Assembly (NCBI GenBank): GCA_016787295.1
Contig: JAEUUX010000249.1
Span: 1 to 40,550, forward strand
DNA: 40,550 bases
From: Chitinophagales bacterium
Lineage (GTDB): Bacteria > Bacteroidota > Bacteroidia > Chitinophagales > UBA2359
Direction of reading: 5' to 3'
Shown here: one piece after another, positions 1 to 40,550 of the stretch
Layout of the letters: each line of letters opens with the position of its first letter
How positions within the stretch are numbered: the first letter of the stretch is position 1
Translations under genes and position numbers: made by a program
Notes under the pieces: model-generated
Told to the model about the DNA's origin: nothing
The model's input: only the letters and a program-made list of their open reading frames with translations
Databases searched by the model: none

Positions 1-25
1 CAGGCTAAGAAATAAGGGCATAAAC

Positions 26-62
26 AAACCCATCGGATGTTATAGCGACATCCGATGGGTTT
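26..62. repeat. Intergenic hairpin (ACCC...GGGT family)
   Basis: A perfect 15-bp inverted repeat (arms 26-40 and 48-62) with a 7-nt loop. It begins AAACCC and ends GGGTTT, as do the hairpins at 97-129 and 13390-13428, so it is probably one member of a dispersed intergenic hairpin family. It could also serve as a terminator for a gene left of the window. The T-run after it on the plus strand is short. Confidence 0.6.
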
Positions 63-95
63 TGTTGTGTATGTATGGTGACATGATTGATTGAA

Positions 96-150
96 AAACC
101 CTTCGGAAGTTTTGAACCTCCGAAGGGTTAAATTTTAATATAGACAAGTG
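96..150. repeat. 55-bp direct repeat, left copy, with hairpin
   Basis: The segment is repeated at 495-549, and the two copies bracket the 21-bp tandem array. The first 33 bases fold into a hairpin with an 11-bp perfect stem (AACCCTTCGGA / TCCGAAGGGTT). The rest is an AT-rich tail ending TATAGACAAGTG that is the same in both copies. Confidence 0.8.
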
Positions 151-181
151 TATTTCGGCAAAAACCCAATGGATTTCGACA

Positions 182-491
182 ATTGTTCCCTTACAATGTG
201 TCATTGTTCCCTTACAATGCGTCATTGTTCCCTTACAATGTATCATTGTTCCCTTACAATGCGTCATTGTTCCCTTACAATGCGTCATTGTTCCCTTACA
301 ATGTATCATTGTCACCTTACAATGTATCATTGTTCCCTTACAATGCGTTATTGTTCCCTTACAATGCGTCATTGTTCCCTTACAATGTGTCATTGTTCCC
401 TTACAATGCGTCATTGTTGCCTTACAATGCGTCATTGTTCCCTTACAATGCGTCATTGTTCCCTTACAATGCGTAATTGTTCCCTTACAAT
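182..491. repeat. Tandem array, 15 units of 21 bp
   Basis: Units start at 182 and every 21 bp to 476. Each unit is ATTGT-N6-ACAAT plus a 5-bp linker. The two 5-bp arms are identical in all 15 units. Variation is confined to the 6-bp centre (mostly TCCCTT; CACCTT at unit 308 and TGCCTT at unit 413) and to the linker (GCGTC, GTGTC, GTATC, GCGTT, GCGTA). Because 21 is divisible by three and the unit has no stop, both strands stay open and give heptapeptide-repeat reading frames that are very unlikely to be genes. The period equals two helical turns, so all dyads face the same side of the DNA. A protein-binding array or a simple VNTR both fit. Confidence 0.95.
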
Positions 492-494
492 GCC

Positions 495-549
495 AAACCC
501 TTCGAAGGTTTCGAACCTCCGAAGGGTTAAATTTTAATATAGACAAGTG
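495..549. repeat. 55-bp direct repeat, right copy, with hairpin
   Basis: Second copy of the segment at 96-150. Its first half differs from the left copy by a few bases but still folds: a 9-bp outer stem (AACCCTTCG / CGAAGGGTT), one mismatch, and a 5-bp inner stem (AGGTT / AACCT). The tail is identical to that of the left copy. From 550 to 700 I see nothing but a weak CCCC-AACGG-AGTGAAG remnant near 596 that resembles short repeats at 20120-20200. Confidence 0.75.
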
Positions 550-701
550 GATTTAGACAAAAAGAAAATGATAACACAATAATTCAACACAAGACCCCAA
601 CGGAGTGAAGTTATTCAAAACGACACATCATAAAACCCTTTCAGGCTTATTTGATTTTTCATGTGTACCAATGACTTTTACACTCACCACCACCATATTA
701 C

Positions 702-749
702 AAAACGTGCGGGCATTGGAGTAAAACTTCTCCAATGCCCGCACGTTTT
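702..749. terminator. Bidirectional intrinsic terminator
   Basis: A 20-bp perfect inverted repeat (702-721 and 730-749) with an 8-nt loop, AAAA on the left and TTTT on the right. It lies about 115 nt past the stop of the minus-strand kinase gene, which it probably terminates. Confidence 0.85.
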
Positions 750-865
750 TGCAGCTTAAAAACCGATATGTAATTGTGGGTTTAGCGGCTGTCTTCCAAT
801 GTTTTTAGGACGGTTTGTCGATGGTATTCATTGGAATAACTATTGAACAAAGCCTCTATCAAATG

Positions 866-1507
866 TTAACGATGAAAATCGGAAAGTTCGGCAGCTACCA
901 ACTCGATAACCTTTTGTAAATCGGCGGGATTATCGGCATAGTTCAAATTGTCTATATCCAATATAAGCAATTTGCCAGCCTCGTAATTGTTAATCCAAGT
1001 TTCGTAGTAGTTATTTAGGTTTTCTAAGTAATCGGGACGAATATTGGACTCGAAGTTGCGTCCGCGTCGTCGGATTTGTTGCAACAAAGTAGGAATAGAA
1101 GCCCGCAAATAGATGAGCAAATCGGGCGGATCGAGCAACGAACTAATGCTTTTGAACAAAGTGGTATAGTTCTCAAAATCGCGCGGAGTCATCAAACCCA
1201 TTTCATACAAATTGGGGGCAAAAATGTTGGCATCTTCGTAGATAGTGCGGTCTTGGATAACAGTGCGGTCGCCTTGCTGAATCTGTTTCACTTGTGCAAA
1301 ACGGCTGTTCAAGAAATAGATTTGCAGGTTAAACGACCAACGTTTCATGTCTTCGTAAAAGTCGTCTAAATACGGATTGTGGTCTACATCTTCATAGAAA
1401 ATATGCCAACCAAAATGCTGACCCAATTGAGTGGTGAGGGTAGTTTTGCCTGCACCAATGTTGCCGGCAATGGCAATGTGGCGGAGTTGCTTTTTGTTTG
1501 TTTCCAC
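866..1507 (-). CDS. Deoxynucleoside kinase
   Basis: Phosphorylates deoxynucleosides (dAdo/dGuo-type salvage) with ATP in the cytosol. The 213-residue length is typical of the bacterial dNK family. Visible motifs are the P-loop GNIGAGKTT at residues 15-23, an E-D pair at 39-40, the DRT-x2-ED substrate motif at 86-92, and an arginine-rich LID (RRRGRNFE, 146-153). The start ATG directly precedes a short polar leader before the P-loop strand. The gene stands alone on the minus strand, 94 nt downstream of the PD-(D/E)XK gene and followed by a strong terminator. Substrate preference (dAdo, dGuo or dCyd) cannot be read from the sequence. Confidence 0.92.
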   Translation of the reverse strand: METNKKQLRHIAIAGNIGAGKTTLTTQLGQHFGWHIFYEDVDHNPYLDDFYEDMKRWSFNLQIYFLNSRFAQVKQIQQGDRTVIQDRTIYEDANIFAPNLYEMGLMTPRDFENYTTLFKSISSLLDPPDLLIYLRASIPTLLQQIRRRGRNFESNIRPDYLENLNNYYETWINNYEAGKLLILDIDNLNYADNPADLQKVIELVAAELSDFHR

Positions 1508-1601
1508 TATATATTTTTATGGGGGTGAATGGCGACGTAAAAGCTTAGGTTTGGTAACAGAAGGGTAATGAATGGCTTAGATAAAAGGCAAGGAATGCTG
1601 T

Positions 1602-2432
1602 TTATTTTTTTGAAAGTAACTTTTTGAGTTCTTCGATTTCTTTGTCCTTTTGTTGCAGCTCTTGTTTATACTTTTGAATTTGAGAATCTAAATTTTGCAA
1701 TTCTGATTCTATTTCGTCTTCTATGTCCATTTGTCTGCGCATTTTTTCGTCAGCAATCGCTCGTGTCAAGCGTTGCATGATTTTGTTTAACAAAGGTGTT
1801 TCGTGCAAACCTTGATAATCCAAGATGTGTTCATTGACCGTTTTGTAGCGCTGATTAAAGATGTCTAAGGTCAGTTCTACCTTATTTTTTGCGTTAGGAG
1901 TCAACAACGGAATTTGGATAGTATAGCTCTCATGATTAAGCAAACGGACAAATTGGTCGCGGGGTTCATAAGGCAATCTTTCACCTGTTATTGCATTAAT
2001 GAAACAGTTTTTAACTTGCATAATAGCTACAGGTACATCGTCTAATTTAAAACCTAAGAGATAAATCGTAATAATCTCCAATGGTTTTTTCACCTCAATA
2101 CCATTTTCTATTACTACGTCTTCGCGCTGATAGTTTTCGCCCAAATAACGTCTAAACCGCATGATATTGGTACTTCGTTTGGATTTTTGTAGTTCTATCA
2201 GTGCTTTTTTCGTGCTTCCGTCTGGTTCTTGGAACACCGCAACAAAGTCCAAACGGTAGATATTGATAGCAGTTTTTTCAGCGATACTATACTCCATCGC
2301 AATTTCTTGTGGTTTGACACTCAAAGAAACGATTTCTGTGTTTAGTATCAAAGACAATAGTTCTCGAGCAATATCCAAATCTTCCATTAGATATTTGAAA
2401 ACTGTGTCGTAAATAGGATTAGCTATTAGCAT
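1602..2432 (-). CDS. Rpn/PDDEXK_2-family nuclease-like protein
   Basis: A 276-residue protein of the PD-(D/E)XK nuclease-family 'transposase' group (PDDEXK_2, Rpn-like), which includes recombination-promoting nucleases and many stand-alone genes of unknown job. The N-terminus (NPIYDTVFKYLMEDLDIARELL) and the core signature D62...E80-L-Q-K are characteristic. Residues ~225-276 form a charged heptad-rich coiled coil, a common tail in this family. No inverted repeats or target duplications flank it, so it is not annotated as an insertion sequence. It is 48 nt downstream of the outer-membrane barrel gene and may be cotranscribed with it by chance. Confidence 0.85.
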   Translation of the reverse strand: MLIANPIYDTVFKYLMEDLDIARELLSLILNTEIVSLSVKPQEIAMEYSIAEKTAINIYRLDFVAVFQEPDGSTKKALIELQKSKRSTNIMRFRRYLGENYQREDVVIENGIEVKKPLEIITIYLLGFKLDDVPVAIMQVKNCFINAITGERLPYEPRDQFVRLLNHESYTIQIPLLTPNAKNKVELTLDIFNQRYKTVNEHILDYQGLHETPLLNKIMQRLTRAIADEKMRRQMDIEDEIESELQNLDSQIQKYKQELQQKDKEIEELKKLLSKK

Positions 2433-2480
2433 TGTGAGATGTTTTTGAGATGATAAAGGTGTATGAAATTAGCCGTATGT

Positions 2481-4130
2481 TTAGAATCGCAACAGTATGC
2501 CACCCAGAAAGTTGATTTTATAAGTTGGATAAGCATAGAACAAGCCGTTATTGCGGTTCAGCAGGTTGTTGCCATTGGCAAAAACGGCGATATGTTGCTG
2601 AATTTGGTATTTAGCTGCCAAATTTAGGTCAATAACAGCGGGTAATGTTGTACTATTTCCTGACGCAAGTAGCGCTTTCATGCCTTGGTACACAAATATT
2701 TCTGTTCCTAACGAAAGCCGCTCGATGGGCAAGAAGTGCAGGCTTAAGCTACTTTGCAAAGTGGGCAAATGCCATGCAGCGGTTTCGTTGGTAGTGGTAT
2801 ATTTTTGGAAAGTGGTTTGTAGGTTGCAATGCACTTTTTTCATAATATCATAACTCAACTCCAACTGTGCGCCAAGTGCTTTAACTGTATCATAAACTGC
2901 CACAAAACGTTCGACCGTTGTGTGGGTGTTGACAAAAAGTGCTTGTTGTTGTCCAATTCGCTGAAAACCTTCGAGGCGAACACCCAAACGTTCGCTTTTT
3001 GCTTGTACACCCACTATGCGTGCTTCGTTAAGCGTGTTGTGCAGCGAAATATTGTTGTCGATAAAAGGATTTTGGCGAGCAAAAGTATGATAGTCGTTGT
3101 CGGTGATGGTTTTGTTCCAACGTCCATACAAAGAAAATTTGTCGGAAATGTTGCCTATCAGCTCAATATAAGGAAAAGCCCTAAAATTTTTCTCGCTCAC
3201 CAAAGCACTTGCTCCAATGGTGAATTTACCAAAATCGGCAACATAGCTAAAAGTTGGCGTGCTGTTGACCGCAAAATCGCTGGGACTTTCGGTGTTGTAT
3301 TTTGAAAAACCTATTTGATTTTTCCATGCCAACATGATATTGTCACCAATACCTTTGCTTATGTCTAAACGGGTATTGATACTATTTTCGTGTAAACTTT
3401 GTAGGTTTCTGGTGTTCAAAAAATCTATGCCTATCCAATAATCTACTTGTGCTTCGTTGGCGCTCGAATTGCTTAAATTAACGCCTGCTCCAATGTTTTG
3501 ATAACGTTGCTCGATGTCGGCGGCATTGATTTCGAGGGTTGTATCGGCATGGTCATAGCCATAATAATATAGATGATGCTGGCGGTAATCGACGTTCATG
3601 CCCAAAGTTGCTGCGCCCAAAAAAGCTTTGCCATAGACTTTGGCTCCCAAACGGCGCATATCCTGAAAATCGATATTGCCGCGCGAACTGTTGTAAAAGG
3701 CATCGGCACCAATACTAAAACGCTCCGATTTGCCATTACTCGCGCTCACATCAATCAAGGGCGTAACTAAGTTGCCAAAACCTCCGCGCAGCCAAAAATG
3801 GTAGTTCGATTCGCTATCTGTAGCAGGTTTTTTGTTTTTTGAATCGTCATATTTGAGCGGTTTCAGGGCGGGTGGGTCATAGCTGATATTCATCAAGCGC
3901 GTAGGCACATAATAGTCCTTAAAAGAAGGCTTGTTTTTTTGAAGCTCTTCATACGAAGGTAAATCGGGAGAAAAACTGACTTTTATGGCATCGGCAAGTA
4001 CAGGTTCGTACACTTTCACAACGTCAAAACTTTCGGGTGTGACATTGCCATTGCCGCCATCTGTTTGGGCAAAAAGTCCCACCGAACAACAGCAGGCCGC
4101 GATGATTAGAACGCAAAAACGCATATACAT
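2481..4130 (-). CDS. Outer-membrane beta-barrel protein (plugless TonB-receptor-like)
   Basis: About 549 residues from the chosen ATG at 4130, which gives a clean signal peptide (MYMRFCVLIIAACCCSVGLFAQ). An in-frame start upstream at 4202 would add 24 residues ahead of it and is unlikely. After a proline-rich periplasmic stretch (VVKVYEPVLADAIKVSFSP) comes a long series of alternating-hydrophobic strands with aromatic girdles, ending in a C-terminal aromatic-rich strand (FLGGILLRF) as expected for a BamA substrate. No plug domain or TonB box is evident. Similar Bacteroidota proteins are labelled TonB-dependent-receptor-like with unknown substrate. A TACCTTTG promoter sits ~110 nt upstream. 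Confidence 0.75.
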   Translation of the reverse strand: MYMRFCVLIIAACCCSVGLFAQTDGGNGNVTPESFDVVKVYEPVLADAIKVSFSPDLPSYEELQKNKPSFKDYYVPTRLMNISYDPPALKPLKYDDSKNKKPATDSESNYHFWLRGGFGNLVTPLIDVSASNGKSERFSIGADAFYNSSRGNIDFQDMRRLGAKVYGKAFLGAATLGMNVDYRQHHLYYYGYDHADTTLEINAADIEQRYQNIGAGVNLSNSSANEAQVDYWIGIDFLNTRNLQSLHENSINTRLDISKGIGDNIMLAWKNQIGFSKYNTESPSDFAVNSTPTFSYVADFGKFTIGASALVSEKNFRAFPYIELIGNISDKFSLYGRWNKTITDNDYHTFARQNPFIDNNISLHNTLNEARIVGVQAKSERLGVRLEGFQRIGQQQALFVNTHTTVERFVAVYDTVKALGAQLELSYDIMKKVHCNLQTTFQKYTTTNETAAWHLPTLQSSLSLHFLPIERLSLGTEIFVYQGMKALLASGNSTTLPAVIDLNLAAKYQIQQHIAVFANGNNLLNRNNGLFYAYPTYKINFLGGILLRF

Positions 4131-4240
4131 AGTAGAAATTTTGGGGATTAGGGACGGTCTGCCACAACAAAAGCAGACATTCAGCAAAAAAATAACCAAC
4201 AAACGTAGAGATTACCCTTGCTACATGGCTTATTTGTCTG

Positions 4241-4269
4241 CAAAGGTACAATTTTTTGTGGAATGTCAA
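4241..4269 (-). promoter_or_regulatory. Bacteroidota promoter for the barrel gene
   Basis: On the minus strand TTG (4269-4267), an 18-bp spacer and TACCTTTG (4248-4241) match the Bacteroidota TTTG-N19-TAnnTTTG consensus closely. The leader to the ATG at 4130 would be ~100 nt. Confidence 0.7.
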
Positions 4270-4396
4270 GCATTTTTTTTATTTTATAGCGAATGTTCGT
4301 ACTGGAAGCTCTTGAAATAAGGACATTTTGTAGGAAACTCATTGTGTCAAAGTTTAGAATTTTTGTACAAACCACCGCCATATAGCAAAAAAGTGG

Positions 4397-4404
4397 TATC
4401 TTTG
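4397..4404 (+). promoter_or_regulatory. -7 box (TATCTTTG) for the DUF262 gene
   Basis: A perfect TAnnTTTG element 31 nt before the ATG at 4436. No TTTG element lies at the right distance upstream, so the call rests on the -7 box and its position alone. Confidence 0.45.
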
Positions 4405-4435
4405 CCCCAAAAGAAGAAAAATTTAATTGAGCCTT

Positions 4436-6235
4436 ATGGAATTTATTTCAGAACAAAAGGTATTGAACGACCTTTTTGGCAACGACATCACCTATATCAT
4501 TCCACAATATCAACGTCCCTATTCGTGGGATTGTATTGGGAAAAGCGATAAAAACAACCAAATCAATGTCATTTGGCAAGATTTGATAGATTTTTATACA
4601 AGCAAAAATCCAAATATCTATTTTATGGGTGCTATGGTGATGATTGGCGATAGCAGTAACCGTATTTATGAAGTAATAGACGGACAACAACGCCTTACCA
4701 CTTTAACTTTGCTTTTTACGGCTATTAAATGCTTTTTGAAAGAAGTGTTGGAAAACAAACAATTGCCTCAAGAAGCACACCAAGAATTTACCACTTTTAT
4801 CAATGCTGCCTCCAATTATATCAACCAACTTGTTTTCAATGAAAAAAGAAACGGCTTGTATACTATTCCCGAAAAAAAGGTAAAAATCGAAAAAACAGTG
4901 GGATTTGATTACGATAGCGTACTAAAAACGGTATTGGAATGCGAAGATGCCTCACAAATTTCGCTGCAAAACACCAACGAAGAGCAAAAAGAAGTGACAG
5001 AACGCTACTTTAAAAACAGAAACTACTTTATCGAGCAACTGAAACAAACTTTTTTGGACAAAGGTGTTTTTACGAACGAAAAAGCTCAAGAGTTGGACAA
5101 ATTTTTCGAGTTTCTTAGAAATAAAGTAACAGTCATGCAAATTCGTGTACCGGGGTTTGAAGTTGCTTACCAAATTTTTGAGATTTTGAATAATCGTGGC
5201 TTGTCACTTTCCAACAAAGACTTGTTTCGGAATTTTTTAATTCGCAAATTTCATGAACTAAAATTGACAAATCCTTCTAAATACGCCGATTTGTTGCCCA
5301 CAGAAAAGTGGAGACATTTGGACGAAGCCTACGAATTTGATGCCGAATTTATTAGCCGTTATGTGGAAAGCAAAAACGGTAAAAACCAAAAGTATTCTGC
5401 CTATAACGACATCGAAGCTATCTACAACAAAAACTTTAAAGACTCTCCTACGCAAAGCAAAATAGAGGCTTTTTATGCCGACATTCAAAGCAATTTGGCT
5501 ATCTATACACAAATTATGGAGGCTGATTTTGCCAACAAACGCATGAAAAATACGGTCAGTTTTTTGCTCAAAGCAGGTAATTTGAGTTATACGCTCAACC
5601 TTTTATTGACGCTTTTTCGGCAAGAGAAAGACGAGGCGACAGCACTTCTTTTTTTGCAGACTTTTGAAAAATACATCTTGTATATGCTTTTGGGTAATGC
5701 CAAAAGGTTTAGCGCCAAACCCGTCTACCAAACCATTAATTTGCTGAATAAAGGTAAAACGGAATCTGCTCGGCAAGTGTTTGTATTGTCCGAAACAGAA
5801 ACAGAAGAGTTGTCAACATTGTTCAATGCTCCGATTAAAGACAACGATATTGCCAAAATTGTGTTGGCTCGCTATTATTATGCCATAGAAAACCAAAGCC
5901 AAGCGGACGTGGTGGAGCAACAGTTGGATTTTTCCAAAGCCACTTTGGAGCATATTATCCCACAATCACCCGAACCTGCTACCAATTGGCTGCGCGATTT
6001 TGGCGATGCTTTCCGCAAACAATATACTTATTTGTTGGGCAATATGACTTTGTTGACACACAAAATGAATGCAGCGAACAAAAACTATGATTTTGCAAAG
6101 AAAAAAACTATTTATGCACAAACCAAACTGCCGCTAACCAATGAACTTGCTCATTTGTCTCAAATTGATGAGAATTTCATCAAAGAAAGGCATCAAAAGA
6201 TAGTTGCAGGTATTTTGGGGGATTTGAAAGGATAG
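4436..6235 (+). CDS. DUF262/DUF1524 protein, GmrSD-like restriction factor
   Basis: A 599-residue protein with both halves of the GmrSD architecture. The N-terminal DUF262 (ParB/Srx-like NTPase) has IPQYQRPYSWD at 22-32 and DGQQRLTTL at 82-90. The C-terminal DUF1524 HNH nuclease has LEHIIPQ with its histidine near 506 and GNMTLL...N...FAKKK near 535-555. Characterised relatives are type IV restriction enzymes that cut modified (for example glucosyl-hydroxymethyl-cytosine) phage DNA. The ATG at 4436 is preferred to an in-frame TTG at 4427 because family members begin with a similar MxFIxEQxVL stretch. It stands alone, with no methylase or other defence gene beside it. Confidence 0.88.
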   Translation: MEFISEQKVLNDLFGNDITYIIPQYQRPYSWDCIGKSDKNNQINVIWQDLIDFYTSKNPNIYFMGAMVMIGDSSNRIYEVIDGQQRLTTLTLLFTAIKCFLKEVLENKQLPQEAHQEFTTFINAASNYINQLVFNEKRNGLYTIPEKKVKIEKTVGFDYDSVLKTVLECEDASQISLQNTNEEQKEVTERYFKNRNYFIEQLKQTFLDKGVFTNEKAQELDKFFEFLRNKVTVMQIRVPGFEVAYQIFEILNNRGLSLSNKDLFRNFLIRKFHELKLTNPSKYADLLPTEKWRHLDEAYEFDAEFISRYVESKNGKNQKYSAYNDIEAIYNKNFKDSPTQSKIEAFYADIQSNLAIYTQIMEADFANKRMKNTVSFLLKAGNLSYTLNLLLTLFRQEKDEATALLFLQTFEKYILYMLLGNAKRFSAKPVYQTINLLNKGKTESARQVFVLSETETEELSTLFNAPIKDNDIAKIVLARYYYAIENQSQADVVEQQLDFSKATLEHIIPQSPEPATNWLRDFGDAFRKQYTYLLGNMTLLTHKMNAANKNYDFAKKKTIYAQTKLPLTNELAHLSQIDENFIKERHQKIVAGILGDLKG

Positions 6236-6252
6236 TGTGTTCTCCCAAAACG

Positions 6253-6304
6253 AAAACATCTTGCTTGTCACGCTCTTGTTGAGCAACGACAAGCAAGATG
6301 TTTT
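6253..6304. terminator. Bidirectional terminator
   Basis: A 17-bp perfect inverted repeat (6253-6269 and 6288-6304) flanked by A and T runs, placed between the convergent DUF262 gene and the flavin oxidoreductase gene. Confidence 0.85.
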
Positions 6305-6337
6305 TTATGAAGTTGGTGGAATAGTTTTGGGATAATG

Positions 6338-7288
6338 TTAGAAACGAAAAGCATCTTGTTGTATCTCTTGTTGTGCCATGCGATATTCTTGCAAAATGTC
6401 GCTTATAATTTCGGCTGCGGGCTGCACACGGTCTAAAATGGCAGCTATTTGTCCGATTTCTAATTCACCGTCTTGCAAATTGCCTTCGAACATCCCCATT
6501 TTGGCTCTGCCTCTGCCCAATAGTTGTGCCAATTCTTCGGCATTTGCACCGCGACTTTCGGCTGCCGCCACTTGTTCATAAAAACCATTTTTGAGTAAAC
6601 GCACTGCCACCAATTTTTTCATTGCCAACATGGTGTCTCCTTCTTTGGCAGTGAGGAGTTTTTGTTTGAAATCGTCATGTGCAGAAGACTCTGCCGCCAC
6701 GACAAAGCGTGTTCCAATTTGCACACCCTCAGCACCCAGCACCATTGTTGCCAACATAGCACGTCCTGTGGCAATGCCACCTGCTGCAATCAAAGGAATT
6801 TGTATGGCTTTTCGGACGATAGGAATGAGGCACAAAGTCGTTGTTTCCTCACGTCCGTTGTGTCCGCCTGCCTCAAAACCTTCTGCTACCACTGCATCGA
6901 CACCTGCTGCTTCGGCTTTTTGGGCAAAAGCAGCGCTCGAAACCACATGTACCACCTTACAACCTGCATCTTGTAGGTGTTTTGTCCATGTTTTGGGATT
7001 GCCAGCGGAGGTAAAAACGATAGGCACACGATGACGAATAATGGTTTCGATGTGTTCCGAAATGCTAGGATACAACAAAGGCAAATTGACCGCAAAAGGA
7101 CGGTTGGTAGTTTTTTCGTATTGTTGTAGGTGGTATTCCAACACATCGGGATACATGGAACCTGCTCCGATGATGCCCAAGCCACCTGCTTGACTCACGG
7201 CTGCCGCCAATTTCCAGCCCGAACACCAAATCATGCCTGCCTGAATAATGGGATATTGGATATTAAATAGTTGTGTAATTCTGTTCAT
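6338..7288 (-). CDS. NAD(P)H-dependent flavin oxidoreductase (nitronate monooxygenase family)
   Basis: A 316-residue TIM-barrel FMN enzyme of the 2-nitropropane dioxygenase/nitronate monooxygenase group, which also includes FabK-type enoyl-ACP reductases. Motifs are the N-terminal YPIIQAGM (12-19), GFEAGGHNG (137-145; the histidine is the usual catalytic position), the phosphate-binding GGIATGRAM (170-178) and GAEGVQIGTRF (185-195). Substrate is not determinable: nitronate detoxification or fatty-acid synthesis are both possible. The gene ends next to a terminator and lies downstream of pyrH, from which a terminator separates it. Confidence 0.88.
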   Translation of the reverse strand: MNRITQLFNIQYPIIQAGMIWCSGWKLAAAVSQAGGLGIIGAGSMYPDVLEYHLQQYEKTTNRPFAVNLPLLYPSISEHIETIIRHRVPIVFTSAGNPKTWTKHLQDAGCKVVHVVSSAAFAQKAEAAGVDAVVAEGFEAGGHNGREETTTLCLIPIVRKAIQIPLIAAGGIATGRAMLATMVLGAEGVQIGTRFVVAAESSAHDDFKQKLLTAKEGDTMLAMKKLVAVRLLKNGFYEQVAAAESRGANAEELAQLLGRGRAKMGMFEGNLQDGELEIGQIAAILDRVQPAAEIISDILQEYRMAQQEIQQDAFRF

Positions 7289-7350
7289 GGTATTTGGGGA
7301 TAATTATTTTGTACGTTTGCCCAACAGTTTTTGTTGAATTAAAAACAAAA

Positions 7351-7373
7351 AGCCCTTGTTGTTGGCAAGGGCT
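7351..7373 (-). terminator. Terminator after pyrH
   Basis: AGCCCTTG / CAAGGGCT (8 bp, 7-nt loop), followed on the minus strand by TTTTTGTTTTT, 27 nt past the pyrH stop. Confidence 0.85.
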
Positions 7374-7399
7374 AATAATGTTTTGTTTTTCGATGTTTA

Positions 7400-8137
7400 T
7401 TATTCCGACACCAATGTACCAATATATTCGCCTTGTACGATGCGGCGCAAATTGCCTATTTTGTTCATGTCAAACACAATGATGGGAATATTGTTTTCTT
7501 TGCACAAAGTAAAAGCGGTCATGTCCATAACATTTAACTCCTTTTGAATGACCTCTGTGAAAGTAATTGTTTCGTATCGTTTAGCCGTAAGGTCTTTTTC
7601 GGGGTCGGCGGTATAAATGCCATCTACGCGCGTAGCTTTCAGAATAACGTCGGCATTGATTTCTACAGCTCGCAAAGCAGCAGCGGTATCGGTAGTAAAA
7701 TAGGGGTGTCCTGTGCCTGCACAAAAAATGACCACACGCCCTTTCTCTAAATGACGCACGGCACGACGCCGAATATATGACTCGGCAATTTTTTGCATTT
7801 CTATAGCAGATACCAAACGCGTATATAAACCCAATTTTTCTAAGGTATTTTGCAAGGCAACACCATTCATCACGGTGGCTAACATGCCCATATAGTCTCC
7901 CGAAGCACGGTCGATACCCAATTCGCCTGCGTCCATGCCACGAAAGATATTGCCGCCACCAATGACAATTGCCAACTCAACGCCATCGAGTTTGACAATG
8001 TCGCGAACTTGGAGGCAGTATTCCATGATGGTATCGGGAGAGATACCAAAATCTTGTTTTCCCATCAATGCCTCACCACTCAATTTGAGCAAAATGCGTT
8101 TGTATTTGGCAGTAGGAATGTTGTTTTCTATTTGCAT
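7400..8137 (-). CDS. pyrH: UMP kinase
   Basis: Converts UMP to UDP in pyrimidine nucleotide synthesis. It is a 245-residue bacterial-type hexameric UMP kinase of the amino-acid kinase fold. Signatures are [10 protein letters not shown] (17-26), IGGGNIFRG (59-67), and a C-terminal [12 protein letters not shown] segment typical of the family. It lies 106 nt downstream of tsf on the same strand, the usual tsf-pyrH order, but a terminator hairpin sits in the gap. The usual next gene, frr, does not follow. Confidence 0.97.
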
Positions 8138-8192
8138 AAATAGCGATAAATGATTTTAGAAAGTAATCAAAAAAGGAAACATGGCACAAAAA

Positions 8193-8230
8193 ATAGGGCA
8201 AACAATAGGAAGTGCTATTGTTCGCCCTAT
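8193..8230 (-). terminator. Terminator after tsf
   Basis: A 16-bp stem with one mismatch (8193-8208 and 8215-8230), 6-nt loop, followed on the minus strand by TTTTTTG. It would limit readthrough from tsf into pyrH. Confidence 0.8.
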
Positions 8231-8243
8231 GACCCAGATAGGT

Positions 8244-9080
8244 TTATTTACCTGTAGCAATGCGTTTGAAAGCCACTACGCTGGTGCCTTTTTGTACACT
8301 TTCTACATATTGTTTTACAGTTTTTGAACTGTCTTTTACAAAAGCTTGGTTGACCAAAGTATTTTCTTTCAAATACTTGGTGACATAACCTTGTGCGATT
8401 TTTTCGGCAATATTGGCAGGTTTGCCTTCTTTGATAGCCAAATCTTTGCCGATTTCCATTTCGCGGTCGATGATGTTTTGTGCCACTGATGACTCGTCAA
8501 CAGCAATAGGTTTCATGGCTGCTACTTGCATAGCCACGTCTCTGCCTGCTACTTCCAAATCGTCAGAAGATTTGCTCAATGCCACCAATACCGCAACACG
8601 GTTGCCCATATGGATATATGGAACGACTAATTCGCCTTGCAATACTTCAAAAGCAGAAATTTCCAATTTTTCGCCGATACGACCTACTTGTTCGGTTAAT
8701 TTTTCGGCGAGAGTCATGCCCTCGATGGGTTGTTGTAACAATTCTTCAGTAGTTGTTGCATTAGAGTTAAGTGCAACATCGGCTACTTGGTGTGCCAAAG
8801 CTACAAAAGCATCGTTTTTGGCTACAAAATCGGTTTCACAGCTCAAACAAATAGCTACACCTTTGGTTTTGTTATCATTACTTTTGGCTACAGCCGCGCC
8901 TTCTGTGGCTTCGCGGTCTTGTCTTTTATCGGCAACTTTTTGTCCTTGTTTGCGAAGGAATTCTATTGCACCATCAAAATCACCACCTGATGCAGTGAGG
9001 GCTTTTTTGCAGTCCATCATACCCGCTCCTGTAACTTGGCGGAGTTTATTGACATCAGCGGCAGAAATTGTAACGCTCAT
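8244..9080 (-). CDS. tsf: Elongation factor Ts
   Basis: Nucleotide-exchange factor for EF-Tu. It has 278 residues, normal for the family. The N-terminal UBA-like domain carries TGAGMMDCKKAL (17-28), and the TDFV contact motif that enters EF-Tu is at 83-86 (CETDFVAKND). The C-terminal dimerisation region ends VAFKRIATGK. The usual upstream partner rpsB is absent. Instead there is a ~550-nt gap and the divergent lpdA gene. Confidence 0.98.
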   Translation of the reverse strand: MSVTISAADVNKLRQVTGAGMMDCKKALTASGGDFDGAIEFLRKQGQKVADKRQDREATEGAAVAKSNDNKTKGVAICLSCETDFVAKNDAFVALAHQVADVALNSNATTTEELLQQPIEGMTLAEKLTEQVGRIGEKLEISAFEVLQGELVVPYIHMGNRVAVLVALSKSSDDLEVAGRDVAMQVAAMKPIAVDESSVAQNIIDREMEIGKDLAIKEGKPANIAEKIAQGYVTKYLKENTLVNQAFVKDSSKTVKQYVESVQKGTSVVAFKRIATGK

Positions 9081-9124
9081 TTTGTTGTTATTTTATATTT
9101 TAGGTTAATTTGTAAAATCGGGTG

Positions 9125-9132
9125 CAAAGGTA
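9125..9132 (-). promoter_or_regulatory. -7 box (TACCTTTG) upstream of tsf
   Basis: TACCTTTG followed by GCACCC on the minus strand, 44 nt before the tsf ATG, matches the TAnnTTTG consensus. No clear TTTG element is found 19-20 nt upstream. Between here and 9527 I see no gene or other structure. Confidence 0.5.
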
Positions 9133-9527
9133 CGGTTTTTTCCTCAAAAAAAGCATGTCCTATACATAAAATTCTCTTGAATCTTGCAAGTTTCTTGCGT
9201 TTTTTCTCAAATTCTTTGCTTGTTTGTGTTTTATGAAGCGTTAGATGGTTTTTGTGGAGGTGGAAATAGCCAAATCGGAATTTCTAAAATCACAATTCCG
9301 TAGTGTTGTACCGTAAAGCAATTTAAATGCGCTATCAAAATACAGTAGGCATTTTCGAATTTTTCTATCATTTTCAGTTTCTTATTTCGATGTGATGATA
9401 GTTGATGGAAGTTTTTAATGATAGAAGGTCTTTGACATTAACCTACATTTACAAAGCGAATAAAAACATTTTTTCTCTAAAATTTTTGGAATCCCAACAA
9501 AAAAACAATCCCCAAACCCTCACTTTC

Positions 9528-9558
9528 TTGTCCAATTAAGCAAAAAACCCTACCTTTG
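9528..9558 (+). promoter_or_regulatory. Bacteroidota promoter for lpdA
   Basis: TTG (9528-9530), a 20-bp spacer and TACCTTTG (9551-9558), a near-consensus promoter. It gives a leader of about 70 nt before the lpdA ATG at 9634. Confidence 0.7.
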
Positions 9559-9633
9559 CACCCGCTTATCAAGGGCATAAACAAAGTGACTGCAATAGTT
9601 TTGTAGCACTATCAAAATTTGTACTATAGCATT

Positions 9634-11037
9634 ATGAAATACGATGTTACCATTATTGGGTCGGGACCAGGTGGCTATGTGGCAGCCATTCGCTGCGCAC
9701 AATTGGGCTTAAAAACTGCCATTATTGAGCGCTATGCTACTTTGGGTGGTACTTGCTTGAATGTAGGGTGTCTCCCCTCCAAAGCCCTATTGGACTCCAC
9801 CGAACATTATCACCAAGCTACCCATCAATTTGCAGAACATGGCATACAAGTGAGCGGCGTAAGTGTTGATTTTGAGCAGATGGTGCGCCGCAAAAATCAA
9901 GTCGTCAAACAAACTTGTGATGGTGTGGCGTTTTTGATGAAAAAAAATAAAATTACAGTCTACAACGGACACGGGGCTTTTGTTGACCGTAATCACATTT
10001 CGGTTACCAAAACCGACGGAAGCACCGAAACCATCGAAACGGATAAGGTGATTATTGCCACAGGCTCCAAACCTTCGTCTTTGCCTTTCATCTCCATCGA
10101 CAAAACACGTGTTATCACCTCTACCGAAGCCTTACAACTGCCCCATATCCCGCAAAGCATGCTTGTCATTGGCGGCGGTGTAATTGGTTGCGAATTGGGG
10201 TCGGTGTATGCGCGCTTAGGCACCAAAGTCACTATTATCGAATATATGCCTGCACTAATCGGCGCTATGGACGCTGAATTGGGTAGAGAATTGCAAAAAA
10301 GTTTGTCTAAAATTGGCATTCAAATGGCGTTGGGACATGGCGTTACTGCCGTCGAGAACAAAGGCGAAAGCGTGGTCGTTACGGCAACTAACCAAAGCAC
10401 CCAACAAAGTGTCACTTTCGAAGCCGAGTATTGTCTCGTTGCTATTGGGCGCCGTCCTTATACTGATGGTTTGGGGTTAGACAAAGTGGGATTGAGCGTA
10501 GATAATCGCGGGCGCATTCCTGTTGACGACCACCTGCAAACCGCTGTCGAAGGCATTTATGCTATTGGCGATGTGGTGCGTGGAGCTATGTTGGCACACA
10601 AAGCCGAAGAAGAAGGTGTTTTTGTAGCAGAAACGATTGTCCAACAAAAGCCGCATATCAATTATTTGCTTATTCCGGGAGTGGTGTATACATGGCCCGA
10701 AGTTGCCGCTGTTGGACACACCGAAGAAGAACTGAAACAACAAGGTAGAAAATATAAGGTGGGTAAATTTCCGTTTAAGGCAAGCGGACGCGCACGGGCA
10801 AGTATGGATCCAGACGGTTTTGTGAAAGTACTTGCCGATGCAGCTACTGACGAGATTTTGGGCATACACGCCATTGGACCACGTATAGCAGACATTATTG
10901 CCGAAGCTGTTGTGGCAATGGAATATCGCGCCTCCGCCGAAGATATTGCAAGGATGAGTCATGCTCACCCTACTTTTACAGAAGCGGTCAGAGAGGCATG
11001 TTTGGCAGCTACCGACAACCGAGCCATACATATCTAA
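9634..11037 (+). CDS. lpdA: Dihydrolipoyl dehydrogenase
   Basis: E3 flavoprotein that reoxidises dihydrolipoamide with NAD+ for 2-oxoacid dehydrogenase or glycine-cleavage complexes. It has 467 residues from the ATG at 9634. The FAD motif GSGPGG is at 9-14, the redox pair C41/C46 sits in GGTCLNVGCLPS, the NAD-binding GGGVIGCELG is central, and the C-terminal HAHPTFTEA provides the active-site H445 and E450. An in-frame TTG at 9619 would add five residues ahead of the FAD strand and is less likely. No E1/E2 genes are adjacent, so it is encoded away from its complexes. Confidence 0.97.
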   Translation: MKYDVTIIGSGPGGYVAAIRCAQLGLKTAIIERYATLGGTCLNVGCLPSKALLDSTEHYHQATHQFAEHGIQVSGVSVDFEQMVRRKNQVVKQTCDGVAFLMKKNKITVYNGHGAFVDRNHISVTKTDGSTETIETDKVIIATGSKPSSLPFISIDKTRVITSTEALQLPHIPQSMLVIGGGVIGCELGSVYARLGTKVTIIEYMPALIGAMDAELGRELQKSLSKIGIQMALGHGVTAVENKGESVVVTATNQSTQQSVTFEAEYCLVAIGRRPYTDGLGLDKVGLSVDNRGRIPVDDHLQTAVEGIYAIGDVVRGAMLAHKAEEEGVFVAETIVQQKPHINYLLIPGVVYTWPEVAAVGHTEEELKQQGRKYKVGKFPFKASGRARASMDPDGFVKVLADAATDEILGIHAIGPRIADIIAEAVVAMEYRASAEDIARMSHAHPTFTEAVREACLAATDNRAIHI

Positions 11038-11060
11038 ACCATTCGGATGTTAGCATAAAC

Positions 11061-11093
11061 AAAGGGCTATCTCTATAACAGAGATAGCCCTTT
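11061..11093 (+). terminator. Terminator after lpdA
   Basis: A 14-bp perfect stem (AAAGGGCTATCTCT / AGAGATAGCCCTTT), 5-nt loop, TTTT after it, 23 nt past the lpdA stop. Confidence 0.85.
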
Positions 11094-11247
11094 TATGATA
11101 CTACGATACAATAGACTTCTTATTTGTTTGAGTATTTTGCCTTGTTCCATTTCGCCAAATACTTGTTATGCTGCACAAAAAAGAAAGACATTATATCCAC
11201 TACTGTTCTATTTTGTCGGAAAAAACGAAGAAATAACGATATTTTTG

Positions 11248-11369
11248 TTCGAATGGCGAAGCGCGTTAGGGATGCGGAGGGTGGCGTTAGCCAGTGCGTA
11301 GCTTGCGAAGCACCGTAGCGGCAGCGAAGCCCGTAGCAGCCCGACCCGCAGGGAAACGCCCAAAAAAAT
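11248..11369 (+). repeat. GC-rich dispersed repeat, copy A
   Basis: A GC-rich island in AT-rich intergenic DNA that includes GAAGCGCGTTAGGGAT, AGCCCGACCCGCAGGGAAA and CGCCCAAAAAAAT. Its reverse complement aligns with 14583-14687. It is non-coding in appearance. The rest of 11094-11421 shows nothing recognisable. Confidence 0.75.
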
Positions 11370-11421
11370 CAATGTGTTATTGTCGGATTATTTAACCAAA
11401 ATGGAACACTACGATACATCT

Positions 11422-13134
11422 TTATTCGACTACCAATTTGGTCATATTGCTCAAACCATTGGCAGTTACTTTTACCAAATAGATACCAGCGGTAGGCAAT
11501 TGGAATTGGAGTTGTTCGTTCATTTTGCTTTCATATACTTTTGCCCCCACTGCATTAAACACTTCTACTTGTGCATTGTGAGCATTCGTCAAACGAACTT
11601 GTACATTTCCTTTGGTGGGGTTGGGCAATACGTTGAATTGTGGCAACACAGAGCCATTGTAACCCACAGGGTTGTTGACAGTAATATAGGCACTTTTGGT
11701 TTCAAAGTCAAAACCAAATGAATTTTCTACGGTCAAAGTAACATTGTAAGTGCCTGCTATGGCGTAGGTATGCAAAGGATTCTGTTCGGTAGAACTACCG
11801 CCATCACCAAAATCCCAATACCATGAAGCAGGAACATTGGCAGAAATATCAGTAAATTGGATAGGGGTGTTAATGATAACATTGGTAGCATTAGCAGTAA
11901 AATCGGCATTAGGGGCTTCCAATACATTTTGCCACAACAAACCATTGCGAGGACCTTCGAGCATGGCGCGCATAATGGCTACTTGTCCGCGTGTGAATAG
12001 ATTTTGGCATTCGTCGCTGGAATAGTCCATATAGTTTTCAATCATATCGGGCTGGTCGGGAGAGCCGTCGCCTGTACAGTTGTTTTGTGACCAATTGCAA
12101 CCACTGGCAGCATCGGAGGCAGCATCAGAATCGGGTGTGTCTAAGATGCCATCATCAACACCACAAGCGTCATCACCCCAAATATGGCGAAGTCCCAAGT
12201 AGTGTCCTACTTCGTGAACGGTTGTACGTCCGTCATCAGAAAACGGATTAAAAATAGCAGTATTGCTGGTACTATTGCCAAATGCTTGGTAGTGAATACA
12301 CACGCCATCGGTTTGGGCTGTGCCGTTTTGTCCAGCAGGCCAGTTGGGTGCGCCAACGGGTGGATAGGCAAAACCTAATATCAAACCCAAAGAAGGATTA
12401 TCACCGTTGAGGTCACACACCCAGATGTTCATATAACGGTCGGTATTCCAAGCATCGTGACCACCTGTGGCATCGTCTTTCATTTCGTCCATGCCACCAC
12501 CAAAACCTGCTAAAACTTCGTTAACACAGGCTTCTTCGGCGGCTGTTAGGTTGGGAGGTGTTCCTAAACCAAATAAGCCAAGTATTTCGTCGAGGGTCAA
12601 GCCGCATGCCTGTAGGTCGGTTAGGATAGAAAGTGGGTCTATACCTGCTAAAGAGGAAAAGTCAGTGCGGTCGGTTTGTGTGCGAGTAATGCCATTGGTA
12701 GGATTACCATCGGGGTCGATATTAGCCAAATAAAATTCTATGTTGGCATCGGCAGCCACTGGTTTAAAAACATCGCGCGTATTAGTGGTGTCGGCGTTCA
12801 TACGGCGAAAATCTTCGTTTAGCTTATCGATTTGTGTCGCAACAACAGCATCGGATAAATTTTCGGCGGCAGTGTTATAAATAACATGCACAACAACAGG
12901 AATTCGATAAACAACTTCGCCATCGCGCGAACTTGTCTGCTGATGAGCAACGCGCATAGCTGCTTGTTCAAAGGTAGCATCAACAGCGGCTTTGTAGCCC
13001 GGTTGTTGACGGTCGCGCATTTCTACCAATTCGTGTTCCAAACAACGAATGATACGAGGCGAATGTGTGGGAGCTTGAGCATATATTGTCAAGCAAGAGC
13101 TTATTAGACACAGAAGTGCGAAAAAACGTTTCAT
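11422..13134 (-). CDS. Secreted M43-family zinc metalloprotease with PKD and T9SS sorting domain
   Basis: A 570-residue secreted protease. Residues 1-20 are a signal peptide ending IYAQ. An M43 (pappalysin/cytophagalysin-type) catalytic domain spans ~75-395 with the extended zinc motif HEVGHYLGLRH at 307-317 and the Met-turn region ENYMDYS at 366-372. A PKD domain (~408-488, WYWDFGDGGSSTEQNPLHTY) follows. The last ~70 residues are a type A T9SS C-terminal domain (NVLPNPTKGNVQV ... GIYLVKVTANG). It would cross the outer membrane via the Por machinery and be anchored or released. It is a paralog of the protease at 27890-30061. A TACCTTTG box is 59 nt upstream. Confidence 0.93.
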   Translation of the reverse strand: MKRFFALLCLISSCLTIYAQAPTHSPRIIRCLEHELVEMRDRQQPGYKAAVDATFEQAAMRVAHQQTSSRDGEVVYRIPVVVHVIYNTAAENLSDAVVATQIDKLNEDFRRMNADTTNTRDVFKPVAADANIEFYLANIDPDGNPTNGITRTQTDRTDFSSLAGIDPLSILTDLQACGLTLDEILGLFGLGTPPNLTAAEEACVNEVLAGFGGGMDEMKDDATGGHDAWNTDRYMNIWVCDLNGDNPSLGLILGFAYPPVGAPNWPAGQNGTAQTDGVCIHYQAFGNSTSNTAIFNPFSDDGRTTVHEVGHYLGLRHIWGDDACGVDDGILDTPDSDAASDAASGCNWSQNNCTGDGSPDQPDMIENYMDYSSDECQNLFTRGQVAIMRAMLEGPRNGLLWQNVLEAPNADFTANATNVIINTPIQFTDISANVPASWYWDFGDGGSSTEQNPLHTYAIAGTYNVTLTVENSFGFDFETKSAYITVNNPVGYNGSVLPQFNVLPNPTKGNVQVRLTNAHNAQVEVFNAVGAKVYESKMNEQLQFQLPTAGIYLVKVTANGLSNMTKLVVE

Positions 13135-13192
13135 GATGTTTTACGGTACAATTGTTTTTTTGCTGTTAGGATAATAGAGTTATATCGCGGGA

Positions 13193-13200
13193 CAAAGGTA
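13193..13200 (-). promoter_or_regulatory. -7 box (TACCTTTG) for the M43 protease
   Basis: TAnnTTTG element on the minus strand, 59 nt upstream of the ATG at 13134. No matching -33 TTTG is evident. Confidence 0.45.
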
Positions 13201-13389
13201 AGACTTTTTTGGGTTTGTTAGGAATAATTGATAAATTTTTTAGGGAAATCTTTTGCTATATTGTTTACTTTTGCTGTTGCATGACCTAAAGCAGTGTTTA
13301 GTTAAGTATTGAGGAGTCTTTTTGAAATTGATTTGACCGATGTACAGCCCCAATCATACGACAAGTTATTAACCCAAAGGCATAAATAA

Positions 13390-13428
13390 TTTACCCGTTC
13401 AGAAGTTTTAAATTTCTGAACGGGTAAA
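13390..13428. repeat. Intergenic hairpin, same family as 97-129
   Basis: A 15-bp perfect stem (TTTACCCGTTCAGAA / TTCTGAACGGGTAAA) with a 9-nt loop. It shares the ACCC-N-TC-N-GAAGTTTT layout with the hairpins at the left end of the window. There is no strong T-run on either side, so it is more a repeat than a plain terminator. Nothing else is visible in 13201-13485. Confidence 0.6.
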
Positions 13429-13485
13429 AAAATAAGACTTATTGGAATGAAAGCGGTAGTTGCTAACAGCTCTCAACTATATCTT

Positions 13486-14493
13486 TTAATGTTGCATCGT
13501 TTCTACACCATGTCGACTGTTTCGCAACACATTGTCCAACTCCCAAGCTATGCGTTTTTGCAAAGGATGTTGTCGCAAAAGACAATCGCGCTTAATGCAA
13601 ATTTGGCAAGCATCGGGTGGCAAACAAGGGTCTAAATGAATAAAAAACTCGACAGATGAATCCACTTTTTCTGCAATTAGGCGTGCTACTTTTTCGCTTT
13701 GCTCGTGTCCATCGCGCACACTCATAAACCAAGGAATGGTCAAATGGCAATCGATATGCAAGTGCGCACCATATTTCACAATCCGCAAATTGTGAATGTC
13801 CACCCAATTCATCGACCGATGTTCATCTAAAATTTTGATGATATTAGCACTTAATTCATAGTCCAATTCGTCCATAATACCCGCCACCGAATGCCGCACA
13901 ATCTGCAAACCCGTATACACAATAATCCCTCCAAAAACCAATGCCACCACATTATCCAGCCAAATTTGCTGCGTAAAATAAATAATAATTAAACCAATCA
14001 CCAAACCCAGACTCGAATAGGCATCAGACTGTAGGTGTTTGCCTCCTGCAATCAGCGTAATGGAGTTCGTATTGCGTCCGTTGCGAACCATCACCGCACC
14101 CACAGCATAATTAATAGCTCCTGCCACAGCCGTCAGTCCCAAACCAACGTCCAATTGGTGCAACTCGTGTGGATGAAAAAAGTTGTAAATAGACTTTGCC
14201 GCAATGACAGCACCTGCCAAAGCAATCAAAGTACCCTCGAAACCCGCCGACAAAAACTCCACTTTGCCATGCCCATATGGATGATTTTGATCGCGTGGCA
14301 AGGCGGCTAAATACAAACTCATCAGCGCCACCACACCCGCCACCACATTGATAATAGACTCCAACGCATCAGTCAAAATGGCATTGGAATGCGTCAAGTA
14401 ATAAGCCGCAAATTTAGCTGCCAGTAGCACAATTCCCACCACCACTGCAATTATCTGTACCCGAATGTTTTGTTGGTGAGCCGTTAAAGCCAT
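13486..14493 (-). CDS. Cation diffusion facilitator (CDF) family metal efflux transporter
   Basis: A 335-residue inner-membrane exporter of divalent metals (Zn, Fe, Co or similar) driven by proton antiport. Six hydrophobic segments occupy ~10-210. The first conserved block, HSNAILTDALESIIN (35-49), carries the metal-site aspartate. HPYGHGKVEFLSAG (71-84) is a family signature. A cytoplasmic domain (~215-300, IVKYGAHLHIDCHLTIPW) follows. The C-terminus is unusual in having a cysteine cluster (PCLPPDACQICIKRDC), perhaps an extra metal-binding tail. The metal is unknown. The gene ends without a clear terminator. Confidence 0.92.
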   Translation of the reverse strand: MALTAHQQNIRVQIIAVVVGIVLLAAKFAAYYLTHSNAILTDALESIINVVAGVVALMSLYLAALPRDQNHPYGHGKVEFLSAGFEGTLIALAGAVIAAKSIYNFFHPHELHQLDVGLGLTAVAGAINYAVGAVMVRNGRNTNSITLIAGGKHLQSDAYSSLGLVIGLIIIYFTQQIWLDNVVALVFGGIIVYTGLQIVRHSVAGIMDELDYELSANIIKILDEHRSMNWVDIHNLRIVKYGAHLHIDCHLTIPWFMSVRDGHEQSEKVARLIAEKVDSSVEFFIHLDPCLPPDACQICIKRDCLLRQHPLQKRIAWELDNVLRNSRHGVETMQH

Positions 14494-14582
14494 ACAATTT
14501 GTTGTTTTTTAAGGAATGAAAAAAAAACCAGAGAACGTTTAGAAAAACACTTTGCAAAATACCAATCACTATGGAGAAATTA

Positions 14583-14687
14583 TTTTTTTGGGCGTTTCCC
14601 TTACGGGTCGGGCTTTACGGGGCTAACGGTGCAAGCACCAGCCTGCGGCTGCCCCTACAATCCCTAACGCGCTTCGCCCTTCGAACT
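14583..14687 (-). repeat. GC-rich dispersed repeat, copy B (inverted)
   Basis: Reverse-orientation relative of 11248-11369. The shared blocks are TTTTTTTGGGCGTTTCCCT, CGGGTCGGGCT and ATCCCTAACGCGCTTCGCC. The middle diverges. The two copies flank the M43 protease and CDF genes. The remainder of 14494-14744 holds nothing I can name. Confidence 0.75.
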
Positions 14688-14744
14688 TTCGTACCTATTT
14701 CTTTTTTGCGGCGGCTTACGCCCTCGATTTTGTTCAAACGCAAA

Positions 14745-15770
14745 TCACCCCAAAAACAAATTTTTCTCCAACCGCAACCATTCCAACGCATTGCCGCTCA
14801 ACAAACGCTCTTTGATTTCGTCGCTATAAGGCATTGATTCGATAATTTTTCCCGGCACCGCCTCGCCCAACGGAAAAGGATAGTCACTTCCCAAAGCAAT
14901 ACGGTTCGTTCCCAAAAGCTGTACGATATAGTCCAGCATAATAGGGTCATGCACCAACGAATCGACATAAAACTTGCCCAGATATTCGCTCGGATGAATA
15001 GGATTATCCACCGCCACCAAATCGGGACGCACATCAAAACCATGTGCTATTCGCCCAAAAGTAGCAGGAAAAGCGCCACCACCATGTGCAAAAGCCACCC
15101 GCAAACGCGGATAACGTTCAAAAATGCCCCCAAAAATCATCGAACAAATCGCCAAACTCGTCTCAGCGGGCATACCCACCAACCAAGGCAACCAGTATTT
15201 TTGCATTTTTTCTTTACCTACCATATCCCAAGGATGCACAAAAATCGCCATCTCCAACGCTTGGGCGGCTTCATAAAAAACATCTAAACGTTCGTCGTTC
15301 AAGTTCCATTCGTTAATGTGTGACCCAATTTCGACACCCGCCAGACCAATTTTTTTGCAGCGCTCCAATTCTTTCACTGCCAATTCAGGAGCTTGCATCG
15401 GCAGCGTTCCCAGTCCAATAAAGCGTTTCGGATAGGTTTGGATAATACCTGCCAAATGGTCGTTCAAAAACTCCGATACCGCCAAAGTATCTTCGGGTTT
15501 TGCCCAATAGTTAAACAAAACAGGAATAGTGGACAAGACTTGCACACCCACACCCGTTTGTTGGCAGTCGTGCAGTCGTTGTGCAGGATCCCAGCAGTTA
15601 GATTCTATTTCCCGAAAAAATTGGTTATCTATCATCATTTTAGCACGACAATGCGTGTGATGTTCTAAATGAATAAAACCACCATAGCCAAATTTTTCGC
15701 TAAAACGCGGTAGATGTTCAGGAATAATGTGGGTGTGAATATCTATTTTTAATAGCTTCGTTAAAGACAT
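14745..15770 (-). CDS. acmsd: 2-amino-3-carboxymuconate-6-semialdehyde decarboxylase (ACMSD)
   Basis: Decarboxylates ACMS, diverting the kynurenine pathway from quinolinate/NAD toward 2-aminomuconate. It is a 341-residue amidohydrolase-fold protein, close to the animal and Pseudomonas enzymes throughout (for example NYWAKPEDTLAVSE, IGLGTLPMQAPELAVKELER, KYWLPWLVGMPAET). Metal and catalytic residues are in place: HxH at H12/H14, H179 in FVHPWDM, H229 in AFAHGGGAFP, and D296 in GSDYPFPLG. The other kynurenine-pathway genes are not in the window, although a KAT/YbdL-type aminotransferase and an amino-acid permease lie upstream on the same strand. Confidence 0.93.
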   Translation of the reverse strand: MSLTKLLKIDIHTHIIPEHLPRFSEKFGYGGFIHLEHHTHCRAKMMIDNQFFREIESNCWDPAQRLHDCQQTGVGVQVLSTIPVLFNYWAKPEDTLAVSEFLNDHLAGIIQTYPKRFIGLGTLPMQAPELAVKELERCKKIGLAGVEIGSHINEWNLNDERLDVFYEAAQALEMAIFVHPWDMVGKEKMQKYWLPWLVGMPAETSLAICSMIFGGIFERYPRLRVAFAHGGGAFPATFGRIAHGFDVRPDLVAVDNPIHPSEYLGKFYVDSLVHDPIMLDYIVQLLGTNRIALGSDYPFPLGEAVPGKIIESMPYSDEIKERLLSGNALEWLRLEKNLFLG

Positions 15771-15895
15771 ATAAAGAACAAAGGTGAAAAATTTAAGTTG
15801 TTTTGCTACTTCAAAGGTTCGATAAGCGCCTGATTATCAGGCAGTTAGGTCAAAATAAACCCTTCGAGAGATGACATGATAAATAAGGCAAAATA

Positions 15896-16675
15896 CTAAG
15901 TAGTAGGTGTAAGAGTGGTAGTAGGTGGGAAATTTTTGTATTGTGGGTCGTGGGTGATTAACAAGCGTTCCATGACCACAAAAACTTCGTTGCGCAACCT
16001 ATCCACATCATTTTCAGTCATGCCTTTGGTGTCGATAGGCGGGGCAAAAACGATAGTAAAAGTGGTAGGGTGCATAGGTGGTTTTTCGTTGGGCAGCAAT
16101 TGGCGCGCTCCAATGATTACGAAAGGAGCAATAGGCAATTGTGTTTCTATAGCTGTCACAAAAGCGCCTGCTTTGAACGTTTGCAACGGAATAGCCCCCG
16201 TTCGGTTACGTGTGCCTTCAGGAAACAGCAAAGTGGAAATACCTTTTTCCGCCAAGTCGATGATAGCCGCCAGAGAAGATTTTCGGCTTTCGGGATTGCT
16301 GCGGTCAACAAAAACAGCTACTTTAGAAAACAAATAACCCAATACAGGAATTTTGCGCACCTCTTTTTTTGCCATAGGCGCAAAAGGTACAGGAATAGAC
16401 GCATTGGTGGTGATGGCATCGCTCATTGACCCATGATTTGCCACAAACACATATGCTTTGTTGCGGTCGATGTGTTCGGCACCACTGATGCGATAACGCA
16501 CGCCCGTGAGCAATCCCCACGCATGTACCCACAGCCAATTGTAAGTAAGGCAAATGCGCAAAGCCGTTTTTTTAGGGAATAATCCTGCAATGGTAAATAC
16601 AAGCATGCCTATTGTTCCCAAAAAAAAGAACAATAGCGCTGCCCAAATAGTGTATAGATAACGCAGAATAAACAT
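15896..16675 (-). CDS. plsC: 1-acyl-sn-glycerol-3-phosphate acyltransferase family protein
   Basis: A 259-residue membrane-associated acyltransferase that adds the second acyl chain in phosphatidate synthesis. An N-terminal hydrophobic anchor (8-34) precedes the catalytic HX4D motif (NHGSMSD, H81 and D86). FPEGTRNR, the glycerol-phosphate binding motif, is at 151-158, and VPFAPMAKKEVRKIPVLG (96-113) is typical block II. It is 41 nt downstream of the permease gene and is probably cotranscribed. Family members can also acylate ornithine lipids, so the precise substrate is not certain. Confidence 0.92.
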   Translation of the reverse strand: MFILRYLYTIWAALLFFFLGTIGMLVFTIAGLFPKKTALRICLTYNWLWVHAWGLLTGVRYRISGAEHIDRNKAYVFVANHGSMSDAITTNASIPVPFAPMAKKEVRKIPVLGYLFSKVAVFVDRSNPESRKSSLAAIIDLAEKGISTLLFPEGTRNRTGAIPLQTFKAGAFVTAIETQLPIAPFVIIGARQLLPNEKPPMHPTTFTIVFAPPIDTKGMTENDVDRLRNEVFVVMERLLITHDPQYKNFPPTTTLTPTT

Positions 16676-16716
16676 GTTTTTTAGTATAAAATCAAATTGA
16701 TGTTAGAAAATGTGAA

Positions 16717-18393
16717 CTATTTTTGCGTGTTTAATTTGCTGTGTTGATGACCATATAGGAAATAAATAACCAAACCAATCAATAACCACACAACGAAACG
16801 TACCCAATTTGTCCAACCCAATTCGGTCATTAAATAGAAACAACTCAACAAACCCAACACAGGAATAAGTGAATAGTTGAACAGAAAAGAGCGTATTGCA
16901 ATATAAATAGCTATAAAAATAAACAACCAATAAGGAATATAATGCTTGAACGAATCCCACTCATGTGGTACTAAATTTTTTGCGCCCTCTAAATTAAAAA
17001 TAAGTACTGCGACAAACATGCCAAGCACTAGCAAGGGTACAATGAATTTTCCGTTAACATAGGGGATTTTGAATGTAGCAGGTGGTATATCAGTGCGATT
17101 TTGGAGCAGCAGCACGCCTCCGTTCACCAACACAAAAGCAAACAAAGTGCCGATACTTGTGAGGTCTGTTACCTCGGTGAGATTCATAAATAGTGCAGGA
17201 ATTGCTACCAACAAACCTGTAACAATGGTAGCAAAAGCCGGTGTGTGGTATTTGGGGTGAATCGAGGAAAAGACTGGCGGCAACAAACCATCACGGCTCA
17301 TGCTCATCCAAATGCGTGGTTGTCCCATTTGGAACACCAACAACACGCTGGCGGTAGCAATAATGGCGCTCAATGCGACAATGCCTGCCAACCAATCAAG
17401 TCCCAATTTCTGGAACACAAATGCCAACGGGTCGCCAACGTTCAGCTCTGTATAATTGACCATACCTGTAATCACAAGAGCAATTAAAACATACAAAATA
17501 GTGCAGATAATGAGTGAATAAATCATACCAAGCGGCAAATCGCGCTGAGGATTTTTACATTCCTCGGCAGTTGTCGAAATGGCATCAAAACCAATATAGG
17601 CAAAAAACACCGACGAAACCCCCATCATCACGCCTCCCATGCCATTAGGCAAAAAAGGAGACCAGTTGTCGGGTGAAACATAAAACACACCTACCGCAAT
17701 CACCATCAAAATGACCACTAATTTGAGTGCCACCATCGCATTGCTGGCGTTGCGGGTTTCTTTAATGCCGATATATACCAAAAAAGTAATGAGTAATACA
17801 ATGCACAAAGCAGGCAAGTCGGCAATGATGGGTATGCCACCTATGCGCGGAGCATTTAACCACGCTTGATAACTTTCAGTAGTTGCATCGCCCGCGCCAA
17901 AACCACGCCAAGCCGTCAAGAAGTCCATCGTAAAATAAGGCGGAATGTTCCAACCAAATCCTTTCATCAGACCTGTAAAATAATCAGACCATGAAATTGC
18001 TACAGCTATGTTACCAATGGCATATTCCATCAGCAAATCCCAGCCAATAATCCATGCGATTAGTTCGCCAAAAGAAGTATAAGCATACGTATAGGCACTG
18101 CCCGATACGGGTATGCGTGAGGCAAATTCGGCATAACTCATCGCCGAAAAAGCGCAAGCAATTGCCGTGAAAATAAACAGTAGGCTAATGCCAGGTCCTC
18201 CATGAAAAGCTGCTTTGCCAATCGTGGAGAAAATGCCAGCACCAATGACTGCTGCAATACCCATAGCAGTTAGGTCGCGTACTCCCAAATGGCGTTTTAG
18301 TAACAGTTTATCTTCGCCGCTATGTGGGTTTTTATCGATGTCTTCTAAGACTCGAGATATAGATTTAGTTCTAAAAAAGTTGGTATTACTCAT
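16717..18393 (-). CDS. APC-superfamily amino-acid permease (CAT/YfnA-like)
   Basis: A 558-residue inner-membrane amino-acid transporter. After a ~35-residue cytosolic head there are about 12-14 hydrophobic segments. The first has the APC glycine motif AAVIGAGIFSTIG. SAYTYAYTSFGELIAWIIGWDLLMEY and FFAYIGFDAISTTAEECKNPQRDLPLG are hallmark blocks of the cationic amino-acid transporter (CAT) branch. The start at 18393 (MSNTNFF) is preferred to one three codons upstream at 18402. It is 72 nt downstream of the aminotransferase and directly upstream of plsC, all on the minus strand. The substrate is not readable. Confidence 0.92.
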   Translation of the reverse strand: MSNTNFFRTKSISRVLEDIDKNPHSGEDKLLLKRHLGVRDLTAMGIAAVIGAGIFSTIGKAAFHGGPGISLLFIFTAIACAFSAMSYAEFASRIPVSGSAYTYAYTSFGELIAWIIGWDLLMEYAIGNIAVAISWSDYFTGLMKGFGWNIPPYFTMDFLTAWRGFGAGDATTESYQAWLNAPRIGGIPIIADLPALCIVLLITFLVYIGIKETRNASNAMVALKLVVILMVIAVGVFYVSPDNWSPFLPNGMGGVMMGVSSVFFAYIGFDAISTTAEECKNPQRDLPLGMIYSLIICTILYVLIALVITGMVNYTELNVGDPLAFVFQKLGLDWLAGIVALSAIIATASVLLVFQMGQPRIWMSMSRDGLLPPVFSSIHPKYHTPAFATIVTGLLVAIPALFMNLTEVTDLTSIGTLFAFVLVNGGVLLLQNRTDIPPATFKIPYVNGKFIVPLLVLGMFVAVLIFNLEGAKNLVPHEWDSFKHYIPYWLFIFIAIYIAIRSFLFNYSLIPVLGLLSCFYLMTELGWTNWVRFVVWLLIGLVIYFLYGHQHSKLNTQK

Positions 18394-18465
18394 AATGCAC
18401 ATTTTTGGGCAGTAAAGTACATATATTTTCTGAAATTGTTGATAGGTAGTGGCTAAATATTTTTG

Positions 18466-19638
18466 CTATAAGAGTTTTCGCAGACATTTAGCAGCTTTTG
18501 CTAAGGTTTCGGGACGTTTGGCAAAACAAAAACGCAATATTTTTTGTTGCCGTATTTGTTCGTCTTGTTGGCTGTAGAGCACCGATATTGGAATGCTTGC
18601 TACGCCTATTTGTTGGATGAGTTGGACGGCAAATTCGGTATCAGGTAAATCGCTAATACCACTATAATCAAGTAGTTGGAAATAGGTGCCACTACTTTTT
18701 TGTCCGCCAAATGGTGTATCTTGCATCAAATCCCAAAAATAATCTCTTTTTTCTTGGTAAAAATTGGGCAAATAATGGTAACTTTGTGGGTTCTTTAGAT
18801 AATCTGCCAAAGCATGCTGCATGGGAGTATTGACCGAAAACACTAAAAATTGGTGAACTTTTCTAAACTCGCGCATCAAATAATCGGGAGCAATACAATA
18901 ACCCACTTTCCATCCTGTGAAATGAAACGTTTTACCAAAAGAAAACACCACAAAACTTCGCTCGCGCAAACTTCGATGTCGCAAAACGCTTTGGTGTTGC
19001 TGTTGGTCAAAAATAAGGTGTTCATACACTTCATCGCTCAATACGATGATGTTGGTATCTTGTATGAGAAGAGATAATTGTTCCAAATCTTGTGCAGACA
19101 AAATTGTGCCAGAAGGGTTGTGTGGTGAGTTGATGATGATACAGCGCGTTTTTTCGGTGATAGCGGCTGCCACTTTTTGCCAAGGAATCGCAAAATCGGG
19201 TGCTTGCAACACAATAGGCACGACTTTTGCACCGTTTAACACAATAGCAGGTTGATAGCTATCATAGCACGGTTCAAAGACAATTACTTCGTCGTTGGGC
19301 TGTAGGATAGCAGTTAGGGCAGTATAGAGTGCTTGTGTGCCGCCTGCTGTGATAGTGATGTCGGTGGTAGCATTAGGCAGATAGCCATAGATAGCTTGTA
19401 CTTTGTGGGCTATTTGTTCAGTGAGTTGTGGTACTCCAGCCATTGGTGCATATTGGTTCATGCCTTTTTGCATGTAGTGATGCACCAACTGAATCAATTC
19501 AGGAGAACCTTCAAAATCGGGAAAACCTTGTGACAAATTAACCGCTCCGTGTTCATTGGCTAATTTGGACATGACCGTAAAAATGGTAGTGCCTACTTGG
19601 GGTAGTTTAGATGGAATAGTGGGCAGAGGCATGGGCAT
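18466..19638 (-). CDS. PLP-dependent class I aminotransferase (YbdL/KAT-like)
   Basis: A 390-residue fold-type I aminotransferase resembling E. coli YbdL (methionine aminotransferase) and kynurenine aminotransferases. It has the early VNLSQGFPDFEGSPEL block (33-48), NQYAPMAGVPQL (61-72), NPSG at 174-177, SDEVYEH at 201-207 and the PLP lysine K236 in SFGKTFHFTGWKVGY. A keto acid from Met, Phe, Gln or kynurenine is a plausible product. Presence of ACMSD three genes downstream makes a tryptophan-catabolic role conceivable but unproven. Confidence 0.9.
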   Translation of the reverse strand: MPMPLPTIPSKLPQVGTTIFTVMSKLANEHGAVNLSQGFPDFEGSPELIQLVHHYMQKGMNQYAPMAGVPQLTEQIAHKVQAIYGYLPNATTDITITAGGTQALYTALTAILQPNDEVIVFEPCYDSYQPAIVLNGAKVVPIVLQAPDFAIPWQKVAAAITEKTRCIIINSPHNPSGTILSAQDLEQLSLLIQDTNIIVLSDEVYEHLIFDQQQHQSVLRHRSLRERSFVVFSFGKTFHFTGWKVGYCIAPDYLMREFRKVHQFLVFSVNTPMQHALADYLKNPQSYHYLPNFYQEKRDYFWDLMQDTPFGGQKSSGTYFQLLDYSGISDLPDTEFAVQLIQQIGVASIPISVLYSQQDEQIRQQKILRFCFAKRPETLAKAAKCLRKLL

Positions 19639-19724
19639 GGTAGATAGGAGAGGGGATAATAATAATATTTGTGACCCTATTGGGTTGTTATACGTCTAAA
19701 AAATATACACACTTATTTAGAGCT

Positions 19725-20057
19725 ATGAAAAAGTTATTCTCTATGATGTTTTTGTTGGGTGTTTTGTTGTATTGCCAAGAGGGTAGGGCGCAAAGCAGCA
19801 GCAAGGAAGAAACACCGCGCGGCTATGACGACGTGGTGCGTGACATGGGCAGGCGCGGTCAGGCAGGTATGGATTCGTTGTATCGTCAAGCGACAAAGGT
19901 AGCAGGGGCGGTGAGCGAAGTTGTCGACCAAGTGGATTTATCGAAGGTTGTTACTACGGGCAAAGTAGTATTGGCGGGAGATACGATTGATTTCAAAACG
20001 CCTGCGCAACAATTGTATGATAGCATTATTAAATTAGTGCCGAAAGAGATAAAATAG
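19725..20057 (+). CDS. Small secreted protein of unknown function
   Basis: A 110-residue protein from the ATG at 19725, which starts a clean signal peptide (MKKLFSMMFLLGVLLYCQEGRAQ). An upstream in-frame start at 19671 would bury it. The mature part is short, charged and largely helical (RGYDDVVRDMGRRGQAGMDSLYRQATKVAGAV) with no domain I recognise. It is divergent from the aminotransferase gene, with its own short intergenic region. A cysteine in the leader (LLYCQEG) is not in a good lipobox, so a periplasmic protein is more likely than a lipoprotein. Confidence 0.6.
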   Translation: MKKLFSMMFLLGVLLYCQEGRAQSSSKEETPRGYDDVVRDMGRRGQAGMDSLYRQATKVAGAVSEVVDQVDLSKVVTTGKVVLAGDTIDFKTPAQQLYDSIIKLVPKEIK

Positions 20058-20062
20058 GTCAG

Positions 20063-20276
20063 TTTGATAACGACATTATTTAGTGGTATCTCAGAAAATG
20101 ACAACGATAAAAAATCAGATAACCTGAAAGGGTGATAGGTTTATAGCAAAAAAACAAAGCAAAAAAGGCAAAAACCCTGACGGGGTGACATTATATTGTG
20201 TTTTTTTGAATAATTTTACCTCGTTTGGCTTATTTGATGATGCAATAAATAACGCTTTTTTAATGTCGTTATCAAA
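20063..20276. repeat. 214-bp element with 16-bp terminal inverted repeats
   Basis: TTTGATAACGACATTA at 20063-20078 and its perfect inverse at 20261-20276 bound a non-coding stretch. Inside are two short related motifs (CCTGAAAGGGTGAT near 20124 and CCCTGACGGGGTGAC near 20175). The layout suggests a MITE-like element. No target duplication is obvious. It fills most of the gap between the secreted protein and the terminator. Confidence 0.6.
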
Positions 20277-20298
20277 GTTAGCAATAAAATAGCTACAA

Positions 20299-20333
20299 AA
20301 AAGCCGCTACTATTATGAGCAGTAGCGGCTTTT
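20299..20333. terminator. Bidirectional terminator, end of SusC/D operon
   Basis: A 13-bp perfect stem (AAAAGCCGCTACT / AGTAGCGGCTTTT), 9-nt loop, with six T on the minus strand, just past the last gene of the SusC/D operon. Confidence 0.88.
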
Positions 20334-20346
20334 GGTGCTGTATTCC

Positions 20347-21219
20347 TTATTGGATAGGTGTAATGGTATAGTTACTACCATTTACTGTAATTTTCGCTAC
20401 AGGTTTGAAAACACCTGAACCGTCTTCTTCATAAGAAGGGTCGGAACTTTTGATAACATTGGTGCTTGCTTGTTGATAGGTGTCTCCTTCAAACAAACCT
20501 GATTGAGAAGCAGTTATGGTGATAGGAAAATTTACTACACTACCATCAGCAGGGTGAACTGCATTGGCATATAGGTTTGCCCAAAGATAGTACTCGCCAT
20601 CTTCCCAGTCGCGGACGCTATGTTCAGGGCAGGCTCCTGTTGCAGCATCATAGATACCCAAGTCGTTTTCATCTGCGTCAAATACATAGATATCGATATC
20701 TACTTCGTCGCACAAAGATACTTCAGCTCCGTCAACGGTTACGGTTGCGTCCCAGTCAAAAGTTAAATCAAGAACGGGGCTAACTGCATTTTGGATAGTA
20801 ATGGTGCGGCTTTGTTGTGCAAAATCAACATTGGCTACTGTTTCGTCGCCAATAGTAATCGTAACGGTTTCGTCTTGTTCGATATCGGTATCGTTACTGA
20901 TTTTGAACTGTTTACTGGCAGTAACATAATAAGCTGGAATGATAATTACGTCTTCGATAGCGTAATCGCTGCCATTTTCGGCGGTTCCGCTGGTATGAAT
21001 AGGGATATAGATATCAGCAATTTGCGGTTTATCTAAGGTGACTTTTATATTAAAAGTTGTATCGGTTTCGACAATACTTTGTGGTACATCGAAAGTTAAC
21101 GTTGCTTTGGCATCAGAGGCTTCCAAAGAGCTATCGCCTGTTACGTCATCTTTTTGACAAGATACCCACACCGTCGATACAAGTGCTAAAACAAGATATA
21201 AAAAATAATTTTTCTTCAT
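20347..21219 (-). CDS. SusC/D-operon lipoprotein with Calx-beta-like domain
   Basis: A 290-residue lipoprotein from the ATG at 21219, with the signal MKKNYFLYLVLALVSTVWVSC and lipidation at C21. The Asp/Ser-rich stretch after the cysteine is common in exported Bacteroidota lipoproteins. Residues ~40-140 (FNIKVTLDKPQIADIYIPI ... DIEQDETVTITIGD) resemble a Calx-beta sandwich. The C-terminal half is a second beta-rich domain (IDIYVFDADENDLGIYD) with no name I can give. Fourth gene of the operon, 94 nt after the previous one. Likely a surface substrate-binding or accessory subunit (SusE/F-like position, not sequence). Confidence 0.75.
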   Translation of the reverse strand: MKKNYFLYLVLALVSTVWVSCQKDDVTGDSSLEASDAKATLTFDVPQSIVETDTTFNIKVTLDKPQIADIYIPIHTSGTAENGSDYAIEDVIIIPAYYVTASKQFKISNDTDIEQDETVTITIGDETVANVDFAQQSRTITIQNAVSPVLDLTFDWDATVTVDGAEVSLCDEVDIDIYVFDADENDLGIYDAATGACPEHSVRDWEDGEYYLWANLYANAVHPADGSVVNFPITITASQSGLFEGDTYQQASTNVIKSSDPSYEEDGSGVFKPVAKITVNGSNYTITPIQ

Positions 21220-21313
21220 GTTTTGATGGATTTTTAACAAACAGCCTTGCGTGCTTTAGCCAGTATGCAAGGCTGTTTGAAGTTAATTTGGAAATTGTTT
21301 TTAGGTGTTAGGA

Positions 21314-22261
21314 TTATTCTACAATTTTGCGCAATACTTCGTGGAACTCACGAGGTCCTGAATTGGCGGTATAATAACCATAAGTCATATACAACAAATC
21401 TTTACCTGATGGGTCAACTTTTACTGCGTAGTCTGATACGCCGTTACCACAAGGCACATTGGCCATATCAGTAGGATTGGCATCACAAGTAATAAGATAA
21501 GTTCCCAGACCTGTAATGGCAGCGCCATTGAATTCGGCTAAATAGTCGATGGATAGAGAGGCAGGGCTAATTGTAAAGTAGAAAAATGCTCGGGCATCAT
21601 CAGCAAGTTCAAAAGGTCCCCATCCTAAGTGTTTGTAGGTAGTGGCATCTACTGATTCGATGATACGAGTTGAACCTACCCAATTAGCAGCGGCACTTTG
21701 TACGCCAATACGCCAATAGTCGCTGGCAATTACTTCGTAAGTACCTGCAAAACGACTGGATACTGTAACAGATGTAGAAGCGGTGGCAGTAGCATTTTCG
21801 TGTGCGTTGCCTTCGCTGGTATTGCCCACATAAGTTAATATCCATTTGTCACCGATATTCAATTGGCTATCATCTTCAGGAATAACCGCGCCACCGGGCA
21901 AGGTTAAACCTTCGCGCAATTGGGCAAAAGTATAGGTGAATAACTCAAGGGTGGGTTGTTCGGTAGAAGAAGGCGTGATGGTAGTCAATTTTAATTTTTG
22001 ACTATTGCCTAGTGTTGTACTAAAAAACTGTTTGTATACGTCTACCGATACTGTTTTCACTTCTCCTTGAAGTACCTTAATACGAACTGTATCCGGTTTT
22101 TCATTACCTACTACATAGTTAAGAGAAGTTTTTTGGGGTTCTACTAACCCACCTTCTAAGGCACTGGCAGTAACAAGGTCGTCTTGTTCTTTGTCACAAG
22201 CTACAAATAGGCTGCCAATAGCCAAAAAAGTAAATAGTATTAGAAATATCTTTTTATTCAT
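21314..22261 (-). CDS. SusC/D-operon lipoprotein, unknown family
   Basis: A 315-residue lipoprotein with signal MNKKIFLILFTFLAIGSLFVAC (C22) followed by DKEQDD. The body is beta-rich with two parts: an N-terminal region with VVGNEKPDTVRIKVLQGEVKTVSVDVYK, and a C-terminal half (~165-315) with many aromatics and DPSGKDLLYMTYGYY. It sits 30 nt downstream of susD and is certainly in the operon. By position it is a SusE-like outer-surface binding protein for whatever the SusC/D pair imports. No enzymatic motif is seen. Confidence 0.75.
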   Translation of the reverse strand: MNKKIFLILFTFLAIGSLFVACDKEQDDLVTASALEGGLVEPQKTSLNYVVGNEKPDTVRIKVLQGEVKTVSVDVYKQFFSTTLGNSQKLKLTTITPSSTEQPTLELFTYTFAQLREGLTLPGGAVIPEDDSQLNIGDKWILTYVGNTSEGNAHENATATASTSVTVSSRFAGTYEVIASDYWRIGVQSAAANWVGSTRIIESVDATTYKHLGWGPFELADDARAFFYFTISPASLSIDYLAEFNGAAITGLGTYLITCDANPTDMANVPCGNGVSDYAVKVDPSGKDLLYMTYGYYTANSGPREFHEVLRKIVE

Positions 22262-22291
22262 TGTTTGAAAGTATTTTTAACGTGAATACTA

Positions 22292-23719
22292 CTAATTCAT
22301 CCACCAAACTTTGGTAGTTAACAAATTAGGACCTTGATTGGCAACAGCCGCATCATAGCTGGCAGTATTTACTGATTGTTCGATACCTGGATAGGTATAT
22401 CGAGCAGGAATAGTGGGGATAAAAGATTCGAAAGCAGGAGAAAGAACAGGGAAGCCTGTACGTCTCCACTCTGTCCATGCTTCTACACCTTGACAGAACA
22501 AACCTAACCAATTTTGTTCGGCAATTTGTTGTAAGCCACTTGCGGAGCTATAGGCTACTGTACCTTGACCATAATAGTCGGCGGCATCGGCTGAACTCAA
22601 ACCATTGGCTTCGAAAGAGGCAGTAATACCTTGTTCGTAGTAGGTTTTGGCATCACCTGTAATATAACCCTTTTGGGCAGCTTCTGCCATTAAGAAAGAC
22701 AATTCGGAGAAAGACATCCAATAACCGGGAGCAGTTGCTTCTAAATAACGCGTACCAATAGGAGAGACATTGTTGTAGTCATAATCGTCATTAGGTACGT
22801 TAGCATAGCCTGACGGTTTGCCTCTGTATTCGCCATCTGTGTTTGGTTGTGCATAGATTTCAAGGCGAGGGTCGCTGAGGTCTGTCAACATATCCACTAA
22901 TACGCTATTAACTTTGAATTCGTTTCGGTTGCCAAAAACGATGGTTTCAAAGATAGGATTAGCGCTAGGGTCGGCACCCAAATATACCAATTTGGCTTCG
23001 TCGTCATTGGAGGTAAACATAGGACGGCTCATCAATTCTTGCAATTGAGTAGCTACGTTCACTTCGCCTGACATACGCATTAAGCAACGGAATTTTAAAG
23101 AGTTGGCAAATTTGCGCCATTTGCTTACATCACCGCTATACAAAATATCAGAAGTAGATGGAATAGTACCGTTATCTGCTGCAAACAAAGTATTGGCTTG
23201 GTCGAGCATTGCCAAAATACCTGTGTATACGTCTTGTTGGCTGTCATATTTGGGAGCAAAAATACCTTCGTCGGCTCTTGTAGCTTCTGAAAAAGGAATA
23301 TCGCCAAACATATCGGTCAAAACAGCATATCCATAGGCTTGTAAAACTAAACCCACACCTTCTACTGATGAATTTTCTTCTGCGGCGGCTAATTTTTCGA
23401 CGGATTTGCCACCAGCAACGACATCTTCATATAAGGTTTTCCATACAGTTACTTCCAAGACATTGTTACGCGGGCTATAGCGTTCCTCGTCGTTGTATTG
23501 TACTTTGCTCCAGTGTTGCGCCCAACACTCTCCCATGTCACCACCCACAAAAGTGCTATACATAGAGTTAGTTGCACTAAACACCACATCATTAATTAGT
23601 AGATGAGCAGGCACTACCACAGGAGAATTTGGGTTGGTGTTCAATTCCTCGAAGCCTTTGTCGCAACTTGTAACGAACAAGGAGCCTAATAGAATAAATG
23701 ATAAAGCTATTTTTTTCAT
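22292..23719 (-). CDS. SusD/RagB-family nutrient-binding lipoprotein
   Basis: A 475-residue surface lipoprotein that forms the lid over a SusC channel. Signal and lipobox are MKKIALSFILLGSLFVTSC (C19). The mature N-terminus (GFEELNTNPNSPVVVPAHLLINDVVFSA) and the helical TPR-like body belong to the SusD-like_2 branch. The C-terminal block GLFCQGVEAWTEWRRTGFPVLSP is characteristic. It is 23 nt after susC. The ligand is unknown: no glycosidase or peptidase gene is in the operon. Confidence 0.93.
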   Translation of the reverse strand: MKKIALSFILLGSLFVTSCDKGFEELNTNPNSPVVVPAHLLINDVVFSATNSMYSTFVGGDMGECWAQHWSKVQYNDEERYSPRNNVLEVTVWKTLYEDVVAGGKSVEKLAAAEENSSVEGVGLVLQAYGYAVLTDMFGDIPFSEATRADEGIFAPKYDSQQDVYTGILAMLDQANTLFAADNGTIPSTSDILYSGDVSKWRKFANSLKFRCLMRMSGEVNVATQLQELMSRPMFTSNDDEAKLVYLGADPSANPIFETIVFGNRNEFKVNSVLVDMLTDLSDPRLEIYAQPNTDGEYRGKPSGYANVPNDDYDYNNVSPIGTRYLEATAPGYWMSFSELSFLMAEAAQKGYITGDAKTYYEQGITASFEANGLSSADAADYYGQGTVAYSSASGLQQIAEQNWLGLFCQGVEAWTEWRRTGFPVLSPAFESFIPTIPARYTYPGIEQSVNTASYDAAVANQGPNLLTTKVWWMN

Positions 23720-23742
23720 TTTAAATTAGATGTTGTGGATGT

Positions 23743-26700
23743 TTAGAAGTTAAAGTTAAGATTAAAACCAATGCTTCGGGTAGATGGCAATTGACCAAAT
23801 TCTTGTCCTTGTTCAGCAATTTTGCTGCTAAAACCTGTTTCTGGGTCAATGTGTGGTGCGTTGCGGTGTAGGAAGGCTAAGTTACGACCTACCAATGAGA
23901 TAGAAGCACCATTGAAGATGTTTTTATTGAACCATTTGTCAGGTAATTGGTAGCCTACTACAATTTGACGCAATTTGATGAAAGAAGCATCAAATACAGA
24001 ACCCTCAACAATATCGTTACCGTAGGCTGCTTTATTGTAAGATTCGGCAGTTACTACTACATTGTTTGGTGCATAATTAGGAGAGTCTGACGTACCAACG
24101 TTCATTACGCCGTCACCCACGATACCACCTTCACGACCAATTATTGTTTCGGCTAATACACCAGAATAACGTCCCCAAGCGTTGGTCATAGAGTAGATAG
24201 AACCACCGATTTTGCCATCGATTAAGAATCCTGCGCTAATTTGTTTGTAACGGAAATCCATACCTAAACCGCCTGTAAATTTAGGCTGAATGTTGCCTAA
24301 TACTTTGGTACCTTCTGCTTGTTGTGGCAAGCCGTCGGCGTGGATAATATTGCCATTTTCGTCACGTGCAAAATAAGAACCTACAATAACACCATAAGGT
24401 TGACCTTTACGGGCTTCCAAAGTCATGTTCCACTGACCACCTAAAATTAATGATTCTGCATCACCTAAAGATACTACTTCGCTGGTATTTTTTGCCCAGT
24501 TCAAGTTAATATCCCAAGTAAAATCATCATTTTTAACAGGTGTTAAACCCAATTTAATTTCAACACCTTTGTTGTTGATGTCTGCAATGTTTTGATAGGC
24601 TTTGATATAACCTGATGCCGCAGAAACTTCTACGGGTACAATCAAATCGCGACCACCTTGGTTATAATAGGTAAAGTCTAAACGGATTTTGTTTTGCAAT
24701 AAACGAACATCAAAACCTGCTTCGAAGGCGTTGGTAAATTCGGGAGTGATATTGGGGTTTTTGAGCAAATCAGGGTCATACGCCAAAGGGAGTGTGCCAA
24801 AACTTGCATCACGGAAGTCATATACTTGTTGTGTATCGTATGCGGTCAAAGGACCCATACTACCTGTGCGCGCCCAACTTACACGTGTTTTAAAGAAAGA
24901 GAACGTTTTTTTGTCCATTTCGAACAAATCTGTCCAAATAACACTTAAAGCGGCAGAAGGATAGAAAAAGGAGTTATTATCAAGAGCTGCTACGCTTGCC
25001 CAGTCGTTACGACCTGTCAAATCTAAGAAAATCGCATCGCGGAAACCCAACTGTGCTAAACCATACAAACTGTTGATAGCAAATTCTTGTACTTCATTGA
25101 TGAGAACAGGTGTTGAACCTGCTTTAATGTTTTGTAGGTTATACAAATTAGGTAATTCCAATTGTGGTGCTTCGCCTGATAAGAAACGATAGTTGGTTTT
25201 CATGGCATTGCCACCACCACTAAGCGTGAAAGAGAAATCGGGAGAGACATCACGTTTGTAGGTCAATAAGAAATCGCTGTTTCTTTCAGTAAAACGGCGA
25301 CCAATTTCGCGATAATAACCGTTTTGGTATTCGTTAGAGCCAATAGCTTTGCGTTCGGTTACTAATGATGACCAATGGTCGGCACCTGTTTTGGCGGTTA
25401 ATGTTAAATTTTTAGTAATGCTCCAAGAGGCGTACACATTGCCAATCAAACGGTCTTTGTCCAATTGGTTGAGGTTGGTATGCAATACCCAATAAGGGTT
25501 GTTTTGGAACACATTATTCCAGTTCAAAGGCGTACCTTCGGCGGCTGTGCCAACAGGAGCAAGAGGGAGGTTTTCGTAATCTTTCAGCAAAGAAAAGTCT
25601 ACGTTACGACCAGACCAAATCATCTGTTGTACGGGGTTTTCGTTGTCATAACCACCTGTAGGCAAGTTATTGCTAAGAGCTTTGCTGTAGTTTACAGAAA
25701 TACCTGCTTTGATTTTACTTGAGATATTGAAATCTGTATTACCACCTACATTATAACGGTTATAGTCTGTATTGGGTACAATACCTTTTTGGTTCATAGC
25801 TCCCAAAGACAAACGGTAGCTAATCAAATCGTTGTTGCCTGTAAAACCGATGCTGTTGCTTGTGGTGATGCCTGTGTCATAGAAATCGCGAATGTTGTTG
25901 GGTACAGATATCCAAGGAAGTGGTTTGCCGTCGTTGAGTTGAGAGTTCCATTGTGTGAACTCTAAACCTGCATCTAACGGAGGTCCCCAACTTTCGTCAA
26001 CACCACCATCATCAGTAGAGCCATTTTCCCAATAGAAGTATTCATCGTCAGGTCCTTGACCATACGAATTTTGGAAGTTGGGCAATACTAAGGGGTTTTC
26101 GAAAGTGGTCGACGAGTTAAGACTCACGCCAAATCCTCTTTTGCCCAGACCTGACCCTTTTTTAGTGGTAATCAAAATCGCACCATTACCACCTCTTGAA
26201 CCATAGATAGCTGCTGCTGCAGGACCTTTCAAAACAGAGATAGTTGCGATGTCGTCGGGGTTAAGGTCGGCAATACCGTTTGGCATGTCAAAACCGCCAC
26301 CGTCACCAGCAGTACCATAGTTTTTGTTGTCGATAGGAATGCCATCAACTACAAATAAAGGCTCATTGCTACCCGTGATAGACATGGCACCGCGCAAAGT
26401 AATACGTGTAGAGGCTCCCACAGCACCTGAGCTGTTGGTGATGTTCACACCTGCTACCTTACCACTCAACGAATTGACTACGTTGGCTTCGCGCGCTTTA
26501 GTAAATGCTCCGCCATCTAAGTCTTGTGTGGCATAGCCTACTGTTTTTTCTTTTCTTGGAATGTTCAAAGCAGTAACAACTACTTCGTCCAAACCGATAG
26601 CATCTTCTTCTAAGTCTACATCAACCACATTAGAGGCATCAAGTACCTTCTGTACGGTTTTGTAACCTAGATAGCTAAACTCTAAGGTAGTATAGTTGGT

Positions 26701-26886
26701 GGGTACTTTGATGGTATATTTGCCATCAAAATCTGTGACCGTTGCCACAGTAGCCCCAACTACTTTTACTGCACCGCCAATGACAGGCTCACCGCCACCA
26801 GTTACGGTTCCAGTAATGGTTCGTTGTGCAAACACTGCTGTACTAAACAGCACCGAAAGCAATACGAGTAAATAAAATTTCTTCAT
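23743..26886 (-). CDS. SusC/RagA-family TonB-dependent outer-membrane transporter
   Basis: A 1047-residue TonB-dependent transporter. It has a signal peptide (1-20, ending VFAQ), a carboxypeptidase-regulatory-like domain (~22-97, RTITGTVTGGGEPVIGGAVKV), a plug with the family signatures LDEVVVTALNIPRKEKTVGYA and PLFVVDGIPIDN, then a ~22-strand barrel ending RSIGFNLNFNF. It is the first gene of a four-gene operon with susD and two lipoproteins. Imports an oligomeric nutrient (glycan or peptide) with TonB energy. The promoter region (26887-27154) has only a weak TACCTTAG on the minus strand near 26970. Confidence 0.95.
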   Translation of the reverse strand: MKKFYLLVLLSVLFSTAVFAQRTITGTVTGGGEPVIGGAVKVVGATVATVTDFDGKYTIKVPTNYTTLEFSYLGYKTVQKVLDASNVVDVDLEEDAIGLDEVVVTALNIPRKEKTVGYATQDLDGGAFTKAREANVVNSLSGKVAGVNITNSSGAVGASTRITLRGAMSITGSNEPLFVVDGIPIDNKNYGTAGDGGGFDMPNGIADLNPDDIATISVLKGPAAAAIYGSRGGNGAILITTKKGSGLGKRGFGVSLNSSTTFENPLVLPNFQNSYGQGPDDEYFYWENGSTDDGGVDESWGPPLDAGLEFTQWNSQLNDGKPLPWISVPNNIRDFYDTGITTSNSIGFTGNNDLISYRLSLGAMNQKGIVPNTDYNRYNVGGNTDFNISSKIKAGISVNYSKALSNNLPTGGYDNENPVQQMIWSGRNVDFSLLKDYENLPLAPVGTAAEGTPLNWNNVFQNNPYWVLHTNLNQLDKDRLIGNVYASWSITKNLTLTAKTGADHWSSLVTERKAIGSNEYQNGYYREIGRRFTERNSDFLLTYKRDVSPDFSFTLSGGGNAMKTNYRFLSGEAPQLELPNLYNLQNIKAGSTPVLINEVQEFAINSLYGLAQLGFRDAIFLDLTGRNDWASVAALDNNSFFYPSAALSVIWTDLFEMDKKTFSFFKTRVSWARTGSMGPLTAYDTQQVYDFRDASFGTLPLAYDPDLLKNPNITPEFTNAFEAGFDVRLLQNKIRLDFTYYNQGGRDLIVPVEVSAASGYIKAYQNIADINNKGVEIKLGLTPVKNDDFTWDINLNWAKNTSEVVSLGDAESLILGGQWNMTLEARKGQPYGVIVGSYFARDENGNIIHADGLPQQAEGTKVLGNIQPKFTGGLGMDFRYKQISAGFLIDGKIGGSIYSMTNAWGRYSGVLAETIIGREGGIVGDGVMNVGTSDSPNYAPNNVVVTAESYNKAAYGNDIVEGSVFDASFIKLRQIVVGYQLPDKWFNKNIFNGASISLVGRNLAFLHRNAPHIDPETGFSSKIAEQGQEFGQLPSTRSIGFNLNFNF

Positions 26887-27154
26887 ACTTCGATTTTTGT
26901 GTTTGATAAATTATATTTAATAAGTTGAAAAAATTGAGGCGTATCACAAAAACAGACCGCTAAGGTAGGGGTATTTTTTAATTTACTGTAGCATTTGTCG
27001 CAAATTTTCTACAAATTTTATTATTCCTAATACATAAAAGACATTTTTGGCAGCTTTTTGGCGCTTTTTTACCAAAATTCGGCTAAAAGTTCGTAACTTA
27101 GCGGCTTTAAATAAGCTTATATCATTTTCTAATACTATTGATTAACATTTTTTT

Positions 27155-27862
27155 ATGACCAAGATTCTATTAGTAGAAGATGACCCTAATCTCGGTTCAA
27201 TGCTTCATGAATATCTACGTCTCAAAGAGTTTGACGCTACTTTGTGTGCCAACGGCAAAATTGGTTATGAGCGTTTTATGCAAACGTCATATGATATTTG
27301 TATTGCTGATGTAATGATGCCTGTGATGGACGGTTTTACGATGGTACAAAAAATTAGGGCGGTCAATAGCCTAATCCCTATTATCTTTTTGACAGCGCGA
27401 GACATGAAAGAAGATAAATTGGAAGGTTTTCGGATAGGTGCCGATGACTATTTGACCAAACCTTTTAGTATGGAAGAATTGTTGATGCGCATACAAGCTG
27501 TGCTGCGCCGTTGCGCTCCCAGCGCTCCTGCCACCGAAACCGAAGCTTCCATCGAAACCTATAAAATTGGGGATTATGTTTTTTATCCCTTACAACAAAC
27601 CTTATCTTACCACGATGCCGAACCTGTGCGGCTAACAACCAAAGAAACGGACTTGTTGATTCTGTTGGCACAGCACAAAAACGACGTACTGGAACGCGAC
27701 ACCGCTTTGATGCAGGTGTGGGGAAACGACAATTATTTCACTGCCCGAAGTATGGACGTGTTTATTACCAAATTGCGCAAACATCTTGCCAAAGACCAGC
27801 GCGTCGAAATCATTAACGTTCACAGCCGCGGATACAAACTTATTGATAACAATCTTACTTAG
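27155..27862 (+). CDS. OmpR-family response regulator
   Basis: A 235-residue two-component regulator. The receiver domain (1-120) has the acidic pair D9/D10, phospho-acceptor D52 (CIADVMMPVMDG), T80 and K102. A C-terminal OmpR/PhoB winged helix (~135-232) ends in VEIINVHSRGYKLI. It is close to RprY-type regulators of the Bacteroidota. No histidine kinase is adjacent. The gene is 27 nt upstream of an M43 protease on the same strand and divergent from the SusC operon, either of which it could control. Confidence 0.93.
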   Translation: MTKILLVEDDPNLGSMLHEYLRLKEFDATLCANGKIGYERFMQTSYDICIADVMMPVMDGFTMVQKIRAVNSLIPIIFLTARDMKEDKLEGFRIGADDYLTKPFSMEELLMRIQAVLRRCAPSAPATETEASIETYKIGDYVFYPLQQTLSYHDAEPVRLTTKETDLLILLAQHKNDVLERDTALMQVWGNDNYFTARSMDVFITKLRKHLAKDQRVEIINVHSRGYKLIDNNLT

Positions 27863-27889
27863 TAAAAAAGAAACCTTATATCTAAGCAA

Positions 27890-30061
27890 ATGAAAAAGTT
27901 TTTACTGTTGCCAATTAGTTGGCTGTTTTTTTTATCTACCATAATGGCACAAGATAATTTTCAGAAGTGCTATACAGACCAACTCATCGAACAAGGTCGC
28001 CAAAATCCAGAAATTGCTCAAAGAATGGACAATATTGAGCATTTCATTCAACAATGGGCGCAAGAACACCAAGATGATATGAACCGCCAACAAGAGGTGA
28101 TAACCATTCCTGTTGTAGTACACGTGGTGTATGCGAATACCGCTTCTAATATTAGCGATGCCAAAATTTATTCACAAATAGACGAACTAAACCGTATATT
28201 CCGACGTACCAACGCCAATGCTAATGAAACGCGCAGTATCTTTTTGCCAGTTGCTGCCGATGCCGAAATTGAATTTTGCATGGCACAACGCGACCCACAA
28301 GGTTTGCCCACCAATGGCATTACCCGAACACCCACTGACTCGACCAACTTTGAGACCGATGCGATGAAAAATAACAATACTGGTGGCAAAACAGGCTGGC
28401 CCACTAACCAGTACCTCAATATATGGGTAGTGAATCGTTTGCGCGGTGGCAATGTATTGGGGTATGCCTACATACCGGGCAATGCTCCTTCGCCCAGCGT
28501 TGATGGTTTGGCAATTGCCTACAATTGTTTTGGCACTATTCCACCTAACTTGCCCCAATATGGCAACGGCAGAACCGCCGCCCACGAAATCGGTCACTGG
28601 CTCGGTTTGTATCACCCTTGGGCAACAGGCAACGATGCAGGCGATTGTACCGACGACGATTTGGTAAGTGATACACCTCAAACATCAGACCCTAATTATG
28701 AATGTTCGTTCACGGCTAATAGCTGTGGTAGTGGCACATCTGATTTGCCCGATATGGTAGAAAACTATATGGACTATGCCACAGATCTTTGTCAAAATAT
28801 TTTTACTTTGGGGCAAAAAACGCGCATGAGGTCAGTGTTTTCGTTTAATGGATCTCGCTACAGTGTTTCTCAAAATGCCATTGCTTGTCAGCCTATTGAG
28901 CAAGGTCCCAACGATGCTGTTTTGTTGGAGGTAACTGCGCCCACAGGACCCAATAACTGCACCACAGTTTCACCCGTTTTGGAAATCCAAAACTTTGGGA
29001 CAATGCCGATTTTCTATATGATAGTTAACTATAGTATAGATGGTAGCCCCACACAACAATTTGAATGGATAAACGAAGCCAATCCTTTGCAGCCATTAGA
29101 TACACTTGTCCTCACTTTGCCGCCCACCAATACTATAGCCAATGGTATTGTGCATAGTCTTAGTTTTAATGTCACCAATGTCAATGCAGGCATAGATTTT
29201 TCTCCCAACAATAACACCAAAGACATTACTTTTGCGACTATTTCAGTGGGTGGAACTTTGCCTGTAGTAGAAGGATTTGAAAACACTTTTCCTGCCACAG
29301 CTTGGAGTCTTAATAATCCTGACGGAACAACCGCTGGCGTGGGTTTTGCCCAAACCAATACGGGTAACAATAGCTCCAAATCGATGTATATGCACAACTT
29401 TTTCTATACTGCTACCAACGCTATAGATGAAGTAGAGTTGCCACGTCTCAATTTTTCTACATATGAAACATTGTCACTTAATTTTGATGTGGCATATTGT
29501 TTGAAAAATATGGGTGACGAATCGGACATTCTCGAAGTGTTGGCTTCGAAAGATTGTGAACAAACCTACCAAACCATTGCCACATTCACAGGTGCCGATT
29601 TGGAAACTGTTGCTCCACAAAATAGTGAGTTCACACCCACCGCCGGGCAATGGCAAACAAAAACCGTTAACTTAAGCAACCTTTTGGGTGCAAAAAACGT
29701 CATACTTAAGGTTAGACAAACCCGCAAACAAGGAAATAATTTGTTCATAGACAATATAAACATCAATGGTAGCGTTATTGGCATGAACGCTATTGCTGCA
29801 CCCAAAGCACAACAAGTTCGTTTGTATCCCAACCCGAGTAGCCGCCAAGTGACCGTGACTATCGACCATGCGACGGCTGATGATGTCAACATTACTTTAT
29901 TTGACCAAACAGGCAAATTGATTCGCCAACAGCAACAAACTGTTCAAAGCGGTAACAATTCAGTACCGTTAGCTATAGACCAACTACCCAATGGCATATA
30001 TTTTGTGGTGGTACAGAGCAATACCCTCTATCATTCCGAAAAATTAGTTGTCTTACACTAA
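27890..30061 (+). CDS. Secreted M43-family zinc metalloprotease with T9SS sorting domain
   Basis: A 723-residue secreted protease and paralog of the one at 11422-13134. A signal peptide (1-21, ending IMAQ) is followed by a pro/catalytic region with VVVHVVYANTASN and the zinc motif HEIGHWLGLYH at 232-242, with ENYMDYA at 291-297 as Met-turn. Instead of a PKD domain it has a CARDB-like beta domain (~330-430) and a jelly-roll-like module (~445-630, VEGFENTFPATAW). The T9SS C-terminal signal is LYPNPSSRQVTVTIDH ... GIYFVVVQSNT. Its position 27 nt behind the response regulator suggests cotranscription. Confidence 0.92.
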   Translation: MKKFLLLPISWLFFLSTIMAQDNFQKCYTDQLIEQGRQNPEIAQRMDNIEHFIQQWAQEHQDDMNRQQEVITIPVVVHVVYANTASNISDAKIYSQIDELNRIFRRTNANANETRSIFLPVAADAEIEFCMAQRDPQGLPTNGITRTPTDSTNFETDAMKNNNTGGKTGWPTNQYLNIWVVNRLRGGNVLGYAYIPGNAPSPSVDGLAIAYNCFGTIPPNLPQYGNGRTAAHEIGHWLGLYHPWATGNDAGDCTDDDLVSDTPQTSDPNYECSFTANSCGSGTSDLPDMVENYMDYATDLCQNIFTLGQKTRMRSVFSFNGSRYSVSQNAIACQPIEQGPNDAVLLEVTAPTGPNNCTTVSPVLEIQNFGTMPIFYMIVNYSIDGSPTQQFEWINEANPLQPLDTLVLTLPPTNTIANGIVHSLSFNVTNVNAGIDFSPNNNTKDITFATISVGGTLPVVEGFENTFPATAWSLNNPDGTTAGVGFAQTNTGNNSSKSMYMHNFFYTATNAIDEVELPRLNFSTYETLSLNFDVAYCLKNMGDESDILEVLASKDCEQTYQTIATFTGADLETVAPQNSEFTPTAGQWQTKTVNLSNLLGAKNVILKVRQTRKQGNNLFIDNININGSVIGMNAIAAPKAQQVRLYPNPSSRQVTVTIDHATADDVNITLFDQTGKLIRQQQQTVQSGNNSVPLAIDQLPNGIYFVVVQSNTLYHSEKLVVLH

Positions 30062-30084
30062 AAAAAGCCATTTTCATTCTATAG

Positions 30085-30121
30085 CATAGCGCGTCAATAC
30101 CCAAAACATTGGCGCGCTATG
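30085..30121 (+). terminator. Terminator after the M43 protease
   Basis: A 14-bp stem with one G-T pair (CATAGCGCGTCAAT / ATTGGCGCGCTATG) followed by TTTATCTTATTATT, 24 nt past the stop. Confidence 0.75.
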
Positions 30122-30168
30122 TTTATCTTATTATTCAATATACTTTTACAAAAACATAGTCAGCATAT

Positions 30169-30906
30169 ATGAAACCCAGCACTCCTGTAGTACCTTACGA
30201 AAACATGAGTTTGAACAAGAAAGGGCAAATTGCCTTGATGTTCAATAATATTGCCAGCAGCTATGACCGTCTGAACCATCTTTTATCGTTGGGTATTGAC
30301 CGTTATTGGCGTTGGTATGGTATTCGGCAACTCAAAGATTTGCGCCCCCAAATTGTTTTAGATGTAGCCACCGGCACCGCCGACCTCGCCATTGCCGCTG
30401 CTCGCCAGTTGAAACCTTCATTGATTGTTGGCACAGACATTTCGGAGCAGATGTTGGTACATGGGCGCGAAAAAATTAAACACTTGCAATTGGACAAAAT
30501 AATTACCTTACAATTGGGTGATGCAGAAAATTTGGGCTTTCATGACAATAAATTTGATGCTATTACCGTTGCTTTTGGTGTGCGCAATTTTGAGAACCTT
30601 CACAAAGGCGTTAGCGAACTTTTTAGGGTGTTACGTCCCAAGGGCAGGTTGATGATATTGGAATTTTCTAAACCACAACTACCCATTGTTAAGCAGGTAT
30701 ACCAATTTTATTTTACACACATTTTGCCACGTGTGGGCAAATTGATTTCCAACGATAGCAGCGCCTATACCTACCTACCCGAATCGGTACAAGCCTTTCC
30801 TGAACGAGAGGCGTTTGTTAAAATATTATTACAAAACGGATTTAAAACAGCAACATGTATTCCACTAACTTTCGGTATTTGCTCGGTGTATATTGCCGAC
30901 AAATAA
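30169..30906 (+). CDS. ubiE: Demethylmenaquinone methyltransferase
   Basis: Performs the last step of menaquinone synthesis, SAM-dependent C-methylation of demethylmenaquinone (also called menG). It is a 245-residue class I methyltransferase. The N-terminal MFNNIASSYDRLNHLLSLGIDRYWR is the UbiE signature 1, the SAM-binding DVATGTADLAI is at 65-75, and FGVRNFENL is a second family mark. The 3' end overlaps the next gene, porT, by 52 nt. This adjacency is common in Bacteroidota. Confidence 0.96.
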   Translation: MKPSTPVVPYENMSLNKKGQIALMFNNIASSYDRLNHLLSLGIDRYWRWYGIRQLKDLRPQIVLDVATGTADLAIAAARQLKPSLIVGTDISEQMLVHGREKIKHLQLDKIITLQLGDAENLGFHDNKFDAITVAFGVRNFENLHKGVSELFRVLRPKGRLMILEFSKPQLPIVKQVYQFYFTHILPRVGKLISNDSSAYTYLPESVQAFPEREAFVKILLQNGFKTATCIPLTFGICSVYIADK

Positions 30907-31598
30907 GTGTTTTGTTTTTGCTATTGGGTTTGTGCAATAGCCATGATGTAGCGGCACAAATTCACAATATGGCAAAAAACGACAAGAAGAAAATCCACTT
31001 TGGTTTTTTGTTGGGCATGAACAATGCACGGTTTCGCATTACGCATGCCGACCAATTTACCTATCATGATAGCCTCAAAGTGGTGCAATCGCCCGCATCG
31101 CCGGGCTTCAATGTGGGCATCATTTCGGATCTACACATTGGCGAAAACACGGACATACGGTTTATTCCCACCTTGATTTTTGCCGAAAAAGACTTGGTAT
31201 ATTCACAAATTGCCGCTACTGCCGACGAAGAAGTGAAGCAAACAGTAGAGTCTATTTTGCTCAATTTTCCTTTGACATTCAAATACAAATCAGACCGTTT
31301 TTTCAACGAAAACTTTCGTTTTTATGGTTTAGTAGGTATACGATTTGATTGGGACTTGGCATCAAACTCAAAAGCTCGGCGTGCAACCGATATTGTGAAG
31401 ATAGCGCCTTTTGATTTTTCGATAGAATATGGTGTGGGAACAGAATTTTATTTCCCCAGTTTCATTCTTTCGCCCGAAATCAGGATTACGCGCGGTTTGC
31501 CCAATTTGTTTGTGCCAACCGAAAACTACCAGTATTCCGATGTGTTGCGCTACCTCAAATCGAGCTATCTAACTTTTTCTTTGCAGTTTGAGGGGTAG
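30855..31598 (+). CDS. porT: Type IX secretion outer-membrane protein PorT
   Basis: A 247-residue outer-membrane beta-barrel needed for type IX secretion, which would export both M43 proteases here. The signal peptide (roughly 14-34, ISVLFLLLGLCNSHDVAAQ) requires a start at or near 30855. Any later ATG falls after it, so the 52-nt overlap with ubiE appears real. Barrel strands include IHFGFLLGMNNARFRI, FNVGIISDLHI, DIRFIPTLIFAEKDLVY and a final SSYLTFSLQF. The ubiE-porT order matches that of other Bacteroidota. Confidence 0.88.
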   Translation: MYSTNFRYLLGVYCRQISVLFLLLGLCNSHDVAAQIHNMAKNDKKKIHFGFLLGMNNARFRITHADQFTYHDSLKVVQSPASPGFNVGIISDLHIGENTDIRFIPTLIFAEKDLVYSQIAATADEEVKQTVESILLNFPLTFKYKSDRFFNENFRFYGLVGIRFDWDLASNSKARRATDIVKIAPFDFSIEYGVGTEFYFPSFILSPEIRITRGLPNLFVPTENYQYSDVLRYLKSSYLTFSLQFEG

Positions 31599-31610
31599 TT
31601 TTTGTTAAAT

Positions 31611-31641
31611 AACCCGTATAATGTTTGGTTTTATGCGGGTT
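31611..31641 (+). terminator. Terminator after porT
   Basis: An 11-bp stem with one T-G pair (AACCCGTATAA / TTATGCGGGTT) followed by GTTTTTTT, 12 nt past the stop. Confidence 0.85.
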
Positions 31642-31718
31642 GTTTTTTTGAGGGAGGAGTTTATTGTAAAATCCCGAGTTCGTGCTTGCCAATAACTAAG
31701 CACTCAAAAATCAGACAA

Positions 31719-32038
31719 TGCCAAATAAAATATTGTTTTTTTACTTATCAGCCTTTGGATTGTAATGCCTTCTTGTTGTGCTTTGCAAAGAAAAAGTGTG
31801 CCTACAGGCAGGGTCAAAACAGTTTTTAGCAATGGAGAAACTTGTATAGCTCACTACAAAAAAGGAGTTCGGCATGGAAAGGTAACTTTTTTTCGCACAG
31901 ATGGAGTAAAATACCTAATCCAAATATTACGAAAACGGAATATTGCTTCGAGAGACATGGCATTCTCCTAAATGGCAAAATAGCATATTTGAGAAAATGC
32001 ATGTAATTTGTCGGCGGTTAGATGGTGAAAATCCGTAG
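31719..32038 (+). pseudogene. MORN-repeat lipoprotein, broken by two frameshifts
   Basis: Read across two single-base shifts, this ~107-codon gene gives a lipoprotein signal (MPNKILFF-LLISLWIVMPSC), then KTVFSNGETCIAHYKKGVRHGKVTFFRTDG and, after the second shift, YYENGILLRETWHSPKWQ to a stop at 32036. The content is MORN_2/YwqK-like, as in the intact lipoprotein at 36721-37077. The first shift is in a 7-T run (31736-31742; eight T would restore the frame). The second is in AAA at 31922-31924 (two A would restore it). Decay, phase variation or base-calling errors in homopolymers all remain possible. It begins the accessory island. Confidence 0.65.
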
Positions 32039-32052
32039 TTAAATAATTTTTT

Positions 32053-32493
32053 ATGAAAAAAAATATCATTAAATTAATTTTGTTATTGTTACCTTTTACA
32101 GGATATACTCAAAATTCTTTTAATACAGAAAAAAATGATAGCACAAATATTTATTATTTTGTGATAAAAGAATTTTGTAAAATACATGCCAATTATGGTG
32201 ACACTTTGTTCATAGAAAAAGAGCGAATGAATATAAGCAATTTGCCAAATAATATATCAGGAGTAATTATTAAATATCTTGATATTGGTAATATATCTCA
32301 CTTAACAACTAAACGTAAAACAATTAAGTTGTATAGAATAATTCCTTTAAGATTTGAAGAAAGTGGTTTTTTTATTAACATAATACAGTTTGATGTTAGT
32401 AGAAAAAGAAAATCTTTGTTCTATCACAATAGAGATGGCAAATCATTTCATTTTAAGTATGAATGTGGTAAGGGCTTAACCTATATTCCATAA
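32053..32493 (+). CDS. Secreted protein of unknown function
   Basis: A 146-residue protein with a signal peptide (MKKNIIKLILLLLPFTGYTQ) and an AT-rich, Asn/Lys/Ile-rich body unlike the housekeeping genes to the left. I recognise no domain. Strands such as NNISGVIIKYLDIGNISHL and KTIKLYRIIPLRFEESGFFINIIQFDV suggest an alpha/beta periplasmic protein. It starts 14 nt after the broken MORN lipoprotein. In this setting a periplasmic immunity protein is a reasonable guess, no more. Confidence 0.6.
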   Translation: MKKNIIKLILLLLPFTGYTQNSFNTEKNDSTNIYYFVIKEFCKIHANYGDTLFIEKERMNISNLPNNISGVIIKYLDIGNISHLTTKRKTIKLYRIIPLRFEESGFFINIIQFDVSRKRKSLFYHNRDGKSFHFKYECGKGLTYIP

Positions 32494-32562
32494 TCACAGA
32501 AGGCACTCCCTACTTTACAACTATTTTATTGTTTTTTCTAAAATAATATTCTATATAATACC

Positions 32563-33069
32563 ATGAAAACAAGACGGCAAATACTAACTACAAAAGTATA
32601 TGGCAAGATTTACAAAGAAAAATATCTTGCTGAATTAAGGGCTTCACTTACTGTACCTGTAGACGAAAATCGTTTTATGAGTGTGGAAGACACTGACTGT
32701 TTTATGAATGATAAACGAGAATATGGACGGACAATGAAAGCAACTGTGCCTTTTCTTGATAAAATAACATTGCTAAAAGAAGTTATTGCTAGTATTTATG
32801 ACATAGATACCAATCCGATTTTATATTGGACGAGTTATTCAGAGTATTGCGGTGTGTATATTATGCCTTCCATAACAGCCTTTAACTCCGATTTTGATGA
32901 TTTTTATATAGGTGGAGGACTTATAGCACTTCTATCTTTCGACCAATCTAATAAAATGCTATTGGATTTTTATGACGAAGATGGGGGCGATTGGTTAGAT
33001 ATCGAAGTATTCGGTACTTTGTGGTGTTCTGCCATATCAGACATAGCTGATTTTGAACAAAAAATATAA
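32563..33069 (+). CDS. Unknown protein, candidate immunity protein
   Basis: A 168-residue cytosolic protein, acidic in its C-terminal half (NSDFDDFYIGGGLIALLSFDQSNKMLLDFYDEDGGDWLDIEVFG). I cannot assign a family. It has no signal or membrane segment. Low GC, small size, acidity, and its place among immunity-type genes agree with an antitoxin/immunity role. It ends 23 nt before the 420-bp inverted-repeat element, whose insertion may have removed a downstream partner. Confidence 0.6.
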   Translation: MKTRRQILTTKVYGKIYKEKYLAELRASLTVPVDENRFMSVEDTDCFMNDKREYGRTMKATVPFLDKITLLKEVIASIYDIDTNPILYWTSYSEYCGVYIMPSITAFNSDFDDFYIGGGLIALLSFDQSNKMLLDFYDEDGGDWLDIEVFGTLWCSAISDIADFEQKI

Positions 33070-33092
33070 TACTATGGAATAGTATATTTTCA

Positions 33093-33512
33093 CTCATGTT
33101 ACGCACTTGTTCAAAAAATGGAGTGTAAATTAACGACCATTTGCCGTTCCTCGAAATGCTATTATCGTAAATAACAAATGGTGATTCATCTTTTTTGCTC
33201 ACCCAAACAACAGCAAAAAAGCGTGTTCTTTTTTCGAGTGGATTCGTCCGGCGTGTTGTAATCTTTGCTTAATTTTGTGGTAGCAAGCAAAATCGTAGGC
33301 ATTTTGTCTGTTTTTCCACATTAGCTACCACAAAATGTAGGCAATCGTTGAGGCACTTTATCGCTTTTTGTCTGTTTAGCAGTGACTTCGATGCCTCAAC
33401 GACCGAAACAGCACTATTTCGGGTGACGAAAATAGTGTATGTGTAGGTGCGTTTTTATAATTGCTATTTTGTCAAAATAAACTGTTGCAGAACAGCAAGT
33501 GCGTAACATGAG
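33093..33512. mobile_element. 420-bp MITE-like element with 17-bp terminal inverted repeats
   Basis: CTCATGTTACGCACTTG at 33093-33109 is the perfect inverse of 33496-33512. The interior has no transposase or convincing ORF but several stems: CTTTTTTGCT / AGCAAAAAAG near 33190-33221, TTTTGTGGTAGC / GCTACCACAAAA near 33278-33336, GTTGAGGCA / TGCCTCAAC near 33343-33400, and an ATTT-loop stem CACTATTT / AAAATAGTG near 33410-33437. The flanks (ATTTTCA left, ATTTTTCA right) are similar but not an exact target duplication. A non-autonomous transposon is the best reading. A structured RNA is possible. Confidence 0.7.
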
Positions 33513-33552
33513 ATTTTTCACTAAGAGTACTCAGCCCAAATCTAATTATTAG

Positions 33553-33615
33553 TTAAAACAAGGGCAAATCAATGATTATATCTTTACCAATGTTGGTTTA
33601 TTAAACCCTAAATAA
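33553..33615 (+). pseudogene. Stranded toxin C-terminal tail
   Basis: A 20-codon open frame after a TAG reads LKQGQINDYIFTNVGLLNPK and stops at 33613. Positions 33557-33578 are identical to 39297-39318, the last codons of the Rhs tip gene at 38498-39319. It lies between the MITE-like element and the SUKH-like gene, so it is probably the 3' end of a lost toxin gene whose immunity partner survives downstream. Confidence 0.5.
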
Positions 33616-33651
33616 TCTTGTGTCTTATTTAAAATTTATTTGTATTTTCTT

Positions 33652-34257
33652 ATGATAAAATTTGATGTTTTATTATCTGAAATTTTTAATATACCATTAG
33701 CAGTTCAAGACGAAGTTTTTCTTTCGCAACTTACTTCTTTTGTTAAGGATAACGACTATCTTCAATTCATAAAACAAACCAATGGAGGTTATTATTATGA
33801 AATGAGTCTTCATATCTATGGTTTATTGCCTGAACTTAATAATGTATTTTTTATTAATAATGTATTAAAAGAAAAATGCAGTTTTTGGCGACCATCTTAT
33901 TTTTCGTTTGCTCAAGATATATTTGGGAATCAATTTGTGTTTTCTAATGGTGCGATATTGATGCTGAATCAAGAAACAGGAGCAGAAGAGCAAATGGCAA
34001 CATCTTTTTTAGAGTGGATTACAGTCATTACCACAGACCCGACGTTTTATACTGGAAACGTATTTGCTAATCTACTTACAAATAAAAAAGTAACTCGACT
34101 ATGCCCTAAAATTCCGTTTGTATTGGGCGGTGTTTATGAAGAAAGTAATTTATACTCTGTCGAATTTCCTAGATACATTGAGTTTTATTCTGATATAGAA
34201 CAGCAAATTCGTGGCATTCCAGATGGAACAACATTTGTTTTTTCTATTGAGGAATAG
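33652..34257 (+). CDS. SMI1/KNR4 (SUKH)-like immunity protein
   Basis: A 201-residue protein from the ATG at 33652; a TTG at 33640 would add four residues. FIKQTNGGYYYEMSLHIYGL near 40-60, FAQDIFGNQFVF near 84-95 and SFLEWITVITTD near 119-130 are the layout of SUKH-superfamily proteins, which neutralise polymorphic toxins in Gram-negative and Gram-positive bacteria. The C-terminal ~60 residues (IPFVLGGVYEESNLYSVEFPRYIEFYSDI) also fit larger members. It follows the stranded toxin tail by 36 nt, so it was probably the immunity gene of that toxin. Confidence 0.7.
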   Translation: MIKFDVLLSEIFNIPLAVQDEVFLSQLTSFVKDNDYLQFIKQTNGGYYYEMSLHIYGLLPELNNVFFINNVLKEKCSFWRPSYFSFAQDIFGNQFVFSNGAILMLNQETGAEEQMATSFLEWITVITTDPTFYTGNVFANLLTNKKVTRLCPKIPFVLGGVYEESNLYSVEFPRYIEFYSDIEQQIRGIPDGTTFVFSIEE

Positions 34258-34324
34258 AATGGACGGAGTGTTAAACTTCGTTTCTAATAACCCCTTCTCT
34301 CTCCAATCCTCAAAAAACAAAATC

Positions 34325-34356
34325 TCTAACAATACAGGAAGGAGTTTGTATCTTTG
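34325..34356 (+). promoter_or_regulatory. Degenerate copy of the Rhs-module promoter
   Basis: CAATACAGGAAGGAGTTTG then TATCTTTG (34349-34356) matches the promoter of the three Rhs modules, but the -33 TTTG has become TCTA. It precedes the Imm33-like gene. This suggests that gene was once part of such a module, with the RHS/toxin portion lost. Confidence 0.5.
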
Positions 34357-34430
34357 TGGTGTTTTTAACCATTTCACTGCACCCCCGACTCGCAAATAAG
34401 CAAATGGCAGTAGGTAGACACAAAAAAAAC

Positions 34431-34793
34431 ATGGATTTAACTAACAAACAAAAAAGCATTTGTCATAAATATAATGCTAAATTTTGGGCATTATCGGAGA
34501 ACCTAAAGGTCGGTATTTCTACCAATGTTAAGTTGGGGATAGAACCTATCAATGGTTTACGGATTTTACCAGAAGGTGATACAACAGGTTGGTATATTTG
34601 GGCAGGAGAAGAATTATTGCAAGACGATGACTTTTTTCTACCTCTACATGTTGAACATATTAAGGATTGGTGTCCAAAAGTGCTGAAATTTTTGGGTTTA
34701 CCGCCAGGATATCGTTTTTTAATTGCTAACAATTATGAAGATGTTTGGTATGATGCGTCTTTGCTATGTCCAGAAAATACTGAAGACGCGTAG
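34431..34793 (+). CDS. Imm33 (DUF2185)-like immunity protein
   Basis: A 120-residue cytosolic protein from the ATG at 34431. In-frame starts at 34404 and 34356 are possible, but the added residues look non-coding and overlap the degenerate promoter. The block [27 protein letters not shown] ... [32 protein letters not shown] is what I associate with DUF2185/Imm33 proteins of polymorphic-toxin loci. No toxin gene precedes it here. Confidence 0.65.
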
Positions 34794-34934
34794 CCCGAAT
34801 TCTTATAATGTCTCAGTTGTTAGATGGCAGTAGATACCAGAGTATGCATAAAAAACAAATTGAAATCAAAGAGTTCTTTTTATTTTAAAATACTTTGTTA
34901 AATACAATGTATTGTTTTTAAATTATGTAAAACA

Positions 34935-35519
34935 ATGAGTGTTTTGTATCGTAAAATAAAAATTATTATAAAAAATAATAATTTTCACAAAAATGTTCTT
35001 TTTGCAGCATTAAATTGTGAAAAATTGTTGCCTATTTATGATGTTTTCCATCGAAAATGTCAATGGGGTGATACAGCCTGTCTTAAAGAGCAAATCATCT
35101 TATTATATGATATTGCTTTGCAAAGAACACCTATCTTTGGTATAGAAGATATAAAAGAAAAACTACAATTAATCGCTCCTGATTTAGACGATTTTAATAC
35201 TCCTCTTGCAAGTTATGCTCTTGATGTTTGTTGTTCCTTTGATGAAGTGTTAGAATACTTAGTTAGTCACAACAATAAAAATATAGAAAACTCCATTACT
35301 CATATTATAGATACTATTGATTTATATATTCAATTAAAAAACAACATAGAATATGGCGATCCTCATCTTGAATATAAAATAGATTCTGATATAATTATGC
35401 AACAAGAATATGAAAGACAATTAAGTATTTTACAAAAGATAAAAACCAATAATATAACAGAAGATTTTATTTTAGAAATAAGAACATACAATAATGACTT
35501 AAAAAATATTATTATGTGA
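34935..35519 (+). CDS. DUF416-family protein
   Basis: A 194-residue, very AT-rich helical protein. FAALNCEKLLPIYDVFHRKCQWGD (23-46) followed by PLASYALDVCCSFDEVLEYLV (90-110) is the DUF416 (YjaG-like) pattern of CE[RK]-hydrophobic-P-Y-x2-F and a later catalytic-looking acidic helix. The family is of unknown function and appears in toxin-immunity neighbourhoods as well as elsewhere. It lies just before Rhs module copy 1. Confidence 0.7.
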   Translation: MSVLYRKIKIIIKNNNFHKNVLFAALNCEKLLPIYDVFHRKCQWGDTACLKEQIILLYDIALQRTPIFGIEDIKEKLQLIAPDLDDFNTPLASYALDVCCSFDEVLEYLVSHNNKNIENSITHIIDTIDLYIQLKNNIEYGDPHLEYKIDSDIIMQQEYERQLSILQKIKTNNITEDFILEIRTYNNDLKNIIM

Positions 35520-35570
35520 TTTTTATTGTTTTATACGTGTATTATTTTTAAAACTCACCCCCCCAACAAC

Positions 35571-36000
35571 ACAAGAACAAATCCCATCCTTGACAGCAAT
35601 TTACACAACCCCCTCTCTTTAACCACAATTAAAGAGAGGGGGTGTCTTATTTATTCCAGCCATACCAAATTTCCTCTTTCGAAAACAAAATTTGGCAATA
35701 CGGGAGGAAATTTGTATCTTTGCCATGTTTTTAGCTGTATCCGTATCTGTTTCACCCCCAACCCCAGCGCTCCCACCAGCACCGACCCCAAAATCCTGCA
35801 ACAGACCAAAACTATGCCTACGGCTTACCAATTGGCAACCTATGCCAACTATATCCAACTACTATTGGCGGCATTGATACCTTAGAAAACAAATACCAAT
35901 ACAATGGCATAGAATTAGAAGACGTTCTGGGTATCAATATAGACATGGCACGCTACCGCACCCTCGACCCGCAACTAGGCAGGTGGTGGCAGATAGACCC
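35571..36000 (+). repeat. Rhs orphan module, copy 1 (hairpin + promoter + RHS tail)
   Basis: A ~400-bp segment repeated at 38129-38550 and 40101-40550. In order it has a 14-bp hairpin (CCCCCTCTCTTTAA and inverse, 35609-35642), the promoter TTTG-N20-TATCTTTG (35691-35722), and an RHS-core frame open from 35735 with no ATG until 35945. Translated, that frame gives NYAYGLPIG, KYQYNGIELEDVLG and YRTLDPQLGRWWQIDP, the end of an RHS core. Copies diverge after WWQIDP, where the variable tips begin. Confidence 0.85.
35691..35722 (+). promoter_or_regulatory. Rhs-module promoter, copy 1
   Basis: TTTG (35691-35694), 20-bp spacer, TATCTTTG (35715-35722): the best Bacteroidota promoter match in the window, conserved in all three modules. 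Transcription would begin near 35728, upstream of the RHS tail but past the ATG at 35725. Confidence 0.7.
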
Positions 36001-36718
36001 GCTAACCGAAAAATATGTGGCTTGGAGTGGGTATAATTATGGAGCAGGGAATCCTGTGCGGTTTATTGATCCTGATGGGAGAACTGTAAAAGGATTTTCT
36101 ATTGATAAAGATGGCAATGTGCAAGTAGATAATAAAAAAGCATCTAAAAATGCTCAAACTATCTATAATGCCATGTCCAAAACCTCAATGGGTACTGCTG
36201 CTTTTAAAAAATGGGTAAGCTCAGAAACTAAATTTACGCTAAAACTAAGTGCAAAAACACCTGATGGTCAACATGGAAAAATATTAGGTTTTGGCAGTGC
36301 CAAAGGTGATAAGGATTACTATGAAAAAGCAACCGTTACCATTTCTACTGAGCGCATAGGCGATAGATTTGACAAGGTTAAATCCGACGAAGAGTTAATA
36401 AATGCAGTAGGTACTCATGAAGTGCTACATGGTACTGATAAAGAGCAAATTAAAAAGGATAAAGAAATAGCAGCAATGAGAAAAGCTAATGATACCGATG
36501 TTCGCTATACATGGGAGCAAGAAACAAAGACTCTTAATACCGAGTATAGTGCTTGGAAACAGTATAGACAAATGCATGGAGGCGATGCAACAGAATTTAA
36601 GAACGACTACGAAAACCCAAATGCTGGTGCAATAGATGGGGCTGGACAACCTAAACCTGCTTTTTATGGTGTTGACCCAAATGGTAATTCGTTAAGCAAT
36701 CCACAGGAGGAGGAGTAA
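35945..36718 (+). CDS. Orphan Rhs C-terminal toxin, metallopeptidase-like tip
   Basis: 257 residues from the first ATG. The same frame is open from 35735 and encodes a further 70 RHS residues without a start. Residues 1-46 are the RHS-core end (YRTLDPQLGRWWQIDP, then NPVRFIDPDGR). The tip (~50-257) has HEVLH at 158-162, an HExxH zinc motif, in a GTHEVLHGTDKEQ context, with E191 or E200 as candidate third ligand. A metal-dependent peptidase toxin is likely. The last codons spell EEE and include an AGGAGGAGG stretch that serves as Shine-Dalgarno for the next gene, 2 nt downstream of the stop. No secretion partner is in the window. Confidence 0.75.
   Translation: MARYRTLDPQLGRWWQIDPLTEKYVAWSGYNYGAGNPVRFIDPDGRTVKGFSIDKDGNVQVDNKKASKNAQTIYNAMSKTSMGTAAFKKWVSSETKFTLKLSAKTPDGQHGKILGFGSAKGDKDYYEKATVTISTERIGDRFDKVKSDEELINAVGTHEVLHGTDKEQIKKDKEIAAMRKANDTDVRYTWEQETKTLNTEYSAWKQYRQMHGGDATEFKNDYENPNAGAIDGAGQPKPAFYGVDPNGNSLSNPQEEE
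36705..36714 (+). promoter_or_regulatory. Strong Shine-Dalgarno inside the toxin stop region
   Basis: AGGAGGAGG ends 6-7 nt before the ATG at 36721. Canonical SD sequences are rare in this window and in Bacteroidota, so this one may enforce coupled synthesis of the immunity protein. Confidence 0.6.
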
Positions 36719-36720
36719 TC

Positions 36721-37077
36721 ATGAAAAAAATAATTATCCTATTAGCAATAGCTATCTTATTTGCATTTTCCTGTACCCCTAATCTTCCACAAAACAAGAT
36801 TAATGTTGTTGATAATTTAAACCGAAAGCAAGGTTTGTGGATTACTGCAGATACCTTCCGTTCCATTGAAGTACTAAGGTACAAAAATGGTATTCTCAAA
36901 GGTAAGTATTATCGTTATCGTTATGATGGACAAATTAACACCTATGGCAGGTATAAACAAGGTAAAAAACAAGGCAAATGGCATTATTTTAGCAATGGCT
37001 TATCATGTGGCACTATAACATATAAGCAAGACAGCATAGTTACACGTACTGTTATTACACGTAACTATAAATGGTAG
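36721..37077 (+). CDS. MORN-repeat lipoprotein, likely immunity protein
   Basis: A 118-residue lipoprotein: MKKIIILLAIAILFAFSC (C18), then MORN_2-type repeats (LNRKQGLWI, YKNGILKGKYYRYRYDGQINTYGRYKQGKKQGKWHYFSNG) as in YwqK-like proteins. It is 2 nt behind the HEVLH toxin and followed by a terminator, so the two form a bicistron. Lipidation would place it in the periplasm or on a membrane, where a delivered peptidase would first act. It is a relative of the broken gene at 31719-32038. Confidence 0.72.
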   Translation: MKKIIILLAIAILFAFSCTPNLPQNKINVVDNLNRKQGLWITADTFRSIEVLRYKNGILKGKYYRYRYDGQINTYGRYKQGKKQGKWHYFSNGLSCGTITYKQDSIVTRTVITRNYKW

Positions 37078-37088
37078 TTCATCAATTT

Positions 37089-37118
37089 ATGTTCCCTCTA
37101 TTTGTTTAGAGGGAACAT
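37089..37118 (+). terminator. Terminator after the MORN lipoprotein
   Basis: A 12-bp perfect stem (ATGTTCCCTCTA / TAGAGGGAACAT), 6-nt loop, then TTTTATCC, closing the toxin-immunity pair. Confidence 0.8.
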
Positions 37119-37147
37119 TTTATCCAAACAACAAAATAAAAATACCT

Positions 37148-37483
37148 ATGTACTACACCGAAGAAAGACACATCAACCTTGCCGCCAGCAACCGCCACGA
37201 ATACAGCCAGTACGGGCGGAGTAAGCTAAAAGTAGGCAAAGCAGACGCAACTGATAAAATGGCTGATGGAAAAATAAAGAGAGTACATACAAGTGAACGG
37301 AAAGCCCCAAAAACCCATCCCGATGCCAAAGCGACTGTGATCGAAGATTTGGGTAAAACCACAACAGGAGAGGCAAAAAAGGCAGAAGCTGCCAAGGTGC
37401 GCGAATACCGAGAGCAAGGACACAAACTGCCACTAAACAAAGAAAAAGATAAAAATTATCATCCTACTCCACCTAAAAAATAA
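37148..37483 (+). CDS. Coreless toxin-tip-like protein
   Basis: A 111-residue basic, lysine-rich protein (AASNRHEYSQYGRSKLKVGKADATDKM ... VREYREQGHKLPLNKEKDKNYHP). Its first half is richer in G+C than the flanks, like the RHS parts nearby. No signal peptide and no RHS core precede it. The style resembles the variable end of a polymorphic toxin (a nuclease-type tip is possible, but I see no firm catalytic motif). It is followed at 37632 by a gene of immunity type. It could be a displaced tip awaiting recombination, or a remnant. Confidence 0.5.
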   Translation: MYYTEERHINLAASNRHEYSQYGRSKLKVGKADATDKMADGKIKRVHTSERKAPKTHPDAKATVIEDLGKTTTGEAKKAEAAKVREYREQGHKLPLNKEKDKNYHPTPPKK

Positions 37484-37631
37484 ACTTTTGATTATCAGGA
37501 ATTTGTAAAGCTAAACAAAAATAAATAATTTAAGTTTCGTTTTACAAACAATCAGAAAGTTGGTATTTATATATGTTTTTATTTTCGTATAATTTATTTT
37601 ACGCAAATATTAAATCTATAAATTAACAAAA

Positions 37632-38108
37632 ATGGTATCTGTTATTAAGCATACAAGTTATGTAATTGATTTTTTAGATGTTGGTTTTGATACTGATCAA
37701 GTAAGCAATATCCTCAAACCCGAAACGAATTTGCTTCTATCAAAAATAACTGTTGACGGTTTAGACGATTGGCAAATTATTTTTAATCCAGTATATAACA
37801 ATGGAAGTCAATTGCGTATTGGTAAAAAAACGAAATCTTATGTCATGGATAAGGAAAAGTGGATAACAATCCATATACCTATTCCAACCAAAGATATTGT
37901 AACTTGGGGAGTCGATGCTTCGCAACTCCTAAAAACACCTGACCCCCCTAATGCAGCAAAGTATTTAGTTTATCTACCCATAGATACAACTTTATTTACA
38001 AATCGTTTTGATTATATTGTGGCAACACTACGTCAGGGTATTTTGTTTAGCCTCCAAGATGGTTTTATGGTAAACGGCAAAAAAATAAAATTGAGTCCGT
38101 TAACATAA
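37632..38108 (+). CDS. Probable immunity protein
   Basis: A 158-residue cytosolic alpha/beta protein with no signal. The features that catch the eye are DGLDDWQIIFNPVYNNGSQLRIGKK (55-79), WITIHIPIPTKDIVTWGVDASQL and a C-terminal FDYIVATLRQGILFSLQDGFMVNGKKIKL. This looks like one of the small Imm families (Imm9 came to mind, not verified). It sits between the coreless tip gene (149-nt gap) and Rhs module copy 2, the place where an immunity gene for the former would lie. Confidence 0.6.
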   Translation: MVSVIKHTSYVIDFLDVGFDTDQVSNILKPETNLLLSKITVDGLDDWQIIFNPVYNNGSQLRIGKKTKSYVMDKEKWITIHIPIPTKDIVTWGVDASQLLKTPDPPNAAKYLVYLPIDTTLFTNRFDYIVATLRQGILFSLQDGFMVNGKKIKLSPLT

Positions 38109-38128
38109 ATTTTAGTCCCTCCAAAAAA

Positions 38129-38550
38129 ACAAGAACAAATCCCATCCTTGCAACAATTTATATCCCTCTCTTTAACCACAATTAAAGAGAGAGGTTTTCC
38201 TATCCATCCCAACCATACCAAATTTATTCTTTCAAAAACAAAATTTGGCAATACAGGAGGGAATTTGTATCTTTGCCATGTTTTTAGCTGTATCCGCATC
38301 TGTTTCACCTCCAACCCCAGCGCTCCCACCAGCACCGACCCCAAAATCCTGCAACAGACCAAAATTATACCTATGGCTTACCAATTGGCAACCTATGCCA
38401 ACTATACCCAACCACTATTGGCGGCGTTGATACCTTAGAAAACAAATACCAATACAATGGCATAGAATTAGAAGACGTTCTGGGTATCAATATAGACATG
38501 GCACGCTACCGCACCCTCGACCCGCAACTAGGCAGGTGGTGGCAGATAGA
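38129..38550 (+). repeat. Rhs orphan module, copy 2
   Basis: Second copy of the 35571-36000 segment. The hairpin (38165-38194) is imperfect with an extra GA. The promoter TTTG (38244-38247)-N20-TATCTTTG (38268-38275) is intact. The RHS frame is open from 38288 after a TAG. Several base changes against copy 1 are silent in the RHS frame (for example TAT/TAC, ACT/ACC), suggesting it has been under coding selection. Confidence 0.85.
38244..38275 (+). promoter_or_regulatory. Rhs-module promoter, copy 2
   Basis: TTTG-N20-TATCTTTG, same position in the module as in copies 1 and 3. Confidence 0.7.
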
Positions 38551-39319
38551 TCCCGAAGTAGAACAGTTCTATGTCTGGACACCCTATAATAGTAACTTGG
38601 ATAATCCGGTTAGGTATGAAGATAGGGATGGGGATGTGCCTTGGAATATAGCTGTTGGTTTTGCAATAGGAGCAGGATGGGAAACAGCTACACAAGTCAT
38701 GACACATATGTCAGGAGGGGCTAGTTTGGGTGAAGCATTAAACAGAATAGACATTGTGGATGTACTTGTTGAAGGTGGTAAGGGAGCATTAATGGCATCT
38801 GGTGTTGGTGGAGTAGCCCTTAAAGGGGTAGCGGAATATGGTGGAGAGGTTATAAAGGCAAGCGCAGATATATCCATAGCAGATGGTAATAAAAATATTT
38901 TCAATGGTGAAAAAACTACCACACAAGCAGGTGTGGATTTAGCTGTAAATGTAGTAGGTGGAAAAGCTTTTGATTCTACTATTGGTAAAGCAACTGGACA
39001 TGTAGAAAATGTTGCTAAAAGCAATGCCGACCATGCTAATCTGGCAGCATCTTATCACCAAAATCCACTTGCAGGTGGTGATGGAGCGCAAAGTTTGTCG
39101 GATTTAAGAGCAAGAAGGCATGCCACAAGTGATGCCAAGTCAGCACAACAGAAACTATTTATTGTGCAAGCAACGAACACTCTTGTAAATAAACCTATCA
39201 AAGGAACTACAGCTAACAAAACATCCGATGCAGCAAAAGCTACTGTTAGTCAAATGCAAGCAGAAGCATTTGCTCGAAACAATTCATATTATCAACAACA
39301 AGGGCAAATCAATGATTAA
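38498..39319 (+). CDS. Orphan Rhs C-terminal toxin, unknown tip
   Basis: 273 residues from the first ATG; the same frame is open from 38288. Residues 1-45 are the RHS-core end (RTLDPQLGRWWQIDPEVEQFYVWTPYNSNLDNPVRYEDRDGD). Residues ~46-175 are glycine/alanine-rich and partly hydrophobic (WNIAVGFAIGAGWETATQVM, GKGALMASGVGGVALKG), the usual pre-toxin/translocation region. The last ~90 residues (HQNPLAGGDGAQSLSDLRARRHATSDAKSAQQKLF ... YYQQQGQIND) would be the toxin, family unknown. The gene stops at the very site where an identical 22-nt stretch at 33557-33578 continues for 13 more codons, so this tip may be truncated. Confidence 0.72.
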   Translation: MARYRTLDPQLGRWWQIDPEVEQFYVWTPYNSNLDNPVRYEDRDGDVPWNIAVGFAIGAGWETATQVMTHMSGGASLGEALNRIDIVDVLVEGGKGALMASGVGGVALKGVAEYGGEVIKASADISIADGNKNIFNGEKTTTQAGVDLAVNVVGGKAFDSTIGKATGHVENVAKSNADHANLAASYHQNPLAGGDGAQSLSDLRARRHATSDAKSAQQKLFIVQATNTLVNKPIKGTTANKTSDAAKATVSQMQAEAFARNNSYYQQQGQIND

Positions 39320-39322
39320 AAG

Positions 39323-39871
39323 ATGAAAAAAATAATTTCTAGCTTAATAGTACTATTTCTAAGTGCCGCATTGTGGGTATTAATGATTTATGGTATGGCG
39401 AACTATTTGGAGCAAACGAAAAAAGCACAAATCGAGCAACACAAAAGCGAAACAATTGGTTCGGTAATATCTGTTGGTTATTCTAAGACAGAAGAGGCGA
39501 AATTGAGCTACATAATTAATGGTAAGCAGTATTTTGTTAAGACGAGCACAGCGGGCTTGTTGCAAATAGGAGAACAATATAAAATTATCTATGATTATAC
39601 AGCCCCTACAACTGCAACTGTGCTGCTTCCTGAACCGCTATTTTTGTCTAATCAAGTAACAGCTATTACTATAGGAACAATCACTCGGTTGCACCCCAGC
39701 GGCATTTATCCAGACCTTAAATTCTCTTATAATGTAAATGGTAATACTTTGATACGTGAACAATCTTTTTATGACATTTCACAATTTAAAGTAGGTCAAA
39801 AGTATACTGTAGAGTATTTGCTGACTAATCCTCAAATAGCGATACTTCATACGGCGAAGCCCATTCCTTAA
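39323..39871 (+). CDS. Membrane-anchored protein, likely immunity to the upstream tip
   Basis: 182 residues, starting 4 nt after the toxin stop. One N-terminal transmembrane segment (IISSLIVLFLSAALWVLMIYGM) is followed by two similar beta-rich repeats: ETIGSVISVGYSKTEEAKLSYIINGKQYFVKTS and ITIGTITRLHPSGIYPDLKFSYNVNGNTLIREQS, each with a later KVGQ/QIGEQYK(I/V)xY part. This resembles duplicated DUF3592-type domains. Immediate linkage to the tip gene makes it the natural immunity candidate. A downstream GATGTTT / AAACATC hairpin (39898-39920) is a weak terminator. Confidence 0.65.
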   Translation: MKKIISSLIVLFLSAALWVLMIYGMANYLEQTKKAQIEQHKSETIGSVISVGYSKTEEAKLSYIINGKQYFVKTSTAGLLQIGEQYKIIYDYTAPTTATVLLPEPLFLSNQVTAITIGTITRLHPSGIYPDLKFSYNVNGNTLIREQSFYDISQFKVGQKYTVEYLLTNPQIAILHTAKPIP

Positions 39872-39955
39872 AAAAGAATTTTGAGGTAATCAGATTATGA
39901 TGTTTGCACATGGAAACATCCTTTGTTGGTTTTTGTACTTCCCAATATCTCCCTC

Positions 39956-40085
39956 CAATGTCATTAAGTTAAGCGTTTTTATTAGGGTTTTTATTACGAA
40001 AATAGGAAAAAAGGCTTATTATAGCGGTAAAAAACGCATAAACTACAAAATACTCTCCCATTATTGCCTTAACTTAATGATATTG
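39956..40085. repeat. 130-bp inverted-repeat element
   Basis: Ends are 18-bp inverted repeats with one mismatch (39956-39973 and 40068-40085, core TCATTAAGTTAAG). A nested pair GCGTTTTT / AAAAACGC lies inside. No coding sequence. A very small MITE or a structured transcript. It separates the second toxin-immunity pair from module copy 3. Confidence 0.6.
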
Positions 40086-40183
40086 CTACTATCTTTAGAC
40101 ACCCCCTCTCTTTAACCACAATTAAAGAGAGGGGGTTTCCTATCTATCCCAACCATACCAAATTTATTCTTTCGAAAACAAAA

Positions 40184-40215
40184 TTTGGCAATACGGGAGG
40201 GAATTTGTATCTTTG
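40184..40215 (+). promoter_or_regulatory. Rhs-module promoter, copy 3
   Basis: TTTG-N20-TATCTTTG, identical layout to the other two copies. Confidence 0.7.
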
Positions 40216-40437
40216 CCATGTTTTTAGCTGTATCCGTATCTGTTTCACCCCCAACCCCAGCGCTCCCACCAGCACCGACCCCAAAATCCTGCAATAGACC
40301 AAAACTATGCCTACGGCTTACCAATTGGCAACCTATGCCAACTATATCCAACTACTATTGGCGGCGTTGATACCTTAGAAAACAAATACCAATACAATGG
40401 CATAGAATTAGAAGACGTTCTGGGTATCAATATAGAC

Positions 40438-40550
40438 ATGGCACGCTACCGCACCCTCGACCCACAAATAGCCCGATGGTGGCAGATAGACCCCGAAGTG
40501 AACAGTTCTATGCCTGGACACCCTATAATAGTAACTTGGATAATCCGGTT
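40438..40550 (+). pseudogene. Rhs C-terminal gene, partial and frameshifted
   Basis: Starts MARYRTLDPQIARWWQIDPE like the other copies, with IA in place of LG. Relative to copy 2, one A is missing between 40499 and 40500 (GAAGT-GAACAG instead of GAAGTAGAACAG), so the frame leaves the RHS sequence after about 20 codons. Reading continues without a stop to the window end. Copy 2 residues FYVWTPYNSNLDNP reappear in the shifted frame, with one V-to-A change. Confidence 0.65.

What the first reader, a model, noticed from the sequence alone, without database searches (positions are those of the whole stretch)
182..491. 15 phased dyads of exactly two helical turns
All 15 units keep ATTGT and ACAAT unchanged while the centre and linker vary. 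The 21-bp period puts every dyad on the same DNA face. Invariant arms with drifting spacers argue for binding by a dimeric protein (operator array, partition or nucleoid site) rather than a neutral VNTR.
Basis: partly seen in the sequence, partly recalled or inferred. Interest (0 to 1): 0.58.

Follow-up and report, generated by a model that had tools for sequence, protein, structure and literature searches.

The report
One of many 21-bp intergenic minisatellites
A block of fifteen near-identical 21-letter DNA repeats turns out to be one of many such blocks between the genes of this bacterium; the blocks mostly differ in sequence, yet keep the same 21-letter period (two turns of the double helix), which points to a common way of making or keeping them rather than to one dedicated protein-binding site.

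Summary
The array is real: window 182-491, 15 units, every step 21 bp, arms ATTGT/ACAAT intact in all 15. The operator reading does not hold up well. Four other places in the genome carry the arms, but the sampled genome also holds 21-bp arrays with unrelated units: 9 of 17 arrays in an unselected sample have period 21 or 42. In a second Bacteroidota genome (G439) it is 57 of 61, mostly intergenic, in every gene orientation, with units no more alike than shuffles apart from a few pairs. Relatives show almost none. So the constant feature is mainly the period, not the arms. Dyad symmetry is enriched, array ends favour dyad edges, and inner bases covary to keep self-complementarity in other genomes though not in this one. 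I read it as local amplification of a short intergenic dyad in steps of two helical turns, like a VNTR. Why 21 bp is fixed is unexplained; my limited literature searches found no report of such a lock. New variant of a known kind.

The parts
182..491 (.). tandem array: 15 dyads ATTGT-N6-ACAAT (consensus unit ATTGTTCCCTTACAATGCGTC), period 21
97..129 (.). 33-nt REP-like hairpin left of the array, first part of a direct repeat (96-164)
   Evidence: 67-nt direct repeat at 91%; 46 matches of the 69-nt query in the genome, most over the hairpin part; DNA fold -12.2 kcal/mol
496..528 (.). second copy of the hairpin, right of the array (direct repeat 495-563)
27..61 (+). terminator-like hairpin behind the left gene
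   Evidence: read
1..15 (+). last codons of the left neighbour gene (QAKK stop); its frame continues in contig C151, whose end overlaps the window start
   Evidence: adjacency is inferred from the overlap
866..1507 (-). deoxynucleoside kinase gene (Pfam dNK), 3' end facing the array
   Evidence: E 2.8e-58

Best explanation
The array is one locus of an intergenic minisatellite class whose period is locked to 21 bp (two B-DNA turns), with 42 and 63 as multiples, while the unit sequence is mostly free. A short intergenic stretch, preferentially a dyad able to form a small hairpin, is duplicated head to tail and then extended and homogenised in place by slippage or unequal recombination; variants spread in blocks. 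The conserved arms are the self-complementary part of this locus's founder unit, kept by recent amplification and by a preference for whole dyads, not by a dedicated regulator. Shown: the array, the class, the lock, intergenic placement, lack of orientation preference, dyad enrichment, dyad-edge boundaries, sporadic occurrence among relatives. Inferred: slippage/recombination as the engine, the hairpin as the aid, and why only 21n is kept (either helical phasing or a duplicating activity that measures two turns).
For: Period: 57 of 61 arrays in the unselected G439 sample and 9 of 17 in the unselected own sample are 21 or 42; 0 arrays of period 20 or 22 in either genome; a TRF-free lag scan of G439 gives 44, 52, 36, 44 and 28 loci above a flat background of 1 at lags 21, 42, 63, 84 and 105, and at most 1 above it elsewhere. 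Sequence freedom: unit-to-unit similarity equals shuffles except for a few families. Place: intergenic for 57 of 65 (G439) and 14 of 15 (own selected set) arrays of period 21/41/42/63; gaps with arrays 9 of 19 convergent, 10 of 23 divergent, 18 of 56 tandem. Dyads: mean best arm 4.39 against 3.42 +/- 0.11, 0 of 500 shuffles; dyad-edge ends 36 of 65, p 5e-6; covariation. 42-bp units resemble themselves at lag 21 (0.37 against about 0.25). Genome-specific: 0 of 16, 0 of 19 and 0 of 19 orthologous loci in relatives carry a 21-bp array.
Against: Inside the window array no arm base varies (p 0.023), and over ATTGT arrays arms vary less than linkers (0.058 against 0.161 per cell, though my unit-calling rule favours intact arms). 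In the own genome, single ATTGT-N6-ACAAT sites outside arrays are also commoner than the reversed control (84 in all, of which 46 lie in the four arrays, against 7), which slippage alone does not explain. In the own genome the inner bases are not complementary (0 of 4 at positions 6/11), so the hairpin is short. Only about a third of 21-bp units have strong dyads, so hairpins cannot be required. Slippage alone does not predict a strict 21. The lock is weaker in the own genome (9 of 17) than in G439, and both samples contain many contig starts, where arrays are over-represented.
Confidence: 0.62

Rival explanations
1. Operator, partition or nucleoid array: a dimeric helix-turn-helix protein binds ATTGT-N6-ACAAT; half-sites alternate every 10-11 bp, so monomers line one face and can form a filament.
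For: Arms invariant in 15 units; at least four arrays plus an isolated unit in the genome share the arms with different centres; single sites are enriched over the control; array ends at dyad edges; scattered genomes of several phyla have arrays with the same arms.
Against: The genome holds 21-bp arrays with unrelated units; inner arm bases covary elsewhere; the locus is between convergent gene ends; no 21-bp array at 16 orthologous loci; Pfam finds no ParA/ParB or regulator among the five neighbours tested. The pattern required these arms and this period, so it cannot show that they are special.
Confidence: 0.15
2. A dedicated, sequence-blind duplicating activity with a 21-bp ruler (for example paired nicks two turns apart followed by fill-in) makes the arrays, and was gained or unleashed in single species.
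For: Strict 21n comb without 31/32 or 52/53; unrelated units; sporadic occurrence among close relatives; some arrays of fewer than three copies are already at 21 (6 of 16 own, 4 of 8 in G439).
Against: No enzyme identified; the Y1 transposase family, the one candidate tested, has 0 matches in the own genome; short-array numbers are small and relatives also show 2 of 8 at 21.
Confidence: 0.15
3. Neutral minisatellite whose 21-bp period is accidental or of coding origin (seven codons).
For: Some 21-bp arrays are coding (7 of 65 in G439); 21 is divisible by three.
Against: Most are intergenic; other multiples of three are almost absent in G439; no heptamer signal inside units (lag 7 identity 0.25).
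Confidence: 0.05

Closest known systems
Bacterial VNTRs / minisatellites
   Same: Head-to-tail intergenic units with point differences, in-array homogenisation, absence at orthologous places in relatives
   Different: The period is locked to 21n over many loci with mostly unrelated units; length polymorphism could not be tested
Borg tandem repeats (PMC9879509; abstract and 12 passages read)
   Same: Genome-specific outbreaks of many tandem arrays with unrelated units, in intergenic regions too
   Different: Borg units are perfect, A-rich, of several lengths (18, 20, 21, 36 nt mentioned in the passages), about half in ORFs; here the length is fixed, units are imperfect and mostly intergenic
TAACTGA heptamer direct repeats (PMC4679880; abstract, section list and the Bacteroidetes section read)
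   Same: Many intergenic direct-repeat sets in single genomes, scattered over Beggiatoaceae, cyanobacteria and Bacteroidetes, with relatives lacking them
   Different: There one fixed 7-mer sequence; here a fixed period with free sequence, no heptamer signal inside units
REP elements / REP-associated TnpA (general description recalled)
   Same: Palindromic extragenic repeats; a 33-nt hairpin family flanks this array
   Different: REPs are dispersed, not 21-bp tandem arrays; no Y1 transposase match in the own genome

Membership tests
Bacterial minisatellite / VNTR | head-to-tail units longer than 6-9 bp, at least three copies | tested here: met
Bacterial minisatellite / VNTR | copy number differs between strains | not testable with these tools
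   no second genome of the genus appears among the relatives given; same-family loci simply lack the array
Operator array | lies at a promoter of a regulated gene | tested here: not met
   between the 3' ends of two convergent genes
Operator array | sites in the genome share one recognised sequence | tested here: inconclusive
   arms shared by arrays on C78, C174, C69, C241 and a unit on C151, but other 21-bp arrays in the genome have unrelated units
Operator array | bound by a specific protein | not testable with these tools
   no binding data
Partition site (parS/parC type) | parA/parB-like genes nearby | tested here: inconclusive
   five neighbouring proteins scanned, none is ParA/ParB; the rest of the genome was not searched
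CRISPR array | constant repeats separated by unique spacers of similar length to the repeat | tested here: not met
   linkers are 5 bp and nearly constant
REP / Y1 transposase system | a Y1 transposase gene in the genome | tested here: not met
   PF01797: 0 matches in G000, matches in the other 11 of 12 genomes; the own genome is a draft
Heptamer direct repeats | 7-bp unit | tested here: not met
   lag-7 identity inside 21-bp units 0.25
Borg-type tandem repeats | perfect units without SNPs | tested here: not met
   93% matches, five variable columns

The most novel reading that the evidence does not exclude
Some bacterial species harbour an amplification activity that copies intergenic DNA head to tail in steps of exactly two helical turns (21 bp), nearly regardless of sequence, seeding many arrays per genome while sister species have none; the window array is one product.
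Probability: 0.2. Interest if true: 0.8.

Novelty: new variant of a known kind. Interest (0 to 1): 0.5.

Why it matters
How minisatellites are born and why units have the length they have is open. A natural set of dozens of arrays that share a period but mostly not a sequence separates period from sequence and makes two ideas testable: that helical phase decides which duplications persist, or that an enzyme measures two turns. It also warns against reading fixed arms in a single array as a regulator's operator: the control is the other arrays of the same genome.

Tried and rejected
Operator / partition reading: down-weighted for the reasons given. CRISPR: linkers too short and not unique. Coding heptads or heptamer ancestry: most arrays intergenic, no lag-7 signal. 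REP transposase as generator: none in the own genome. A one-sided conserved 'leader' beside arrays in planctomycete Gsp477_bin102: seen in that genome only, left as an observation. Shared arms across phyla as evidence for a common binder: dropped because the pattern itself demanded those arms and that period. Rfam on window 1-1500: nothing. Literature: searches (32 papers hold the terms, 20 listed; 6; 24, 20 listed; 0; 2; 4; 0; 2; 1,593, 8 listed; 1): the listed titles and abstract starts show no 21-bp-locked arrays; only open-licence PMC papers are held and I read only what is named under Closest known systems plus two passages of PMC9426551 (planctomycete deletions associated with intergenic tandem repeats).

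Limits. My own-genome set L115-L134 was partly chosen at hairpin and ATTGT hits, so rates are taken from L245-L264 and L138-L154. Both hold many contig starts, and arrays sit at contig ends (14 of 30 ends in G439 and 9 of 56 in own are in 21n arrays), so densities per Mb are inflated. The same-family comparison sample (259,519 bp) contains masked runs of N (seen as a flat background), so its true size is smaller. In one search units were accepted with at most three arm mismatches, which biases arm variability down. Copies of one array in one genome are not independent; the boundary test removes identical flanks only. One search also shows 21-bp arrays with other units inside the loci, but samples of seven of those genomes away from the seed arrays were mostly poor in them (Treponema and planctomycete 0 arrays; over all seven genomes 3 of 20 arrays at 21 or 42), so the lock is not general to every genome that has an ATTGT array.

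Full report
Observation. Window 182-491 is a tandem array of 15 dyads ATTGT-N6-ACAAT with every step 21 bp. No arm base varies; five columns vary, two in the centre and three in the linker. The dyad is rare for a 21-mer of this composition (181 of 20,000 shuffles). The array lies between two direct copies (67 nt, 91% identical) of a repeat that starts with a 33-nt hairpin, and between the 3' ends of two convergent genes: a gene ending at window 15, whose frame continues in contig C151 that overlaps the window start, and a deoxynucleoside kinase at 866-1507 on the minus strand.

Same arms elsewhere. The two-unit pattern occurs 41 times in the own genome against 0 for the reversed control, in arrays on C78 (window), C174 (22 exact units), C69 and C241, always at a 5-bp linker when 1-30 bp were allowed, apart from one 26-bp gap that is one imperfect unit. 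In 39 relatives of family and order there is none, and in 394 other genomes of the phylum two matches, one of them at period 21. A scan of public genomes gives 51 stretches in Bacteroidota, Planctomycetota, Treponema, cyanobacteria and others, but that pattern fixed arms and period, so it says nothing about how special they are.

The control that changed the reading. In stretches of the own genome and of G439 (the Bacteroidetes MAG that holds L012), TRF finds many arrays whose unit sequences have nothing to do with ATTGT but whose period is 21 or a multiple. In unselected samples, 57 of 61 arrays (G439) and 9 of 17 (own) have period 21 or 42. Arrays of six or more copies: 38 of 41 at 21 in G439, 17 of 23 in own; none at 20 or 22 in any copy-number class of the two genomes. 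A lag scan without TRF shows the comb 21, 42, 63, 84, 105 in G439 over a flat background of one. Same-family samples give 1 of 10 arrays at 21, and order-plus-phylum samples 1 of 5. Samples of seven other genomes that have ATTGT arrays gave only 3 of 20 arrays at 21 or 42, so the lock is a property of some genomes, not of all that carry the arms.

What the arrays share. They are mostly intergenic: 57 of 65 in G439 and 14 of 15 in the own selected set. They have no clear gene-orientation preference: gaps holding an array are 9 of 19 convergent, 10 of 23 divergent and 18 of 56 tandem in G439. Units are no more similar to each other than shuffled units, except for a few pairs and the ATTGT family. 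Dyad symmetry is enriched (mean best arm 4.39 against 3.42 +/- 0.11 in 51 units of G439; 4.23 against 3.34 +/- 0.22 in 13 own units; 0 of 500 shuffles each), yet only about a third of units have arms of five or more. 42-bp units resemble themselves at lag 21 (0.37), so they are probably diverged doubles.

What is special about the dyads. In ATTGT arrays the ends of the periodic stretch fall at a dyad edge in 36 of 65 cases, 18.6 expected (p 5e-6). The inner bases at positions 6 and 11 are complementary in 36 of 46 array consensuses outside the own genome (16.6 expected), and positions 7 and 10 in 26 of 46 (13.2 expected); in the own genome 0 of 4 at positions 6 and 11. Thus elsewhere self-complementarity is kept while sequence changes. 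Within arrays the differences per cell are arms 0.058, centre 0.091, linker 0.161, partly by construction of the unit rule.

Turnover. At the dNK locus, 16 same-family orthologues in other genomes have no 21-bp array nearby. G439 has an unrelated 21-bp array (AAGGAATTACATCATCCCCAA) about 80 bp behind its own dNK gene, followed by a second block of 21-bp units sharing the head but not the body. In 19 relatives of G439, the closest 94% identical in that protein, none has a 21-bp array there; at a second locus 0 of 19 loci from 18 genomes. The outbreak is thus species-specific at the loci examined.

Interpretation. The simplest account is local amplification of short intergenic dyads in steps of two helical turns, homogenised in place. 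This makes the window array one VNTR-type locus of a period-locked class. The lock itself is not explained by slippage. Two readings remain: selection for helical phase or a duplicating activity with a two-turn ruler; I cannot tell them apart, as the numbers of two-copy duplications are too small. A sequence-specific dimeric binder of ATTGT/ACAAT remains possible at about 0.15, helped by the arm invariance and by the excess of single sites in the own genome (84 in all, 46 of them in the four arrays, against 7 for the control).

Novelty. My ten paper searches (listed under Tried and rejected) returned no description of a 21-bp-locked, sequence-diverse array class; only open-licence PMC text was searched. 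Closest in print are Borg tandem repeats (PMC9879509) and TAACTGA heptamers (PMC4679880), both different in the ways listed.

Noticed in passing
window 97-129 and 496-528: A REP-like 33-nt palindrome (AACCCTTCGG...CCGAAGGGTT type); the 69-nt query containing it has 46 matches in the genome and contig C219 shows it at 42-bp steps.
   Followed up: partly
L115 (C151) 7600-7841: The contig end carries a hairpin, about one and a half units of the same array and then the start of the window sequence; either the true left neighbour with a truncated second array or an assembly junction.
   Followed up: partly
L014, L017, L022, L034, L039, L055, L059: In planctomycete Gsp477_bin102 a conserved stretch (about 100 bp) sits on one side of several dispersed arrays, and distal units look more degenerate than proximal ones.
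   Followed up: no
L138-L154 (G439): About 230 arrays per Mb, roughly 4% of the sampled DNA; half of the examined contig ends lie in arrays, so short-read assemblies of such genomes break there.
   Followed up: partly
L206-L208, L201-L205, L306: Heptamer (7-bp) arrays of many sequences in a Prevotellaceae MAG, Hormoscilla and a G439 relative.
   Followed up: no
window 4427-6235: GmrSD-type (type IV) restriction enzyme, N- and C-terminal domains both found.
   Followed up: no
L115 5795-7459: TIR domain joined to an FGE-sulfatase domain, next to the array-bearing end of C151.
   Followed up: no
G000: The own genome is the only one of 12 tested without a Y1 transposase (PF01797) match.
   Followed up: no
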